Assembly (NCBI RefSeq): GCF_021729865.1 | Contig: NZ_CP063400.1 | Span: 3,472,001 to 3,536,000 of the forward strand | Length of the DNA stretch: 64,000 nucleotides | Reading direction: 5' to 3' | Origin: Hydrogenophaga sp. SL48 | GTDB taxonomy: Bacteria; Pseudomonadota; Gammaproteobacteria; Burkholderiales; Burkholderiaceae_C | Shown here: positions 1-64,000 of the stretch, one piece after another | Layout: each line of letters opens with the position of its first letter | Position numbering within the stretch: the stretch's first letter is position 1 | The notes under the pieces: model-generated | The model's input: only the letters and a program-made list of their open reading frames with translations | What the model was told of the DNA's origin: nothing | The model's database searches: none | Translations under genes and position numbers: made by a program

Positions 1-315
1 GAACACCACCAGCAGCCACGCCACGCTGTTGTAGCGGCGGACCTTCAGCAGCCCCCAGGACAGCGCGCCCATGACCGCCAGCACCAGCGTCATCATGCTG
101 TCCGCCGTGGCGGGCACGCCCGTGAAGCGATCCACCGCGAACAAGCCCAGCCCCAGTGCCGCCGTCATCCAGGACAGCCGCATGGCCATCTTCGCGCGCG
201 CGGCCACGATGGACGGTGGCTCGGGCCACAGCGGTGCATGGGAAAGGCTCGACAGATCGATCAAGGCAGCGGTCGGTGAATGTCCATGGCGTTCGGAAAA
301 TCCTCCCGGGGTCAT
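1..315 (-). CDS. Membrane protein, N-terminal part, cut by the window edge
   Basis: An open reading frame runs leftward from an ATG at 315 to base 1 without a stop, so only the first 105 residues are present. A soluble N-terminal stretch of about 48 residues is followed by hydrophobic segments near residues 49-67 and 74-92 and the start of a third at the edge. GC-rich third positions from about residue 17 support coding. The layout would fit a membrane sensor such as an N-terminally anchored diguanylate cyclase, but no catalytic domain is visible and I do not assign a function. Later in-frame starts (TTG 264, ATG 189) are possible because no strong ribosome binding site precedes 315. Confidence 0.5.
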   Translation of the reverse strand, partial: MTPGGFSERHGHSPTAALIDLSSLSHAPLWPEPPSIVAARAKMAMRLSWMTAALGLGLFAVDRFTGVPATADSMMTLVLAVMGALSWGLLKVRRYNSVAWLLVVF

Positions 316-493
316 TCCCGAGGCGTGCAGCATAACCGCGCGCAGGCCGCATCTGCGCCTTGTGTCCGGCGGCACGATTTCCTGTCAGCCACCCCACCAC
401 CCGAGAGGAGCCACCACCATGCTCAAGGCATTCGCCTCCCAGACCATGGCCTCAACGATCTCTTCACCAGGGACATCCACACCTGAAGCGAAA

Positions 494-572
494 CACCCCC
501 GCAGCGCTTCGCGCCACCCCCAACGGACGGCACTGGCCGTCCGGCAAAGCCGGCCCGGCAGCGCCTGTGCCG
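494..572. repeat. Dispersed intergenic palindromic repeat, copy 1
   Basis: It contains the blocks CCCCCGCAGCGCTTCGCG, GGCACTGGCCGT and CGGCAAAGCCGGCCCGGC, which recur in most longer gaps of this window. The core CCGGCAAAGCCGG can form a hairpin. No open reading frame is associated. Confidence 0.7.
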
Positions 573-614
573 CACCGTGGCAGGCGGCTGGACGACGCGC
601 CCCAAGCGCCCAAG

Positions 615-650
615 AAAAAAGGCCTCGAAACCGAAGTTCCGAAGCCTTTT
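615..650 (-). terminator. Rho-independent terminator of the RRM gene
   Basis: Read on the minus strand, AAAAGGC and GCCTTTT form the outer stem. The inner stem closes on a C(TTCG)G tetraloop, and a run of six T residues follows. It lies 43 bases after the stop codon of the RRM gene, so it almost certainly ends that transcript. Confidence 0.85.
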
Positions 651-654
651 GGCT

Positions 655-677
655 GGTCTCAGCGCGGGGCTGAGACC
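655..677 (-). repeat. Perfect hairpin between the RRM stop codon and its terminator
   Basis: GGTCTCAG (655-662) and CTGAGACC (670-677) are perfect 8-base arms around a 7-base loop. It lies in the 3' untranslated part of the RRM mRNA, just before the terminator. It could stabilise the message; no T run follows, so it is not itself a typical terminator. Confidence 0.6.
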
Positions 678-693
678 GTCAGGTGCGCAGGGC

Positions 694-1098
694 TCAGTAG
701 CCGCCGCGACCACCACCGCCACCGCCGTAGCCGCCGCGATCGCCGCCACCGCCGTAGCCGCCACCACCGGAGCGATCGCCGCCACCGCCGTAACCACCGC
801 CGCCGCCCGAACGGTCACCGCCGTAGCCGCCGGTGCGGGGAGGACGTGCTTCCATCGGACGGGCTTCGTTCACCGTGACACTGCGGCCACCCAGCGACTG
901 ACCGTTCATGCCCTTGATGGCGGCTTGTGCCTCGGCATCGCTGCCCATTTCGACAAAACCAAAGCCCTTGGAGCGACCGGTGTCGCGTTCCATCATGACC
1001 TTGGCGCTGGTGACCGAGCCGAACTCGCTGAAGGACTGTTGCAGGTCTTCGTCACGGACGGTGTACGGCAGGTTGCCGACGTAAAGTTTATTGCCCAT
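694..1098 (-). CDS. Glycine-rich RNA-binding protein with one RRM domain
   Basis: A 134-aa protein with a single RNA recognition motif. RNP2 is LYVGNL at residues 5-10 and RNP1 is KGFGFVEM at 44-51. The tail from about residue 89 is almost only Gly with Tyr, Arg and Asp (GGYGG and GGGGDR type repeats). Bacterial proteins of this type bind single-stranded RNA and are often induced by cold; the Gly/Arg/Tyr tail resembles disordered RNA-chaperone regions. The ATG at 1098 is preferred because GGAG lies 6 bases upstream; an in-frame TTG at 1110 overlaps that site. The gene is monocistronic, ending in the terminator at 615-650. Confidence 0.93.
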   Translation of the reverse strand: MGNKLYVGNLPYTVRDEDLQQSFSEFGSVTSAKVMMERDTGRSKGFGFVEMGSDAEAQAAIKGMNGQSLGGRSVTVNEARPMEARPPRTGGYGGDRSGGGGGYGGGGDRSGGGGYGGGGDRGGYGGGGGGRGGY

Positions 1099-1311
1099 AG
1101 GGGACTCCAAAAAAACAGAAACACAAAAGCGATGGGGTCCCGAAAGCTCAACAAACCCGAGAGTGCCGCCGTAGCGCGCGAAACTGACCGATCACCTTGA
1201 AAATGCGCGGACTCGATGGCCAGCGCGGAGTGCATTATGGCCCCCCGGGCGGCGAATGGTCTGTTTTTTTGTGTTGGGAGGTGAATAGGTCACCCCGGGC
1301 GGGACCTGTGG

Positions 1312-1656
1312 CTACAGCGACTCGCCCTCAGCCCCACCCAGCGCCGCCTGCTTGCGGCTCACGTGGTAGGCCGTCATCACCTGCGCGGCGATCAAATCCA
1401 GACTCGGGCGGGCGATGCCCTGTTTGTCGGTCCACACCTTGGGTGTCAGCGCGCCCGAGAGCGTGAGCGCCTCGCCATCGGCCAGCGCCAGCAGCGCCGC
1501 GCAGGGCGCTTCGTCGAACGCGATCACGTTGACGATGAACTCCTCGTCCATCTTGTTGCGCGCCAGCACGCGCGCCACGATGTAGGTGCGGCCCGCCTTG
1601 TCCACGCGGCGGGAGGCGTCGCCCATCAGGCGGCCGGCAATGAGTCCGTCGATCAT
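1312..1656 (-). CDS. Single-stranded DNA-binding protein-like (OB fold)
   Basis: A 114-aa protein resembling the OB-fold half of SSB/PriB-type proteins: it opens with MIDGLIAGRLMGDA and has alternating beta-like segments (TYIVARVLARN, FIVNVIAFDE, LTLSGALTPKVWTDKQG). It lacks the acidic DDDIPF-type C-terminal tip of housekeeping SSB and is shorter, so it is likely an accessory single-strand binding protein. Its ATG overlaps the stop of the upstream gene by four bases (ATGA), so the two are translationally coupled. Family membership is fairly clear; the role is inferred. Confidence 0.75.
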   Translation of the reverse strand: MIDGLIAGRLMGDASRRVDKAGRTYIVARVLARNKMDEEFIVNVIAFDEAPCAALLALADGEALTLSGALTPKVWTDKQGIARPSLDLIAAQVMTAYHVSRKQAALGGAEGESL

Positions 1657-2132
1657 GAGCGCGGCTTTTCGAAACCCGAGACCACCCAGGCCTCGGCGCT
1701 GTTTGCGTTGAGCTTGAAGGTCGGCGGCGCGGACACCAGCGTCAGCTCTTCGTCGAATTCATTCAGCGCCCGCAGGGTGGCGGTGGCGCCCTCTTCGTCG
1801 GGCACGATGGCCAGCTCCACGCGGATGCGCTGGCCACCCACCGTGATGCTCACGCTCTTGTTCAGCTCGGCGTGGCGCTGCTGTTCCGAGCGGCGGATCA
1901 CCTCCTTGGCCGTCTTCACCAGCGTGTTGAACGCACTGGTGTCCAGCGGCTTGGGGTCCTTTTTGTTGCGCCCCATGGTCCAGGGGCCCACCAGCGCGGG
2001 CTCGACCTGGCCGTCCAGAAACATGGCCACCGCCCAGCCATCGTCGTCTTCGTTCTTGATCACGCGAGCGGTCCAGTGCTCGTCGCTCCACACGCGGTCT
2101 TCGTGGATCGGGTCTTGGGTGTCTTGGGTCAT
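1653..2132 (-). CDS. Conserved hypothetical protein, coupled to the SSB-like gene
   Basis: A 159-aa acidic, soluble protein that starts MTQDTQDPIHEDRVWSDEHW and has no signal peptide or membrane segment. It looks like one small alpha/beta domain (WAVAMFLDGQVEPALVGPW; SITVGGQRIRVELAIVPDEE). I do not recognise a characterised family. The four-base overlap with the SSB-like gene suggests a shared role in DNA metabolism, which is inference from context only. The start ATG at 2132 was chosen over a much longer antisense-rich extension that would run through the neighbouring oxidoreductase. Confidence 0.75.
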   Translation of the reverse strand: MTQDTQDPIHEDRVWSDEHWTARVIKNEDDDGWAVAMFLDGQVEPALVGPWTMGRNKKDPKPLDTSAFNTLVKTAKEVIRRSEQQRHAELNKSVSITVGGQRIRVELAIVPDEEGATATLRALNEFDEELTLVSAPPTFKLNANSAEAWVVSGFEKPRS

Positions 2133-2167
2133 GGGGAGATGGTACGCGGTGAGCGCGCCCGCCCCCT

Positions 2168-3178
2168 TCAGGCGTGTGCCCCTTGCACCGGCATGGGCAC
2201 GCCATCCGGCGGCAGGCAACCCAGACCCACCAGCGTGGCCTCCACCGCTTCGTCCAGCGGGGTGTGCGGTTCGTGGCCCAGCTGCTGCACCAGCCGGCGG
2301 TTGTCCAGACGCACCGGCTGTTGCCACAGGTAGCGCATGCCCAGCAGTTCGCGGAAGGTGGTCACGAAGGGCGAGGCCAGTTGCACCAGCCACCAGGGAA
2401 ACGGCCGCATGGCCGGCACTGCGCCACCCCGGCGCACCACGGCGCGCTGCACGGCCTCGGCCAGGGCGGTGCCCGTGGCGTCCCAGTGGCCCGCCATGTG
2501 GAAGCTGGCGAAGGCCGGTAGGGTGTCGCGGCGGTCCAGCAGCTCGGCCATGGTGCGGGCCACGTCGGGCAGGTAGGCGAACTGGTGGCCCACGCCGGCA
2601 GCGGCCGGGGTGTTCACGCTGCGCACCGCGCGCCCGGGCTTGACCATGCCCTGGCTGAACCAGTTGTTGCCCGCGCGGGGGCCGAAGAAATCGCCGGCGC
2701 GCACCACGATGACCTTCATGCGACCCGCCTGTGCGGCGCTGGCCAGGCGCTGCTCCAGTTCCACGCGAATGCGGCCCTTGGGGGTGTGGGCGTTCTGCGG
2801 CGCGTCTTCGGCAATCAGCGGGAACGCGTCGGGCCCGTGGTTGTAGACCGTGCCCGGCAGCACCACCGTGGCGCCCTGGGCCTGCGCGGCCGCAATGGTG
2901 TTGTCGATCATGGGCAGCACCCACTCGGCCCAGCGGCGGTAGCCGGGCGGGTTCACCGCGTGCACGATGACCGAGCAGCCCTGCGCTGCGGCCATCACGT
3001 CGGCCGCCTGCAGCGCGTCGCCCTCTACCCATTCGATGCCACCCTGCTCGAGACGCGCCACCCCCAGCCCGCGCTTCATGGCGCGAACCCGCCAGCCCCG
3101 CGCCAGCAGCAGGCGGGCCATTTCCCCGCCGATGCCGCCGCTGGCACCGAGCACCAAGACCGTTGATGAATCCGACAT
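2168..3178 (-). CDS. NAD(P)-dependent epimerase/dehydratase-type oxidoreductase
   Basis: A 336-aa atypical short-chain dehydrogenase. The Rossmann motif GASGGIGGEMA lies near residues 10-20, followed by the sugar-epimerase-like pattern IVHAVNPPGYRRW and the stretch LPGTVYNHGP, where Y stands in place of the usual YxxxK triad; the later RVELEQRL helix may carry other catalytic residues. AGGAG lies 7 bases before the ATG at 3178. It is divergent from the LysR gene at 3285, the usual layout for a regulator and its target. The substrate cannot be told from sequence. Confidence 0.85.
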   Translation of the reverse strand: MSDSSTVLVLGASGGIGGEMARLLLARGWRVRAMKRGLGVARLEQGGIEWVEGDALQAADVMAAAQGCSVIVHAVNPPGYRRWAEWVLPMIDNTIAAAQAQGATVVLPGTVYNHGPDAFPLIAEDAPQNAHTPKGRIRVELEQRLASAAQAGRMKVIVVRAGDFFGPRAGNNWFSQGMVKPGRAVRSVNTPAAAGVGHQFAYLPDVARTMAELLDRRDTLPAFASFHMAGHWDATGTALAEAVQRAVVRRGGAVPAMRPFPWWLVQLASPFVTTFRELLGMRYLWQQPVRLDNRRLVQQLGHEPHTPLDEAVEATLVGLGCLPPDGVPMPVQGAHA

Positions 3179-3236
3179 GAAAAACTCCTGAAAAAGTGGT
3201 GATGGGGCAGTGATGGGGTTATGGTCGGCGTTTCGC

Positions 3237-3255
3237 GGGCAAAAAGAAATTGCCC
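3237..3255. promoter_or_regulatory. Inverted repeat, probable LysR operator
   Basis: GGGCAA-N7-TTGCCC lies in the 106-bp gap between the divergent oxidoreductase and LysR genes. The spacing is of the size LysR-type proteins bind as dimers. Binding is inferred from position and symmetry. Confidence 0.4.
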
Positions 3256-3284
3256 AAGCCTGAACAGCCGCTATACGTTTTTTG

Positions 3285-4172
3285 ATGGACAAGACCATTG
3301 GATGGGAGCTGTACCGCTCGTTGCTGGCGGTGCTGGAAGAAGGCTCGCTCTCCGGCGCGGCGCGGGCGCTGGGCCTCACGCAGCCCACGGTGGGCCGCCA
3401 TGTGGCGCTGCTCGAAGCCGCGCTGGGCACCACCCTGTTCACGCGCTCGCAGGCCGGCCTGCTGCCCACCGAAGCCGCGCTCACGCTGCGCGACGGCGCT
3501 GAAGCCATGCACAACATGGCGGCCTCGCTGGAGCGCAGCGCGCGCAGCCTGGGCGAAGGCGTGCGTGGCACGGTGCGCATCTCCGCCAGCGAAGTGATGG
3601 GCGTGGAGGTGTTGCCGCCCCTGCTGGCTGCGCTGCAGGCGCAACACCCGGAACTGCGCGTCGAGCTGGTGACCAGCAACGCCCTGCAAGACCTGGTGCG
3701 CCGCGAGGTGGACATCGCCGTGCGCATGACCCCGCCCCAGCAAGACGTGCTGCTCGCCACCCGCGTGGGCGACGTGGAGCTGGGCCTGCACGCCCACCGC
3801 AGCTACCTCGAACGCCATGGCCAGCCCGCGTCGGTGGCCGATCTGGCCCACCATGTGCTGATCGGCTTCGACCGCGAGACCCCGTTCCTGCGCAGCGCCG
3901 CCACCAAGCTGCCGATCTGGCAACGCGACAACTTCCACTGGCGCTGCGACAGCGATCTGGCCCAGCTGGCCCTGCTGCGCGCCGGCGCCGGCATCGGCGT
4001 GTGCCAGACCGCCCTCGCCCGCCGCGACCCGAACCTGGTGCGCGTGCTGCCCACGCGGCTGTCCATGAAGCTGACCACCTGGGTGGCCATGCACGAAGGC
4101 CTGCGCAACAGCCCGCGTTGCAAGGCGGCGTTTGATGCGCTGGTGAAGGGCTTGCGGCGGTATGTGAAGTGA
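3285..4172 (+). CDS. LysR-family transcriptional regulator
   Basis: A 295-aa regulator with an N-terminal winged helix-turn-helix (about residues 18-60, containing GSLSGAARALGLTQPTVGRH) and a C-terminal periplasmic-binding-like effector domain. It resembles LysR members next to NAD-dependent epimerase-type oxidoreductases and probably controls the divergent gene at 2168-3178. The ATG at 3285 is preferred to the TTG one codon earlier. The effector is unknown. Confidence 0.92.
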   Translation: MDKTIGWELYRSLLAVLEEGSLSGAARALGLTQPTVGRHVALLEAALGTTLFTRSQAGLLPTEAALTLRDGAEAMHNMAASLERSARSLGEGVRGTVRISASEVMGVEVLPPLLAALQAQHPELRVELVTSNALQDLVRREVDIAVRMTPPQQDVLLATRVGDVELGLHAHRSYLERHGQPASVADLAHHVLIGFDRETPFLRSAATKLPIWQRDNFHWRCDSDLAQLALLRAGAGIGVCQTALARRDPNLVRVLPTRLSMKLTTWVAMHEGLRNSPRCKAAFDALVKGLRRYVK

Positions 4173-4231
4173 AGCGCCGGCCTTGCCCAACCCTCGCCTG
4201 TCTGGCACAACGAAGCACACCGCAGCCCCCC

Positions 4232-4876
4232 ATGACCCCCACCCCGCTGCTCTACACCTACCGGCGCTGCCCCTACGCCATGCGCGCACGGATGGCCTTG
4301 TTGCAGGCGGGCGTGGCGTTTGATGCGTTCGAGATCGTGTTGCGCGACAAACCCGCGGAGATGCTGGCCCTCTCACCCAAGGGCACGGTGCCCGTGCTGC
4401 GGCTGCCAGACGGGCAGGTGCTGGAACAGAGCCTGGACATCATGCGCTGGGCCTTTGTGGAAACCGGCGACGTCGAGGGCTGGTGGGCGCGTGCGCAAAG
4501 CGCCGCGAACCTCGAGCTGCTGGCGGTCTGCGATGGCGCGTTCAAACACCATCTGGACCGCTACAAATACCCCGAGCGCTTCGATGGCGTGGATTCCAGA
4601 GCGCATCACCGCGAGCAGGCGGTGGACGTGCTGTTGAAGCCGCTGAACGCGCAGCTGCAAAGCACCGGCCAGCTGGCCGGCCAAACTCCATGCGCCACCG
4701 ACATCGCCATCTTTCCGTTCGTGCGACAGTTCGCTGCGGTGGAGCCAGGGTGGTTGGAGGCGCACCCCTTGTCAGCCCTCAAGGGCTGGTTGAGCGGGTG
4801 GCGGTCACACGCCCTGTTCAACACCGCCATGACCAAACTGCCCGCCCAGCAGACGACCACTTTCCCTACGGCGTGA
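4232..4876 (+). CDS. Glutathione S-transferase family protein
   Basis: A 214-aa protein with an N-terminal thioredoxin fold. The motif CPYA at residues 13-16 resembles glutaredoxin-like GSTs, and GTVPVLRLPDG is the cis-proline/glutathione-binding stretch. An all-alpha C-terminal domain follows and contains the TDIAIFPFVRQF helix. The Cys in the active-site position suggests thiol transfer or dehalogenase-like chemistry rather than classic conjugation. The start is the ATG at 4232, about 60 bases after the LysR stop. Confidence 0.88.
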   Translation: MTPTPLLYTYRRCPYAMRARMALLQAGVAFDAFEIVLRDKPAEMLALSPKGTVPVLRLPDGQVLEQSLDIMRWAFVETGDVEGWWARAQSAANLELLAVCDGAFKHHLDRYKYPERFDGVDSRAHHREQAVDVLLKPLNAQLQSTGQLAGQTPCATDIAIFPFVRQFAAVEPGWLEAHPLSALKGWLSGWRSHALFNTAMTKLPAQQTTTFPTA

Positions 4877-4885
4877 AGCGGTCGC

Positions 4886-5128
4886 TCAGACCACCGGACC
4901 GAACAGGCCGGTGCGCCACAACACCTCGCGCTCGGCACCACTCAGACCCTGCAGCTCCTCCCCCGGCCGGGCCAGCACCCGGCGGTGGCCCACCGGGAGG
5001 CTGAGCGCCCGGGCGCCGTTGAAACGCAGGCGCTCGGGCATCACCGCCGTGACCGCCGGCGGTGGAGCCGAACCCGCAGCGGCCCAGCGGTCGGGCATGG
5101 TCACCGGGGGTCTTTGACAGCAGCTCAT
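4886..5128 (-). CDS. Small hypothetical protein, third gene of the 722-aa/DUF1360 cassette
   Basis: An 80-aa protein with no recognised domain. It has a Pro/Ala-rich first third and a charged second half (GHRRVLARPGEELQGLSGAE). Its ATG overlaps the stop of the DUF1360-type gene by four bases (TCATGA), strong evidence of coupled translation and of its being real. The function is unknown; it could be a partner or adaptor of the other two products. Confidence 0.65.
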   Translation of the reverse strand: MSCCQRPPVTMPDRWAAAGSAPPPAVTAVMPERLRFNGARALSLPVGHRRVLARPGEELQGLSGAEREVLWRTGLFGPVV

Positions 5129-5430
5129 GATCGTTCTCCCACAGCCAGTTCCATCGCGCTCGCACCGCCGGCCAAGGCCAGCCACAGCAGCAAGCCCCCC
5201 ACCCAGCCGGGCGCCAGCAGGGCCGCGGGCGGCATCGCCAGCCAGACACCGAGACAGTGCACACAGGCCAGGCCATCGGCCAGCGGCGTGCCGGCCGCGG
5301 CGACGTGCAAGCGAGAGACGAGGTCGAACGGACCCCGCTCGAGCGCCACCAGCCGGGCCAGGCGCCACACGGCCAGCACCGAGAGCACCGCTTCAAACCA
5401 CGGTGGCTCCGGGCCGAAGCCGAGTTCCAT
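5125..5430 (-). CDS. DUF1360-like small membrane-associated protein
   Basis: A 101-aa protein with the arrangement AVWRLARLVALERGPFD (residues 20-36) followed by CVHCLGVWLA (56-65) and a hydrophobic C-terminal helix. This pattern of WRL, ERGPFD and paired Cys before a tryptophan is what I recall for DUF1360 proteins, which occur in spore-formers, phages and proteobacteria with no firm function. It lies 8 bases after the 722-aa gene and overlaps the 80-aa gene, so all three form one operon. The family call is from pattern memory. Confidence 0.72.
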   Translation of the reverse strand: MELGFGPEPPWFEAVLSVLAVWRLARLVALERGPFDLVSRLHVAAAGTPLADGLACVHCLGVWLAMPPAALLAPGWVGGLLLWLALAGGASAMELAVGERS

Positions 5431-5438
5431 GCGCAGAC

Positions 5439-7607
5439 TCAGTCGGCGTTGAACACCGCGAACACGCGGCTCGTGTCCTGGTACACGCGCATCGCCTCGT
5501 ACTCGAAGGCCGGTGTCGGCGGCGCCATGACCTCGTTGGTGTCGAAGGCACGCGACACGCTGCGGGCAAAGAAGCCGTAGGTGCCCTGGGCTGCATTGGC
5601 CGGCAGCGTGTACACCGCCTGCATCAGCCCGCCCTGGTCGCCCACCGAGGTGTGCCAGTGTTCGAAGCCCAGCGGCCCGTCGCCGCCGCCCACGCCGCTG
5701 GTGCGCACCATGCCCACGTTGCCGCAGACCGTCGGGTGGAAGTAGGCGTTGCGGAAGTGCTCGCTGTGCACGTCCATCGTGACCCGGAACTCCACCGCCA
5801 CCGCCGAGGCACCACGGCGCACCACCGGGCAGTTGCCGCCGATGGGCAGCCAGTCGCTGTCGCCGGCCTTGCGCCACGCGATGTCGAACACGAACCCCGG
5901 CGCGTGGTTGTCCACCGCCATCAACACCGGCGCCGCGCTCGACAGCACATTGCCGGGCGGCGTGCCCACCTGCAGCACCAGCTCGTAGGTGCCATCGGGA
6001 TAGGCGCCACCCGTGGGCCAGTCGAGCAGCAGCTGTTCGCTGGGCAGCCAGCTGTTGGGCCCGGCGGGCAGGTTGATCGGGTACCAGCCGTTGGCGTCGC
6101 TGGTGGGCGCGTGCCACTCACCCACGCCGGCGCCATTGAGCCGATAGAGCCACCAGCTCACGCCCACAAACGGCGTCTGCGGGCCAAAGGCTGCGCTGCC
6201 CGGCGCGCGGTGGCGGTACAGCACGCGGTAGTGCGTGGCCCCCGGGTGCGTGCGGTGGCAGCCCAGCAGCGACAGCTTGCCGTGGGCCGGGGAGCGAGCC
6301 GCCGGGTTGGGCAGCGCATCGGCGCTGGTGCCCGAGGGGTGCGGGCGGTTGGTGCGCAGGTTGTAGCCCGTGGCGCCATCGAAGGTGCTCGGGTCGCCGG
6401 TGAGCGGCAAGCGCCCGGCCATGACAATGGCGGGCGCGTTGCCGCAAGGGATTTGCGCGTCGGGCAAACAGTCGGGCGCCACACGGGCGCTCGGGTCCGC
6501 CTCCAGCGTCACGAAGGGCAGGTTGCCGGCGTTCCAGCGCACGTCGAAGTGGCTCTCGCCGTAGATCACCTCTTCCACGCCGTCGCCGTTCACGTCCTGC
6601 AGCACGCGGAAGGTGATGTCGGGCACGTCGATGATGGGCACCCACTCCGGCATGCGCACGTTCACACACCGCCGCATCGGGCCGATCCAGCGCCTAGGGT
6701 CAAAGCCTTCGAATCCTTTTGGGTCCAGCTTCAGCTGCGCGGCCACGCTGTCCAGCGCCACGCGCGACAGCCCGTCCTTCTTGTCCGTGTCGGCCAGGAA
6801 GTCGGCAGGCAGCGGCGGCGCCATGCGCAGCGCGGCCGGTGCGTCCAGCGCCTGGTCGAGCGCCGAGGTGTCTTCGCCAAAGGCGCTGCCCGGCATGGTT
6901 TCGAAGCGAGCCAGGGCCTCGGCCGCACGCGAGTCGCTCATCAGCGCGCTGCGACGCAGCGCCGCAAAGTCGGGCGCCGGGTCCGGCCCGGGGACGGGAC
7001 CTCGCGGGTCGCGCTCGGTGAGCACCGGCATGCGCTCACGCAGATCGTCCAGCAGTTCGCGCCAGTTCGGGCGCTCGAACAGCACCGGAAAACACAGCCG
7101 CAGCGTGCGCCAGCGCAGCACCCAGTCGATGTCGAAGCGCGGAATCCAGACACAGAAGTTGCCGCACGCGTCCGTCTTCACGGTGGCGATCACCTCGCGC
7201 CGGCATTTGAAAGGGAACAGCCAGCTCCACTGTGAACCCATGGGGTGGTAGGCGAACAGCGAGCAGTCGGTGTCTTCCACCTGCACGGTGGCCAGCGGCA
7301 CAGGCATCACGCGGCCCGTGGTCGCGTCGGTGCGCACCACCTTGCCGCACACCCGCTGCATGAAGAGCCAGCGCGGGTCCAGCACATGGCCCAGCCTGGC
7401 CTTCAGCTCGGCCATCGGCTGACCGGCCAGGCGTTTGACCGGTGTGCCGCTCAATGCCGCCAGTCGCGCGGCGCCGAGCTTGCCGATGACCGCTGATTCC
7501 ACGGCATCAAAATCGGCGGACAGACGCGCCGCTGCGGCGGCGGCGCGATCGGTCGAAGGGGTGGTGGGGGCATTGCTGTCCGCACCCGGGTTGGGTGTTT
7601 TGGCCAT
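5439..7607 (-). CDS. Large protein of unknown function (722 aa), first gene of a three-gene cassette
   Basis: A soluble 722-aa protein without signal peptide or membrane helices. Residues about 85-165 look like a transthyretin/carboxypeptidase-regulatory-type beta domain (ATVQVEDTDCSLF, ATVKTDACGNFCVWIPRF). Residues 338-343 read DVNGDG, a calcium-loop-like motif followed by EEV. The C-terminal half is beta-rich with scattered Cys and many Trp/Tyr, consistent with Ig-like or carbohydrate-binding-like modules. GAGGAG stands 5 bases before the ATG at 7607. No enzymatic motif is recognised. Two dyad-containing direct repeats lie about 100 bases upstream of the start. Because the protein appears cytoplasmic, its many beta domains are odd. 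Confidence 0.8.
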   Translation of the reverse strand: MAKTPNPGADSNAPTTPSTDRAAAAAARLSADFDAVESAVIGKLGAARLAALSGTPVKRLAGQPMAELKARLGHVLDPRWLFMQRVCGKVVRTDATTGRVMPVPLATVQVEDTDCSLFAYHPMGSQWSWLFPFKCRREVIATVKTDACGNFCVWIPRFDIDWVLRWRTLRLCFPVLFERPNWRELLDDLRERMPVLTERDPRGPVPGPDPAPDFAALRRSALMSDSRAAEALARFETMPGSAFGEDTSALDQALDAPAALRMAPPLPADFLADTDKKDGLSRVALDSVAAQLKLDPKGFEGFDPRRWIGPMRRCVNVRMPEWVPIIDVPDITFRVLQDVNGDGVEEVIYGESHFDVRWNAGNLPFVTLEADPSARVAPDCLPDAQIPCGNAPAIVMAGRLPLTGDPSTFDGATGYNLRTNRPHPSGTSADALPNPAARSPAHGKLSLLGCHRTHPGATHYRVLYRHRAPGSAAFGPQTPFVGVSWWLYRLNGAGVGEWHAPTSDANGWYPINLPAGPNSWLPSEQLLLDWPTGGAYPDGTYELVLQVGTPPGNVLSSAAPVLMAVDNHAPGFVFDIAWRKAGDSDWLPIGGNCPVVRRGASAVAVEFRVTMDVHSEHFRNAYFHPTVCGNVGMVRTSGVGGGDGPLGFEHWHTSVGDQGGLMQAVYTLPANAAQGTYGFFARSVSRAFDTNEVMAPPTPAFEYEAMRVYQDTSRVFAVFNAD

Positions 7608-7706
7608 GGCGACTCCTCGGTGATGGGGGTGGGAGATCGGTCCGCAGACGCCGGGTGCGTCGTGGGAAACGAGCGCCTTCAGTGTGCGAGTCATCGGCGT
7701 TGGCGG

Positions 7707-7748
7707 CATCCCCCACATGGGAGAGCGTCATCCCCTGCATGGGAGAGC
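7707..7748. promoter_or_regulatory. Two 20-bp direct repeats, candidate operator of the 722-aa cassette
   Basis: Copies at 7707-7726 and 7729-7748 match at 18 of 20 positions with a period of 22 bp, two helical turns. Each contains the dyad TCCC-N6-GGGA on the minus strand. They lie 100-141 bases upstream of the ATG at 7607. Such an arrangement suggests two regulator dimers on one DNA face; the regulator is not identified. Confidence 0.5.
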
Positions 7749-8163
7749 CATTGGGGTTCTTGGCGGGGTTTTACAGACGGATACAGAGCGGACTGTGCGC
7801 TCGCGGATGCAGCGATGGAATTTGAGCCGTGCGTCGATGCCGGGTGCGCCCGCCTTTGACCGTGACATGGACCCGCGCACCGACCACGGCGGGTCCTTGA
7901 AGCCACTCGCCCACGAGGGCATCTTTGGCAATGCCGTCCATTCCGGCGGACTCAAGACACCCTGGGAACGCCGGAATACACCCGGACAAGGCACCGCGGT
8001 CGGTGCGGCTGGTGGCACCACCCTTGCTGGAGGGTGTTCGCGGCCGCTGTTTCGAGAAGTGCAACGAGGCGCTGGCGGTGGAACGACGCCCGGGGGACAT
8101 GACGCCGGGCCGGGCCAGGCCGGGCAATGCTGCGAACACACAGACCAACTTGTGGACCACCCA

Positions 8164-8190
8164 TGTCACAAAACGCCGGCCACAAACGTC
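8164..8190 (+). promoter_or_regulatory. ECF41-type promoter of the sigma factor gene (autoregulation)
   Basis: TGTCACA (8164-8170), 16 bases, then CGTC (8187-8190). This is exactly the -35/-10 pair I know for ECF41 sigma factors, with the right spacing, and it lies 64 bases before the sigma factor start. The same motif recurs before the downstream gene. Confidence 0.85.
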
Positions 8191-8254
8191 TGATGCAGCA
8201 AACAGCTTTGCGACCCCACTTCCCACCCGACCATCATGTAAGGTTGACGCCACC

Positions 8255-9136
8255 ATGGACGACGCCACCCACACCTTCCAGCGCCAACGCCGGCGCCTGC
8301 AGGGCATTGCCTACCGGATGCTCGGCTCCATCGCCGAGGCCGAAGAGGTCGTCCAGGACGCCTGGCTGCGCTGGCACGATGCCGACCGGTCCACCATAGA
8401 GAACGCCGAGGCCTGGCTGGTCACCACCACCACCCGCATGGCCATCGACCGCCTGCGCTCGGCCAAAGTGCAGCGGGAGCACTACGTGGGCTTCTGGTTG
8501 CCGGAACCGCAACTGGCGGAATCACCCCCATCGCCCGATCAGGTGCTGGAGCGCGCGGAAGACCTCTCCGTCGCCTTTCTGACCCTGCTGGAGCGCCTGA
8601 CACCCGAAGCGCGGGCGGCGTTCCTGATGCGCGAGGTGTTTGACGCGGACTACGACGAGGTGGCGCGCACCATCGGCAAGAGCGAAGCGGCCTGCCGCCA
8701 GCTGGTGAGCCGCGCGAAGGCCCAGTTGCGCGAAGCCCGGCCCCGCTTCACCGTGGCACCCGAGGCGCACCTTCGTGTGCTCAGCCAGTTCGCAGAAGCC
8801 CTGACCCATGGCAGTTTCGACGCCATGAAGTCCCTGTTGAGCGAGGACGCCGAGTTGATCGGTGACGGTGGAGGCAAGGTCCCGAGTTTCGGCAAACCCC
8901 TTCTGGGTGGCGCGCGCATTGCTCAACTGTTCTATGCGACCCGTCTGCGCTTCAAGGAAGCGGTGCAGGTCGAGCTCGCGGTCATCAACGGGCAGTGGGG
9001 CCTGCTGCGTTTCATCGATGGCGTTCTCGAATCGGTGCAATCCTTCGAGACCGACGGCGAGCGCATCGTGCGCATCCACGCACAGCGCAACCCGGACAAG
9101 CTGCGCCACATGGCGATGGCGTTGAAACCGGTCTGA
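8255..9136 (+). CDS. ECF41-family RNA polymerase sigma factor with fused SnoaL-like domain
   Basis: A 293-aa sigma factor. Region sigma2 spans about residues 8-75 and sigma4 about 100-160. The linker motif WLPEP (81-85) and the C-terminal extension motifs DGGGK (204-208) and NPDKL (279-283) are the three hallmarks of ECF41. In this group the fused C-terminal SnoaL-like domain replaces a separate anti-sigma factor and modulates activity; no anti-sigma gene is present here, as expected. Starting at ATG 8255 gives a complete sigma2; the longer frame upstream is not supported. The next two genes are the typical ECF41 neighbours. The stimulus is unknown. Confidence 0.95.
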   Translation: MDDATHTFQRQRRRLQGIAYRMLGSIAEAEEVVQDAWLRWHDADRSTIENAEAWLVTTTTRMAIDRLRSAKVQREHYVGFWLPEPQLAESPPSPDQVLERAEDLSVAFLTLLERLTPEARAAFLMREVFDADYDEVARTIGKSEAACRQLVSRAKAQLREARPRFTVAPEAHLRVLSQFAEALTHGSFDAMKSLLSEDAELIGDGGGKVPSFGKPLLGGARIAQLFYATRLRFKEAVQVELAVINGQWGLLRFIDGVLESVQSFETDGERIVRIHAQRNPDKLRHMAMALKPV

Positions 9137-9143
9137 CGAGGTT

Positions 9144-9170
9144 TGTCACAACCGGCAGGGTTCGCGCGTC
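9144..9170 (+). promoter_or_regulatory. ECF41-type promoter of the CMD/NmrA genes
   Basis: TGTCACA (9144-9150), 16 bases, then CGTC (9167-9170), identical in elements and spacing to the site before the sigma factor gene. It begins 8 bases after the sigma factor stop codon and lies 44-70 bases before the chosen start of the carboxymuconolactone decarboxylase-like gene. Confidence 0.88.
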
Positions 9171-9213
9171 TTCAGGGTGTGTCTCACAACCCTGAATGAA
9201 AGCGAAGCTCACC

Positions 9214-9693
9214 ATGACCCAACGCATCAACTACGCCGAACAGTCCGCCGAATTCTTCAAGAAGTTCGTCGCCTTCAGCACCGCACTGAACCACAGCGCC
9301 ATCGAGGAGGGCATCCGCCACCTGGTCGAGATCCGGGCCTCACAGCTCAACGGTTGCGGCCTGTGTGTCGACATGCACATCAAGCAGGCCACGATCCACG
9401 GCGAACGGCCCCTGCGCCTGCACCATCTGGCGATCTGGCGCGAGTCGACGCTGTTCGTTCCGCGTGAGCGCGCAGCACTCGCCTGGACCGAGGTGCTGAC
9501 CCGAATACCGGAGCACGGTGTGCCCGACGAACTCTATGAGCGGGTGCGCACGCAGTTCTCCGAAAAAGAGCTCTCGGACCTGACCTTCATCGTGATGTCG
9601 ATCAATGCGTGGAACCGCGCCAACGTGGCCTTCAAGACCGTGCCCGGGGCGTACGACGCCGCGTTCGGCCTCGACAAGGCCAACCTCAACTGA
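9214..9693 (+). CDS. Carboxymuconolactone decarboxylase-family (AhpD-like) protein
   Basis: A 159-aa all-alpha protein of the CMD/AhpD superfamily. The redox motif CxxCxxxH is present as C48, C51 and H55 (NGCGLCVDMH), so a peroxidase or thiol-disulfide role is more likely than lactone decarboxylation. It is transcribed from an ECF41 promoter directly upstream, and COE/CMD proteins are the commonest targets of ECF41 sigma factors. An in-frame ATG at 9196 is an alternative start; 9214 matches the usual family N-terminus. It probably forms an operon with the NmrA gene 17 bases downstream. Confidence 0.92.
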   Translation: MTQRINYAEQSAEFFKKFVAFSTALNHSAIEEGIRHLVEIRASQLNGCGLCVDMHIKQATIHGERPLRLHHLAIWRESTLFVPRERAALAWTEVLTRIPEHGVPDELYERVRTQFSEKELSDLTFIVMSINAWNRANVAFKTVPGAYDAAFGLDKANLN

Positions 9694-9710
9694 ACCCAGG
9701 ACACCTCATC

Positions 9711-10487
9711 ATGAAAATCATTGTGATCGGAGGAACCGGCCTGATCGGTTCCAAGCTCGTCGCCCTGCTCCAAGCGCGTGGACACGAGGCCTTGGCGGCC
9801 TCACCGCAGTCGGGGGTGAACACCCTCACGGGCGAGGGCCTGGCCGACGCGCTGGCGGGCGCTCAGGTGGTGATTGATGTGGCGAACTCGCCATCGTTCG
9901 AAGACGCAGCCGTGCTCGCCTTCTTCGAGACCTCGGGCCGCAACCTGCTGGCCGCGGAACGGGCCGCGGGCATCGGGCACCACGTGGCGCTCTCGGTGGT
10001 GGGCACCGACAGGCTCCAGCAAAGCGGCTACTTCCGGGCCAAGGCCGCGCAAGAACGGCTGATCCGGCAGGGCGGCGTGCCGTACACCATCGTGCAATCG
10101 ACCCAGTTCTTCGAGTTCGTCGCCGGCATCGCGCAATCGGGCACGGCAGCCGACGGCAAGACGGTCAAGCTGTCCCCGGCCAGCATCCAGCCGATTGCAT
10201 CCGGCGACATCGCCGCCGCCGTGGCCGAAGCGGCCCTCGCGGCACCGGTCAACGGCGTGATCGAGGTGGCCGGCCCCGAACGGTTCCGGTTGTCCGATCT
10301 GGTGCAAACCTACCTGACGGCCATTCGCGCCCCCCGCACCGTCGTCGCCGATCCAGAGGCACGCTACTTCGGCGCCGAGATCCAGGACAGCACGCTCGTG
10401 CCCGGGGCCAACCCTCGCCTGGGTACCGTTTGTTTCAAGGACTGGCTCGCCGCACAGGCCGGCGCCGGGCTTGCCGCTCGCCCCTGA
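9711..10487 (+). CDS. NmrA-like NAD(P)-binding oxidoreductase
   Basis: A 258-aa atypical SDR. GGTGLIGS at residues 7-14 is the dinucleotide-binding loop, and the HHVALSVVGTDR and GYFRAKAAQE stretches are typical of NmrA/QOR2-type quinone or NADPH-sensing reductases. It lies 17 bases after the CMD-like gene and therefore belongs to the ECF41 regulon by position. The substrate is unknown; a role with the AhpD-like protein in handling reactive quinones or peroxides is inference. Confidence 0.9.
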   Translation: MKIIVIGGTGLIGSKLVALLQARGHEALAASPQSGVNTLTGEGLADALAGAQVVIDVANSPSFEDAAVLAFFETSGRNLLAAERAAGIGHHVALSVVGTDRLQQSGYFRAKAAQERLIRQGGVPYTIVQSTQFFEFVAGIAQSGTAADGKTVKLSPASIQPIASGDIAAAVAEAALAAPVNGVIEVAGPERFRLSDLVQTYLTAIRAPRTVVADPEARYFGAEIQDSTLVPGANPRLGTVCFKDWLAAQAGAGLAARP

Positions 10488-10537
10488 GCGCCTGTTTCTT
10501 CACGGGCGTGCCGCCTGGCTCGGGGGCGGCTGCCCGG

Positions 10538-11311
10538 TCACCGCGGCGCAATCCGCGGGCCGACGAGGCCGAAGGCAGCGCCTTGCGGGTCGCGCGCATG
10601 AAGGCTGTATTCGCCGCCGGGAATCTGGTGCGGGCCATTGAGCACCTGGCCGCCGCCCGCCTTGATCTGCTCCATCGCCGCATCGATGTCATCGACCCCG
10701 AAGTAGTAGAGCCAGCGCGGTTCCTGGCCGGCCGGGCTGCGCATCAAGGCGCCCGTGCGGACCCCGTTGGCGGCGAGCAGGTGGTAGTCGCCCAGTTCGC
10801 CCATCGGCATGGTGTCGACCGCTGCCCAGCCGAAGCGCGCCTGGTAGAAACCGAGCGCCGCCGCATCGTCCTTGGCGGCGATCTCGTTCCAGCGCACATG
10901 GCGCGCATCGGCGACGCGAAACGCGGTGCTGCTCGCATCGCTGGCGCCACGCATCACGTACAGCGGCACGCCGTCCGGATCGGCGAGCATCGCGATCCGC
11001 CCGACGTTCGGGATGTCCATCGCGGGCATCTGCACGCTGCCGCCTGCGGCCGTCCAGTCGGCGACCGCGGCGTCGACGTCGGGCACCCCGACATAACCGA
11101 GCCAGACCGGCTTCGCACCGGGCATCTGTTGATTGATCTGCATCAGGCCACCCGCCAGGCCGTCACCCGCGTCGAGGATGCGGTAGTCCACGCCCGGCTG
11201 GCCGCTGTCGCTCGCCTTCCAGCCGATCACATCGCCATAGAAGCGCTGCGCAGCGTCGGCGTCGGTGGTCAGCAACTCGTACCAGATGAAATCGCCCTTG
11301 GGGTTGCTCAT
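10538..11311 (-). CDS. VOC-family protein with two glyoxalase-like domains
   Basis: A 257-aa protein with two vicinal-oxygen-chelate domains: one opens with GDFIWYELLTTDADAAQRFY and a second begins with RWNEIAAKDDAAALGFYQA. This resembles the YdfO/CFP-30B-type hydroxylase-like VOC proteins. It starts one base after the stop of the tandem DUF1428 gene, so the two are cotranscribed. The enzymatic activity cannot be assigned. Confidence 0.9.
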   Translation of the reverse strand: MSNPKGDFIWYELLTTDADAAQRFYGDVIGWKASDSGQPGVDYRILDAGDGLAGGLMQINQQMPGAKPVWLGYVGVPDVDAAVADWTAAGGSVQMPAMDIPNVGRIAMLADPDGVPLYVMRGASDASSTAFRVADARHVRWNEIAAKDDAAALGFYQARFGWAAVDTMPMGELGDYHLLAANGVRTGALMRSPAGQEPRWLYYFGVDDIDAAMEQIKAGGGQVLNGPHQIPGGEYSLHARDPQGAAFGLVGPRIAPR

Positions 11312-11312
11312 G

Positions 11313-12053
11313 TCATTGCTCCATCGTCACGACGCGGGTGAACCCGCCGAAAATCATGCGCTTGCCGTCGAACGGCCAGTCCATGCCCTCGGGCGGCTTC
11401 ATGCGCTCGTCCGTCATCATCTTGTCGTGCGCGGCGTCGCAGACTTCGCGCGACGGCCATTCCATGAAAGCGAACACGATGTTCTCGCCCGGCTCGGCCT
11501 TCACGGCGCGGCGAAAGTCGGTGAGCTTGCCATCGGGCACGTCGTCGCCCCAGGCTTCGACCACGCGCAACGCACCGCAATCCTTGAACATCACCCACGC
11601 GTCTTCGGCCAGCTTGCGGTAGTCCTCGCGCCGGCCCGCCGGGACCGGGATGACGAAGCCCTGGACGTAGCTGTCGGCGGCCGCTCCGCCTTGTTCGACG
11701 ATCGGCTCGAAGCCGCCATAGATCATCCGCTTGCCGTCGAACGGCATCGGGTTCTTCGCCGGGTCGCAGCGCTCGTCGGTCTTGGCCAGTTCGGCCATCC
11801 GGCCCATCACGTCGTCGCGCGTGGCCTTGTCGGGCCACTCGATCCACGAGAACGCCACCGTCTCGTCGTCCTGCGCCGCCACCGCGCCCTGGAAGTCGGT
11901 GGTCTTGCCTTTGGGCACATCGGCCCCCCAGCACTCGACCACCCGCGTCGCGCCGTGATCGATGAAGGCGCTGTCCACCGTGTTGGCGTGGGCAATGAAC
12001 TGCTGCTGTTTCCCGGTCGGGACCGCGATCACGAAACCGTCGATGTAAGACAT
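11313..12053 (-). CDS. Tandem DUF1428 protein
   Basis: A 246-aa protein made of two copies of a domain that usually stands alone at about 115-120 residues. Both copies share the pattern YxxGFVIxVP near the start, VVExWGDDVPxGKxTDF in the middle and PFDGKRMIxGGF at the end (copy 1 about residues 1-120, copy 2 about 125-243). DUF1428 is a ferredoxin-like fold of unknown function, often beside VOC or SRPBCC proteins. AGGAG precedes the ATG at 12053. The fusion may form an intramolecular dimer. Confidence 0.9.
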   Translation of the reverse strand: MSYIDGFVIAVPTGKQQQFIAHANTVDSAFIDHGATRVVECWGADVPKGKTTDFQGAVAAQDDETVAFSWIEWPDKATRDDVMGRMAELAKTDERCDPAKNPMPFDGKRMIYGGFEPIVEQGGAAADSYVQGFVIPVPAGRREDYRKLAEDAWVMFKDCGALRVVEAWGDDVPDGKLTDFRRAVKAEPGENIVFAFMEWPSREVCDAAHDKMMTDERMKPPEGMDWPFDGKRMIFGGFTRVVTMEQ

Positions 12054-12208
12054 GGGGTTCTCCTGTGTGTTGCACAGCGGGGCCATCGGTCGCCGACCGG
12101 TCGGGGCCAGGGAACTCAGCGATGAGCGCGCGGGGGGTTGCCACGATACGCCCCCACTTGTTCTTGCACCAGCCCCATGGGCTTTCCGAGCCGCCATGGC
12201 CGGCGTCT

Positions 12209-12655
12209 TCACTTCTTCTGTCGAGCCGCCTTCACCGCCTTGCCCTTGCCAGCCGGCGCCTTGAGCAGGGCCTGCGCCTGCTCCAGCCAGAGCAGGGTTT
12301 CCGTGTGGGAGAGGAAGCGCCGCAGGTAGTGCGGCGAGAGCTCGCGCATGAGGCCGAGCGTGCGCAGCACGAGCATGTGGGAGTTCAGCGGGCCGGCGTT
12401 TTCGGGGGCGCGGTGCGTGGCCTTCACCACGGCTGCTTCGGCGCCCAGGCGCTCCCAGGTCTCGCGGAAACGTTGGGCGCTTCGCAGTTCGGGCCACTTC
12501 CCGCCGCTGGGTGGGTGTCCGCCCGCTGCGGCCTGGCTGGCCTGGGCGATGTGGGCGTTGAGGGCGGCGAGGGGGGAAGGTGCAGCCCGCTGCGCTGGGC
12601 TGGCTCCTTCCTCCTTTGGGGGAGGGAGACGATCAGGATCGCCGCGGGTGTTCAT
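12209..12655 (-). CDS. DUF2894-type protein, last gene of the channel operon
   Basis: A 148-aa protein with a flexible, Pro/Ala-rich N-terminal third, a helical core (ELRSAQRFRETWERL, LRTLGLMRELSPHYLRRFLSH) and a Lys-rich tail. I recognise it as the DUF2894 protein that accompanies DUF3348, DUF802 and OmpA-like genes in beta- and gammaproteobacteria. Its ATG overlaps the stop of the OmpA-like gene by four bases. It probably acts in the cytoplasm with the long tail of the channel protein; no function is known. Confidence 0.8.
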   Translation of the reverse strand: MNTRGDPDRLPPPKEEGASPAQRAAPSPLAALNAHIAQASQAAAGGHPPSGGKWPELRSAQRFRETWERLGAEAAVVKATHRAPENAGPLNSHMLVLRTLGLMRELSPHYLRRFLSHTETLLWLEQAQALLKAPAGKGKAVKAARQKK

Positions 12656-13338
12656 GGCTTGGCGGTAACCACCGCAGGCGCGGCCGTGCTCGGCGTGGGC
12701 GCGGCGCGGGGCACGGGGGCCATTTCCACGCGGCGGTTGAGCGCTCGGCCCTTTTCATCGGCGTTGCTGGCCACGGGCTGTTCGGCGCCGAAGGCGGCGC
12801 TGAACACGCGCTGGCGCGGCATGCCTTCTTTGACGAGCGTGCGCGTCACGGTGAGCGCGCGCTGTGCCGAGAGCTCCAGGTTGTCTTCGAAGCGCTGGTG
12901 GGGGCCTTTGACGACGGTTTTGTCGTCGGTGAAACCGCTCACCATGAGCATCTCGTCGCGCTCGCCGAGGTACACCTCCAGCGGCGGCACCAGGCTCTTG
13001 AGCAGCTGCTGGCCTTCGGGGCGCAATTCATCCGAGTTGAAGTCGAACAGCACACTGCCGCTGATGCCGATGCGGCCGTTGTTGAGCGTGACGCGGCCGC
13101 TCTGCAGCGGAATGGCGAGCGCTCTTTCCAGCGCCATGCGGCGGGCTTCCTCCTGCTGGCGTTTGGCGATCTCGGACTGCAGGCTGCTCACCAGGTCCAT
13201 CTGCACCAGCAGCACGCCGATGAGGATGAGCACGAACGCGCCGACCACGCCGGACATGAGGTCGCCGAACACGGCCCAGACGGGCGCGGTCTCGCCGAGG
13301 CCGTCGTCGATGGCGGTGTCGTCCACGCTGGAGTTCAT
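12652..13338 (-). CDS. OmpA/MotB-like peptidoglycan-binding partner of a proton channel
   Basis: A 228-aa protein with a short N-terminal cytoplasmic part, one membrane helix (about residues 26-46) and a periplasmic OmpA-like domain. The helix opens with GDLMSGVVGAF; Asp26 stands where MotB has its proton-carrying Asp. The OmpA domain shows FDFNSDELRPEGQ, SGFTDD, LSAQRALTV and NRRVEM, the peptidoglycan-binding signature. It overlaps the upstream channel gene by one base (TGATG) and the downstream gene by four. It should form the stator-type partner of the 878-aa protein. Confidence 0.88.
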   Translation of the reverse strand: MNSSVDDTAIDDGLGETAPVWAVFGDLMSGVVGAFVLILIGVLLVQMDLVSSLQSEIAKRQQEEARRMALERALAIPLQSGRVTLNNGRIGISGSVLFDFNSDELRPEGQQLLKSLVPPLEVYLGERDEMLMVSGFTDDKTVVKGPHQRFEDNLELSAQRALTVTRTLVKEGMPRQRVFSAAFGAEQPVASNADEKGRALNRRVEMAPVPRAAPTPSTAAPAVVTAKP

Positions 13339-15974
13339 CACGCGGCCCCTTGTACCGCAGGCGCGGCGGCCTTGGCGGCCACGGGCTTGCTGGTGCGCAG
13401 CAGGCGCATGTCTTCCACGATGCCTTGCTGCGCGCTGATGCTCAAGTCGATCACCTCGCGCGCCTGAGCCACGTAGTAGGCGAGCTGTTCGTCGCTGCGC
13501 GCCATGTGCTGCCCAATGGCGCCTTCGACGCGTTGCAGGCCGTCGACGAGCTTTTCGTTGGTGCTGCTGAACAGCGCCACGCCTTGCTGGAAGGCTTCTC
13601 CCAGCGCAGCGAGTTCGGCGGTGCTGGTGGCGATTTGCGCGGTCTGCTCGTCGGCCCTGCCGGCCTGCGCGCCCAGGGTCTGCGCGAACTGCGCACCGGT
13701 CTGGTTGAGCACGGTGGTGGCGGACGCGACCAGCGATTCGATGGCGGCGCGCTGCTCGCCCGTGGTCTGCTGCACGTTCTGCAGCAGGCTGCTGATGTGG
13801 GCCACCAGCTCGGTGCGCTCCTGCAGGGCGACGTTGTCGCGCTCGGTGAGTCGGCTCATTTCGCCGCGCAGCTGGCCAATGACTTCGGCCGCGGCCTTGG
13901 GCGCTTCGGAAGCCGTTTCGAGCAGGCGCGACATGGGTGCTTCGAGCGAGGTGCCGAGCGTGGCCAGGTGCTGTGTGACCGCGGCCTGCAGCTCGCCGAG
14001 GCGCTGCACGGCAGCGTGGCCGCGCGCGGCCTCTTCGCTGCGCAGGGTTTGCAGGTGGGTGGCTTCTTCGGCCCGCAATGTTTGCAACTGGGTGCTGATG
14101 GTGCTGTGCAGCGCGGCGGCCTGTTCGGCGGCGGCTTGCTGGCGGGTGGCTTCTTCTGCGCGCAGGGTTTGCAATTGCGTGGCCAGCTCGGCTTGCAGGC
14201 TGGCGAGGCGCTCCACGGCGGCCTGGCCGCGCGCGGCTTCTTCGCTGCGCAGGGCTTGCAGGTGCGTGCTTTCTTCGGTGCGCAGCGCTTGCAGCTGGGT
14301 GCTGATGTCGCTGTGCAGCGCAGCGGCTTGCTCGGCGGTGGCTTGCTGGCGCGCGGCTTCTTCGGTGCGCAGGGTTTGCAGTTGCGAGGCCAGCTCGGCC
14401 TGGAGACTGCCCAGGCGATCCACGGCGGACTGGCCGCGCGCGGCTTCTTCGCTGCGCAGGGCGCTGAGTTCGCTGCGCCAAAGGGCTGCAAGCTGATCCA
14501 TGCGCTGGCCGTGTTGTTGCGTCCACTGCGCTTCCGACTCGGTGCGGGCCAACACGAGCGCTTCGCTCTGCGCCAGCAGGCGGGCCACGCTCTCCATGCT
14601 GCGGATGGCCTGTTCGCTGGCGCTGTGCTGGATGGCGCTGGCGGTGTGCTCCAGCGTCTGGCACACGGCCTGCTGCTGCGCGAGGTGGTGCGCGCCCACC
14701 TGCTGCCACTCGGCCTGCAGGCTGCTGGCCATGCCTTGCAGCGCGGTGGTCCACGCGGCCAGCTTCTGCGCTTCAGCCTGGGCGTGCTCGCTGTGCTGCT
14801 GCGCCGTGGTCTGCTGCACGTTGGCCAGCAGCTGGCCGGCGCGGGCCTCGAAGCTGGTGTTGAACTGCTCCAAGGCGTTGCCCAGGCCGCTCACCAGTTG
14901 CTCGCTGGTGCGAGCGTGGTTCTGCAGCGCAGCGTTCCAGCCTTCGGCCACGGTGCCGGTGGTGGCGGCGAACTGGGTGGACAGGCCGGTCAGCTGCGTC
15001 TGCACCGCGGCGCTCACGCGCTCGTGCAGGCGGGTGGATTCCTGCGCGATGGCGGCCATGGCGTTTTCCACCACGGGCTTGATGCTGTCGCTGGCCACGC
15101 GGGCGCTGGACGACAGGCTCTCGTTGAGCGTCTGCGCCACCGACTGGCCGAGGCCGGTGTACGCGGCGGCGGCTTCGCGGTGGAACTGGTCTTGCCGGGC
15201 GGTGAGCTGTTCATCCAGCTGCTGGTGGCGGCGCTCCACCTGCTCCATGAGCGCCTGCAGCTGCGTGACGACCTGGGGCAGCGCGTCGGCCTGGCGCTGC
15301 AGCGCGGCGAAGGTGTGGTCGCGGTTCTCTGCGGCGATGAAGGCGGCGGTGAAGGGGCGCAGCGCACCGGCGGTGTGTTGCTCCAGCGCGCGGGCCGCAT
15401 CCAAACGCTCGCGGCGGGCGATGGCCGACATGAGGCCCAGCATGGCCGAGCTGGCCACACCGGCGACCGAGGTGCCAAAGGAAATGCCCAGGCCCTTGAT
15501 GGGTGCGGCCAATGCGCCGCGGATGGCGCCCAGATCGGCCGAGCCTTCGAGCGCGAACACGGCGCCTTTGAAGGTGACCACCATGCCAAGGAAAGTGCCG
15601 AGCATGCCGAGCATGACCAGCAGACCGATGAGGTAGGGCGTGAGCGCCAGGCCGGGCAGCGCACCCCGCCCGCTCTCGACGCGCTGGCGCACGGCGTTCT
15701 GCAGCGGCGCGGGCACGCGGGCCAGCCAGTCGGCGAGGCTGCCCAGCGGCTGCGGGATGGTGGCGAGCGCCTGGGCGAGGCCGGTGCTGGCGCTGCGGAA
15801 GCGGCGGATTTCTTGCGCGCCCAGCAGGTAGGCGGCGGCGATGGCCACCGTCATGCCCAGGGCGAGCCAGCTGGCGGTGCCGATGAAGCCGAAGCCCACC
15901 CAGCCGATGGCGAACAGGCCCAGGAGGAAGGCGCCGATGAGCAAGGCGCGACTGGAAAAGGAGGAGGAAGGCAT
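13338..15974 (-). CDS. MotA/TolQ-like channel protein with very long coiled-coil tail (DUF802 repeats)
   Basis: An 878-aa protein. Four hydrophobic segments lie at about residues 9-27, 33-52, 113-135 and 162-184; the last two, with LGTFLGMVVTFKG and LGISFGTSVAGVASSAMLG, match the core helices of MotA/TolQ/ExbB proton channels. From about residue 190 to the end the protein is predicted coiled coil, rich in Ala, Glu and Gln. Residues about 500-655 contain a 69-residue repeat, fitting DUF802, a repeated domain of unknown function. The ATG at 15974 is preferred to a TTG five codons upstream. The partner is the OmpA/MotB-like gene that follows. The architecture resembles ZorA of Zorya systems but the flanking genes differ. 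Confidence 0.88.
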   Translation of the reverse strand: MPSSSFSSRALLIGAFLLGLFAIGWVGFGFIGTASWLALGMTVAIAAAYLLGAQEIRRFRSASTGLAQALATIPQPLGSLADWLARVPAPLQNAVRQRVESGRGALPGLALTPYLIGLLVMLGMLGTFLGMVVTFKGAVFALEGSADLGAIRGALAAPIKGLGISFGTSVAGVASSAMLGLMSAIARRERLDAARALEQHTAGALRPFTAAFIAAENRDHTFAALQRQADALPQVVTQLQALMEQVERRHQQLDEQLTARQDQFHREAAAAYTGLGQSVAQTLNESLSSSARVASDSIKPVVENAMAAIAQESTRLHERVSAAVQTQLTGLSTQFAATTGTVAEGWNAALQNHARTSEQLVSGLGNALEQFNTSFEARAGQLLANVQQTTAQQHSEHAQAEAQKLAAWTTALQGMASSLQAEWQQVGAHHLAQQQAVCQTLEHTASAIQHSASEQAIRSMESVARLLAQSEALVLARTESEAQWTQQHGQRMDQLAALWRSELSALRSEEAARGQSAVDRLGSLQAELASQLQTLRTEEAARQQATAEQAAALHSDISTQLQALRTEESTHLQALRSEEAARGQAAVERLASLQAELATQLQTLRAEEATRQQAAAEQAAALHSTISTQLQTLRAEEATHLQTLRSEEAARGHAAVQRLGELQAAVTQHLATLGTSLEAPMSRLLETASEAPKAAAEVIGQLRGEMSRLTERDNVALQERTELVAHISSLLQNVQQTTGEQRAAIESLVASATTVLNQTGAQFAQTLGAQAGRADEQTAQIATSTAELAALGEAFQQGVALFSSTNEKLVDGLQRVEGAIGQHMARSDEQLAYYVAQAREVIDLSISAQQGIVEDMRLLRTSKPVAAKAAAPAVQGAA
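14018..14470. repeat. In-frame 207-bp tandem repeat inside the channel gene
   Basis: The block GGCCGCGCGCGG followed by CTTCTTCGCTGCGCAGGG or a close variant begins at 14018, 14225 and 14432, exactly 207 bp (69 codons) apart. Two full units and a partial third encode the coiled-coil repeats of the tail. Being in frame, copy number can change tail length without breaking the gene. Confidence 0.85.
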
Positions 15975-16038
15975 GGCTTGTGTTTTCAAAGGCTCAGATT
16001 CGGTGTGGGGCGTTGGCCTGGCGCTTTGGGCGGGGGCG

Positions 16039-16182
16039 GCCCCTCACCCCAGCCCTCTCCCCAGAGGGGCGAGGGAGTGAAGGCACGGTGCGCTGCTGGG
16101 TGGGCAGCTGGCGCCGCCATACCGAGCAGAGAGGGAGTCAACGCCCTCTCCCGCTGGCGGGAGAGGGTTGGGGTGAGGGTGG
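16039..16182. repeat. Inverted pair of CTCACCCC-AGCCCTCTC repeats
   Basis: CCCTCACCCCAGCCCTCTCC (16041-16060) faces GAGAGGGTTGGGGTGAGGGT (16161-16180) as an inverted pair with one mismatch, and each copy adds its own small hairpin (CTCCCGCTGGCGGGAG on the right). The pair fills the gap between the DUF3348-type gene and the channel gene. This repeat type is common in proteobacterial intergenic DNA. Confidence 0.75.
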
Positions 16183-16191
16183 CCACGGAGT

Positions 16192-16905
16192 TCATGGTTC
16201 GAGGGCCTCGATCATCCCCACCACCGGCTGCAGGCGGTGCTCCAGCTCGGCGAGCAGGGTCTGCTCCAGCTCGGCCTCGAAGCCCTGCAGCCAGCGCAGG
16301 TCGTCGGGGGTGTCGGACGCGGCGGCGACCTGGCGCAGGGCCTTGAAGCGCGCCTTGAGGTGGGCGGGCAGGCCGGCGAGCAGGCGCTGTTCGCGCCCGC
16401 CGAGCATCTGGTCCATCACGGCGTCAAGCGCGGCGAGCTGGGCCAGGCGAGGCTCGCCTTTGGCCAGGGTCTGGCGCACGTGCTCGCGCAGCGCGTCCAC
16501 GCTCATCTCCATGCGGCGCTGCTGGTCCTGGTGGCGCTGGTGGAACAGGGCGAACTCGGTGTCGAGGTCGTTCGGGTCGGGGCGGTGTTTCGGATCGCGC
16601 GTGGTGATGGAGCGGGTCAGCGTGGCGCGCACACGCTCCAGCTCGGCTGGCAACGCCTCGGCGGTGGCGGTGGGCGCGCGCGTGGGCTGTTGCGCCGCGC
16701 GCGCGCCCACCGCCGCGATGGACGGGTGCGCCGAGCTCAGCGTGATGGCGTCGGCCACGTTCAGCCACTGGCCCAGGCGCTCGGCCAGGTCCTGCCGGGA
16801 CGCGTCGGCCAGGGCGTGCGCGCCCTCGGGCAGGAAGCCCGCGAGCTGTCGCACCAGGGCCGGGCGGTTGAAGTTGCTGCGCAAGAAAACGGTCCTTCGC
16901 GCCAC
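16192..16905 (-). CDS. DUF3348-type protein, first gene of the channel operon
   Basis: A 237-aa soluble helical protein that starts at GTG 16905. It has an N-terminal stretch (FNRPALVRQLAGFLPEG, DLAERLGQWLNVADAITL) and long C-terminal helices (RRMEMSVDALREHVRQTLA, LARLAALDAVMDQMLGGREQ). I recognise the DUF3348 family, which is found with DUF802, OmpA-like and DUF2894 proteins. No catalytic motif is seen. It is separated from the channel gene by 217 bases carrying an inverted repeat, so expression of the two may differ. The start is uncertain because no ATG is in frame upstream. Confidence 0.78.
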   Translation of the reverse strand: MARRTVFLRSNFNRPALVRQLAGFLPEGAHALADASRQDLAERLGQWLNVADAITLSSAHPSIAAVGARAAQQPTRAPTATAEALPAELERVRATLTRSITTRDPKHRPDPNDLDTEFALFHQRHQDQQRRMEMSVDALREHVRQTLAKGEPRLAQLAALDAVMDQMLGGREQRLLAGLPAHLKARFKALRQVAAASDTPDDLRWLQGFEAELEQTLLAELEHRLQPVVGMIEALEP

Positions 16906-17267
16906 AGGGGCGCTGCCTTCGAATGGCTACAGATGGGGCGGCCGCACAGCGGGGCTGGCAGCGGACGGCGGGTGCCCGGAGGGCGGGGTTGACGCACCTG
17001 GGGCGCGTCGGGCGCCCCCTCACACCGGCCCCGGTGCGTTCACCGGGGTGGGGGAGACGGATGGGCCGGGTGTTCCACCGGCCAGTCCGCCCGGGGGCGA
17101 GGCCGGATTTTACTTGGCGGCCGCCTGTAACAAATGGCAAGTCCATGGCGCAACCGCCCCGGATGAGGCGCGACGGGCGTGCTCACCTCGATCGCCATCA
17201 CCAGGAACCCACGGTCCTGCACGCCGGCCCCCGCCGCCTTCGACGGCAGCGAGACGCCGAAACGGCG
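16906..17267. other. Gap without gene
   Basis: These 362 bases lie between the DUF3348-type gene (transcribed leftward) and the end of the DeoR gene. They must hold the promoter of the channel operon, but I see no recognisable box, repeat or terminator. No frame here has convincing coding character. Confidence 0.5.
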
Positions 17268-18044
17268 TCAGCGCGGGCGGGCGGCCTTGAGGATCTGCGT
17301 GCCCTGCTTCGCCAGGGCCTTGAGGGTCTGAAAATCGGCGTCGTGTTCGACCACGAGGTGATCGAGCTCGCGCACGGGCGTGACACGGTGCGGCAGCTGC
17401 AGGCCCAGCTTGTCGTTGGTGGCCATGGCCACGCAACGGCGGCTGGCCGCGCGCAGGGCGCGCTTGAAGGCGGCGTCGGCGGCATCGACGGTGCAGACCC
17501 CGGCCTCGACCGTGACCCCGCAGGCGCCGAGAAAGCAGCGCTGGATGTTCATCTGGCCCACGGCCAGCACGGCGGTGGCGTCGATGCAGCCGCCCACCAG
17601 CGGGTCCACCGAGCCGCCGACCATGATGAGCTGCACGTCCTGCCGGCGCAGCAGCGTGGCGGCGATGTCCACCGAGTTGGTGGCCACCGTGAGCGCGTGG
17701 TCTTCGGGCAGGCAGGCGGCGAGCGCCAGGTTGGTGCTGCTGCTGTCGAGGAACAGGAATTCGCCGGGTTCGATGGTCTCGACCGCCGCCCGCGCCAGCG
17801 CGGCCTTGCGCTCGCGGCCTTCGTCCATGCGCACCGCCATCGGTGTGGCGCCGGGCAGGGGCGGCAGCGCCCCGCCGTAGACGCGGCGGCAGCGCCCTTC
17901 GGCCGCCAGCGCGCGCAGGTCGCGCCGGACGGCGTCTTCCGACACCTGGAATTCGGCGGCCAGCGCCGCGGCCACCACGGGCTGGCCCTGGGCCAGGCGC
18001 CCCGCGATCAGGTCGCGGCGCTGGAGCGGTACGTCCGTGTGCAT
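17268..18044 (-). CDS. DeoR-family transcriptional regulator
   Basis: A 258-aa regulator with an N-terminal DeoR helix-turn-helix (about residues 6-55, containing AAEFQVSEDAVRRDLRAL) and a C-terminal sugar-phosphate-sensing domain with FLDSSSTNLALA and VGGSVDPLVGGCIDATAV. DeoR proteins usually sense phosphorylated intermediates. It lies 53 bases downstream of, and on the same strand as, the glycerate 2-kinase gene, so a glycerate-related phosphate is a plausible effector. A perfect palindrome in the gap is a likely autoregulatory operator. Confidence 0.92.
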   Translation of the reverse strand: MHTDVPLQRRDLIAGRLAQGQPVVAAALAAEFQVSEDAVRRDLRALAAEGRCRRVYGGALPPLPGATPMAVRMDEGRERKAALARAAVETIEPGEFLFLDSSSTNLALAACLPEDHALTVATNSVDIAATLLRRQDVQLIMVGGSVDPLVGGCIDATAVLAVGQMNIQRCFLGACGVTVEAGVCTVDAADAAFKRALRAASRRCVAMATNDKLGLQLPHRVTPVRELDHLVVEHDADFQTLKALAKQGTQILKAARPR

Positions 18045-18079
18045 GGGCGCATCATACCGTGCACAAACAAGAAATCATT

Positions 18080-18097
18080 CATGCACAAACGTGCATG
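18080..18097. promoter_or_regulatory. Perfect palindrome, probable DeoR operator
   Basis: CATGCAC-AAAC-GTGCATG is an 18-bp inverted repeat with 7-bp arms, ending at the stop codon of the glycerate kinase gene and 36 bases before the DeoR start. Its half-site GCACAAAC recurs at 18061-18068, and GGCACAAA occurs at 19457-19464 in the kinase/deaminase divergent gap, suggesting one regulator for both. Confidence 0.55.
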
Positions 18098-19411
18098 TCA
18101 GACCACGAGCACGGCGCGGAAGTCGTTCACATTGGTGTGCGTGGGGCCGGTGATGACCAGATCGCCGAGCGGCTCGAAATAGCCGTAGGCGTCGTTGCGG
18201 GCCAGGTGGTCCGTGATCTTCAGGCCCAGCGCGGCGGCGCGGGCCAGGGTGTCGGGCGTGACCATGGCGCCAGCGTTGTCTTCCACGCCGTCGATGCCGT
18301 CGGTGTCGGCCGCGAGCGCCCACACACCGGCCTGCCCGCCCAGCGCCTGCGCGAGGCCCAGGCAGAACTCGCCGGCCCGGCCGCCACGGCCTTTCTTCTG
18401 GCCTTCGGCGCGCGGGCGCACGGTCACCGTGGTTTCACCGCCGCTGAGGATCACACAGGGTGTGGCGAAGCTGCTGCGGCCCAGCGCCGTGGAGCGCGCG
18501 AGCGCGGCGTGCACCTTGCCGACCTCGCGCGACTCGCCTTCGATCTCGTCGCTGAGCACCACCACGTTCAGGCCGAGCGCGCGGGCCGCGTCGGCGGCGG
18601 CGTCCAGGCTTTGTTGGGGCGTGGCGATCAGGTGGGTCTGGATGCCGGCGAGCGAGGCATCACCGGGCTTGGGCGTTTCCAGCGCACCGCTTTGCAGTTG
18701 TGCCTTCACCGCTTCAGGCACCTCGATGCCGTAGCGGCGCAGGATCTCCAGCGCCTCGGCGCAGGTGGAGGCGTCGGCCACCGTGGGGCCGCTGGCGATC
18801 ACGCTCACGTCGTCGCCCGGCACGTCGCTGATGGTGAGCGTGACCACGCGCGCCGGCGCGCAGGCCGCGGCCAGGCGCCCGCCCTTGATGGCGGACAGGT
18901 GCTTGCGCACGGTGTTCATCTCGCCGATGTGCGCGCCGCTCTCCAGCAGCTGGCGGTTGATGCGTTGTTTGTCTTCGAGCGTGAGGCCGTCGCAGGGCAG
19001 CGTGAGCAGGGCCGAGCCGCCGCCCGAGATCAGGCACAACACGAGGTCGTCGGCGGTCAGGCCTTCGGTGAGTTTCAGGATGCGCTGCGCGGCCTGCAGG
19101 CCGGCGGCGTCGGGCACGGGGTGCGAGGCCTCCACCACCTCGATGCGCTGCGGCAGTCCTTCGGGGCGCGGAGGGATGTGGTGGTAACGCGTGACCACCA
19201 GGCCCGAGAGCGGCGCGTCGGCCGGCCACAGCGCTTCGACCGCCTGCGCCATGGCACCGCCGGCCTTGCCGGCGCCGAGCACCAGGGTGCGGCCCTTCGG
19301 GGGAGATGGCAGGCGGGCGGCGGTGTTGTGCAGCGGCAGCGCGCGCTGCACGGCCACGTCGTACAGGTGGCGCAGAACGGCGCGCGGTTCGTGAAGGGAA
19401 GGGCTGGTCAT
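18098..19411 (-). CDS. Glycerate 2-kinase (MOFRL family)
   Basis: A 437-aa enzyme that phosphorylates D-glycerate to 2-phosphoglycerate, the last step of glyoxylate use through tartronate semialdehyde. The N-terminal domain shows VLGAGKAGGAMAQAVE (about residues 45-60) and LISGGGSALL; the MOFRL domain ends the protein (ALAADTDGIDG, PTHTNVNDF). Older annotations call homologues hydroxypyruvate reductase TtuD. AGGAGAC lies before the ATG at 19411. It is divergent from the 8-oxoguanine deaminase gene, which suits purine breakdown since allantoin catabolism yields glyoxylate. Confidence 0.93.
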   Translation of the reverse strand: MTSPSLHEPRAVLRHLYDVAVQRALPLHNTAARLPSPPKGRTLVLGAGKAGGAMAQAVEALWPADAPLSGLVVTRYHHIPPRPEGLPQRIEVVEASHPVPDAAGLQAAQRILKLTEGLTADDLVLCLISGGGSALLTLPCDGLTLEDKQRINRQLLESGAHIGEMNTVRKHLSAIKGGRLAAACAPARVVTLTISDVPGDDVSVIASGPTVADASTCAEALEILRRYGIEVPEAVKAQLQSGALETPKPGDASLAGIQTHLIATPQQSLDAAADAARALGLNVVVLSDEIEGESREVGKVHAALARSTALGRSSFATPCVILSGGETTVTVRPRAEGQKKGRGGRAGEFCLGLAQALGGQAGVWALAADTDGIDGVEDNAGAMVTPDTLARAAALGLKITDHLARNDAYGYFEPLGDLVITGPTHTNVNDFRAVLVV

Positions 19412-19512
19412 GCGCGTCTCCTGTCTTGCATTTGATTCGACCGAGCGGGGGGGCTTGGCACAAAATGCTCGCATGCGGCGAATTGTCGCGCAGCCCCATC
19501 ACACCGCAGACC

Positions 19513-20967
19513 ATGCCCAACCTGCTGATCCAACACGCCGACTGCATCGCCACCTTCGACCATGCCGAACCCTCCAATGGAAGGGAACTGGAGGACGCGA
19601 GCCTCTTCATTCGCGGCAACGTGATCGAGTGGATCGGCCCCGCCGCCGAGCTGCCGCCGGTGCTGCGCGAAGCGGCTGATGACACCATCGACGCACGCGG
19701 CCACCTCGTCACGCCCGGCCTGGTGAACACGCACCACCACATGTACCAGAGCCTCACGCGCGCCATTCCCGGCGTGCAGGATGCCGAGCTGTTCAGCTGG
19801 CTGCGCGGGCTGTACCCGATCTGGGCCGGGCTCACGCCACAGATGGTGCAGGTCTCGACCCAGGTCGCCATGGCCGAGCTGCTGCTCTCGGGCTGCACCA
19901 CCAGCAGCGACCACCTCTACATCTACCCCAACGGCGTGCGGCTGGAAGACAGCATCGAAGCCGCGCAGCGCATCGGCATGCGCTTCGTCGCCACGCGCGG
20001 CAGCATGAGCGTGGGCCAGAGTGCGGGCGGTCTGCCACCGGACCGCGTGGTGGAAAACGAAGACGCGATCCTGAAAGACAGCCAGCGCCTGATCGAAACC
20101 TGGCACAGCGCCGCGCACGGCGCCATGGTGCAGATCGCGCTCGCGCCGTGTTCGCCGTTTTCGGTGAGCCCGGCGCTGATGAAGCAGAGCGCCGAACTCG
20201 CGCGCAGCTTCAAGGGGCAAGGGGTGCGCCTGCACACCCACCTGGCCGAAAATCACCACGACATCGCCTACAGCCTCGACACGTTCAACATGACGCCCGC
20301 GCAATACGCGCAGGAACTGGGCTGGCTGGGCGACGACGTCTGGCACGCGCACTGCGTGAAGCTGGACGACGAGGGCATTTCGCTCTTCGCGGCCACGCGC
20401 ACCGGCGTCGCGCACTGCCCCTGCAGCAACATGCGCCTCGCCTCCGGCATCGCGCCCATCCGCCGCATGCTCAACGCGGGCGTGCCCGTGGGCCTGGGCG
20501 TGGACGGCAGCGCGAGCAACGACGCCGCGCACATGGTCAACGAAGCGCGGCAGGCGCTGCTGCTGGCCCGCGTGGGCCGCGCACTGCAGCCGCCCGAAAC
20601 CCGCGACGGCACCATCTTCTTCGGCTGCGACCTCGGCCCGGCCGAGATGACCGCGCGCGACGCGCTGCACATCGCCACGCGCGGCGGCGCGCAGGTGCTG
20701 GGGCGGCAGGACATCGGCCACCTCGCGGTGGGCATGTGCGCGGACTTCGCCCTGTTCGACCTGCGCACACTGGGCTTCGCCGGCGGCGCGGTGCACGACC
20801 CGGTGGCCAGCCTGCTGCTCTGCGCCAGCCCGCCCGCGGCCTACACCGTGGTCAACGGCCGGGTGGTGGTGCGCGAAGGCCGGCTCACCACGGTGGACCT
20901 GGGGCCGCTGGTGGAGCGGCACAACCGGCTGGCCAGGGCTTTGGCCGACTCGGCGCGCACAGCCTGA
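19513..20967 (+). CDS. 8-oxoguanine deaminase / TRZ-ATZ family amidohydrolase
   Basis: A 484-aa metal-dependent amidohydrolase. Metal ligands are visible as HHH in NTHHHMYQSL (about residues 73-82), His in LHTHLAEN, His in HAHCVKLDDEG and Asp in GVDGSASND. The sequence LYPIWAGLTP and the SGCTTSSDHLYIYP stretch are typical of the 8-oxoguanine deaminase group, which converts 8-oxoguanine to urate; hydroxydechloroatrazine ethylaminohydrolase annotations are given to close relatives. Urate made here would feed PuuD at 40.7 kb. It is divergent from the glycerate kinase gene. Confidence 0.85.
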   Translation: MPNLLIQHADCIATFDHAEPSNGRELEDASLFIRGNVIEWIGPAAELPPVLREAADDTIDARGHLVTPGLVNTHHHMYQSLTRAIPGVQDAELFSWLRGLYPIWAGLTPQMVQVSTQVAMAELLLSGCTTSSDHLYIYPNGVRLEDSIEAAQRIGMRFVATRGSMSVGQSAGGLPPDRVVENEDAILKDSQRLIETWHSAAHGAMVQIALAPCSPFSVSPALMKQSAELARSFKGQGVRLHTHLAENHHDIAYSLDTFNMTPAQYAQELGWLGDDVWHAHCVKLDDEGISLFAATRTGVAHCPCSNMRLASGIAPIRRMLNAGVPVGLGVDGSASNDAAHMVNEARQALLLARVGRALQPPETRDGTIFFGCDLGPAEMTARDALHIATRGGAQVLGRQDIGHLAVGMCADFALFDLRTLGFAGGAVHDPVASLLLCASPPAAYTVVNGRVVVREGRLTTVDLGPLVERHNRLARALADSARTA

Positions 20968-20989
20968 GGCCCTGCGGGACAATGGCCCG

Positions 20990-22570
20990 ATGACCCCCTC
21001 CCCCTCCATCTGGAGTCCCCTTCGACAGCCCGCTTTCCGCGGGCTGTGGCTTTGCGGCGCCGTCTTCTTCATTGGCGCGGGCATGCAGACCATGGCGGCG
21101 GCCTGGCTCATGGTCGAGCTGACCGGCTCGTCCTTCCTCGCCGCGCTGGTGCAGACGGCGGTCTTCCTGCCCATGTTCCTGCTGGCGCTGCCCGCGGGCG
21201 TGCTGGCCGACACCACCGACCGCCGCCGCCTGATCTCGGGCGCGCTGATCGCGCAGGTGGTCGCCTGCGTGCTGCTGGCCGGGCTGGTGCTCGGCGGCTG
21301 GGGCGGGCCGGCCACGGTGCTGTTTCTCGTGTTCGTGTGCGGCTGCTGCACGGCCGTGCTGACCCCGGCCTGGAACTCGTCGGTGATCGACCCGGTGCCG
21401 CGCGACGAGTGGCCCCAGGCGATCACGGCCATCGGCATCGCCTACAACGCGGCGCGCGCCATCGGCCCCACGCTGGCCGGCCTGCTGTTCGCCTGGATGG
21501 GCGCAGGCTGGGTGTTTGTGGTCACGGTGTTCACCACGGCGGTGATGTGGGAGTCGATCCGCCGCTGGCCGCCGAAGGCGCACCCGCCTTCGCGCCTGCC
21601 GGCCGAACGCCTCTGGGGCGGCACGCTGAGCGGCCTGCGGTTCGCCTGGCACTCGCGCATCATCCTGGCGCAGCTGGTGCGCGTGATGGCCTACAGCGCG
21701 GCCGGCTCGGCGCTGTGGGCGCTGCTGCCGGTGATCGCGCAGCGCCAGCTCGGCACCGGCGCACAGGGCTTCGGCCTGCTGATGGGCTGCATGGGCACCG
21801 GCGCGGTGGCCTCGGGCCTGGTGATCGGCCGCCTGCGCAGCCGCTTCGGACTCGACGCCATCATCGCCGCGGCCTGCGTGGCCTTCTCCGCCGTCATGCT
21901 GCTGGCCGCCTGGGTGCGCGTGCCGGCGCTGGTGTACGTCGCCATGGCGGTGGGCGGCGCGGCCTGGATGGCGGCCATGTCCACCTTCAACACCGCCACC
22001 CAGGCCAGCGCCCCACCCTGGGTGCGCTCGCGCGCGGTGGCGCTGCACATCGTGGCCTCGCTGGGCGCATTCGCCATCGGCTCGGCGTTCTGGGGCGCGG
22101 TGTCCGACATCGCCGGCCTCACCACCGCGCTGGTGGCCGCCGGTGCCCTGATGGCCGCCGGCCTGCTGCTGGCGCGCCCGTTCCCGCTGCGCGTGGGCGG
22201 TGCCCACGAAGTGACCCAGGGCACCCCGTGGGACGAGCTGTTTGTGGAGGCCGAACCCAGCCCCGAGGCCGGTCCGGTGGCGGTGGAGGTGGGCTACCGC
22301 ATCCGCTCGGGCGAAGACAAGGCCTTCCTCGACACCATCAGCCAGATGAAAGCCCCGCGCCGCCGCGACGGCGCCACCTTCTGGCGCATCTACAAGGACC
22401 TGGGCGAACCCTCGCGCTATGTGGAGCGCTTCATCGTCACCTCATGGGCCGACTACCTGCACCAGCGCGCCCGCGCCACCGTGGCCGACCATGCGCTGGA
22501 GGTGGAGGTGCGGACCTTCCTCGCCCCCGGCGAGAGCGCCCACATGTCGCACTACATCGCAGAACGTTGA
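20990..22570 (+). CDS. MFS transporter (MFS_3 type) with C-terminal soluble domain
   Basis: A 526-aa transporter. About twelve membrane helices span residues 18-400, with the family loop GVLADTTDRRRLI after helix 2. Residues about 415-526 form a soluble alpha/beta domain (GYRIRSGEDKAFLDTISQM, WADYLHQRARATVADHAL) like an antibiotic-monooxygenase-type ferredoxin fold; this fused tail is normal for the EntS-like 'transmembrane secretion effector' group. It lies 22 bases after the deaminase gene and may be cotranscribed. The substrate is unknown; purine-related export is possible from context only. Confidence 0.88.
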   Translation: MTPSPSIWSPLRQPAFRGLWLCGAVFFIGAGMQTMAAAWLMVELTGSSFLAALVQTAVFLPMFLLALPAGVLADTTDRRRLISGALIAQVVACVLLAGLVLGGWGGPATVLFLVFVCGCCTAVLTPAWNSSVIDPVPRDEWPQAITAIGIAYNAARAIGPTLAGLLFAWMGAGWVFVVTVFTTAVMWESIRRWPPKAHPPSRLPAERLWGGTLSGLRFAWHSRIILAQLVRVMAYSAAGSALWALLPVIAQRQLGTGAQGFGLLMGCMGTGAVASGLVIGRLRSRFGLDAIIAAACVAFSAVMLLAAWVRVPALVYVAMAVGGAAWMAAMSTFNTATQASAPPWVRSRAVALHIVASLGAFAIGSAFWGAVSDIAGLTTALVAAGALMAAGLLLARPFPLRVGGAHEVTQGTPWDELFVEAEPSPEAGPVAVEVGYRIRSGEDKAFLDTISQMKAPRRRDGATFWRIYKDLGEPSRYVERFIVTSWADYLHQRARATVADHALEVEVRTFLAPGESAHMSHYIAER

Positions 22571-22680
22571 CCCCCCCGCAGCGCTTCGCGCTACCCCCCC
22601 CAGGGGGCGGCACTGGCCGTCAGTCCTGAGCTTGTCGAAGGGCGGCCCGGCGGTGCCCTGGGCTGGGGCACTTCATGCCT
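22571..22680. repeat. Dispersed intergenic repeat, copy 2, composite
   Basis: It begins immediately after the TGA of the MFS gene (TGACCCCCCCGCAGCGC). In the middle, the usual CGGCAAAGCCGG hairpin is replaced by CCTGAGCTTGTCGAAGG, a second widespread proteobacterial repeat. The copy ends with GGCCCGGCGGTGCCCTGGGC. Confidence 0.75.
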
Positions 22681-22713
22681 CGGGGCGCGCGCTCCGGAAC
22701 CCTGAAGACGGTC

Positions 22714-23430
22714 TCAGACCACACTCAAGACGCCCGTGAGCCAGGCGCCGATGTCCGCGAGCTCGGCGTCGCTCACCTCGTGACCCATGTCATAGAGGTG
22801 CCAGTCCACCAGGTGGCCCATGACCTGCAAGACGGTGCGTGCGGCCCGGGCGCGGTCGAGGCTCACCACCTCGTCGTGCTCACCGTGCCCCAGGAAGATG
22901 GGCAGGCGCTGGTTGGCGATGTTCGACTCCATCTGCAGGGTGCGGGCGTTCAGCGGCAGGTAGCCCGAGAGCGCCACCACCGCGGCCAGGCGCTGCGGCG
23001 AGCGCAGGCCGGTCTGCAGCGCGAGCACGGCACCCTGCGAAAACCCCATCAGCACGATGCGCTCGGAGGGCATGCCCAGCCCCTCTTCCCGCTCGATCAG
23101 CGCCTGAACCAGGCTCTGGGAGGCGCGCAGGCCGGCCTCGTCCGCCGGCTGGGACGCGTGGCGCGAAGCGACGGGTGGCGCGGCGTCGTACCAGGCATGC
23201 ATGTCGCTGCCGTTGATGCTCATGGTTCGCATCGGCGCGTCGGGCAACACGCAGCGCACCGGCCCCACAGCCGACAGGTCCATGTGGCGCAGCAGGGGCA
23301 CAAAGTCACCGCCTTCGGTACCCAACCCGTGCAACACGATGAGGGTGGCCACGGGCGCGGCGGACGGATCACGTCCGGTCACGAATTCCTGCAACTGGAT
23401 GGTCTGGCGTAAAAGATCTGGCGCGTTCAT
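22714..23430 (-). CDS. Carboxylesterase/phospholipase-type alpha/beta hydrolase, copy A
   Basis: A 238-aa serine hydrolase of the carboxylesterase/acyl-protein thioesterase type. The oxyanion stretch is LIVLHGLGTEGGDF (about residues 31-44), the nucleophile is Ser in GFSQG (near 128), and HGEHDEVV and MGHEVSDAE carry the Asp and His. It hydrolyses short acyl or thioester substrates in the cytoplasm. A paralogue lies directly upstream on the same strand (23557-24261), a tandem duplication. The start at 23430 is shared with family length; a longer frame to 23541 is not supported. Confidence 0.92.
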   Translation of the reverse strand: MNAPDLLRQTIQLQEFVTGRDPSAAPVATLIVLHGLGTEGGDFVPLLRHMDLSAVGPVRCVLPDAPMRTMSINGSDMHAWYDAAPPVASRHASQPADEAGLRASQSLVQALIEREEGLGMPSERIVLMGFSQGAVLALQTGLRSPQRLAAVVALSGYLPLNARTLQMESNIANQRLPIFLGHGEHDEVVSLDRARAARTVLQVMGHLVDWHLYDMGHEVSDAELADIGAWLTGVLSVV

Positions 23431-23556
23431 TGGTCCAGCATAAGCGCGCGCCGGGCGCAGATGAAACGAAACCGGCGGATGGAGGCCCTGCGGTTGCACA
23501 CAGATGCAGATTTCACAAACAAACGCCACGTCGCCGCCCACATGGCGGCCGCCCGC

Positions 23557-24261
23557 TCAGCGGGGCGCGAGCACCCGCAGCAGCCAGGCGTTGAGGTCGG
23601 CCACCTCTTCGGGGCACACCGAGTGGCCCATCGGGTAGCTGTGCCAGTCCACGGCGTACCCGAGCGAGGTCAGCGCGTCGCGCGCGGCGGTGCCTCGCTC
23701 CGGGACCACCACGTCGTCGTCTGCGCCGTGCGCCAGGAAGATGGGCGTGGTGCGGTTCGCGGGGTGGACTTCCGATGCGGTGTGCTCGGCCAGGGCGAGG
23801 TAGCCCGAGAGCCCCACCAGCCCGGCCAGCCGCTGCGGCGCACGCAGCCCGGCCATGAGCGCGACCACGCAGCCCTGCGAAAAACCCATGAGCACGGTGC
23901 GCTCGGCCAGCACGCCGCGCCCGGTCTCGCGGTCGATCAGGGCCTGCACGATGGCCTGGGCACCCCGCAGGCCCGCTTCGTCTTCCTGGCGCGGGACGGC
24001 GGGGTCGGCGCTCGGCGGGTGGATGTCGTACCAGGCGCGCATCTCGTACCCGCCATTGATCGTGACCGGCCGCACCGGCGCGTTGGGAAACACGAAACGC
24101 ACCGGGCCGATGGCGCTCAGGTCAAGCTCCTGCGCGATCGGCACGAAGTCGTTGCCGTCGGCGCCGAGGCCGTGCAGCACGATGATGCTGGCCGCGGGCT
24201 GGGCAGCGGGGTCACCACCGGTGACGAATTCGCGAAGCTGGATGGACGGGTTCGGGCTCAT
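23557..24261 (-). CDS. Carboxylesterase/phospholipase-type alpha/beta hydrolase, copy B
   Basis: A 234-aa paralogue of the gene at 22714-23430, with the same motifs: IIVLHGLGADGNDF, GFSQGCVVALMAG (nucleophile Ser), HGADDDVV (Asp) and YPMGHSVCPEE (His). The two differ over most of their length, so the duplication is old or the copies were acquired separately. Both start with near-identical IQLREFVTG / IQLQEFVTG segments. Biological substrates are unknown. Confidence 0.92.
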   Translation of the reverse strand: MSPNPSIQLREFVTGGDPAAQPAASIIVLHGLGADGNDFVPIAQELDLSAIGPVRFVFPNAPVRPVTINGGYEMRAWYDIHPPSADPAVPRQEDEAGLRGAQAIVQALIDRETGRGVLAERTVLMGFSQGCVVALMAGLRAPQRLAGLVGLSGYLALAEHTASEVHPANRTTPIFLAHGADDDVVVPERGTAARDALTSLGYAVDWHSYPMGHSVCPEEVADLNAWLLRVLAPR

Positions 24262-24297
24262 GGCGCCAGCATAACGCGACACGGGCCCGGTACCCGC

Positions 24298-24363
24298 TCA
24301 GCGCCGGCGCCCGCCCTCGTTCCAGATGTCTTCGTCGATCTGGCCCTTGAGCTCGGGGTACAT
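24298..24363 (-). other. Possible small ORF or C-terminal remnant
   Basis: A 21-codon frame (MYPELKGQIDEDIWNEGGRR...) ends at 24298. It has good codon use and continues open upstream (EEATLDPA), but no start with a ribosome binding site is visible. It may be the tail of a decayed gene downstream of the DODA dioxygenase or a very small protein; I cannot decide. Confidence 0.25.
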
Positions 24364-24400
24364 GGCCGGGTCCAGGGTCGCTTCCTCGGTAACGCGTGCC

Positions 24401-25327
24401 TCAACCCCACTGAACGCAGCGCATCGACAGCGTGCCTTCGTGGAAACCTTCGAAGACATGGCGCGGCATTTCGCCCGACTGCGCGGCGCCGGCCGCGTAG
24501 AGCATGGGGAAGTAGTGGTCCGGGAAGGGTACGGCCGTGCGGGCGCCTTCGGTGAGGAACTCCCACTCGGCCAGGGCCTTCGTGTCCCCGGCGTCCATGG
24601 CCTCCTTGACCGCGTCGTCGAAGGTCTGGGCCCAACCGGTGCTGGCCCGGGTGGTTTCGCCCGAGCTCTCGTCGAGGATGCGCAGGTTGTGCACCACGTT
24701 GCCGCTGCCCACGATCATCACGCCCTCGCCGCGCAGCGCGGCCAGCGCCCGGCCCAAGGCGAGGTGGTGGGCACCGTCGCGCGTGATGTCGATCGAGAGC
24801 TGAAACACCGGCACATCGGCCGCCGGGTACAGGTGTTTGAGCACACTCCAGGTGCCGTGGTCCAGGCCGCGCGCGGCGTCCTGCCCCACCTGGCGCGGCG
24901 CCAGCCGGGCGGCGGCTTTCAGCGCCTCGGTCGGCGCACCCGGCGCGGGGTATTGCACCTCGTACAGCGGCGCAGGGAAGCCCCCGAAGTCGTAGATCAT
25001 GGGCGGCTTCGCGGTCGTGGACACGCGCGTGTCGCGCTCGCTCAGCCAGTGCGCCGAGACCATGAGGATGGCCTTGGGCCGCCCGAGCGCCTCGCCCCAC
25101 TGGGTCAGGGTCTGCGTGAAGCGGTTGCTCTGGATCGCGTTCATCGGGCTGCCGTGACCGATGAACAGGGCCGGCGCGGGGCCGGTCATGGGGCGCAAGG
25201 TGCTGGGCATGGTCCGGGCCTGTGCGTTCGGGGTCTGGCGCAACCAGGCGCCCAGGGTCAGCAGGGCTGCGCCGGCGCCGGTGGCGGCCACCAGCGCGCG
25301 GCGGGGAAGTTTGTGGTCTGAGGTCAT
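24401..25327 (-). CDS. DODA-type extradiol ring-cleavage dioxygenase with Tat-like leader
   Basis: A 308-aa protein of the class III extradiol/4,5-DOPA dioxygenase family. Metal-binding His residues are visible in FIGHGSP (about residue 57), SAHW (about 92) and the GLDHGTWSVLKHLYP stretch. The N-terminus (LPRRALVAATGAGAALLTLGAW) has twin Arg followed by a hydrophobic segment, a Tat-type signal, unusual for this family, which is normally cytoplasmic. It starts 32 bases after the HAD gene on the same strand. The natural substrate is unknown; many members are misnamed. Confidence 0.88.
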   Translation of the reverse strand: MTSDHKLPRRALVAATGAGAALLTLGAWLRQTPNAQARTMPSTLRPMTGPAPALFIGHGSPMNAIQSNRFTQTLTQWGEALGRPKAILMVSAHWLSERDTRVSTTAKPPMIYDFGGFPAPLYEVQYPAPGAPTEALKAAARLAPRQVGQDAARGLDHGTWSVLKHLYPAADVPVFQLSIDITRDGAHHLALGRALAALRGEGVMIVGSGNVVHNLRILDESSGETTRASTGWAQTFDDAVKEAMDAGDTKALAEWEFLTEGARTAVPFPDHYFPMLYAAGAAQSGEMPRHVFEGFHEGTLSMRCVQWG

Positions 25328-25359
25328 GTTCGAGGCGGAATGATGCCCATTGGGAACGC

Positions 25360-26007
25360 CTACAGCCCCAACAGTTCCCGCGCCTTCGCAAACGACGCGG
25401 CCGGTTGCAACACATCGAAATGCACCACCCGCATGCCGGCTTTCACACCACCGTCGGCGTTGCGTTTCTGGTCATCGACGAACACGCATTCGCTGGCGGG
25501 CAGCCCCAGCGCCTCGGTCACGGCCGTGTAGGCGCGCGGGTCGGGCTTGAGGATGCCGGTGTAGGTGGCGTCCACGATCAGCTCGAAGTGCTGCAGCAGC
25601 GGCAGGCGGCTTCGGAAGTCGGCGCCGTAGAACAGGTCCAGCTCGTTGGAGAGGATGGCCAGGCGCTTGCCGGCCGCCTGGGCCGCTTCGATGGTGGTCA
25701 CCGCCTCGGGGCGGATCACTGCCTGCACGTCGGCGCCGCGTGCGCGCTGCACGAAGGTTTCCATCGCATCCCACTCTTCGCCCACCAGGCGGCCGACCTC
25801 GCGGGTGCGGGCCATCCAGTAGTCGCGCTCGCTGAGCTGGTCGGCCTGCATGGCCTGCCAGAGCGGGTCGGTGGCGGGATCGAAGGGACCGCGCCAGGTC
25901 AGTGTGCCGGGCGCCAAGCCCAGCGCCTGTTCGGTCAGGGGATGCGTTTCGAACAGCATGCGGCTGATGACGCCGCCGAAGTCCAGCACCAAGGCTTTGG
26001 CCGTCAT
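25360..26007 (-). CDS. HAD-superfamily hydrolase
   Basis: A 215-aa haloacid-dehalogenase-like phosphatase. Motif I is LVLDFGGVIS (about residues 6-15), where the second Asp of DxD is Gly, as in epoxide hydrolase N-terminal-type and YihX-type members. Motif II is ILSNE, Lys is in LKPDP and the acidic motif IV is FVDDQKRN. Its ATG overlaps the stop of the Tm-1-like gene by four bases, so it is part of the aminotransferase operon. The substrate is unknown. Confidence 0.88.
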   Translation of the reverse strand: MTAKALVLDFGGVISRMLFETHPLTEQALGLAPGTLTWRGPFDPATDPLWQAMQADQLSERDYWMARTREVGRLVGEEWDAMETFVQRARGADVQAVIRPEAVTTIEAAQAAGKRLAILSNELDLFYGADFRSRLPLLQHFELIVDATYTGILKPDPRAYTAVTEALGLPASECVFVDDQKRNADGGVKAGMRVVHFDVLQPAASFAKARELLGL

Positions 26008-27290
26008 GCTGCCTTCCTCTCTTCGCCCGCATTCACCACACCTGGCGGCACCAGTCCGGCCGCCACCCAGGCGTCGAACACCTGCAGCGCGGCCTGCACG
26101 AAGGCATCGTCGTTGATGTGCGCCGCCACGGGCTGGAACACCGTTTCGGGGGAGATCACGTGCACCATCTCGTCCACAAACGCCTTGAGGCCCTCGGGGT
26201 CGTGCAGGGCTTCGCCCGGGCGGTCCCACTGCTCCACGCCGCCCGTGGGCAGCAGCAGGCAGGTGGGGCCGGTGGCTTCGGCCAGGCGGTCGCTGATGGC
26301 GCGCGCCACGCTGCGGCGCATGTCTTGGTCCACACAGACCGAGGCGATCAGGCGGTTGTGGTCGTGCACAGGTCGCCCGGCGAAACGTTCGGGGCAACGC
26401 GTCCAGGCGGCGAAGTCGACCATGTCGGTGGCACCGGGCGCCACGATCTGTGGCACGCCCGCCCGGCCCGCGCCCAGCAGGCGCTCGCTGCCCGCGCTGA
26501 CGCAGCTGCCGGCCAGGTCGTTGACCAGCTCCTGCAGGCTGAAGTCCATCACGCAGGCGAAGTAGCCTCGTCGCGCCAGGTCTTCGAACGCGCGGCCGCC
26601 CATGCCGGTGGTGTGGAACACCGCGAGCTCATAGCCGCGCGCTTCCAGCGCGGGCCTGAGCTTCTTCATGTAGGAAAGCGCACTGCTGCCCAGCGAGGTC
26701 ATGCCCACCACGGGGCGCGGGTCGGACTCGACCCGGCGCGCCAGGCAGGCGCCCACGACCGCGCCCGCGGCCTGGCCCAGCGCCGCCTTGCAGAGGCGGT
26801 TCAGCCCGTACAGGCCACCGGCCCACAGCCGCATGATCAGGTCGGGCGGGATGCGGTCGGGCGGGATCAGCGGCGAGTAGGCGATGGTCGACAACACCAC
26901 CTTCGGGCAACCCAGCGGCAGCGCATTCGCAACGTCCAGCGCCAGGTCGGTGCCCATGGTGCCGCCCAGCGCCAGCAGGCCATCGAAGCGGCCCTCGACA
27001 TACCACTGGGTCGCGATCAGCGACGCGCCGGTGGCCATGAGCTTCATGGATGTGTTCTCGTCACCTGTCTCCATGACCTGCTGCAGCGTCACGCCGGCGG
27101 CGGCTGCCACCTCGGTGTTCAGGATGTCGGGCGTGAAGCCGCCACGGCCGAGCACGCCCACGTCCATCACCAGAGCGGTGCCACCGCAGGCCTCGACCGA
27201 CTCGCGCAGGTAGGCCATCTCGTCGCTCTTGGTGTCGACGGTGCCGATCAGCAGGATGACCGGTGCGCGACCCGCACGTGTGGGGCTCAC
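26004..27290 (-). CDS. Tm-1-like ATP-binding domain protein (UPF0261)
   Basis: A 428-aa protein of the UPF0261/Tm-1 N-terminal family. It opens with PVILLIGTVDTKSDEMAYL, characteristic of the group, and has the Gly-rich GLLALGGTMGTDLAL and the VFHTTGMGGRAFEDL stretches. Plant Tm-1 homologues bind ATP; the bacterial role is unknown. The start is GTG at 27290, overlapping the stop of the aminotransferase gene (GTGA), and the gene overlaps the HAD gene downstream, so three genes are translationally coupled. The coupling suggests a role in amine or amino-acid breakdown. Confidence 0.9.
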   Translation of the reverse strand: MSPTRAGRAPVILLIGTVDTKSDEMAYLRESVEACGGTALVMDVGVLGRGGFTPDILNTEVAAAAGVTLQQVMETGDENTSMKLMATGASLIATQWYVEGRFDGLLALGGTMGTDLALDVANALPLGCPKVVLSTIAYSPLIPPDRIPPDLIMRLWAGGLYGLNRLCKAALGQAAGAVVGACLARRVESDPRPVVGMTSLGSSALSYMKKLRPALEARGYELAVFHTTGMGGRAFEDLARRGYFACVMDFSLQELVNDLAGSCVSAGSERLLGAGRAGVPQIVAPGATDMVDFAAWTRCPERFAGRPVHDHNRLIASVCVDQDMRRSVARAISDRLAEATGPTCLLLPTGGVEQWDRPGEALHDPEGLKAFVDEMVHVISPETVFQPVAAHINDDAFVQAALQVFDAWVAAGLVPPGVVNAGEERKAA

Positions 27291-28651
27291 AGGCTGGCCT
27301 CCACAGCCGCGAAGGACGCTTCGAGCACATCGCACAGATGGTTCACCTCTTCCAGCGAAATCACCAGCGGCGGCGAGAGGATGAGGTTGGGGCCGGAGAT
27401 GCGCACCATCAGGCCGCGCCGGTAGGCCTCCTTGGCCACGCGGGCCGGGATGTCGCTGCTGCGCGGCATGGGCGTGCGCAGCGCCTTGTCGTCCACCATT
27501 TCGATGCCCAGCATCAGGCCGACGCCGCGCACGTTGCCGACGAAGCTGCAGCTTTGCTCCAGCTTGCGCAGGCGCTCCTGCATCACGGCGCCGACCCGGC
27601 CTGCGTTGCCCGGCACGTCCAGCCGCTCGACCTCGTCCAGCGTGGCCAGCGCGGCGGCGGCGGCCACCGGGTGCGCGCTGTAGGTGTAGCCGTGGCTCAC
27701 CGAAGCCTGGCCGGTCTTGTCTTCGTCGAACACCTTCGCCACTTTGGCGGAGATGGCGGTGGCGCCCAGCGGCACATAGCCCGAGCTGATGCCCTTGGCC
27801 AGGCACCACAGGTCGGCGTTCACACCCCACATCCGCGTGCCGAACAGGTGGCCGGTGCGGCCGAAGCCGGTGACCACCTCGTCGGCGATCAGCAGCACGC
27901 CGTGTTTGTCGCAAATCTTGCGCACCAGCGGCCAGTAGTTGGCCGGCGGCACGATCACGCCGCCCGCGCCCTGCACCGGCTCGGCGATGAAGGCGGCCAC
28001 GGTGTCCGGCCCCTGGAACACGATCTCGCGCTCCAGCAGCTCGGCGCAGATTTCGCCCAGCTCCAGCGGGTCGTCGGTGTAGGGGTTGCGGTAGAGCCAG
28101 GGCGTGTCGATGTGGAAGCAGCCGGGCAGCAGCGGCTCGTAGGCGCGGCGGAAGTTGGTGTTGCCGTTGACGCTCATGCCACCGAAGTGCACGCCGTGGT
28201 AGCCCTGGCGCAGGCTGATGAACTTGAAACGATCCTTCTCGCCGCGCAGCTTGTGGTACTGCCGCGCGATCTTCAGGGCGCCTTCCACCGCGTCGGAACC
28301 GCCGTTGGAAAACAGCACGGCCGACACACCGTCGGGCTCCATCAGCTTGACGAGGCGAGACGAGAGCTCGATGGCGCGCGGGTGCGTGGTGCCGCGGAAC
28401 ACGTTGTAGAACGGCAGCTCGTCGAGCTGAGCCACGATGGCGTCGCGCACGGGTTTCGTGCTGTGGCCCAGGTTGCTGGCCCAGAGGCCGCCCACACCGT
28501 CGAGCATCTTGTGGCCGTCCACGTCCCAGATCCAGCAGCCTTCACCGCGCGCCACGATGTCGGGCTTGGCCTTCTTCATCGCGGCCGGGTGGGCCATGGG
28601 GTGCCAGAGGAACTGGCCGTTGTCTTGCTTGAGTTGCTCGGTGGTGTTCAT
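27287..28651 (-). CDS. Class III (omega-amino acid) aminotransferase
   Basis: A 454-aa PLP enzyme of the omega-aminotransferase group (beta-alanine/GABA/polyamine to pyruvate). Visible motifs: FSNGGSDAVEGALKIARQY (phosphate-binding region), GYHGVHFGGMSVNG, the Asp-containing ADEVVTGFGRTG and the PLP Lys in LAKGISSGYVPLG. The gene is first of a coupled operon and lies just downstream of a succinate-semialdehyde dehydrogenase on the same strand. Together they could convert an omega-amino acid through its semialdehyde to the acid. The exact substrate is open. Confidence 0.92.
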   Translation of the reverse strand: MNTTEQLKQDNGQFLWHPMAHPAAMKKAKPDIVARGEGCWIWDVDGHKMLDGVGGLWASNLGHSTKPVRDAIVAQLDELPFYNVFRGTTHPRAIELSSRLVKLMEPDGVSAVLFSNGGSDAVEGALKIARQYHKLRGEKDRFKFISLRQGYHGVHFGGMSVNGNTNFRRAYEPLLPGCFHIDTPWLYRNPYTDDPLELGEICAELLEREIVFQGPDTVAAFIAEPVQGAGGVIVPPANYWPLVRKICDKHGVLLIADEVVTGFGRTGHLFGTRMWGVNADLWCLAKGISSGYVPLGATAISAKVAKVFDEDKTGQASVSHGYTYSAHPVAAAAALATLDEVERLDVPGNAGRVGAVMQERLRKLEQSCSFVGNVRGVGLMLGIEMVDDKALRTPMPRSSDIPARVAKEAYRRGLMVRISGPNLILSPPLVISLEEVNHLCDVLEASFAAVEASL

Positions 28652-28690
28652 GAATGTGCTTTCAAATAAAACCCATGTCTTGCCCAGCAA

Positions 28691-28777
28691 ACACCGCGGA
28701 ACCGGCTTTGCCGGGCCGCTGGTGTTGCCCCTTGAGGGGCTGAGCGGCTACGCGCAGCGAGCAAGCGATGGGGGTGG
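28691..28777. repeat. Dispersed intergenic repeat, copy 3
   Basis: It contains ACCGGCTTTGCCGGGCCG (hairpin), GTTGCCCCTTGAGGGGC (hairpin) and ends GATGGGGGTGG directly against the stop codon of the dehydrogenase gene (TCA at 28778-28780). It separates the dehydrogenase and aminotransferase genes. Confidence 0.8.
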
Positions 28778-30238
28778 TCAAAAAGGTCTGCCGACGGTGA
28801 TGGTTTTCACTTCGGTGTAGTGCGTGATGCCCTCGGCGCCCTGCTCTTGTCCGAGGCCACTCTCCTTGTGGCCGCCAAACGGCAGCTCGGGCTGCGAGAC
28901 GCCGAAGTGGTTGATGCCGACCATGCCGGCCTCGATGGCTTCGCCCAGGCGGTGCGCGGTGTGCAGGTCGCGCGTGAAGGCGTAGGCGCCGAGCGCGTAG
29001 GGCAGCGCGTTGGCCTGTTCGATGGCGGCATCCAGCGTGTCGTAGGGCTGGATCACGGCGATGGGACCGAAGGGTTCTTGCTGCATCACGCGGCTGCTGA
29101 TCGGCGCGTCGGCGAACACGGTGGGCTCGAAGAAGAAGCCGGGCCGCGCCACACGGTGGCCGCCGGTGAGCAGGCGCGCGCCCAGGCCCACGGCGTCGTC
29201 CACGAAGCGCTCCATGTCCTCGACGCGGCGCTCGTGCGACAGCGGCCCCATCTGCGTGGCCGCGTCCAGCCCCGAACCGAGCTGCAGCTTCTGCGCGGCG
29301 GCGGCGAAGCGTTCGCTGAAGGTGGCGAGCTGCGCGCGCGGCACGTAGAAGCGGATCGGCGAGGCACAGACCTGGCCCGCGTTGCGGTACTTGGCGGTGA
29401 CCGACTGTTTGAGCACGAAGTCCAGCCCCGCGCCTTCGGCCATGTCTTCGCACACGATCACCGGTGCGTGGCCACCGAGTTCGCCGGTGAAGCGCTTGAC
29501 GTGCCGCGCGGCATGCTCACCCAGCAGCTTGCCCACGGCCACCGAGCCGGTGACCGAGACCTTGGCGATCTCGGGCCGCTCGATCAGGAACGAAGAAACC
29601 AGCGCCGGATCGCCACAGACGAGGTTGATCGCATCGGCAGGAACGCCCGCATCGAGGAAGCAGCGTATCAGCAGCATGCAGCTGGCGGGTGTTTCCTCGG
29701 CCGGTTTGATGACCACGCTGCAGCCCGCCGCGAGCGCGCTGCCGAGCTTGCGGCTGGGCAGGTTGACCGGGAAGTTCCAGGGCGTGAACGCCGCCACCGG
29801 GCCGACCGGCACGCGGTTCACGGTGTGCGAGAGGATGCCGTCCACGCGCGGCGCCACGGTGCGGCCATAGAGGCGTTTGCCCTCTTCGGCCTGGACATCG
29901 ATGATGTCGGCCGACAGCAGCACCTCTCGCTTCGCTTCGCTCAAGGGTTTGCCTTGCTCCAGCGTGAGCACGGTGGCGATCGGGTCCACGCGCTGGCGCA
30001 GCAGATCGGCCGCGCGGCGCAGGATCACATAGCGGTCGTGCGGGCGCACACGGCGCCATTGTTCAAAGCCGCGACGGGCCGATTCGGCGGCCGCGGCCAG
30101 CTCGACGGTGCCGGCCAGCGGCAGCATGGCGAGCACGCTGCCATCGGCGGGGTTGATCACCGGGCGTTCGCCGCCCGAGGCTTGTGTGAGCCATTGGCCG
30201 GCCACGTGCAGGGCTGGGGAAAGGTAGGAAGAAGTCAT
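28778..30238 (-). CDS. gabD: NAD(P)-dependent succinate-semialdehyde dehydrogenase-type aldehyde dehydrogenase
   Basis: A 486-aa aldehyde dehydrogenase closest to GabD-type enzymes. TPWNFPVNLPSRKLGSALAAG and VIKPAEETPASCML form the cofactor site, the general base is Glu in ELGGHAPVIV, and the nucleophile is Cys in NAGQVCASPIRFYV. It oxidises succinate semialdehyde or a similar omega-semialdehyde. It lies upstream of the omega-aminotransferase on the same strand with only the repeat between them, matching a GABA/beta-amino acid route. A 700-bp inverted-repeat region lies upstream. Confidence 0.92.
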   Translation of the reverse strand: MTSSYLSPALHVAGQWLTQASGGERPVINPADGSVLAMLPLAGTVELAAAAESARRGFEQWRRVRPHDRYVILRRAADLLRQRVDPIATVLTLEQGKPLSEAKREVLLSADIIDVQAEEGKRLYGRTVAPRVDGILSHTVNRVPVGPVAAFTPWNFPVNLPSRKLGSALAAGCSVVIKPAEETPASCMLLIRCFLDAGVPADAINLVCGDPALVSSFLIERPEIAKVSVTGSVAVGKLLGEHAARHVKRFTGELGGHAPVIVCEDMAEGAGLDFVLKQSVTAKYRNAGQVCASPIRFYVPRAQLATFSERFAAAAQKLQLGSGLDAATQMGPLSHERRVEDMERFVDDAVGLGARLLTGGHRVARPGFFFEPTVFADAPISSRVMQQEPFGPIAVIQPYDTLDAAIEQANALPYALGAYAFTRDLHTAHRLGEAIEAGMVGINHFGVSQPELPFGGHKESGLGQEQGAEGITHYTEVKTITVGRPF

Positions 30239-30354
30239 GCTGCGCACTGTGCCGGTCACCGCCCGCTGGGCGTGATCGGAAATGCGCAAACCTGGCTTAC
30301 GGGTTTACCCCAAGCTCTTCGCCTCTTCGTGTGTTTTGCTCGCGGCACCTCGCG

Positions 30355-30592
30355 GCCAAGGCGTGTGCGCTCAGGCCGCAGCGCTGGGGTGAGGCGGTCG
30401 GCGCGGTGCGCCGACTTCCCTGCGATGCTCGCGGCCGTGGCCCGTCGCCAAACTCGCTGCGTTCGCTGGCGCTCTCTCCGCTCAGACATGGCGACGGGTC
30501 AGTTGACGAAGCGCGCTGCGCGCGCGGCCACGGCCACTGCGCTTCTCGGCGCCTCACAAGGCGCGCTGCGGCCTGAGCGCACACGCCTTGGC
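30355..30592. repeat. Large inverted-repeat element A (30-bp perfect arms)
   Basis: Arms 30355-30384 and 30563-30592 are perfect reverse complements over 30 bp. Inside, TGAGGC pairs with GCCTCA, GGCCGTGG with CCACGGCC, and CCCGTCGCCA with TGGCGACGGG, so nearly the whole 238 bp can fold into one long hairpin. No transposase frame is present. Confidence 0.85.
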
Positions 30593-30640
30593 AACAAGGG
30601 TTTGGGTGCTCCACCGGTAGAACGAGACAACGCTTCTTGC

Positions 30641-30874
30641 TGCGGCGGGCGCTGTCCGGTGGGGGCGATTTTCCGGGGTGGCTGTGTCCGCCCGTCTGGG
30701 GCCGGGCGCGCCAGTGCGCGCTTCGTTGTCTGACTCGCGGCCCTTGTCTGAGCGGAGAGAGCGTCAGCGAACGCAGCGAGTTGGGCCGCGCCGGCCTCAG
30801 ACGGGCGGACACAGCAGAGTCGGCGCGCAGCGCCGACCACCCCGGATGAGCCCCCACCGGGCAGCGCCTGCCGC
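30641..30874. repeat. Large inverted-repeat element B
   Basis: Nested perfect arms: CCGGTGGGGGC (30656) with GCCCCCACCGG (30850), CCGGGGTGG (30673) with CCACCCCGG (30837), and CTGTGTCCGCCCGTCTG (30682-30698) with CAGACGGGCGGACACAG (30798-30814). It is similar in plan and partly in sequence to element A but not identical. Confidence 0.8.
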
Positions 30875-30942
30875 AGCCCGCGAGGTGTCACACCTGCAAG
30901 CACAGGCGCCAGCACACACCAGCAAGAGAACCAACCGAGCAA

Positions 30943-31938
30943 TCAGCCCCTGCTCTTCCGGGCCCGCGCCAGCGTCTCCGAAGGCAGCTCGAAAAAGTGC
31001 TTCTTGTAGTCCAGCGAGAACTGCCCCAGGTGCCAGAAGCCCCAGCGCGCGGCAACGTCCTGCACCGTCGCCCCCGGCCCCGCCTCACGCAAACCGCGCC
31101 GCACGCCGTTGAGCCGCAAGGCCCGCAGGTACTGCGTGGGCGAGGTGCCCAGCACGTCCTGGAAACAGTAGTTGAGCTTTCGCCGGCTCGCGCCCACACG
31201 GCTGCAGACGGCGAGGATCGAAGGTGGCTCGTCCGGGTTGGCCATCATCAGCTCGCAGGCCTTGTCCACCATGCGCTTGCGCCGCGCCAGCGAATCCAGA
31301 TCCGAGATGTCCACGCTGGGCGGCAGCGCCTCGATCCATTCGATCAGGATGTCGTCACGCAACTGGTTCAGGGGCGAGGCATCAGTGAAGTGCTGGGCCA
31401 GCGCCAGCGCCTCTTTCAGTGCTTGCAGGTGCTTTCCCCGCAGCGCCGCAGCGCTTTCCGGCGTGGGCAGCAACTCGACCTGGCGCTCCAGCCAGGTGGC
31501 CAGTGGCTTCTGGTACATGCGCTCCCAGAGCCCGTTGAGCAGGCCCCGCTCGACCGTCAAGGCGATCAGGTGGTGCTGCGGCGGCGTGACGAAATCGATC
31601 TCTCTCCCGCTGCCGCAGAGGATGGCTTCCGGGTGCACCTTGCGCCCGTCGAAGTACACATCCCCGGTGGGCGCCACCGACATCGCAAACCCGTAGACCT
31701 GCTCGCCCAGCCGCCCGCGCTGGCGCAGCGCGAGGCTGGTCTTCTCGCCCGTCAGGCGCACCCCTTCGAGTTGCACCAGAGCCAGTTCGCCACGAAAGCG
31801 GCCGCTGGACAGCTGTTCGTAATGCAACGCCCAGTCGCCCTGGGCCCTAGCGTGGGCGTCCATGTCGAAGGTCAGCAGGGAGTGTGCCCAGCGAGGCGCT
31901 TCAGCGTCTTCCTGGGCCTCTTCAATGGGGTCGCTCAT
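30943..31938 (-). CDS. AraC-family regulator resembling EutR (ethanolamine regulator)
   Basis: A 331-aa regulator with an N-terminal sensing domain and a C-terminal AraC double helix-turn-helix. The C-terminal stretch RWGFWHLGQFSLDYKKHF closely follows the EutR pattern WGFWHLGQFxxDY, and SRRKLNYCFQDVLGTSPTQYL is the first recognition region. EutR controls ethanolamine use in enterobacteria. Here the gene is divergent (161-bp gap) from a porin-permease-phospholyase-kinase set but no eutBC genes are present, so the inferred inducer is ethanolamine or a similar amino alcohol. The start is the ATG at 31938; the longer frame upstream is not supported. Confidence 0.88.
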   Translation of the reverse strand: MSDPIEEAQEDAEAPRWAHSLLTFDMDAHARAQGDWALHYEQLSSGRFRGELALVQLEGVRLTGEKTSLALRQRGRLGEQVYGFAMSVAPTGDVYFDGRKVHPEAILCGSGREIDFVTPPQHHLIALTVERGLLNGLWERMYQKPLATWLERQVELLPTPESAAALRGKHLQALKEALALAQHFTDASPLNQLRDDILIEWIEALPPSVDISDLDSLARRKRMVDKACELMMANPDEPPSILAVCSRVGASRRKLNYCFQDVLGTSPTQYLRALRLNGVRRGLREAGPGATVQDVAARWGFWHLGQFSLDYKKHFFELPSETLARARKSRG

Positions 31939-32099
31939 GGCGCGCAGCGTAGCAGCAGCCAGGCCGATTGGGAGAAACCCGGACCACATCGTGCGCAGTT
32001 TTGATAACCCGATTGGCGGTGCGTCCCTAGCATCCGTCCACCCCTGGCTGCAAAGGCCAGCGGAACGAAGCAGCCCCATACAACAACGAGGAACGACCC

Positions 32100-32768
32100 A
32101 TGAAACGCGCCTTCACCCTTCTGGCATGCAGTGCGGCCTGCCTGACCGCCCCCACCATCGCGCTGGCCGAGACCAGCTACAACCTGGGCGTCGTGTCCCT
32201 GTACAAGTCCAACGGTCTGGACCAGGACAACCCCAAGGGGAAACAGGTTCGCCCCGCCCTACAGGGCGGCGTCGACACCAGCTTCGACAACGGCTTCTAC
32301 CTGGGCAACTGGAACTCCACCGGCCGCTTCGGCGACGCGAAGCTGGAAATCGATCTCTACGGCGGCCACCGCGGCGCCATCACCGAGCAGCTGTCCTACG
32401 ACGTCGGGCTGATCAGCTTCATCTACCCCGGCAGCGGCGGGGGCTGGAACGGCAACGAGGCTTATGCCAGCCTGAGCTGGGGGCCGGTGACCGTCAAGTA
32501 CGCACGTGGCGTGAGTGGCGTGATCGAGAAATTCGGTCGCCTGAGCCTGGCCTACACCCAGCCGATCGGCGAGGCCTGGAAGCTGCAGGGCACGCTGGGC
32601 ATGCGCAACAAGATCGCCGGCGACTTCGGCGACTACAGCCTGGGCGTGACTCGCGACCTGGGCGAGGGCCTGTCCTTGGGCGCCACGCTGTCGGGCGCCA
32701 CCCGCAAGGCGCAGCTGGGCGGTGCCGGTGACAACCGCCTGGTGCTGAGCCTGGTCAAGGGCTTCTGA
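32100..32768 (+). CDS. TorF-type outer-membrane porin
   Basis: A 222-aa exported protein. A signal peptide (FTLLACSAACLTAPTIALA, cleavage near residue 23) precedes a beta-strand-rich protein that ends in VLSLVKGF, with the terminal Phe typical of outer-membrane barrels. It opens TSYNLGVVSLYKSNGLDQD, the pattern of the TIGR02001/TorF porin family. It is the first gene after the divergent EutR-like promoter and probably admits the operon's substrate to the periplasm. The permease gene starts 32 bases later. Confidence 0.88.
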   Translation: MKRAFTLLACSAACLTAPTIALAETSYNLGVVSLYKSNGLDQDNPKGKQVRPALQGGVDTSFDNGFYLGNWNSTGRFGDAKLEIDLYGGHRGAITEQLSYDVGLISFIYPGSGGGWNGNEAYASLSWGPVTVKYARGVSGVIEKFGRLSLAYTQPIGEAWKLQGTLGMRNKIAGDFGDYSLGVTRDLGEGLSLGATLSGATRKAQLGGAGDNRLVLSLVKGF

Positions 32769-32800
32769 GCCCGTCCTCCCCCATCCTTCAGGACAAGTCC

Positions 32801-34321
32801 ATGAAAACCGCTTCCACTTCACTTGCATCGTCCGGGCCCGCCCCGGGCGCAGAACAGTCCCTGCGCTCCGGTCGCCTGGGCGTGATCGGCATCGTCTTCT
32901 TCGTGGTCGCCGCCGCCTCGCCGCTGGTGGGCATGACCGGTGCACTGCCTGCCGCCATCCTGCTGGGCAATGGCGCCGCAGCGCCGGGCGCCTACCTGCT
33001 GGCGGGTCTGATCCTGCTGCTGTTCAGCGTGGGCTACGCCGCCATGAGCCACCAGGTGACCAACTCGGGCGCGTTCTTCGCGTACATCGGTCGCGGCATG
33101 GGCTTGCACCTGGGCGTGGGCTCGGCTTTCGTTTCCCTGCTGGCCTACCTGGCCATCCACCTGTCGATCTTCGGCTTCTTCGGCGGCCTGATGGCCGAGC
33201 AGGTCGGGGGGCTGCCCTGGTGGGGATGGTCCCTGGTGGCCTGGGCGGCGGTGACCTGGCTGTCGCTGCGCAGCGTGGACGTGGGTGCGCACGTGCTGGG
33301 TCTGCTGATGGGGCTGGAGCTCCTGAGCCTGGTGGTCACGGCGGTGGCGATCTTCCTGCAGGGTGGGCCGGAGGGCTGGAATTTTGCGGCGTCCTTCAGC
33401 CCGGCCAACATCCTGGCGGGTGGTCTGTCGGGTTCCGCCGGCATCGCGCTGGCCTTCGCGTTCGCCTCTTTCGTGGGCTTCGAAGCCACCGCCATCTACG
33501 GCGAAGAATCGATCGACCCCAAGCGCACCGTGCCGCTGGCGACGTATGTCGCGGTGGTGCTGATCACCGTCCTGTTCGCCTTCACCTCGTTCGCCGTGGT
33601 CAGTGGCCTCGGTGCTGGCAAGGTGATGGACCGTGTGGTCGAGCTGTCGTCGGTCGACGGCGCGCCCCTGGTCAACCCCGCCAACGTGCTGTTCACGCTG
33701 GCGGGCCAGTATGTGGGTGACTGGCTGTCCGCGCTGATGAAGAGCCTGGTGCTCTCGAGTCTGTTTGCTGCCATGCTGGCGTTCCAGAACTCCGCCGCGC
33801 GCTACCTGTTTGCCCTGGGCCGCGGCGGCACCTTGCCCGCCGCGGTGGCCCGGGTCAACCGGCGCGGTGCACCATCGGCCGGTTCGATCATCGTGTCCGT
33901 GATCACCGCCGCCGTGATCGCCCTCTTTGCGGTGGCGGGCCTGGACCCCATCCTCAACATGTTCTTCTGGTTCTCCGGTCTGGCGGTGGTCTCGATCCTG
34001 CTGATCGAGATCCTGGTCTGCCTGGCGGTGATCGCCTGGTTCCGCCGCGTGCCCGGTGACGCGAACATTTTTCAGTCGCTGATTGCGCCGGTGCTGGCCA
34101 CCGTTGGCCTGTCGGTCGGGCTCTACCTTCTGCTGGCGCGGTTCGGCCTGTTGACGGGGGCGGTCGCTGAAGGCCTGGACCCGACGACCACCTCCTGGGC
34201 CATGAATGGTCTGGGCTGGTTCATGGCGCTGTTGCCGTTCGGTGTACTGGTGGTGGGCTATGCCTTCGCGATCGTTCGCCACAAGGAAAACAAGGGCCTG
34301 ATCCAGGACGTGATCTCCTGA
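32801..34321 (+). CDS. APC-family amino acid/amine permease
   Basis: A 506-aa inner-membrane transporter with about twelve helices. The first helix region VAAASPLVGMTGALPAAILLGNG and the FVGFEATAIYGEESIDPKRTVP motif are hallmarks of APC amino acid/amine permeases. It lies between the porin and the phospho-lyase gene, so an amino alcohol such as ethanolamine is the likely substrate. A strong hairpin terminator follows 20 bases after the stop. Confidence 0.92.
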   Translation: MKTASTSLASSGPAPGAEQSLRSGRLGVIGIVFFVVAAASPLVGMTGALPAAILLGNGAAAPGAYLLAGLILLLFSVGYAAMSHQVTNSGAFFAYIGRGMGLHLGVGSAFVSLLAYLAIHLSIFGFFGGLMAEQVGGLPWWGWSLVAWAAVTWLSLRSVDVGAHVLGLLMGLELLSLVVTAVAIFLQGGPEGWNFAASFSPANILAGGLSGSAGIALAFAFASFVGFEATAIYGEESIDPKRTVPLATYVAVVLITVLFAFTSFAVVSGLGAGKVMDRVVELSSVDGAPLVNPANVLFTLAGQYVGDWLSALMKSLVLSSLFAAMLAFQNSAARYLFALGRGGTLPAAVARVNRRGAPSAGSIIVSVITAAVIALFAVAGLDPILNMFFWFSGLAVVSILLIEILVCLAVIAWFRRVPGDANIFQSLIAPVLATVGLSVGLYLLLARFGLLTGAVAEGLDPTTTSWAMNGLGWFMALLPFGVLVVGYAFAIVRHKENKGLIQDVIS

Positions 34322-34341
34322 GGTCCGGCGTTGGCTGAAGA

Positions 34342-34376
34342 AGTTCTGGCGCCGGCGGCGCCAGAACTCGTTTTTT
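34342..34376 (+). terminator. Rho-independent terminator/attenuator after the permease gene
   Basis: AGTTCTGGCGCC (34342-34353) and GGCGCCAGAACT (34357-34368) form a perfect 12-bp stem with a 3-base loop, followed by CG and six T residues. It lies within the presumed operon, between permease and phospho-lyase, and should limit or separate expression of the enzyme genes. Confidence 0.88.
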
Positions 34377-34404
34377 CTGGTTGGCTGTTTTGATGGAATC
34401 TGCA

Positions 34405-35688
34405 ATGAATGAAACCGAATTGATGGAGAGAAGGCGCTCTCTTCTCGGGCCGAATGTCTCCACCTTCTACAAACGACCGGTCCACATCGTGAAGGGCGAG
34501 GACGTGTGGCTGTGGGACGCGGAAGGTCGTCGCTACCTCGACTGCTACAACAACGTGCCGCACGTTGGGCACTGCAACCCCAGGGTGGTCGAAGCGATCT
34601 GTTCGCAGAGCGCGCAGCTCAATGTGCACAGCCGCTACCTGCACGAGAACCTGGTGAACTACGTTGAGAAGCTGACGTCCACCTATGGCGGCGAGCTGTC
34701 CAACGCCTTGCTGACCTGCACCGGTTCCGAGGCCAACGACATCGCGCTGCGTATGGCAGAGGCCATGACCGGCAAGCGGGGTGTGATCGCCACCGATGCC
34801 ACCTACCACGGCAACACCAGCCTGGTCAGCCAACTGTCGACCGGCAATGCGCCGAAATACGGCTACGGGCTTGACCAGTACGTGCGCCATGTCGAGGCGC
34901 CCGACAGCTTGCGCATCGACGACCCCCAGGGGCTGCGCTTTGCGGCCAAGGTGCAGGAACAGATTGCTGAGCATGAGCGCTCGGGCATCGGCTTCGCGGC
35001 ACTGATCGTGTGTCCGCTGTTCCTCAATGAAGGCTTCCCCGACCAGGCCCCCGGCTGGCTGCGCGCGACCGAGCAGGTGGTCCGCGAGGCTGGCGGTTTC
35101 CTGATCTGCGACGAGGTGCAGTCGGGCTTCGCGCGCAGCGGCAGCCACTTCTGGGCCCACCAGAAACAGGGCGTGACGCCCGATGTGGTGACCATGGGCA
35201 AACCCATGGGCAACGGCTACCCGGTGGCGGGTCTGGTCACGCGGCCGGAGGTGATGGAGCGCTTCCGGAACTCCTACCGCTACTTCAACACCTTTGGTGG
35301 CAACCCCGTGGCCTGCGCCGCCGCCATGGCCGTGCTGGAAGAGATTCAGCAGCGCAAGCTGCAGGCCAATGCAGCAAAGATCGGCGCCCTGGCCGCGAAG
35401 GCGCTGGCCGAACTGGCCAGCAAGCACGGCGTCATCGGCGACGTCCGCCAGAGCGGCATGGTGTTTGGCGTCGAGTTCCTGAAGGACAAGGCCACGCAGG
35501 AGCCCGCCTCGGGCTTCGCCGATCAGGTGGTGGAGGCGATGCGCGAGCGGGGCGTGCTGCTGTCCAAGCTGGGGCGGCACAAGAACACCCTCAAGATCCG
35601 CCCGCCGATGACCTTCTCGGAAGAACACCTGGGCCTGCTGGTGCAGACGCTGGACGAGGTGCTGGCCGAGCTGGCGCCTCAGTCATGA
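34405..35688 (+). CDS. Class III PLP enzyme of the ethanolamine-phosphate phospho-lyase (AGXT2L1) type
   Basis: A 427-aa aminotransferase-fold enzyme. YLDCYNNVPHVGHCNPRVVEA, RYLHENLVNY and TMGKPMGNGYPVAG (PLP Lys) match the AGXT2L1/ETNPPL group, whose characterised members cleave phosphoethanolamine to acetaldehyde, ammonia and phosphate rather than transaminate. The Asp motif is CDEVQSGFARSG. The downstream APH-type kinase, overlapping by four bases, would supply the phosphorylated substrate. Alternatives are 5-phosphohydroxylysine lyase or a true transaminase. ATG 34405 is chosen for its upstream GGA and family fit; ATG 34393 is possible. Confidence 0.85.
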   Translation: MNETELMERRRSLLGPNVSTFYKRPVHIVKGEDVWLWDAEGRRYLDCYNNVPHVGHCNPRVVEAICSQSAQLNVHSRYLHENLVNYVEKLTSTYGGELSNALLTCTGSEANDIALRMAEAMTGKRGVIATDATYHGNTSLVSQLSTGNAPKYGYGLDQYVRHVEAPDSLRIDDPQGLRFAAKVQEQIAEHERSGIGFAALIVCPLFLNEGFPDQAPGWLRATEQVVREAGGFLICDEVQSGFARSGSHFWAHQKQGVTPDVVTMGKPMGNGYPVAGLVTRPEVMERFRNSYRYFNTFGGNPVACAAAMAVLEEIQQRKLQANAAKIGALAAKALAELASKHGVIGDVRQSGMVFGVEFLKDKATQEPASGFADQVVEAMRERGVLLSKLGRHKNTLKIRPPMTFSEEHLGLLVQTLDEVLAELAPQS

Positions 35689-36632
35689 CGGACCTCGCCA
35701 AGGCGGCGGCCGCCGAATGGGGCCTGGGTGGTGCGCGCCTGCAGTTCATCGCCGGTCGGGAAAACCAGGTCTACCGGGTCACCGACGCCTCTGGCGACCA
35801 TGCCCTGCGCATCAAGCGCCCCGGCTACCGGACCCGCATCGAACTCGAATCCGAATTGCAGTGGATGGCGGCGCTGGATCGAGCGGGGATTCTGGTGCCG
35901 AGACCGGTTCCTTCGCTCAAGGGGCAGTTGCTCGAACAGGCGGACGGCCATCTGGTCGATCTGCTGACCTGGCTGCCCGGCCAGACCCTGGGCACGCTGC
36001 TGAGCGGCTGCTCCGACGCCGACGCGCAAGTGCTGTTCCAGCACCTGGGTCGGGACATGGCGCTGTTCCATGCGGCTTCCGATGCCTGGGTCAAACCGGC
36101 TGAATTTTCGCGCGTCGCCTGGGACGCCGAAGGGCTGGTGGGTGAGGCACCACTCTGGGGGCGCTTCTGGGCGCATCCCGGGCTGTCTGCCGAAGACACG
36201 GCCTTGTTTGAGGCTTTCAGAACCCGGGCAGCGCAAGACCTGCGCCAGATGGACGCTGGCCTCGACCGCGGCCTGATCCATGCCGACCTCGTTCGCGAAA
36301 ACGTGCTGATCAGCGATGGGCGGATGGGGATCCTGGACTTCGACGATGGGGGATGGGGCTATCGGGTGTTCGATCTCGCCACCACGCTGCTCAAGTTTCT
36401 GGACCTGCCCCATTTCTCCCAGCTCAAAGAGGCTCTGCTGCAGGGCTACCTGAGCGTGAGGTCCATCGACACCCGCTCGCTCGACCTGTTCCTGGCGTTG
36501 CGGGCCGTGACCTACGTCGGGTGGATCGTGCCCCGTCTGGGCGAAGAAGGCGCACGGGAACGCAGCCATCGCTACGTGGCGACGGCCCGCCATGTCTGCC
36601 AGCGGTACCTGTCGAACCCGCCAGAGCATTGA
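35685..36632 (+). CDS. APH-type kinase, probable amino-alcohol (ethanolamine) kinase
   Basis: A 315-aa kinase of the aminoglycoside/choline kinase fold. The catalytic loop reads LIHADLVRENVLI (HxDxxxxN) and the metal motif is ILDFDDGGWGYRVFDLA. The N-lobe opens with LQFIAGRENQVYRVT, a nucleotide-binding loop, and HALRIKRPGYR holds the Lys. Its ATG overlaps the phospho-lyase stop (ATGA). In AGXT2L1-type pathways a kinase of this fold phosphorylates ethanolamine or hydroxylysine, which is the role proposed here from coupling and context. Confidence 0.85.
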   Translation: MTDLAKAAAAEWGLGGARLQFIAGRENQVYRVTDASGDHALRIKRPGYRTRIELESELQWMAALDRAGILVPRPVPSLKGQLLEQADGHLVDLLTWLPGQTLGTLLSGCSDADAQVLFQHLGRDMALFHAASDAWVKPAEFSRVAWDAEGLVGEAPLWGRFWAHPGLSAEDTALFEAFRTRAAQDLRQMDAGLDRGLIHADLVRENVLISDGRMGILDFDDGGWGYRVFDLATTLLKFLDLPHFSQLKEALLQGYLSVRSIDTRSLDLFLALRAVTYVGWIVPRLGEEGARERSHRYVATARHVCQRYLSNPPEH

Positions 36633-36783
36633 GTTTCTGGCCTGTACACGGCCCATGCCATCGTTGATCCAGATCAGGGCTGCGCACCAAACTGGAGTGC
36701 ACGCTCTAGAGAGCACGCGGGAAAGCCCGCTGCCCGAACACCGGTCAGGCCCGGTAGATTCCGGCATTCACCTGGAGACCCGC

Positions 36784-38475
<1,692 letters not shown>

Positions 38476-38508
38476 AGCGCGCTGCAGCGCTCGGCTCATC
38501 TTCCCGGT

Positions 38509-39375
38509 TCACCCCAGCGCCGTCGCGTGGTGGCGCAGGTGGTCTTCGATGAAGCTGCTGATGAAATAGTAGCCGTGGTCGTAGCCGGCGTGGCGGCGCA
38601 GCGTCAGCGGCTGGCCGGCCTGCGCGCAGGCCGCCTCAAACGCTTCGGGGTACAGCTGCTCGGCGAGGAATTTGTCGGCCAGGCCCTGGTCGATCAGGAT
38701 GCCGCCGGCGTACGGTGCGGACGCTTGCTGCGCCATCAGCAGGCTCGCGTCGTGTGCCGCCCAGGTGCTCTCGTCCTGCCCCAGGTAACCGGTGAACGCC
38801 TTGTGACCCCAGGGGCACTTCGTGGGCGCGCAGATGGGCGCGAACGCCGACAGGCTCTGGAACACGCCCGGGTGGCGCAGCGCGAGGGTGAGCGCACCGT
38901 GGCCGCCCATGGAGTGGCCGAACAGGCCCTGCCGTTTGTTGTCCAGGTTGAACGCTGCCGTCACGGCCGGCAGCAGTTCCTTGAGCAGGTAGCTCTCCAT
39001 GCACCAGTGGCCCGACCAGGGTGCCTGCGTGGCGTCCAGGTAGAACCCTGCGCCCACGCCGAAGTCCCAGTGGTGGTCTTCACTGTCCACGCCGGTGTTG
39101 CGCGGGCTGGTGTCGGGCATCAGCAAGGCCTGCCCGAGCTGGGCCGCCACACGCTGCGCCCCGGCCTTCATGGTGAAGGTTTCTTCGGTGCAGGTCAGCC
39201 CCGCGAGGAAGGTGAGCAGCGGCACCGCTTGCCCGGCCAGCGCCTGCGGCGGCAGGAACAGCGCGAAACGCATCGGCAGGCCGATCTCGCCCGATGCGTG
39301 TTTGTAGAAGCGCTGCACGCCACCGAAGCTGCCGTGTTCGCTGACCAGTTCAAGGCGGTCGAATAAAGAAGACAT
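38509..39375 (-). CDS. fghA: S-formylglutathione hydrolase
   Basis: A 288-aa esterase-D-type alpha/beta hydrolase that converts S-formylglutathione to formate and glutathione. The nucleophile Ser is in GHSMGGHGAL (about residue 149), FLAGLTCTEETF is the oxyanion region, and HAGYDHGYYFI carries the His. It lies downstream of adhC on the same strand, completing glutathione-dependent formaldehyde detoxification. It is convergent with the acyl-CoA synthetase gene. Confidence 0.96.
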   Translation of the reverse strand: MSSLFDRLELVSEHGSFGGVQRFYKHASGEIGLPMRFALFLPPQALAGQAVPLLTFLAGLTCTEETFTMKAGAQRVAAQLGQALLMPDTSPRNTGVDSEDHHWDFGVGAGFYLDATQAPWSGHWCMESYLLKELLPAVTAAFNLDNKRQGLFGHSMGGHGALTLALRHPGVFQSLSAFAPICAPTKCPWGHKAFTGYLGQDESTWAAHDASLLMAQQASAPYAGGILIDQGLADKFLAEQLYPEAFEAACAQAGQPLTLRRHAGYDHGYYFISSFIEDHLRHHATALG

Positions 39376-39418
39376 GGAAGCACCAGAGTTGTTCGAAGTC
39401 AGAAGGGAAATTCCCCAG

Positions 39419-39508
39419 AACGCCGTGGAACCGGCTCCGCCGGGCCGCCAGCGTTGCCCCTTGAGGGGCGGACCCCGCTACACGCAGTGAGCGGGCGATG
39501 GGGGTGGG
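39419..39508. repeat. Dispersed intergenic repeat, copy 4
   Basis: ACGCCGTGGAACCGGCTCCGCCGGGCCG type core, GTTGCCCCTTGAGGGGC hairpin and GATGGGGGTGGG at the end, abutting the adhC stop codon (39510-39512). It lies between adhC and fghA. Confidence 0.8.
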
Positions 39509-39509
39509 C

Positions 39510-40616
39510 TCAATACTCGACGACCGACCGGATCGACTCACCGCTCTTCATCAGGTCGAACCCCTTGTTGATGTCTTCGAGCTTGAGCTTGTGGGTGATG
39601 AGGTCGTCGATGTTGATCTTGCCTTCCATGTACCAGTCGACGATCTTGGGCACGTCGGTGCGGCCGCGTGCGCCGCCGAAGGCCGAGCCTTCCCACTTGC
39701 GGCCGGTGACCAGCTGGAACGGACGCGTGCTGATCTCGGCGCCGGCCTCGGCCACGCCGATGATGATGCTGCGGCCCCAGCCCTTGTGTGTGCACTCCAG
39801 CGCGTCGCGCATCACCTTCGTGTTGCCGATGCACTCGAAGCTGTAGTCGGCGCCGCCGTCGGTGAGTTGCACGATGGCGTCAACGACGTTGGCGTGGTCC
39901 TTGGGGTTGATGAAGTGCGTCATGCCGAACTTGCGGGCCATGGCTTCGCGCGCGGGGTTCAGGTCCACGCCAATGATCTTGTCGGCGCCCACCATCTTCG
40001 CGCCCTGGATCACGTTCAGGCCGATGCCGCCGAGGCCGAACACGACCACGTTGGCGCCCGCCTCCACCTTGGCGGTGAAGATCACAGCGCCGATGCCGGT
40101 GGTGACGCCGCAGCCGATGTAGCAGACCTTGTCGAACGGGGCGTCTTCGCGGATCTTGGCCAGCGAGATTTCAGCGGCCACGGTGTAGTTGCTGAAAGTG
40201 CTGGTGCCCATGTAGTGGAAGAGGGGCTTGCCGTCCATGCTGAAGCGGCTGGTGGCGTCGGGCATCAGGCCCTTGCCCTGCGTGCCGCGGATCAGCTGGC
40301 AGAGGTTGGTCTTGCGGCTCAGGCAGAACTTGCACTGGCGGCATTCCGGCGTGTAGAGCGGGATCACGTGGTCGCCCTTCTTGAGCGAGGTCACGCCGGG
40401 GCCCACGTCGACCACGATGCCCGCGCCTTCGTGGCCGAGGATGGCGGGGAAGATGCCTTCGGGGTCGGCGCCCGAGAGCGTGTAGTAGTCGGTATGACAG
40501 ATGCCGGTGGCCTTGATCTCGACCAGCACTTCGCCGAATTTCGGGCCTTCGAGGTCCACGGTTTCGATGGTCAGGGGCTGGCCTGCTTTCCAGGCGACGG
40601 CGGCTTTGGTTTTCAT
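39510..40616 (-). CDS. adhC: S-(hydroxymethyl)glutathione dehydrogenase / class III alcohol dehydrogenase
   Basis: A 368-aa zinc-dependent dehydrogenase that oxidises the formaldehyde-glutathione adduct. Catalytic zinc ligands are visible in [10 protein letters not shown] and GHEGAGIV, structural zinc Cys in [17 protein letters not shown], and the NAD-binding loop is [11 protein letters not shown]. Length and motifs match FrmA/AdhC exactly. With fghA downstream it forms the formaldehyde detoxification pair; no FrmR-type regulator is visible in the short upstream gap. Confidence 0.97.
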
Positions 40617-40687
40617 GGTGCTGGAGGGGTGGTTGTGACGGCGGCACCGAGGTTACCGCAGATCATCGTCGCCGCTCGGCACCGCGG

Positions 40688-41884
40688 TCACTCCACCCGT
40701 GCACCACCCTCAAACCACTTGGAAAACAGCGCGCGCTCGGCGTCGGTCAGGCCGGTGGCGTTGTTCATGGGCATGAGCTTCATGACCACGACCTGCTGGT
40801 AGACCATCTGGGCGTGCTGTTTCACCGCACCGGCAGAGTCCAGCCTCACCCCCTTGGACTGCAGCGCTTCGCCGTGGCACATGACGCAGCGCTGCTCGAT
40901 CACCGGCTTGAGTTCGGCGTAGCTCACCGAGTCGGGCACGGCCACCGCAGCCACCGGCGCGGGCCTGAGCCAGACAATCAGCGCCAGCAGCACCACCACG
41001 CCCACGGCGGCGTAGGGCCAGGGGTGGGCGTTGCGACCGAGCTTGAAACCATGGCGCATGACGAAGAACTGGCGGATGGCGGCGCCGGCAAACATCATGC
41101 CGATCAGCACCACCCCGTTGTGTTCGTTCGCGTAGGTGAAGCTGTAGTGGTTGCTCAACATGGCAAACAGCACCGGCAGCGTGAAGTAGGTGTTGTGCAC
41201 GCTGCGCTGCTTGCCACGCTGGCCGTGGATCGGGTCGATCGGACGCCCGGCTTTCATGTCGGCCACCACGGTGCGCTGGCCGGGGATGATCCAGAAGAAC
41301 ACGTTGGCGCTCATGGTCGTGGCGAGCATGGCCCCCACGATCAGGAAGGCGGCGCGCCCCGCGAACATCTGTGTGGCGGCGTAGGCGGCGATGCAGACCA
41401 GCACCAGCACCAGCGCGCCGACCTTGGCGTCGCCGTTCTTGCTCTGGCCCAGTGTGCGGCAGATGGCGTCGTACAGCAGCCAGAACACCACCAGGAACGC
41501 CAGCGCGGCGGCAATCGCGCCCGCGGGGCTCCATTCCATGATGCGCGGGTCGATGAGATAGACGCTGGGGCTCCAGAGGTAGGAGACGAGGAACAGCGCG
41601 AAGCCCGACAGCCAGGTGGAATAACTTTCCCAGTAGAACCAGTGCAGGTGCTCGGACAGCTTCGGCGGGGCGCCCGCGAATTTCACCGGGTGGTAGAAGC
41701 CGCCGCCGTGCACGGCCCAGAGCTCGCCGCTGACGCCGTCTTTTTTCAGCTGTTCGTCCTCGGGCGGCGTGAGGCTGCTGTCGAGAAAGACGAAATAGAA
41801 GGAAGAGCCGATCCAGGCGATGGCGACGATCACGTGCAGCCAGCGCACCAGCAGGTTGGCCCAATCGAGCAGGTAGGTTTCCAT
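40688..41884 (-). CDS. puuD: Urate hydroxylase PuuD (membrane domain plus cytochrome c)
   Basis: A 398-aa inner-membrane protein with about eight helices in residues 1-310 (WLHVIVAIAWIGSSFYFVFLD at the start) and a C-terminal cytochrome c domain with the heme motif CVMCH and a candidate Met ligand in LMPMNNATG. PuuD oxidises urate to 5-hydroxyisourate and passes electrons to the respiratory chain through its cytochrome domain, with no peroxide made. The GntR-type palindrome lies 130 bases upstream of its start. UraH and the UraD domain for the next steps lie at 43.9-46.4 kb. Confidence 0.94.
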   Translation of the reverse strand: METYLLDWANLLVRWLHVIVAIAWIGSSFYFVFLDSSLTPPEDEQLKKDGVSGELWAVHGGGFYHPVKFAGAPPKLSEHLHWFYWESYSTWLSGFALFLVSYLWSPSVYLIDPRIMEWSPAGAIAAALAFLVVFWLLYDAICRTLGQSKNGDAKVGALVLVLVCIAAYAATQMFAGRAAFLIVGAMLATTMSANVFFWIIPGQRTVVADMKAGRPIDPIHGQRGKQRSVHNTYFTLPVLFAMLSNHYSFTYANEHNGVVLIGMMFAGAAIRQFFVMRHGFKLGRNAHPWPYAAVGVVVLLALIVWLRPAPVAAVAVPDSVSYAELKPVIEQRCVMCHGEALQSKGVRLDSAGAVKQHAQMVYQQVVVMKLMPMNNATGLTDAERALFSKWFEGGARVE

Positions 41885-42013
41885 GGCACCTCAACATGAC
41901 GGACCCGGCCGTCAGGGTTTGCAACTCACCACCGCGGGCGTTCTGAGTTCACTGAGGGCCGCGATGGCGTGCTTTCACCAGAAAGACACCCAGCTCCGCT
42001 GCGACCAGACCTC

Positions 42014-42029
42014 AAAGTGTATACACTTT
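42014..42029. promoter_or_regulatory. GntR/FCD operator upstream of puuD
   Basis: AAAGTGTATACACTTT is a perfect 16-bp palindrome, identical to the one between uraH and the GntR gene (44249-44264). It lies 130 bases upstream of the puuD ATG, between puuD and xdhC. Confidence 0.8.
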
Positions 42030-42072
42030 TTGAAAACAGACGAGCCCGTGAAAACCCCCAGACGACCGCGGC

Positions 42073-42888
42073 TCAGGCCGGGGCGGCGGCGTCACGAACA
42101 AGCAACAACTGCGCCACGACCGCCGCCGCGATGACGGCCGGGGCTTTGTCCACGATGCCCGGCAGCCCGATGGGGCAGGTGATGCGGTCCAGCTCGCGGT
42201 CTGCGAAACCACGTTCCGACAAGCGCCGCCGGAACGTCGCCCATTTGGTGCGGCTGCCGATCAGCCCCACGAAGGGCAGGTCGGCCTGCGCGCGCTGGCG
42301 CTGCAGGCAGGCGGCCACGATGTCGAGGTCTTCGGCATGGGAGAAGCTCATGATCAGCACCATCGCGCCACGGGGCAGCTCGCGCACCGCCGACTGCACG
42401 GGGTCGGCGTGCTCGATCTGACCCCCTGCCGGCGGCGGTTCGGGAAACACACCGTCGCGGCTGTCGATCCAGCGCACGGCAAACGGCAGGGGCTGCAGCG
42501 CCTGCACAATCGCCCGCCCCACGTGCCCCCCCCCAAACAGCGCCAGCGGCATCAGGGCGGGCGCCAGCCGCTCCCGCAGCGCCGCCACCTGCGCAGGCCC
42601 CACGGGCTCGAAACGCAGCCGCAGCGCGCCGCCGCAGCACTGCCCGAGGCTGGGGCCGAGCGTGATGCTGTGCTCCCAGGCACTGCCTTCACCCGAGACC
42701 AGGCGCTCCCGCGCCCGGCGCAAGGCGTCCCATTCCAGGTGGCCACCGCCGATGGTGCCGAGCTGCCCCAGGGGCCAGACTGCCATCCAGGCGCCGACCT
42801 CGCGCGGCACCGAGCCGCGCGCCTGCACCACGGTCACCAGGACGGCGGCCTCAACGGACAGGCGCTGTAGAAAAAACTCCAGTTCCAT
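42073..42888 (-). CDS. xdhC: Xanthine dehydrogenase accessory protein XdhC
   Basis: A 271-aa protein needed to insert sulfurated molybdenum cofactor into xanthine dehydrogenase. The N-terminal XdhC/CoxI motif is LVTVVQARGSVPREVGAW (about residues 17-34), and a Rossmann-type domain follows (ALFGGGHVGRAIVQAL, MSFSHAEDLDIV). xdhA and xdhB are not in the window, so they lie elsewhere or beyond an earlier gene-order break. It is upstream of puuD on the same strand with 188 bases between, consistent with hypoxanthine-to-urate chemistry feeding PuuD. Confidence 0.94.
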   Translation of the reverse strand: MELEFFLQRLSVEAAVLVTVVQARGSVPREVGAWMAVWPLGQLGTIGGGHLEWDALRRARERLVSGEGSAWEHSITLGPSLGQCCGGALRLRFEPVGPAQVAALRERLAPALMPLALFGGGHVGRAIVQALQPLPFAVRWIDSRDGVFPEPPPAGGQIEHADPVQSAVRELPRGAMVLIMSFSHAEDLDIVAACLQRQRAQADLPFVGLIGSRTKWATFRRRLSERGFADRELDRITCPIGLPGIVDKAPAVIAAAVVAQLLLVRDAAAPA

Positions 42889-43091
42889 GGGCAGGTGTGG
42901 CGTGATTGCCGAACAATCGGTAAGGAAACGTCAACTTGAACGCGAGCGCGCAGTATCCACCGGCACCCCGCTAGGGGGGATGGGCAAAGCCCCATACACT
43001 TCATCTCTCTGCCCGTATGGCTCCGGGTCGGGACGGCCGGCGGCCTTCCCGCAGGGCCGTGCCGCCAGGAAAACCCCATCGAAGGACCGCC

Positions 43092-43646
43092 ATGAGCACA
43101 TCACCGACCGCACCCTCGTTCTCAGCCGTCTGGCCATCGGCGCTCCGGCGCACGGCGGGCCTGCTGGCGGTCTGTACCGCCATGCTGCTGGTGGCTTGCG
43201 CGGCGCCCAAACCCCCGGCGCCCGACGCATCGTTGCCCGACCTGCCCCCGGTGATCGAAGCCCCCATCGCGGAACCTTCCCTCCCACCGCCGACCCTGGT
43301 GTCTGAGGCGATCACCCCGCGCGACTACCGTCAGGACGGCGCCCGCCACCTCTACGGCAAGAACGCCCACCGCATTTTCAAAGGCAAGATGCCGCCGCTG
43401 ATGCACGCGGTCGGCGTGCTCCAGGTCGAGCTCGACAACCGGGGCTTGGTGCGGCGCCTCAACTGGATGCGGGCGCCCAGCCACGCGCCCGATGTGGTGC
43501 AGGAAATCGAACGCACGGTGCACGACGCCGCCCCCTTCCCCGCCCCGGTGCGCCTCGGCGGCGTGACCTACACCGAGGTGTGGCTCTGGGACAAGAGCGG
43601 CAACTTCCAGCTCGACACGTTGACCGAAGGACAAAGAAGCAAGTAA
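43092..43646 (+). CDS. Lipoprotein with TonB-C-terminus-like domain
   Basis: A 184-aa protein. The signal sequence ends in the lipobox LLVACAAP (Cys about residue 36), after which a Pro-rich linker (about 38-70) leads to a C-terminal alpha/beta domain (GVLQVELDNRGLVRRLNWMRAP, YTEVWLWDKSGNFQLDTL) like that of TonB energy transducers. It lacks a membrane-spanning TonB N-terminus, so it is a lipid-anchored periplasmic protein rather than a transducer. It has no evident link to the purine genes on either side. Confidence 0.8.
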   Translation: MSTSPTAPSFSAVWPSALRRTAGLLAVCTAMLLVACAAPKPPAPDASLPDLPPVIEAPIAEPSLPPPTLVSEAITPRDYRQDGARHLYGKNAHRIFKGKMPPLMHAVGVLQVELDNRGLVRRLNWMRAPSHAPDVVQEIERTVHDAAPFPAPVRLGGVTYTEVWLWDKSGNFQLDTLTEGQRSK

Positions 43647-43840
43647 CACCCCCACCGCGCTGCGCGCGACCCCCTCAAGGGGGCAACGCGGTGCGGCCCG
43701 GCAAAGCCGGTTCCGCCGCGTTCTGGGCGAAGGCACCTCACGCCGGAGAGGGAGTTTGACCCAGGGCACCGCCGGGCCGGCTTTGCCGGACGGCCAGTGC
43801 CGCCCCCTGGGGGGTGACGCCGCAGGCGGCGCGGGGGGAG
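43647..43840. repeat. Dispersed intergenic repeat, copies 5a and 5b in tandem
   Basis: Two copies stand back to back in inverted sense. The first (from 43648, just after the TAA stop) contains CCCCTCAAGGGGGCAACGC and CCCGGCAAAGCCGGTTCCGC; the second contains CGGGCCGGCTTTGCCGGACG and GCCAGTGCCGCCCCCTGGGG. They occupy most of the gap before uraH. Confidence 0.85.
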
Positions 43841-43864
43841 CCATATCTTGCGGGGGGTGCAGCG

Positions 43865-44218
43865 TCAGCTGCCTCTATAAGTCGAATAGCTCCACGGGCT
43901 CACCAGCAGCGGCACGTGGTAGTGCTGGTCGGTGTGCGCCACGCCGAAGTCCAGCGCCACACGGTTGAGGAAGTTCGGCTCGGGCAAGACCACGCCCTGG
44001 GCCGCGAAGTAGCCCTTCACGTCAAACACCAGCCGGTAGGTGCCTTTTCTCAGACTCGCGTTGTCGTAGAGCGGCCCGTCCGGGTTGCGGCCGTCGGCGT
44101 TGAGCGCGAAGCGCTTCACCAGCGTGGCCACGTCGCCGTCGGTGGTGTAAAGCTCGACCGCCATGCCCGCCGCAGGGCAGCCATTCATCGTGTCCAGAAC
44201 ATGTGTGCTGAGGCCCAT
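43865..44218 (-). CDS. uraH: 5-Hydroxyisourate hydrolase (transthyretin-like)
   Basis: A 117-aa protein of the transthyretin-related family that hydrolyses 5-hydroxyisourate to OHCU. It shows the N-terminal HVLDTMNGCPAAGM, the RNPDGPL loop and the diagnostic C-terminal YRGS. It is divergent from the GntR gene, sharing the palindromic operators at 44237-44264. It provides the step between PuuD and the UraD domain of the fusion at 45912. Confidence 0.97.
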   Translation of the reverse strand: MGLSTHVLDTMNGCPAAGMAVELYTTDGDVATLVKRFALNADGRNPDGPLYDNASLRKGTYRLVFDVKGYFAAQGVVLPEPNFLNRVALDFGVAHTDQHYHVPLLVSPWSYSTYRGS

Positions 44219-44236
44219 AATCTTTCCCAGGTTGAA

Positions 44237-44250
44237 TTCAGTCGACTGAA
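44237..44250. promoter_or_regulatory. Second palindrome in the uraH-gntR gap
   Basis: TTCAGTCGACTGAA is a perfect 14-bp palindrome that overlaps the left end of the GntR-type site by two bases. No copy is seen upstream of puuD, so it may bind a different regulator or be a promoter-proximal element. Confidence 0.4.
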
Positions 44251-44264
44251 AGTGTATACACTTT
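44249..44264. promoter_or_regulatory. GntR/FCD operator in the uraH-gntR divergent gap
   Basis: AAAGTGTATACACTTT, identical to the puuD site at 42014-42029. It lies 25 bases before the GntR start and 30 bases before the uraH start, well placed for control of both directions and for autoregulation. Confidence 0.82.
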
Positions 44265-44289
44265 TTGTTTTTCTGACTATGATGCCCGC

Positions 44290-44958
44290 ATGGAAACCTC
44301 CAGCACCCGCTTGATCGTCGAGTCCCTGACCAAGGCCATCGTGGAGCACCGGTTGCACCCGGGCACCAAGCTGGCCGAGCAGAAGCTCGCTGACCACTTC
44401 GGCGTGTCGCGCACCCTCGTGCGCCAGGCCCTGTTCCAGCTCTCGCAGAACCGCCTGATCCGGCTGGAGCCCGCGCGCGGCGCCTTTGTCGCGGCGCCGT
44501 CGGTGGACGAAGCCAAGCAGGTGTTCGCCGTGCGCCGCATGCTCGAAGCCGGGATGACCCGTGCTTTTGTGCGCCAGGTCACCCCTAGCAAGATCAAGGC
44601 CCTGCGCGAGCACGTGGCGCAGGAAAAGCAGGCCGTGGACAACCAGGACGTGCCCGGCCGCACCGAGCTGCTGGGCGACTTTCACGTGCGCATGGCCGAG
44701 CTCATGGGCAACCAGGTGCTGGCAGAACTCTTGCGTGAGCTGATCTCGCGTTGCGCCCTCATCACGCTGATGTACCAGAGCACGAACGCGGCCGAACACT
44801 CCAACGAAGAGCACGCCGCCATCGTGAAGGCGCTGGCCGCGAAAGACGAAGAAGGCGCCGTGCGCCTAATGAATCAACACCTGATGCACGTGGAAGAAGG
44901 GCTGACCTTCGACCGCAAATTACCGTCCAACGACATCTCGATGGCGCTGTCCTCATGA
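44290..44958 (+). CDS. GntR-family (FCD) regulator of urate/allantoin genes
   Basis: A 222-aa regulator. The N-terminal winged helix contains LAEQKLADHFGVSRTLVRQAL (about residues 34-54); the C-terminal FCD domain is all-helical with probable metal-binding residues in the AEHSNEEHAAI stretch. FCD regulators often bind palindromes centred on GTATAC, as found here twice. It overlaps puuE by four bases (ATGA), so it is cotranscribed with the allantoin genes it likely controls. The effector may be urate or allantoin. Confidence 0.93.
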   Translation: METSSTRLIVESLTKAIVEHRLHPGTKLAEQKLADHFGVSRTLVRQALFQLSQNRLIRLEPARGAFVAAPSVDEAKQVFAVRRMLEAGMTRAFVRQVTPSKIKALREHVAQEKQAVDNQDVPGRTELLGDFHVRMAELMGNQVLAELLRELISRCALITLMYQSTNAAEHSNEEHAAIVKALAAKDEEGAVRLMNQHLMHVEEGLTFDRKLPSNDISMALSS

Positions 44959-45905
44959 TCTACGACTCCACCGCTCCCTATCCCCGCGACCTGGTTGGCT
45001 ATGGCCGAGATGTGCCGCACGCGCGCTGGCCGAATGGCGCACGCATCGCGGTGCAGTTCGTGCTGAACTACGAAGAGGGCGGCGAGAACTCGGTGCTGCA
45101 CGGCGACGCGGGCTCGGAGCAGTTCCTCTCGGAAATGTTCAACCCGGCGTCGTTCCCCGAGCGCCACATCAGCATGGAAGGCATCTACGAGTACGGCTCG
45201 CGGGCCGGGGTCTGGCGCATCCTGCGGGAGTTCGAACAGCGCGGCCTGCCGCTCACCGTGTTTGGCGTGGCCACCGCGCTGCAGAAACACCCCGAGCTGA
45301 CCGCGGCCTTCCAGGCACTGGGCTGCGACATCGCCTGCCACGGTCTGAAGTGGATCCACTACCAGAACGTTGACGAAGCCACCGAGCGCGCCCACATGGC
45401 CGAGGCCATGGCGATCATTCAGCGCCTCACGGGCGAGCGGCCGCTGGGCTGGTACACCGGCCGCGACAGCCCCAACACGCGCCGCCTGGTGGCCGACTTC
45501 GGCGGCTTCGAGTACGACAGCGACTACTACGGCGAAGACCTGCCGTTCTGGATGAAGGTGCGCAAGAGCGACGGGACGGACACGCACCAGCTCATCGTGC
45601 CCTACACGCTGGACTGCAACGACATGCGCTTCGCGCTGCCCCAGGGCTACTCACACGCCGACCCGTTCTTCCAGTACATGAAGGACACCTTCGACGCGCT
45701 CTACGCCGAGGGCAACCCCGACGGGCTGGACCGCCCCAAGATGATGAGCATCGGCATGCACTGCCGCCTGCTCGGCCGCCCCGGTCGCATCACCGCGCTG
45801 CAGCGCTTCCTGGACCACATCCAGTCGCACGACAAGGTCTGGGTGGCGCGCCGCCTGGACATCGCGCGGCACTGGAAAGCCACGCACCCCCTCAACGCCG
45901 CCTGA
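44955..45905 (+). CDS. puuE: Allantoinase PuuE (polysaccharide deacetylase fold)
   Basis: A 316-aa allantoinase of the metal-independent, polysaccharide-deacetylase-like family, unrelated to AllB. The start YDSTAPYPRDLVGYGRDVPHARWPNGARIA and the stretches HGLKWIHYQNV and GWYTGRDSPNTRR are diagnostic. It opens the ring of allantoin to allantoate. Coupled to the GntR gene upstream and 6 bases before the UraD-amidohydrolase fusion. Confidence 0.96.
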   Translation: MIYDSTAPYPRDLVGYGRDVPHARWPNGARIAVQFVLNYEEGGENSVLHGDAGSEQFLSEMFNPASFPERHISMEGIYEYGSRAGVWRILREFEQRGLPLTVFGVATALQKHPELTAAFQALGCDIACHGLKWIHYQNVDEATERAHMAEAMAIIQRLTGERPLGWYTGRDSPNTRRLVADFGGFEYDSDYYGEDLPFWMKVRKSDGTDTHQLIVPYTLDCNDMRFALPQGYSHADPFFQYMKDTFDALYAEGNPDGLDRPKMMSIGMHCRLLGRPGRITALQRFLDHIQSHDKVWVARRLDIARHWKATHPLNAA

Positions 45906-45911
45906 ACCGCC

Positions 45912-47690
45912 ATGCCCTTCACCCTGGACCAACTCAACGCGGCGCCGCTGGCCGAGGCCGCGTCGATGCTCGACGGCCTGTACGAGCATTCCCCCTGGAT
46001 CGCCGAGGCTGCCCTGAAGCAGCGCCCGTTTGCGTCACTGGCCGCGCTGAAGCACGCCATGGTGCGTGTGCTGGCCGAAGCCGGTGTGGAACCGCAACTC
46101 GCGCTGATCCGCGCCCACCCCGAGCTCGCGGGCAAGGCCATGGTGAGTCAGTCACTGACCGCCGAGTCCACCAATGAGCAGACCAAGGCCGGCCTGACGA
46201 ACTGCACACCCGAGGAGTTCGCGCACATCCAGCAGCTCAATGCCGACTACAACGCGAAGCATGGTTTCCCCTTCATCCTCGCGGTGCGCGGCCCTCGCGG
46301 AACGGGCCTGAGCAAGGCGGAGATCATCGCCACCTTCGAGCGCCGCCTGCACCACCCGGTGGACTTCGAGCGCGCCGAGTGCCTGCGCCACATCCACCGC
46401 ATCGCCGAGATCCGCCTGAACGACAAGTTCGGCTTCGAGCCGGCGCTGGGCAACGCGGTCTGGGACTGGCACGAAGACCTGGCGCGCCACACCGACCCCG
46501 GCTATGCCGAGCTCGGCCAGCTCACGGTGACCTACCTGACGGATGCGCACCGGGCCTGTGCGGCGCAGCTGCAGCGGCAGATGCTGGCGCTGGGGTTTGA
46601 TGAAGCGCGCATCGACGCGGTGGGCAACGTGGTGGGCCGTTACCACGGCCACACGCCCGATGCCCCCGGCCTGCTGACCGGCAGCCACTTTGATACCGTG
46701 CGCAACGGCGGCAAGTACGACGGGCGCCTGGGCATCTTCGTGCCCATGGCCTGCGTGCAGCAGCTGAAACAAGCTGGCCGGCGCCTGCCGTTCGCCATCG
46801 AGGTCGTGGGCTTCGCCGAAGAAGAAGGCCAGCGCTACAAGGCCACCTTCCTGGGTTCGGGCGCGCTCACGGGTCACTTCAACCCCGCCTGGCTGGACCA
46901 GCAGGACGCCGGCGGCATCACCATGCGCGCGGCCATGCAGCACGCCGGCCTGCCCGCCACGCTGGACGCCATCGGGGCGCTGCAGCGCGACCCGTCGAAA
47001 TACCTCGGCTTTGTCGAGGTGCACATCGAACAGGGCCCGGTGCTCAACGAACTGAATCTTCCGCTGGGCATCGTCACCTCCATCAACGCCAGCGTGCGTT
47101 ACCTGGGCGAAGTGATCGGCATGGCCAGCCACGCCGGCACCACGCCCATGGACCGCCGCCGCGACGCCGCCTGCGCCGTGGCCGAGCTCGCGCTCTTCGC
47201 CGAGCAGCGCGCCGCGGCCGACGGCGACTCGGTCGCCACCATCGGCATGCTGCAGGTGCCCAACGGCTCCATCAACGTGGTGCCCGGCGCCTGCAGGTTC
47301 TCGCTCGATATCCGGGCCCCGAACGATGCGCAGCGCGATGCGCTGGCGCGCGACATCCTCACGCAGCTGCAGGCCATCTGCACACGCCGCGGCGTGCGCT
47401 CTCGGGCCGAAGAGACCATGCGCGCGGCCGCCGCGCCCAGCGCCCCCGAATGGCAGGCGCGCTGGGAAGCCGCCGTGGCCTCGCTCGGCGTGCCGCTGCA
47501 CCGCCTGCCCAGTGGCGCCGGCCACGACGCCATGAAGCTGCATGAGGTCATGTCGCAGGCCATGCTGTTCGTGCGCGGTCTCAACAGCGGCATCAGCCAC
47601 AACCCGCTCGAGTCCACCACCAGCGACGACATGGACCTGTGCGTGCGCGCCTTCTCGCTCCTGCTCGACCAGCTCGCCGCGGGCCACTGA
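45912..47690 (+). CDS. Fusion of OHCU decarboxylase (UraD) and allantoate amidohydrolase
   Basis: A 592-aa two-domain enzyme. Residues 1 to about 170 are OHCU decarboxylase: LIRAHPELAGK holds the catalytic His and SLTAESTNEQTKAGL follows. Residues about 185-592 are an M20-type allantoate amidohydrolase/carbamoylase with metal ligands in GSHFDTVRNGGKYDGRLG, EEEGQRYKATFLGSGALTG, VEVHIEQGPVLNE and GLNSGISHNPLE. The two activities act before and after PuuE, which lies just upstream, so the fusion brackets allantoinase. No stop or frameshift separates the domains. The hydantoinase/carbamoylase family is broad, but the context makes allantoate the clear substrate. Confidence 0.93.
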   Translation: MPFTLDQLNAAPLAEAASMLDGLYEHSPWIAEAALKQRPFASLAALKHAMVRVLAEAGVEPQLALIRAHPELAGKAMVSQSLTAESTNEQTKAGLTNCTPEEFAHIQQLNADYNAKHGFPFILAVRGPRGTGLSKAEIIATFERRLHHPVDFERAECLRHIHRIAEIRLNDKFGFEPALGNAVWDWHEDLARHTDPGYAELGQLTVTYLTDAHRACAAQLQRQMLALGFDEARIDAVGNVVGRYHGHTPDAPGLLTGSHFDTVRNGGKYDGRLGIFVPMACVQQLKQAGRRLPFAIEVVGFAEEEGQRYKATFLGSGALTGHFNPAWLDQQDAGGITMRAAMQHAGLPATLDAIGALQRDPSKYLGFVEVHIEQGPVLNELNLPLGIVTSINASVRYLGEVIGMASHAGTTPMDRRRDAACAVAELALFAEQRAAADGDSVATIGMLQVPNGSINVVPGACRFSLDIRAPNDAQRDALARDILTQLQAICTRRGVRSRAEETMRAAAAPSAPEWQARWEAAVASLGVPLHRLPSGAGHDAMKLHEVMSQAMLFVRGLNSGISHNPLESTTSDDMDLCVRAFSLLLDQLAAGH

Positions 47691-47752
47691 CACCCCCTTC
47701 ACCGTTCGGGCCGAGCCTGTCGACGCCCTCACCCCTCACCCCTCATCGCCCC

Positions 47753-49006
47753 ATGACCACACCCCAACAGCAACTCGACGCCTGGATTGACGCCCATTTC
47801 GACGAAGAGGTGAAATTCCTGCAGGAACTCATCCGCGTGCCCACCGACACACCGCCCGGCAACAACACGCCGCACGCCGAGCGCACGGCCGAGCTGCTGG
47901 CGGCCATGGGTTTGAACGCTGAAAAACACGCCGTGCCCGAAGCCGAGGTGAAAGCCGCCGGCCTGGAGACCATCACCAACCTGATCGTGCGTCGCCGCTT
48001 CGGTGGTGGCGGCAAGACCATCGCACTCAACGCGCACGGCGACGTGGTGCCGCCCGGCGAGGGTTGGACCCACGACCCGTACGGTGGCGAGGTCGTGGAC
48101 GGCAAGATCTACGGCCGCGCTGCGGCGGTGAGCAAGTGCGACATCGCCAACTTCACATTCGCCATCCGCGCGCTGGAGTCGCTGGGTGCCCCTCTGAAAG
48201 GCGGCGTCGAGCTGCACGTGACCTACGACGAGGAGTACGGCGGTGAAGTCGGCCCCGCGTGGCTGCTGGACAAAGGCCTGACCAAGCCCGACCTGATGAT
48301 CGCGGCCGGTTTCAGCTACCAGGTGGTGGTGGCGCACAACGGCTGCCTGCAGCTGGAGGTGACGGTGCACGGCGACATGGCCCACGCCGCCATTCCCGAC
48401 AGCGGCACCGACGCGTTGCAGGGCGCCGTGCACATCCTCAACGCGCTGTACGCGCTCAACGCCGACTACCTGAAGGTCACCTCGAAGGTCGAGGGCATCA
48501 CCCACCCCTACCTCAACGTGGGCCAGATCAGCGGCGGCACCAACACCAACGTGATCCCCGGCAAAGTGGTGCTCAAGGTAGACCGCCGCATGATCCCCGA
48601 GGAAGACCCGATCGAGGTGGAAGCCGCCCTGCGCCGCACCATCGCAGAAGCGGCGGCCAGCTTCCAGCCTCCGCGCGGCGGTCGCGCCATCAGCGTGGAT
48701 GTCAAACGCATCCTGCTGGCGCGTGCGCTCAAGCCGCTGCCCGGCAACAAGCCCCTGGTCGCGGCGCTCCAGAAGCACGCCAGCGAGCTGTTCGGAGAGG
48801 CCATCCCGGCCGTGGGCACACCTCTGTACACCGACGTGCGCATCTACGGCGAACACGGCATTCCCGGGGTGATCTACGGCGCCGGCCCACGCACGGTGCG
48901 CGAATCCAACGCCAAACGTGCCGACGAGAACCTGGTGCTGGAGGACCTGCGCCGCGCCACCAAGGTGGTGGCGCGCACGCTCCTCGACCTGCTGCAGGCA
49001 GCCTGA
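47753..49006 (+). CDS. M20-family (ArgE/DapE-type) metallohydrolase
   Basis: A 417-aa metal-dependent amidohydrolase. Ligands are visible in NAHGDVVPPGEGW, the Asp of the next loop, DEEYGGEVGP (catalytic Glu) and the dimerisation domain with GDMAHAAIPDSG. It lies 62 bases downstream of the UraD-amidohydrolase gene, separated by a short repeat remnant (GGGCCGAGCCTGTCGACG). It could act on ureidoglycolate or another carbamoyl/acyl amino compound of the pathway, but ArgE/DapE-type peptidases are broad and this is context inference. Confidence 0.88.
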   Translation: MTTPQQQLDAWIDAHFDEEVKFLQELIRVPTDTPPGNNTPHAERTAELLAAMGLNAEKHAVPEAEVKAAGLETITNLIVRRRFGGGGKTIALNAHGDVVPPGEGWTHDPYGGEVVDGKIYGRAAAVSKCDIANFTFAIRALESLGAPLKGGVELHVTYDEEYGGEVGPAWLLDKGLTKPDLMIAAGFSYQVVVAHNGCLQLEVTVHGDMAHAAIPDSGTDALQGAVHILNALYALNADYLKVTSKVEGITHPYLNVGQISGGTNTNVIPGKVVLKVDRRMIPEEDPIEVEAALRRTIAEAAASFQPPRGGRAISVDVKRILLARALKPLPGNKPLVAALQKHASELFGEAIPAVGTPLYTDVRIYGEHGIPGVIYGAGPRTVRESNAKRADENLVLEDLRRATKVVARTLLDLLQAA

Positions 49007-49097
49007 CCCCTCTGTGGAATGTCCCAGCAGATCGCTGGTCGACCGCGTGCCACAATGACCGCCCGCCCGAGCCGGGCGGCCCGATTCTGGAGACACC

Positions 49098-51398
49098 ATG
49101 ACCCCCGCCGAACAAGCCCTGCGCGACGCCGCGTTTGAGTACCACCGCTCGCCCAACCGCGGCAAGATTTCCGTCAACCCGACCAAGCCGCTGTCCAACC
49201 AGCGCGACCTGTCGCTGGCGTATTCGCCCGGCGTGGCCTACCCCTGCCTGGCGATCGAGGCCGACCCGTCGCTGGCCGCCGAATACACCTCGCGCGGCAA
49301 CCTGGTGGGTGTGATCACCAACGGCACCGCCGTGCTGGGCCTGGGCGACATCGGCCCGCTGGCGAGCAAGCCGGTGATGGAGGGCAAGGGCTGCCTGTTC
49401 AAGAAGTTCGCCGGCATCGACGTGTTCGACATCGAACTCGCCGAGCGCGACCCGGACAAGCTGGTCGACATCATCGCGGCGCTGGAGCCCACGCTGGGCG
49501 GCGTCAACCTCGAAGACATCAAGGCGCCCGAGTGCTTCTACATCGAAAAGAAGCTGCGCGAGCGCATGAAGATTCCGGTCTTCCACGACGACCAGCACGG
49601 CACGGCCATCATCTCCAGCTCGGCGCTGATCAACGGTCTGGAACTCGTGGGCAAGGACATCGGCCAGATCAAGATGGCGGTGTCGGGCGCGGGCGCTGCG
49701 GCCATCGCCTGCCTGGACCTGATGGTCAACCTGGGTGTCAACATTGAAAACATCCTGGTCTGCGACTCCAAAGGCGTGATCCACACCGAGCGCGCCGACG
49801 CTGTCGCCGGCAAGCTCGATGAATCCAAGCAGCGCTACTGCCGCAGCACCACCGCGCGCACCTTGGCCGACGCCATGAACGGGGCCGACGTGTTCCTCGG
49901 CTGTTCCGCCGCGGGCGTGGTGGACGCCGACATGGTGATCAGCATGGGCCGGCAGCCCATCATCCTGGCGCTGGCCAACCCCGAGCCCGAGATCCGGCCC
50001 GAGATCGCCAAGGCCGCGCGGCCCGACTGCATCATCGCCACGGGCCGTTCGGACTACCCGAACCAGGTCAACAACGTGCTGTGTTTCCCGTACATCTTCC
50101 GCGGCGCGCTCGATTGCGGCGCCACCAAGATCACGGAAGAAATGAAGATGGCCTGCGTGCACCAGATCGCGGACCTGACCAAGAGCGAGATCAGCGACGA
50201 GGTGGCCGCCGCCTACGCCGGCCAGGAGCTGGTGTTCGGCCCCGACTACATCATCCCCAAGGCCTTTGACACCCGCCTGATCCTGAAGATCGCGCCGGCC
50301 GTGGCGCAGGCCGCCGCCGACTCGGGCGTGGCCACGCGCCCGATCGCCGACATGCAGGCCTACAAGGAAAGCCTGGGGCGTTTCGTCTACCAGACCGGCA
50401 TCCTCATGCGGCCGATCTTCAACGCCGCCAAGGCCCTGCCCGACAACCGCAAGCGCGTGGCCTACGCCGACGGCGAAGACGAGCGCGCGCTGCGCGCCGC
50501 GCAGATGGCGATCGACGACAACCTGGCCAAGCCCATCTTGATCGGCCGCCCCGCCGTGATCGCCGCGCGCATCGAGAAAGCCGGCCTGCGCATCCGCCTG
50601 GGGGTGGACGTGGAGAACGTCAACCCCGAAGACGACCCGCGTTTCCGCCAGTACTGGGAGCAGTACCACAAGCTCATGGCCCGCAACGGCGCCTCGCCCG
50701 AGGTGGCCAAGGCCGCGGTGCGCCGCTCCAACACCATCATCGGTTCGCTGATGGTCTCGCTGGGCGATGCGGACGCGCTGATCTGCGGCCTGGTGGGCAG
50801 CTACAACACCCACCTGGAGCGCATCGATGCGATCCTGGGCAAGCAGCCCGGCGTGAGCAACTACGCTGCCGTCAACGCGCTCATGACCGACCGCGGCCCG
50901 CTGTTCATCGCCGACACCTACGTCAACGAAGACCCGAGCGCCGAACAGCTGGCCGAGATCGCCTGGATGGCCGCACAGCAGGTGCAGCGCTTCGGCATCC
51001 CGCCCAAGGTGGCCTTCCTCTCGCATTCCAGCTTCGGCTCCAGCAAGCGCCCGTCCGCCAGGAAGATGCGGGCCGCGCGCGACCTCTTCGTGGCACAGCA
51101 CCCGGGCATCGAATGCGACGGTGAGCTGCACGGCGACGCGGCGCTGAACCCGGAGATCCGCAAGGCCTACATGGCCGACTCCACGCTCAGCGGTTCGGCC
51201 AACCTGCTGATCTGCCCGAACCTGGACGCCGCCAACATCCTCTACAACGTGCTCAAGACCACCACCAGCGGTGGCGTGACCGTGGGCCCGGTGCTGATGG
51301 GCGTGGCGCGCACGGCCTACATCCTCACGCCCGCGGCCACGGTGCGCCGCGTGCTCAACATGACGGCGCTCGCCGCGGCCGCCAGCCCGCGCGGCTGA
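49098..51398 (+). CDS. maeB: NADP-dependent malic enzyme with phosphotransacetylase-like domain
   Basis: A 766-aa MaeB-type enzyme. Residues 1 to about 430 are the malic enzyme ([45 protein letters not shown]); residues about 440-766 are the phosphotransacetylase-like regulatory domain ([23 protein letters not shown]-type stretch [17 protein letters not shown]). It makes pyruvate and NADPH from malate. Glyoxylate from allantoin can enter malate, so placement beside the allantoin genes may be functional. GGAGACACC precedes the ATG, and a terminator follows. Confidence 0.97.
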
Positions 51399-51421
51399 AG
51401 CAGCCCCCGAACGCCCGCCCC

Positions 51422-51456
51422 AGGGCCCTGTGGCGCCATGCCGCACGGGCCCTTTT
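51422..51456 (+). terminator. Rho-independent terminator of maeB
   Basis: AGGGCC-C-TGTGGC pairs with GCCGCA-CG-GGCCCT around the loop GCCAT, followed by TTTT and CC. It starts 23 bases after the maeB stop. Confidence 0.72.
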
Positions 51457-51554
51457 CCGTGTGCGATGCCGCCTTCTTTTGGTGCGACCACGCGGTCGAT
51501 TGCACCATTTCAGGGTTAGTCAGGATGACGCCGGGCGCCGCACCGCCAAGAATC

Positions 51555-51564
51555 TGTATATACA
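51555..51564. promoter_or_regulatory. TGTATATACA palindrome upstream of the ABC importer
   Basis: A 10-bp palindrome in an AT-rich island (AATCTGTATATACATTTTCT) about 110 bases before the substrate-binding protein gene. It resembles the GTGTATACAC core of the GntR sites with a shifted centre; it could equally be a promoter element. Confidence 0.3.
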
Positions 51565-51673
51565 TTTTCTGTTCAGCCCGCTCCCACCGCCCGCCGCTGG
51601 CACCGTTTTTGCTGTGTGGCTGGGGTGCGCGGGCTGTCTGCCTGTGCCCTCAACGCATCCGACCGGAGAACCC

Positions 51674-52705
51674 ATGAACAAGCGCCACTTCATCCAGACC
51701 ACCGCCGCCCTGGCCGCCGCAGCCGCTTTCGGCACGGCCCACGCACAAACCGCCATCAAGTTCCAGCTCGACTGGCGCTTTGAAGGGCCGGCCGCGCTGT
51801 TCCTGCAATCGGCCGCCAAGGGCCACTACAAGGCCGCCGGCCTGGACGTGACCATCGACTCCGGCAACGGCTCGGGTGGCACCGTGACGCGGGTGGCCTC
51901 GGGCACCTACGACATGGGCTTTGCCGACATGGCCGCGCTGATGGAATTCCACGCCAACAACCCGGATGCGCCCAACAAGCCGGTGGCCGTGATGATGGTC
52001 TACAACAACACGCCCGCGGCGGTGCTGGCGCTCAAGAAGAGCGGCATCACCAAGCCGTCCGACCTGAACGGCAAGAAGCTCGGCGCCCCGGTGTTCGACG
52101 CCGGCCGCAAGGCCTTCCCGATCTTCCAGAAGGCCAACGCCGTCACCAACGTGGCCTGGACTTCGATGGACCCGCCGCTGCGCGAAACCATGCTGGTGCG
52201 CGGTGACATCGACGCCATCACCGGCTTCTCGTTCACCTCGCTGCTCAACCTGGAAGCGCGCGGCGTGAAGGCCGAAGACGTGGTGATCCTGCCCTACGCG
52301 GACTACGGCGTGAAGCTCTATGGCAACGTGGTGATCGCCAGCCCCAAGCTGATCAAGGAGAACCCGGCCGCCGTCAAGGCCTTCCTCGCCGCCTTCGCCA
52401 AGGGCGCCAAGGAGGTCATGGCCAACCCGGCCGCCGGCATCGAAACCGTCAAGGCGCGCGACGGCATCATCAACGTGGCCCTGGAGACGCGCCGCCTGCA
52501 GCTCGCCGTGGACTCGGTGGTCGCCAGCCCCGATGCGCGCAAGGAAGGCTTCGGCCAGATCAACCCCGGCCGCATGGCGCTGATGGCCTCGCAGGTGTCC
52601 GACGCCTACGGCACCAAGAACCGCGTGGACCCCAAGGCGGTGTGGAACGGCTCCATGCTGCCCAGCGCGGCCGAACTCAACGTGCTGCCCCCCGCGAAGA
52701 AATAA
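51674..52705 (+). CDS. ABC transporter substrate-binding protein (NMT1/TauA/SsuA-like)
   Basis: A 343-aa periplasmic binding protein. The signal peptide (HFIQTTAALAAAAAFGTAHA, cleavage near residue 24) is followed by IKFQLDWRFEGPAALFLQSAAKGHY, the NMT1/TauA opening, and ASGTYDMGFADMAAL. Such proteins bind sulfonates, taurine, pyrimidine precursors, nitrate or purine/ureide-like compounds. With the deaminase gene at 54623 and the surrounding purine genes, a nucleobase or ureide ligand is plausible. A hairpin terminator after the gene should make it more abundant than the membrane components. Confidence 0.9.
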   Translation: MNKRHFIQTTAALAAAAAFGTAHAQTAIKFQLDWRFEGPAALFLQSAAKGHYKAAGLDVTIDSGNGSGGTVTRVASGTYDMGFADMAALMEFHANNPDAPNKPVAVMMVYNNTPAAVLALKKSGITKPSDLNGKKLGAPVFDAGRKAFPIFQKANAVTNVAWTSMDPPLRETMLVRGDIDAITGFSFTSLLNLEARGVKAEDVVILPYADYGVKLYGNVVIASPKLIKENPAAVKAFLAAFAKGAKEVMANPAAGIETVKARDGIINVALETRRLQLAVDSVVASPDARKEGFGQINPGRMALMASQVSDAYGTKNRVDPKAVWNGSMLPSAAELNVLPPAKK

Positions 52706-52734
52706 GCGCGGACCGCGCCTGCCTCCTTGGCCTG

Positions 52735-52768
52735 GGCCAGCGTCCTTGCGTGACGGCTGGCCTTTTTT
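52735..52768 (+). terminator. Terminator/attenuator between binding protein and ATPase genes
   Basis: GGCCAGC (52735-52741) and GCTGGCC (52756-52762) form a stem followed by six T residues. It lies between the first and second genes of the ABC set, a common way to raise binding-protein levels relative to the pump. Confidence 0.75.
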
Positions 52769-52780
52769 CCGGACCGACCC

Positions 52781-53608
52781 ATGACCGACGCCCCCTCCAC
52801 CGAAAAACCCTTTGTCGATTTCGACCAGGTCTGGCTCGCCTACAACGACGACCTGCTGGCCAAGAACCTCTTCGCCGTCGAAGACATCAACCTCCAGGTG
52901 AAGAAGGGCGAGTTCATTGCCATCGTCGGCCCTTCGGGCTGCGGCAAGTCCACTTTCATGAAGCTCACCACCGGCCTGAAGATGCCGAGCATGGGCAAGA
53001 TCACCATCGACGGCCAGCCGGTCACCGGTCCGCTGAAGATCTCGGGCATGGCCTTCCAGGCGCCGTCGCTGCTGCCCTGGCGCACCACGCTCGACAACGT
53101 GCTGCTGCCGCTGGAGATCGTCGAACCCTTTCGCAGCCAGTTCAAGGACCGCCGCAAGGAATTCGAAGCGCGCGCCAGCCGCCTGCTCACCAGCGTGGGC
53201 CTGGGCGGCATGGAGAAGAAGTTTCCCTGGGAGCTGTCGGGCGGCATGCAGCAGCGCGCCAGCATCTGCCGCGCGCTGATCCACGAACCCAAGATGCTGC
53301 TGCTCGACGAGCCCTTCGGCGCACTCGACGCCTTCACGCGCGAGGAGCTGTGGTGCACGCTGCGTGACCTCTGGGAAGCGCAGCGCTTCAACGTCATCCT
53401 GGTCACGCACGACCTGCGCGAGAGCGTTTTCCTGGCCGACACGGTGTACTGCATGAGCAAGAGCCCGGGCCGCTTCGTGGTGAAGCGCGAGATCGAGATC
53501 CCGCGCACGCGCGATCTCGAAGTGACCTACACGCCGCAGTTCACCGACATCGTCCATGAGTTGCGCGGCCACATCGGCGCCTTGCGGCGCCCCCCCGCGC
53601 CGGCCTGA
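52781..53608 (+). CDS. ABC transporter ATP-binding protein (TauB/SsuB-like)
   Basis: A 275-aa ATPase. Walker A is GPSGCGKST (about residues 49-57), the signature is LSGGMQQRAS and Walker B is MLLLDEPFGALD, with the switch His in LVTHDLRES. It energises the importer formed with the binding protein upstream and the permease downstream. The N-terminal 25 residues before the core domain are slightly longer than usual. Confidence 0.93.
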   Translation: MTDAPSTEKPFVDFDQVWLAYNDDLLAKNLFAVEDINLQVKKGEFIAIVGPSGCGKSTFMKLTTGLKMPSMGKITIDGQPVTGPLKISGMAFQAPSLLPWRTTLDNVLLPLEIVEPFRSQFKDRRKEFEARASRLLTSVGLGGMEKKFPWELSGGMQQRASICRALIHEPKMLLLDEPFGALDAFTREELWCTLRDLWEAQRFNVILVTHDLRESVFLADTVYCMSKSPGRFVVKREIEIPRTRDLEVTYTPQFTDIVHELRGHIGALRRPPAPA

Positions 53609-53690
53609 CGGCCGTCACCCCCCGGAGGGGGGCAACACCAGCGGCCTGGCAAAGCCAGTTCCGCGGTGTTCTGGGCTGGGTCTGCGGCAC
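53609..53690. repeat. Dispersed intergenic repeat, copy 6
   Basis: It starts at the stop codon of the ATPase gene and contains CCCCCCGGAGGGGGGCAACACC and CCTGGCAAAGCCAGTTCCGCGG hairpins, ending GTTCTGGGCTGGG. It separates ATPase and permease genes, so the importer operon contains a repeat. Confidence 0.8.
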
Positions 53691-53733
53691 GCGTATCGCA
53701 TCAGCATCTTGAAATGACGTAGGAATCCACACC

Positions 53734-54498
53734 ATGAACAAAAAACAAGTCGAACGCTGGTCGCCCTTCCTGCTGCTGCTCGCGATCGTCGTGGTCTGGG
53801 AGGTGATCTGCAGCGGCTTCGGCGTCTCGGAATTCATCTTCCCCAGCCCCTCGCGCATCTGGGAACAGACGCTGGAGCACAAGACCACCATCCTCGGCCA
53901 CGCCTGGCGCACCTTCTGGGTGACGATGGCGGGCTTCGGCATCGCCATCGTGGTCGGTGTGCTGCTGGGCTTTCTGATCGGCAGCTCGCGCCTGGCGTAC
54001 GCCGCGGTGTACCCACTCATGACGGCGTTCAACGCGCTGCCCAAGGCGGCCTTCGTGCCGATCCTGGTGGTGTGGTTCGGCATCGGCGCCGGCCCGGCGA
54101 TCCTGACCGCCTTCCTCATCAGCTTCTTCCCCATCATGGTCAACATCGCCACCGGCCTGGCCACGCTGGAGCCCGAGCTGGAAGACGTGCTGCGCGTGCT
54201 CGGCGCCCGGCGCTGGGATGTGCTGACCAAGGTCGGGCTGCCGCGCTCCATGCCCTATTTCTTCGGCTCGCTCAAGGTCGCGATCACGCTGGCCTTCGTG
54301 GGCACCACCGTGTCGGAGATGACGGCGTCGAACGAAGGCATCGGCTACCTGCTGATCTCCGCCGGCAGCTCCATGCAGATGGGCCTGGCCTTCAGCGGCC
54401 TGCTGGTGGTGGGCGCGATGGCGATGGCCATGTACGAGCTGTTCAGCTTCGTGGAGAAACACACCACGGGCTGGGCACATCGCGGTAGTCAGGGATGA
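53734..54498 (+). CDS. ABC transporter permease (TauC/SsuC-like)
   Basis: A 254-aa inner-membrane protein with about six helices. The ABC-coupling EAA-type loop is LEPELEDVLRVLGARRWDVLTKVGLPRSMPYF read in parts, around residue 150-180. It belongs with the binding protein and ATPase upstream. The C-terminal end reaches a repeat directly after the stop codon. Confidence 0.93.
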   Translation: MNKKQVERWSPFLLLLAIVVVWEVICSGFGVSEFIFPSPSRIWEQTLEHKTTILGHAWRTFWVTMAGFGIAIVVGVLLGFLIGSSRLAYAAVYPLMTAFNALPKAAFVPILVVWFGIGAGPAILTAFLISFFPIMVNIATGLATLEPELEDVLRVLGARRWDVLTKVGLPRSMPYFFGSLKVAITLAFVGTTVSEMTASNEGIGYLLISAGSSMQMGLAFSGLLVVGAMAMAMYELFSFVEKHTTGWAHRGSQG

Positions 54499-54600
54499 CC
54501 CCCCTGCGCGCCTGACGGCGCTTCCCCCCAGGGGGACGGCACTGGCGGCCCGGCGAAGCCGGTTCCGCGGTGCCCCTGGGTGGAAGGCACTTCGCTCCGA
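54499..54600. repeat. Dispersed intergenic repeat, copy 7
   Basis: It follows the permease stop directly (TGACCCCCCTGCGCGCC) and contains CCCCCAGGGGGACGGCACTGGC and CCCGGCGAAGCCGGTTCCGCGG. The repeat runs almost to the deaminase gene. Confidence 0.8.
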
Positions 54601-54622
54601 CAGGACTGTTTGATATCACCAC

Positions 54623-55129
54623 ATGAACACTGATCAAGTTGCCCGCCACCTGCGCCGCGCCAACGAAGTCGCCCTCCGCGCCGCGAGCATGGGCCGCCAC
54701 CCGTTCGGTGCCTTGCTGGTCGCGCCCGATGGCGAGACGGTGCTGGCCGAGCAGGGCAACATCGACACGGTGAACCACGCCGAGTCCACGCTGGCGCGAA
54801 CGGCGGCGGACAACTGGCCCGGCGAATACCTCGCGCGCTGCACGCTGGTGACCACCTTCGAGCCCTGCGCGATGTGCACCGGCACCCTCTACTGGGCCAA
54901 CATCGGGCGCGTCGTCTATGGCGCGAGCGAAGAGGCCCTGCTCGCGCTCACCGGCAACCACGAAGAAAACCCCACGCTGTCCCTGCCTTGCCGCGAGGTG
55001 ATCGCGCGCGGGCAGAAGGCCATCGAAGTCATCGGACCGCTGCCCGAAATGGAGGCCGAGCTGCTCGCGCCGCACCGCAATTTCTGGACACCGCAGCGCC
55101 ACAAAGCACAGGACACTCCGAGCCCTTGA
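54623..55129 (+). CDS. Nucleoside/guanine deaminase-type cytidine deaminase-fold enzyme
   Basis: A 168-aa zinc deaminase of the CMP/dCMP deaminase fold. The zinc site is HAES (VNHAESTLAR, about residue 52) plus PCAMC (FEPCAMCTGTLYWANI, about residues 85-89). It resembles GuaD-type guanine deaminases and tRNA-adenosine deaminase relatives; TadA itself is usually recognisable by other motifs absent here. In this setting, between a possible nucleobase importer and urea/urease genes, conversion of guanine to xanthine (or of a related base) is the likely role. Confidence 0.88.
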   Translation: MNTDQVARHLRRANEVALRAASMGRHPFGALLVAPDGETVLAEQGNIDTVNHAESTLARTAADNWPGEYLARCTLVTTFEPCAMCTGTLYWANIGRVVYGASEEALLALTGNHEENPTLSLPCREVIARGQKAIEVIGPLPEMEAELLAPHRNFWTPQRHKAQDTPSP

Positions 55130-55250
55130 CGGGGCAGCCCAACACACCCCCAAGCCGCAGGGAAGCTCCCCAGGGCACCGTCGGGCCGGCTTGGCAGGAC
55201 GGCCAGTGCCGCCCCTGGGGGTGACGCGAAGCGGCGCGGGGGGAACCTAC
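55130..55250. repeat. Dispersed intergenic repeat, copy 8
   Basis: It contains CCAGGGCACCGTCGGGCCGG, CTTGGCAGGACGGCCAGTGCC and GCCCCTGGGGGTGACGCG. It fills the gap between the deaminase and ureD. Confidence 0.8.
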
Positions 55251-55258
55251 ACTCACTC

Positions 55259-56089
55259 ATGCCCTGGCACGCCCACCTGAATCTCGACTACCGCCGCGAC
55301 GCCTCGCGCACGGTGCTGCGCCACGATCACACCGGCCCGCTGCGCATCTTCAAGAGCCTCTACCCCGAGGGCGACGCGATCTGTCACAACGTCATCATCC
55401 ACCCGCCCGGCGGGCTGGTCGGCGGCGATGTGCTGGACGTGAAAGTGCACGTGGGCAGCGGGGCACACGGCCTCATCAGCACCCCGGGTGCCACGCGGTT
55501 CTATGCCAGCGATGGCCCGCCCACCACCCAGCAGGTGGCGCTGACGCTGGACGCGGGCGCGCGCCTGGAGTGGTTGCCGCTCGAAGCCATCGCCTACCCC
55601 GGCTGCCAGGCCCACAACACGCTCACCGCGACGCTGGCCGACGGCGCCGAGCTGCTGGCCTGGGACGTCACCGCGCTGGGCCTGCCCACCGCCGGCCAGC
55701 CCTTCGTTGAAGGCCGCTTCTGCCAGCGGCTGGAGCTGCCCGGCCTCTGGCTGGAGCAGGCGCGCATCGACGCCGCCGACACCCGTCTGCTCGAATCGCC
55801 GCTCGGTCTGGGCGGGCAGCGCTGCATGGGCACGCTGCTGCTGGCCTGCGGCCACCCGCTCGGGCGCGCGCGGCAGGAGGCACTGCTGGAGGCCGTGCGC
55901 GCGACCATCGCCGGGTGGCCGGCGGGGGTGCAGGCCGCCGCCACCTGCCCGAACCCGCAGATGCTGGTGCTGCGCGCCATGGCGCCGCTGGTGGAGCCGC
56001 TGATGCTCGGCCTGCAGCAGGCCTGGGCGGCGCTGCGCACGGCCGCCTGGGGCGTGGCGGCCACCCCGCCCCGCATCTGGCGGGTCTGA
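55259..56089 (+). CDS. ureD: Urease accessory protein UreD
   Basis: A 276-aa protein that assembles with UreF and UreG to load nickel into apo-urease. LNLDYRRDASRTVLRHDHTGPLRI at the start, IIHPPGGLVGGDVLDVKVHV (about residues 43-62) and SRAYPGCQ-like stretch AIAYPGCQAHNTL are family hallmarks. No ureABC, ureE, ureF or ureG follows in this window; the next gene is a TPR protein and then the convergent urt operon. ureD is therefore apart from the rest of the urease genes, or the rest lies elsewhere. Confidence 0.94.
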   Translation: MPWHAHLNLDYRRDASRTVLRHDHTGPLRIFKSLYPEGDAICHNVIIHPPGGLVGGDVLDVKVHVGSGAHGLISTPGATRFYASDGPPTTQQVALTLDAGARLEWLPLEAIAYPGCQAHNTLTATLADGAELLAWDVTALGLPTAGQPFVEGRFCQRLELPGLWLEQARIDAADTRLLESPLGLGGQRCMGTLLLACGHPLGRARQEALLEAVRATIAGWPAGVQAAATCPNPQMLVLRAMAPLVEPLMLGLQQAWAALRTAAWGVAATPPRIWRV

Positions 56090-56241
56090 GCGGGCAGCGC
56101 TCCCTGGCGCCGAACAGGGCGGCTTTTGGGGTCCTGTTCGGCCGATGGTGCCCCGGCGGGCGTCACACAATGGTGGCGGGACACCGGGCGCTCCGCGCTC
56201 CCTTTCACCTCCCCCGCCGAACCGCCCCACACGATCTGCCC

Positions 56242-57936
56242 ATGGACCCCGTCGCGACCGAACTCCACGACGCCCGAGCACTCGTCATCGACGGGAATCC
56301 GCAATCGCGGTCCATCATCGTGAACCAGTTGCGTGAAGCGGGCGTGGGGGTCATCGTGCAGTGCGCACGGCTGGTCGATGCCCGTCACAAGCTGGAGATG
56401 GGCACCTACGACGTGGTGATCTCGGAACAGTATTTCGAGCGCGAAGACACCACCGGCCAGGACCTGCTGGACGACCTGCGCCGCAACCAGCTGCTGCCGT
56501 TCTTCACGGTGTTCGTGATGGTGACCTCCGAGGCCTCGTACAGCAAGGTCGCCGAGGCGGCCGAATCGGCGCTCGACGCCTACCTGCTCAAGCCCCACAC
56601 GGCGGCCGGCCTGGTCGAACGCATCCGCCAGGCTCGGGAGCGCAAGCAGGTGCTCCGGGAGATCTTCACCGCCATCGAGGCCGAGCGGTTCGACGAAGCC
56701 GGCGAGCTGTGCATACAGCACTTTGTCGCCCGCAAGCCCTACTGGCTCTACGCCGCGCGCATCGGCGCCGAGCTGATGCTGCGCACCGGCCACATGGCCG
56801 ATGCCGAGAAGCTCTACGAAGCGGTGGTCGAGGCCAAGACGCTGCCCTGGGCCAGGCTCGGCGTGGCCCGCGCCCAGCTCGAAGCCGGCTACCCGCAGCG
56901 CGCCACCACCACGCTGGCGGGCCTGATCGAAACCGAGCCCGGCTACACCGACGCCTACGACATCATGGGCCGGGCGCAGTTCGAGCTGGGCCATTTCAAG
57001 AACGCGCTGGCCACCTTCAAGATGGCCACCCAGCTCACCCCCTCGTCGGTCAACCGCCTGCTCAAGCACGGCATGATGGCCTGGTACGCGGGCGAGCGCG
57101 ACGAGGGCGTGGAGCTGCTCGACCGCGCCACGCGCATCGGCCTGGACTCCAAGCTCTACGACGCCCAGGCGCTCGTCCTGCTGTCTTTCGCCAGGCTGGA
57201 CAACAACGACCAACGGGGTTTGCAGCGCTGCCGGGACCACCTCGAACACCTGCGGGAAAGGCACCCCGGCAGCAGCGCGCGCAACCAGCGCCTGCTCGAC
57301 GTGATCGAGGCCCTGCTGGCGATCCAGGACCACCAGACGGCACGCGCACTCGCCGAAGTGCGCCGCATGGCCAAGACCATCGCTCAACCCTCGTTCGATT
57401 TTGAAACGGGCAGCAACCTGCTCGCGCTGATGACGCGGCTCGCGGCGCGCTCGATCCAGCTCTACGAGGTGGACGCGGCGGTGGACACCATGGCGATGCG
57501 TTTCTGCACCAGCCGCGCGCTCACCGAGCTGCTGGCCTGTGCGGCGGTGGGTCGCAACGACTTCATCAACCGCGTGCACGCCGCCCATGCGCAGATCCTC
57601 AAGCTCACCGAAGAGGCCATGACCCTGAGCCTCAAGGGCGACCCGCAGGCGGCGGTGCTCCGGCTGCTCGAACACGGCGAACTGACGCTCAACGCCAAGC
57701 TGATCGAATCGGCCCACCTGGTGCTGCACCGCCACGAGGCACGCATTCCCGATCACGCGGCCCTCAGGCTCCAGGCGCAGACGCTGCGCGAACGCTACCG
57801 CACCACCGACATCCACGCCGGGCTGGGCGAACAGAGCCACACCGGGCGCGCGGCGGGCGGCATGTCGCTGCCGGCGGGCTACAAGCCGCCCGCCAAAAGC
57901 GAAGGCCTGCTGGCCAGCGTGAACTCGATGGGGTAG
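56242..57936 (+). CDS. TPR protein with degenerate response-regulator receiver domain
   Basis: A 564-aa cytoplasmic protein. Residues about 10-130 have a receiver fold: VIDGNPQSRSII in place of the usual acidic pair, YDVVISEQYFERED where the phospho-acceptor Asp is replaced by Glu, and LLKPH with the conserved Lys. Residues about 150-400 are TPR-type helical repeats (AYDIMGRAQFELGHFKNALATFKMA and similar), and the rest is helical without motif. The Glu may mimic a permanent phosphoryl state. No sensor kinase is adjacent. Similar TPR-receiver proteins are seen in Burkholderiales; no function is known to me. Confidence 0.8.
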   Translation: MDPVATELHDARALVIDGNPQSRSIIVNQLREAGVGVIVQCARLVDARHKLEMGTYDVVISEQYFEREDTTGQDLLDDLRRNQLLPFFTVFVMVTSEASYSKVAEAAESALDAYLLKPHTAAGLVERIRQARERKQVLREIFTAIEAERFDEAGELCIQHFVARKPYWLYAARIGAELMLRTGHMADAEKLYEAVVEAKTLPWARLGVARAQLEAGYPQRATTTLAGLIETEPGYTDAYDIMGRAQFELGHFKNALATFKMATQLTPSSVNRLLKHGMMAWYAGERDEGVELLDRATRIGLDSKLYDAQALVLLSFARLDNNDQRGLQRCRDHLEHLRERHPGSSARNQRLLDVIEALLAIQDHQTARALAEVRRMAKTIAQPSFDFETGSNLLALMTRLAARSIQLYEVDAAVDTMAMRFCTSRALTELLACAAVGRNDFINRVHAAHAQILKLTEEAMTLSLKGDPQAAVLRLLEHGELTLNAKLIESAHLVLHRHEARIPDHAALRLQAQTLRERYRTTDIHAGLGEQSHTGRAAGGMSLPAGYKPPAKSEGLLASVNSMG

Positions 57937-58029
57937 ACCCATCCCCGCGCCGGCGCACTGGCGCCGTCACCCCCTCACACCGACCTGCCTTCAAAGCGCT
58001 GTCGTTTTCCGTGGTGCCGGAGCGCCACC

Positions 58030-58133
58030 CCGAGGCATGAAAGGGTGCACAGGCCAGGGCACCGCCGGGCCGGCTTCGCCGGACGGCCAGTGCCGCCCCT
58101 TGGGGGGTCGCGCAAAGCGCGGCGGGGGGCAGA
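58030..58133. repeat. Dispersed intergenic repeat, copy 9
   Basis: It contains GCCAGGGCACCGCCGGGCCGG, CTTCGCCGGACGGCCAGTGCC and CCCCTTGGGGGGTCGCGCAAAG, in the gap between the convergent TPR gene and urtE, ending at the urtE stop. Confidence 0.82.
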
Positions 58134-58832
58134 TCAGATCGCCACGAGCTGGCGGATGCCCTTGCTCTGCATCTCGCTGCCCGGGCCGCTGGCGATGACT
58201 TCGCCGCGCTCCATCACCACGTACCGGTCGGCCAGCTCTTCGGCGAAGTCGTAGTACTGCTCCACCAGCACGATGCCCATGTTGCCGCGGTCGGCGAGCA
58301 TGCGGATCACCTTGCCGATGTCCTTGATGATGTTGGGCTGGATGCCTTCGGTGGGTTCGTCGAGGATCAGCAATTTCGGTCCGGCGGCCAGCGCGCGCGC
58401 GATCGCCAGCTGCTGCTGCTGCCCGCCCGAGAGGTCGCCGCCGCGGCGGCCGAGCATCTGCTTCAACACCGGGAACAGCTCGAACAGCTCCGCCGGAATC
58501 GGCGTGCTGCCCTTCTTGTAGGCCAGGCCCATCAGCAGGTTTTCCTGCACCGTGAGGCGGCCGAAGATCTCGCGGCCTTGCGGCACGAAGCCCACGCCCA
58601 TGCGGGCGCGTTCGTAGGGGGTGGCTTTGTCGATGGCCACGCCATCGAGCGTGATGCCGCCGCTCTTGATGGGCACCAGGCCCATGAGCGATTTGAGCAG
58701 CGTGGTCTTGCCCACGCCGTTGCGGCCCAGCACCACCGTGACCTGGCCGAGTTCGGCGGTGAGATTGACGTTGCGCAGGATGTGGCTGCCGCCGTAGTAC
58801 TGGTTGACGTCTTTGACTTTGAGCAGGCTCAT
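58134..58832 (-). CDS. urtE: Urea ABC transporter ATP-binding subunit UrtE
   Basis: A 232-aa ATPase, last gene of the urt operon. Walker A is GRNGVGKTTLL (about residues 36-46), the signature is LSGGQQQQLAIARAL and Walker B is LLILDEPTEGIQPN, with NMGIVLVEQYYDFAEELAD after it as in UrtE. ATG 58832 is chosen because GGAG lies 6 bases upstream, whereas an ATG two codons earlier overlaps it. It pairs with UrtD to power the permease UrtBC. Confidence 0.96.
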   Translation of the reverse strand: MSLLKVKDVNQYYGGSHILRNVNLTAELGQVTVVLGRNGVGKTTLLKSLMGLVPIKSGGITLDGVAIDKATPYERARMGVGFVPQGREIFGRLTVQENLLMGLAYKKGSTPIPAELFELFPVLKQMLGRRGGDLSGGQQQQLAIARALAAGPKLLILDEPTEGIQPNIIKDIGKVIRMLADRGNMGIVLVEQYYDFAEELADRYVVMERGEVIASGPGSEMQSKGIRQLVAI

Positions 58833-58851
58833 GATCATCTCCGGGGTTGCT

Positions 58852-59723
<872 letters not shown>

Positions 59724-59727
<4 letters not shown>

Positions 59728-60833
59728 GCTTTCGCTCCACGGATTTTCTTCACCAGCCCCACCACACCCTGCGGCATCCACAAGGTGACGGCGATGAACA
59801 GCGCGCCCAGGAAGTACAGCCAGTACTCGGGGAAGCTCACGGTGAGCCAGCTCTTGGCGCCGTTGACGATGAAGGCGCCGATGATGGGGCCGACCAGCGT
59901 GGCACGGCCGCCCACCGCGGCCCAGACCGCGATCTCGATGCTGGCGGCGGTGCTCATCTCGCCCGGGTTGATGATGCCGACCTGCGGCACATAGAGCGCG
60001 CCGGCGATGCCGCACATCACGGCCGAAATCGTCCAGATGGTGAGCTTGTAGGGCAGCGGGTTGTAGCCGCAGAACATGACGCGGCTCTCGGCGTCGCGCA
60101 CCGCCTGCAGCACCCGGCCGAACTTGCTGTTGACCAGCCAGCGCGCCCAGAGGAAGAAGCCCAGCAGCACCAGGCCGGTGATGACGAACAGCGTCATGCG
60201 CATCTCTTGCGTGGCCAGCGGCATGCCGAGGATGCGCTTGAAGTCGGTGAAGCCGTTGTTGCCACCCATGCCGGTCTCGTTGCGGAAGAACAGCAGCAGC
60301 GCAGCAAACGTGAGGGCCTGCGTGATGATGGAAAAATACACGCCCTTGATGCGCGAGCGGAAGGCGAAGTAGCCGAACACGAAGGCCACGAAACCCGGCA
60401 CCAGCACGATCAGCAGCAGGGTCGCGATGAAGCTGTCGGAGAGCGCCCAGTGCCAGGGCAGCTCCTTCCAGTCCAGGAAGACCATGAAGTCGGGCAGCTC
60501 ACTTTTGTAGTTGCCGTCGGTGCCGATCTGGCGCATGAGGTACATGCCCATCACGTAACCGCCGAGCGCAAAAAACAGGCCATGGCCCAGGCTCAGGATG
60601 CCGGTGTAGCCCCAGATCAGGTCCATGGCCAGCGCGCAGATGGCGTAGCACATGATCTTGCCGAGCAGGCCGACCATGTAGTCGGAGAGGTGGAACGCGC
60701 TGCCCTCGGGCACCAGCAGGTTGAGCGCGGGCGCCACGGCGCAGACCACCAGCAGCGCGACCAGCGCACCGCTCCAGCCGGTGCGTGTGAGCAGCGGGCC
60801 ACGGGCGGGAAGGGATATTGAAGCGGTTGTCAT
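59724..60833 (-). CDS. urtC: Urea ABC transporter permease UrtC
   Basis: A 369-aa membrane protein with about ten helices of the LivM type. VGLLGKIMCYAICALAMDLIWGYTGILSLGHGLFFALGGYVMGMYL and the AVRDAESRVMFCGYNPLPYKL EAA-like loop are diagnostic (cited in pieces by position, residues 50-95 and 245-265). It forms the membrane channel with UrtB. A dispersed repeat of about 75 bp separates it from urtB. Confidence 0.95.
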
Positions 60834-60867
60834 GAGCGCAGATCCATGCGAGCGAGGCTCAAAGCCG

Positions 60868-60942
60868 GGAACGCCGCGGAACCGGCTTTGCCGGGCCGCA
60901 GGGCGTTGCCCCTTGAGGGGCGGAGCGAAGCGACGGGGGTGG
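60868..60942. repeat. Dispersed intergenic repeat, copy 10
   Basis: ACGCCGCGGAACCGGCTTTG, CCGGGCCG and GTTGCCCCTTGAGGGGCGG, ending GACGGGGGTGG against the urtB stop codon (60943-60945). It interrupts the urt operon between urtB and urtC. Confidence 0.85.
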
Positions 60943-62529
60943 TCATACTTCTCGGCCCTTCATGGCGAAAATTCCTTGAGGGCGTTTCTGGATGAAGACG
61001 ATGATGAAGACCAGCACCGCGATCTTGGCCAGCACCGCGCCGGCCCAGCCTTCGAGCAACTTGTTGAGGATGCCCAGGCCCAGTGCGGCGTACACCGTGC
61101 CGGCGAGCTGGCCCACGCCGCCGAGCACCACCACCATGAACGAGTCCACGATGTAGTTCTGGCCGAGGTCGGGGCCCACGTTGCCGATCTGGCTCAGCGC
61201 GCAGCCCGCCAGGCCGGCGATGCCGGAGCCGAGCGCAAACGCGTAGGTGTCGATGCGCGCGGTGTTCACGCCCATGCAGCTGGCGATCGGGCGGTTTTGC
61301 GTCACGCCGCGCACGAAGAGGCCGAGGCGCGTGCGGGTGATCAGCAGCGTGACGCCGATCAGCACGGCGGCCGCGAAGGCGATGATGATGATGCGGTTCC
61401 AGGGCAGCGTGAGGTTGCCCAGCAGCGTCACGCTGCCGCTCATCCAGCTCGGGTTTTCCACGCCCACGTTCTGTGCGCCGAACAGCGTGCGCACGCCCTG
61501 CATCAGCACCAGCGAAATGCCCCAGGTGGCGAGCAGCGTCTCCAGCGGGCGGCCGTAGAGGAAGCGGATCACCGTGCGCTCCATGGCCGCGCCCACCAGG
61601 GCCGACGCGGTGAAGGCCACGGGCAGGGCCGCGAGCAGGTACCAGTCGAACAGGCCGGGCAGCGCTTCCTTGAAGAAGGCCTGCACCAGCCAGGTGGCGT
61701 AGGCGCCGATCATGATCAGCTCGCCGTGCGCCATGTTGATCACGCCCATCAGGCCGTAGGTGATGGCGAGGCCGAGCGCGGCGAGCAGCAGGATGGAGCC
61801 GAGGCTGATGCCGGTGAAGGCCTGCGAGAGCGCGCTGCTCACGGCCAGGCTGCGGTCGAGCGAGGACAGGGCGGCGCTGAGCGCGGCCTTCACGGCGGCG
61901 CTGGATTCCACGTCGAGCTGTTTGGCGAGCAGGGGGCGCAGCGCGGGCTGGCCCATCTTGGCGAAAGTCTGCGCGGCGGCCAGGCGCTGCGCTTCGTCTT
62001 CGCTGGCGAGCTGCATGGCGGCGCGCGTCAGCTCCAGGCTGTCGCGGGCGGCGGGGTCGAGCTCGCCCGCCAGGGCTTTTTCCACCAGCGGCAACTGGCT
62101 GGCGTCGGGTTCATCAAAAGCGCTGCGTTGCAGCAGGGCGGCAGCTTCGCGCTGCGGCCCGGGGTCGGGGCGGAACAGGTCGCGCACGGCGAGGGCCGTT
62201 TCCAGCGCGCTGCGGATGCGGTTGTTCACGATGGCGTCTTCGGCATCGTCAGCCGGGGTGACGGCCGCGCCGGACACGGCGTCGGTGCCACTGCCGTCGT
62301 CGGCCAGGATGAGCACCTGCTCACCCTGCACCTTCACGGCACCGTTGGCCAGCGCCTGCATCAGCGCCACGGCCTTCTCATCGGGGGCCGCCGCGAGGCG
62401 GTTGAGGGTGGCGATGCGGGCATCGCTCTCACCCGCCGCCAGCGCGAGCGCGTCGGCGGGGGTGAGGGCTTGCACACTGGCTGCGCCCAACAGGCACAGC
62501 AACACCAGGCAGGAACGCAGCCAGCGCAT
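60943..62529 (-). CDS. urtB: Urea ABC transporter permease UrtB
   Basis: A 528-aa protein. A signal-like start (RSCLVLLCLLGAASVQA) precedes a soluble helical domain of about 200 residues, then a LivH-type permease domain (LLAALGLAITYGLMGVINMAHGELIMIGAY, TLFGAQNVGVENPSWM, GVNTARIDTYAFALGSGIAGLAG). The long N-terminal domain is characteristic of UrtB compared with amino-acid LivH. It forms a heterodimeric channel with UrtC. Confidence 0.95.
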   Translation of the reverse strand: MRWLRSCLVLLCLLGAASVQALTPADALALAAGESDARIATLNRLAAAPDEKAVALMQALANGAVKVQGEQVLILADDGSGTDAVSGAAVTPADDAEDAIVNNRIRSALETALAVRDLFRPDPGPQREAAALLQRSAFDEPDASQLPLVEKALAGELDPAARDSLELTRAAMQLASEDEAQRLAAAQTFAKMGQPALRPLLAKQLDVESSAAVKAALSAALSSLDRSLAVSSALSQAFTGISLGSILLLAALGLAITYGLMGVINMAHGELIMIGAYATWLVQAFFKEALPGLFDWYLLAALPVAFTASALVGAAMERTVIRFLYGRPLETLLATWGISLVLMQGVRTLFGAQNVGVENPSWMSGSVTLLGNLTLPWNRIIIIAFAAAVLIGVTLLITRTRLGLFVRGVTQNRPIASCMGVNTARIDTYAFALGSGIAGLAGCALSQIGNVGPDLGQNYIVDSFMVVVLGGVGQLAGTVYAALGLGILNKLLEGWAGAVLAKIAVLVFIIVFIQKRPQGIFAMKGREV

Positions 62530-62539
62530 CGTCAGACCC

Positions 62540-63804
62540 TCACTTCTTCACAGGAACGTTGGCCTTGCCTTTGTTCTCGGCGATGTAGTCGCTCCACGGA
62601 TCGGCCACCACCGGACCCGGCGTCTTCCACACCACGTTGAACTGGCCGTCGGCCTTCACTTCGCCGATGAACACCGGCTTGTGCAGGTGGTGGTTTTCCT
62701 TGTCCATCGTGGACGTGAAACCACCCGGGCCTTGAAGGTCTGGCCGGCCATGGCGGCGATGACCTTGTCGGTGTCGGTGGACTTGGCTTTGGCCACGGCC
62801 TGCGCCCACATGTTGATGCCGATGTAGGTGGCTTCCATCGGGTCGTTGGTCAGCGGCTTGTCCTTGTGGCCGGCGATGCCCTTGGCCTTGGCGTAGGCGG
62901 CCCACTTCTTGGTGAACTCGGCGTTGGTCGGGTTCTTCACGCTCATGAAGTAGTTCCAGGCGGCCAGGTGGCCCACCAGCGGCTTGGTGTCCACACCGCG
63001 CAGCTCTTCTTCACCCACCGAGAAAGCGACCACAGGCACGTCCTTGGCGGACAGGCCGGCGTTGCCCAGTTCCTTGTAGAACGGCACGTTGGAGTCGCCG
63101 TTGATGGTGGAGACCACGGCCGTCTTCTTGCCGGCGGACGCGAACTTCTTGATGTTGGCGATGATGGTCTGGTAGTCGGAGTGACCGAAGGGGGTGTACT
63201 CCTCCATGATGTCCTCGTCCTTCACGCCCTTGGCTTTCAGGAAGGCGCGCAGGATCTTGTTGGTGGTGCGGGGGTAGACGTAGTCGGTGCCCAGCAGCAC
63301 CCAGCGCTTGGCCGAGCCGCCGTCTTTGCTCATCAGGTATTCCACGGCGGGAATGGCCTGCTGGTTGGGGGCTGCGCCGGTGTAGAACACGTTCTTGGAC
63401 AGCTCTTCGCCTTCGTACTGCACCGGGTAGAACAGCAGGTTGTTCTTTTCTTCGAACACCGGGAGCACCGACTTGCGCGAGACCGAGGTCCAGCAGCCGA
63501 ACACGGCGGCGACCTTGTCCTGGTCGATCAGCTGCTTGGCCTTTTCGGCGAACAGCGGCCAGTTGGACGCCGGGTCCACCACCACGGGTTCGAGTTTCTT
63601 GCCGAGCACGCCACCCTTGGCGTTGATCTCGTCGATGGCCATCAGGGCCACGTCTTTCAGCACGGTTTCCGAAATGGCCATCGTGCCCGACAGGCTGTGC
63701 AGCACACCGACCTTGATCGTGTCGGCCGCGTGGGCCGAGAGGCAGAAGGCGCCCAGGGCGGTGGCGACCGTCAGGGCTTTGAGGGTGAATCGACGTTGCA
63801 TCAT
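62540..63804 (-). pseudogene. urtA: Urea ABC transporter substrate-binding protein UrtA, frameshifted as sequenced
   Basis: The frame from ATG 63804 (GGAG 7 bases upstream) encodes a UrtA-type binding protein with signal peptide (FTLKALTVATALGAFCLSAHA) and DTIKVGVLHSLSGTMAISE. Near 62725-62732 it shifts: the ORF continues as RVVSRPRWTRKTT and stops at 62656, while the expected ending (GGFTSTMDKENHHLHKP to NKGKANVPVKK) continues in another frame to 62540. One missing C in a CCCGGG run explains it. The rest of the operon is intact, so this is either a sequencing or assembly error or a recent inactivating mutation. The last 63 residues would be needed for a complete binding domain. Confidence 0.9.
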
Positions 63805-64000
63805 GGCGCTTCTCCAGGGGTTCTAAAAAACATCCGTTGGTGGGGTGACTCTGGCCGCCGGACCGCCCTCGAAAGAGGGATTCGCAGCGGACAAAGGGGA
63901 TGCTAGGGAGAACCCTTGGAGGCGTATGTACGCCGGGTGGCGTATGCGGGGTGCGGAGGGCAGCGGGAAGGGGGCCGTCGGCCCTCTTTATCCTTGCAAT
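63805..64000. other. urtA upstream region
   Basis: This 196-bp end of the window holds the urtA leader. GGCGTATGTACGCC (63921-63934) and the overlapping TACGCC-GGGT-GGCGTA (63929-63944) are inverted repeats about 120 bases before the start and may bind a regulator. I see no clear sigma-54 box and no coding frame. Confidence 0.5.
63921..63944. promoter_or_regulatory. Overlapping GGCGTA/TACGCC inverted repeats upstream of urtA
   Basis: Three half-sites (GGCGTA, TACGCC, GGCGTA) alternate in 24 bp, 117-140 bases before the urtA ATG. The symmetry suggests a helix-turn-helix dimer site, possibly for nitrogen control of urea uptake. Confidence 0.4.

Follow-up and report, generated by a model that had tools for sequence, protein, structure and literature searches.

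What does a locus do that joins a stator-like membrane channel with a very long tail to two small proteins, of the families DUF3348 and DUF2894, and carries no helicase or nuclease gene beside them? We addressed this question for an operon in a stretch of 64,000 nucleotides (hereafter, the window) from Hydrogenophaga sp. SL48, starting from a first-pass annotation that had been made without database searches.

Identification of the operon as Zorya type III

ORF calling places four co-directional genes, encoding DUF3348, ZorA, ZorB and DUF2894, on the minus strand at 12209-16905 (Table 1), as the first-pass annotation had described. It had also reported that the last three genes overlap by a few bases, and the adjacent ORFs indeed share 4 bases both at ZorA-ZorB and at ZorB-DUF2894. 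All four genes matched the Zorya type III models of PADLOC. The earlier reading of a stator layout, its likeness to ZorAB and the guess at a role in defence are borne out. The ZorA3 model leads the next Zorya model by over 700 bits, and for ZorB3 the lead over the next model of the same library exceeds 250 bits; the 878-aa protein had no meaningful Pfam match. No ZorC, ZorD or ZorE was detected by PADLOC beside zorAB in the 20 flanking ORFs, and the ZorE model PDLC00644 had no match in the window's genome.

The missing helicase and nuclease genes had been taken as a sign that the operon is not Zorya. This was mistaken, since DUF3348 and DUF2894 together with the ZorAB genes are what defines Zorya type III (Payne et al., 2021; PMC8565338). 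The operon is therefore of a kind already known rather than an unnamed machine, and we regard its membership in Zorya type III as nearly certain. What is new here is a further Zorya III operon, in a Hydrogenophaga-like genome whose closest named relatives are mostly Hydrogenophaga. In the papers DUF3348 is called ZorF and DUF2894 ZorG, whereas PADLOC-DB 2.0.0 reverses these labels (DUF3348 is ZorG3 and DUF2894 is ZorF3), so that annotations based on one or the other will conflict.

A flagellar MotAB-type or a TolQR- or ExbBD-type stator working in motility or envelope transport would belong to the same superfamily, and ZorB matches MotB/OmpA models as well as MotB PDB chains across its OmpA domain. 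However, the wide leads of the ZorA3 and ZorB3 models, the constant partners DUF3348 and DUF2894, and the finding that none of 17 neighbours scanned with Pfam carries a flagellar, Tol or Ton domain make such a function very improbable.

Table 1. Positions of the operon's genes and sequence features in the window.
Feature	Position	Strand	Evidence
DUF3348 protein, 237 aa	16192..16905	-	PF11828 E 1.4e-55; PADLOC E 6.9e-62; AlphaFold2 all-helical
21-nt inverted repeat, 97 nt between arms, in DUF3348-ZorA gap	16041..16179	.	sequence scan
ZorA, 878 aa; MotA/TolQ-like channel domain and ~650-residue helical tail	13338..15974	-	PADLOC ZorA3 (PDLC00648) E 2.4e-244
207-bp (69-aa) tandem repeat in ZorA tail, 2.3 copies	13982..14462	-	protein self-match 88% over 40 aa at lag 69
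Conserved ZorA tail stretch (tip), residues 819-858	13401..13520	-	coordinates computed from ORF start; mean pairwise identity 0.79, 0.74
ZorB, 229 aa; membrane helix with Asp27; OmpA/peptidoglycan-binding domain, residues 98-203	12652..13341	-	PADLOC ZorB3 (PDLC00651) E 5.1e-103; NF006547 E 1.4e-100; PF00691 E 6.7e-17
DUF2894 protein, 148 aa	12209..12655	-	PF11445 E 5.1e-35; PADLOC E 1.3e-41; helical model

Conservation of the four-gene arrangement

Relatives were assembled as 116 fetched loci (L065-L180), some genomes being fetched twice and two sets sharing genomes; thinning at 3% ZorB distance left 83 loci, the window included. All four genes were present in 102 of the 116 loci, and the remainder comprised four distant OmpA-only matches (L177-L180) and others lying mostly near contig ends. 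In 101 of the 102 complete loci the genes lie on one strand in the order F-A-B-G (F, DUF3348; G, DUF2894) with short gaps, which was the layout rule applied; in the sole exception, L088, strand and order are intact and the gene calls overlap by 65 bp. The arrangement is not a product of chance, and the co-occurrence anticipated in the first-pass annotation was thus found across genomes.

Median gaps over the 102 loci were -4 bp for F-A, -1 bp for A-B and 99 bp for B-G. The window has 217 bp between DUF3348 and ZorA, a gap absent in most relatives. A script search allowing up to two mismatches found no further copy in the window of the 21-nt inverted-repeat sequence that lies there.

ZorB and the ZorA tail

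The aspartate that had been singled out in the membrane helix of ZorB as D26 is real, but its number in the 229-aa ORF is D27, and D26 applies only with a start at the second Met. Of 102 distinct ZorB sequences, 98 have Asp at this position. The OmpA domain (PF00691) predicts binding of peptidoglycan on the basis of sequence only.

With its 878 aa, ZorA has the long cytoplasmic tail that characterises all Zorya types, and tails of its homologues show helical periodicity. The length of ZorA ranges from 565 to 1193 aa in the 101 complete operons and from 565 to 904 aa in 20 loci of the window's genus. Its coefficient of variation over the 101 operons is 0.153, versus 0.071 for DUF3348 and 0.098 for DUF2894; that of ZorB is 0.033. 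Among 71 pairs with ZorB differing by less than 12%, ZorA lengths differ by a median of 44 aa and by up to 172 aa, which shows that the length of the shaft changes quickly. The hydrophobic period of the tail, determined in 884 windows from 93 distinct ZorA proteins, is 3.63 residues (power 9.4, versus 2.2 at the heptad's 3.5), close to an 11-residue repeat and away from the heptad.

Sequence identity among the same 93 proteins, profiled on either side of the central part of the length-variable shaft, was highest in the channel core at residues 101-180 (mean pairwise identity 0.76-0.88). Identity was 0.28-0.33 at residues 341-420, where the drop toward 420 partly reflects poor alignment, and 0.42-0.64 at residues 659-818. 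It reached 0.79 and 0.74 in the two 20-residue segments of the tip and was 0.19 in the last 20 residues. In a mirror-tree test F and G correlated with the proximal tail no less than with the tip, and the test assigned neither partner to a particular part of ZorA.

The DUF3348 and DUF2894 proteins

The AlphaFold2 model of the DUF3348 protein is all-helical and confident (pLDDT 87.9, pTM 0.84), and the predicted model of the DUF2894 protein is helical and weak (pLDDT 72.2, pTM 0.45). Sequence searches of the PDB gave no match to either protein at E <= 1, and Foldseek gave none at E <= 0.001; VIA matches led from DUF3348 to common helical bundles and were weaker still for DUF2894.

These results bear on the possibility that type III works just as types I and II do, DUF3348 or DUF2894 being the nuclease, in divergent form, that the rod recruits. 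The only nuclease family that Pfam matched was Exonuc_VII_L, on DUF3348, at E 0.053 and with 13 of the 36 bits that its cut-off demands; no nuclease family passed its threshold. The invariant polar residues of DUF3348, Q129, R140, R144, D161 and E220, form no recognised motif, and the confident all-helical model has no enzyme-fold match. We consider this possibility improbable: sequences and models lend no support to a nuclease in either protein, although missing fold matches of helical bundles do not prove the proteins non-enzymatic. Since neither has a detected enzyme or nuclease relative, the published model in which a nuclease is recruited cannot be carried over to type III as it stands. 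In the description of type III, both small proteins are proposed to regulate ZorAB (Payne et al., 2021; PMC8565338).

Distribution across genera and replicons

The distribution was surveyed with one genome per species. In the window's genus, DUF3348 was found in 43 of 60 genomes and in 33 of the 38 graded good. DUF2894 was matched at E <= 0.001 in 46 of 60 and in 34 of 38 good genomes, a number that falls to 32 without two sub-cut-off matches in genomes lacking DUF3348; ZorB3 was above the cut-off in 43 of 60 and, by table count, in 32 of 38 good genomes. As yardsticks, rpoB was detected in 36, HsdR_N in 25 and one ZorE model, marginally, in one of the same 38 genomes. Two other genera, which were picked because a member had a match and hence do not form a random sample, were positive in 50 of 57 genomes (47/54 good) and in 41 of 41 (40/40 good). 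Each positive genome of the three genera has a single DUF3348 match, with the exception of the fragmented genome G030, where it lies in two pieces. At higher ranks, 97/300 genomes and 41/115 genera were positive in the family, 22/300 genomes (20 of them over the cut-off) and 16/139 genera in the order, and 9/377 genomes and 6/270 genera in the class.

Zorya III is thus nearly fixed and single-copy within the three genera examined and patchy between genera. Genus-level patchiness of defence systems is read as horizontal transfer by Payne et al. (PMC8565338), and Mariano et al. (PMC11890865) describe the distribution of the three Zorya subtypes as typical of anti-phage systems. Our survey fits the published patchiness between genera but not within the three genera examined.

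A ZorB homologue (E <= 1e-20) was carried by 27 of 72,556 plasmid records, all of them large (0.37-3.5 Mb), which span seven genera, above all Caballeronia, Paraburkholderia and Burkholderia. Twenty of these plasmids were classed as non-mobilizable and seven as mobilizable. No ZorB homologue at E <= 1e-10 occurred among 50,697 phage records.

The near-fixed, single-copy state in three genera favours an explanation in which the operon mainly encodes a housekeeping motor of the envelope or of cell physiology, protection from phage in Escherichia coli being a by-product of an overexpressed ion channel or rod. The patchiness between genera in the family and the order, however, argues against it.

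Inheritance, loss and neighbourhood

Among 18 genomes of the window's genus, protein distances follow rpoB nucleotide distance, as a housekeeping motor would also have it: the Mantel rho was 0.58 for ZorB and 0.68 for DUF3348 (values that none of 2000 permutations reached); for ZorA residues 1-330 it was 0.39, which was reached in 7 of 2000. The position of the locus points in the same direction. Like the window, 14 of 20 loci of the genus have a same-strand glycerate kinase gene at 0.07-4.4 kb upstream; it was not found in the other six (6.7-8.3 kb available), so that the position is often, although not always, kept.

The kinase gene was also found in 9 of 10 searched genomes without a complete operon. 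In eight of these nine there was no DUF3348, and no zor match was seen around the kinase (18 kb covered in five; contig ends at most 1.5 kb away in two). The ninth, G044, has a partial operon on a different contig (L229, G044:C12:104000-122000), where DUF3348 and a zorA frame ending in the tail are followed by unrelated-looking ORFs; type III zorB and DUF2894 were not found in this genome. Altogether, DUF3348 is absent in 5 of the 38 good genomes of the genus and the operon is broken in one more. Loss is therefore tolerated and the operon dispensable, a second point against a housekeeping motor.

Selection on all four genes is purifying and weaker in the small proteins. In eight pairs, two of which are the same genomes, dN/dS was 0.10-0.26 for ZorB, 0.14-0.25 for ZorA, 0.12-0.55 for DUF3348 and 0.17-0.42 for DUF2894; the kinase gave 0.05-0.13 in six pairs. 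Between the window and the relative L075, dS is 0.46 for DUF3348 and 0.16-0.31 for the other three genes. The DUF3348 of the window is near that of L079 and unusually far from that of L075, whereas in the other three genes the two relatives are similarly close to the window, a discordance of sequence distances that hints at a possible recombination at DUF3348.

No PADLOC match at 1e-5 to a defence gene was obtained in the 20 ORFs flanking the window's locus, so the defence-island setting that the first-pass annotation had proposed to look for was not seen there; this, too, would suit a housekeeping motor. The neighbours scanned with Pfam are mainly metabolic, transport or regulatory. At 7925-10487 of the window, a gene for a sigma-70-family factor is followed by genes for a carboxymuconolactone decarboxylase-family protein and an NAD(P)-binding protein. 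Taken over the genera surveyed, the locus has the look of a resident chromosomal trait rather than of a mobile cassette.

Anti-phage activity and a proposed mechanism

The anti-phage activity expected of the window's operon is by analogy with published systems. In E. coli BL21-AI, Zorya III of Stenotrophomonas nitritireducens significantly reduces plaquing by at least one of the phages tried, and it guards liquid cultures against phage PVP-SE1 at an MOI below 0.1 (PMC8565338), which speaks against a mere housekeeping role. Zorya III is also among the systems predicted in Burkholderia cenocepacia K56-2, and there the first one or two of its genes respond transcriptionally to infection with phage Bcep176, again against that role; in the same report, knock-down of predicted defence genes under Bcep176 changed fitness for none of them, which agrees with a housekeeping role and counts against one in defence, and several reasons are given there why the screen could miss activity (PMC12584637). 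Weighing both sides, we hold a mainly housekeeping function to be unlikely.

Overall, the operon very probably encodes a Zorya III ion-driven motor with two partners that are predicted to be helical. For types I and II, ZorA5B2 motors have been solved, and ion flow, the peptidoglycan-binding domain and the tail matter for defence; in the proposed model, damage to the cell wall leads ZorB to take hold of peptidoglycan and ions to flow, and a nuclease complex is then recruited by the rod (PMC11890865). By extension to type III, five ZorA subunits would surround two ZorB, disturbance of the cell wall by a phage would cause ZorB to grip peptidoglycan, and ions passing Asp27 would make the ZorA rod turn or change shape. 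The rod tip may then dock DUF3348, DUF2894 or both, which would act as an adaptor or as a clutch or gate and relay the signal without cutting DNA. The effect could lie in the flow or leakage of ions, or in a host enzyme that is encoded elsewhere and recruited. In sequence, the elements for the steps preceding nuclease recruitment are present in this operon, and for the last step no nuclease is visible. We give about even chances to the later part of the scheme, namely docking at the tip, a non-cutting adaptor role and an effect through ion flow or an external host enzyme.

More tentatively, and as a possibility to which we give somewhat less than even weight, the operon may encode, instead of a mobile defence cassette armed with a nuclease, a vertically kept, genus-resident rotary machine that senses peptidoglycan and has a rod of free length, a fixed tip and two non-enzymatic adaptors. 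Such a machine could be an innate response to envelope damage or a device of cell physiology, with phage protection as one consequence.

At its description, Zorya III counted 6,401 systems versus 7,742 for types I and II together (PMC8565338). The published type I/II scheme needs a nuclease-like effector, and in Zorya III none is visible. With genera in which the genes are resident, a conserved stretch of the tail, and species with and without the operon in one genus, the survey makes the question of how it works directly testable.

Comparison with known systems

ExbBD and TolQR combine a channel with a single-helix partner carrying a membrane Asp, as does the window's operon; they are not known to have an OmpA-type peptidoglycan domain, a long tail or DUF3348 or DUF2894 partners. 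The MotAB and PomAB stators resemble it, by analogy, in the ion-driven channel with its partner and in the OmpA-like periplasmic domain, but differ in lacking the tail of ~650 residues and in their partners, and no flagellar gene was seen among the neighbours scanned here. With Zorya types I and II the operon shares the ZorA/ZorB motor, the membrane Asp, a peptidoglycan-binding ZorB and the long ZorA tail, whereas their ZorC and ZorD or ZorE nickase are absent beside it; component size is described as well conserved per family (PMC11890865), in contrast to the 565-1193 aa of ZorA here. The same four families in the same layout are found in Zorya type III, of which the tested representative comes from S. 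nitritireducens (PMC8565338).
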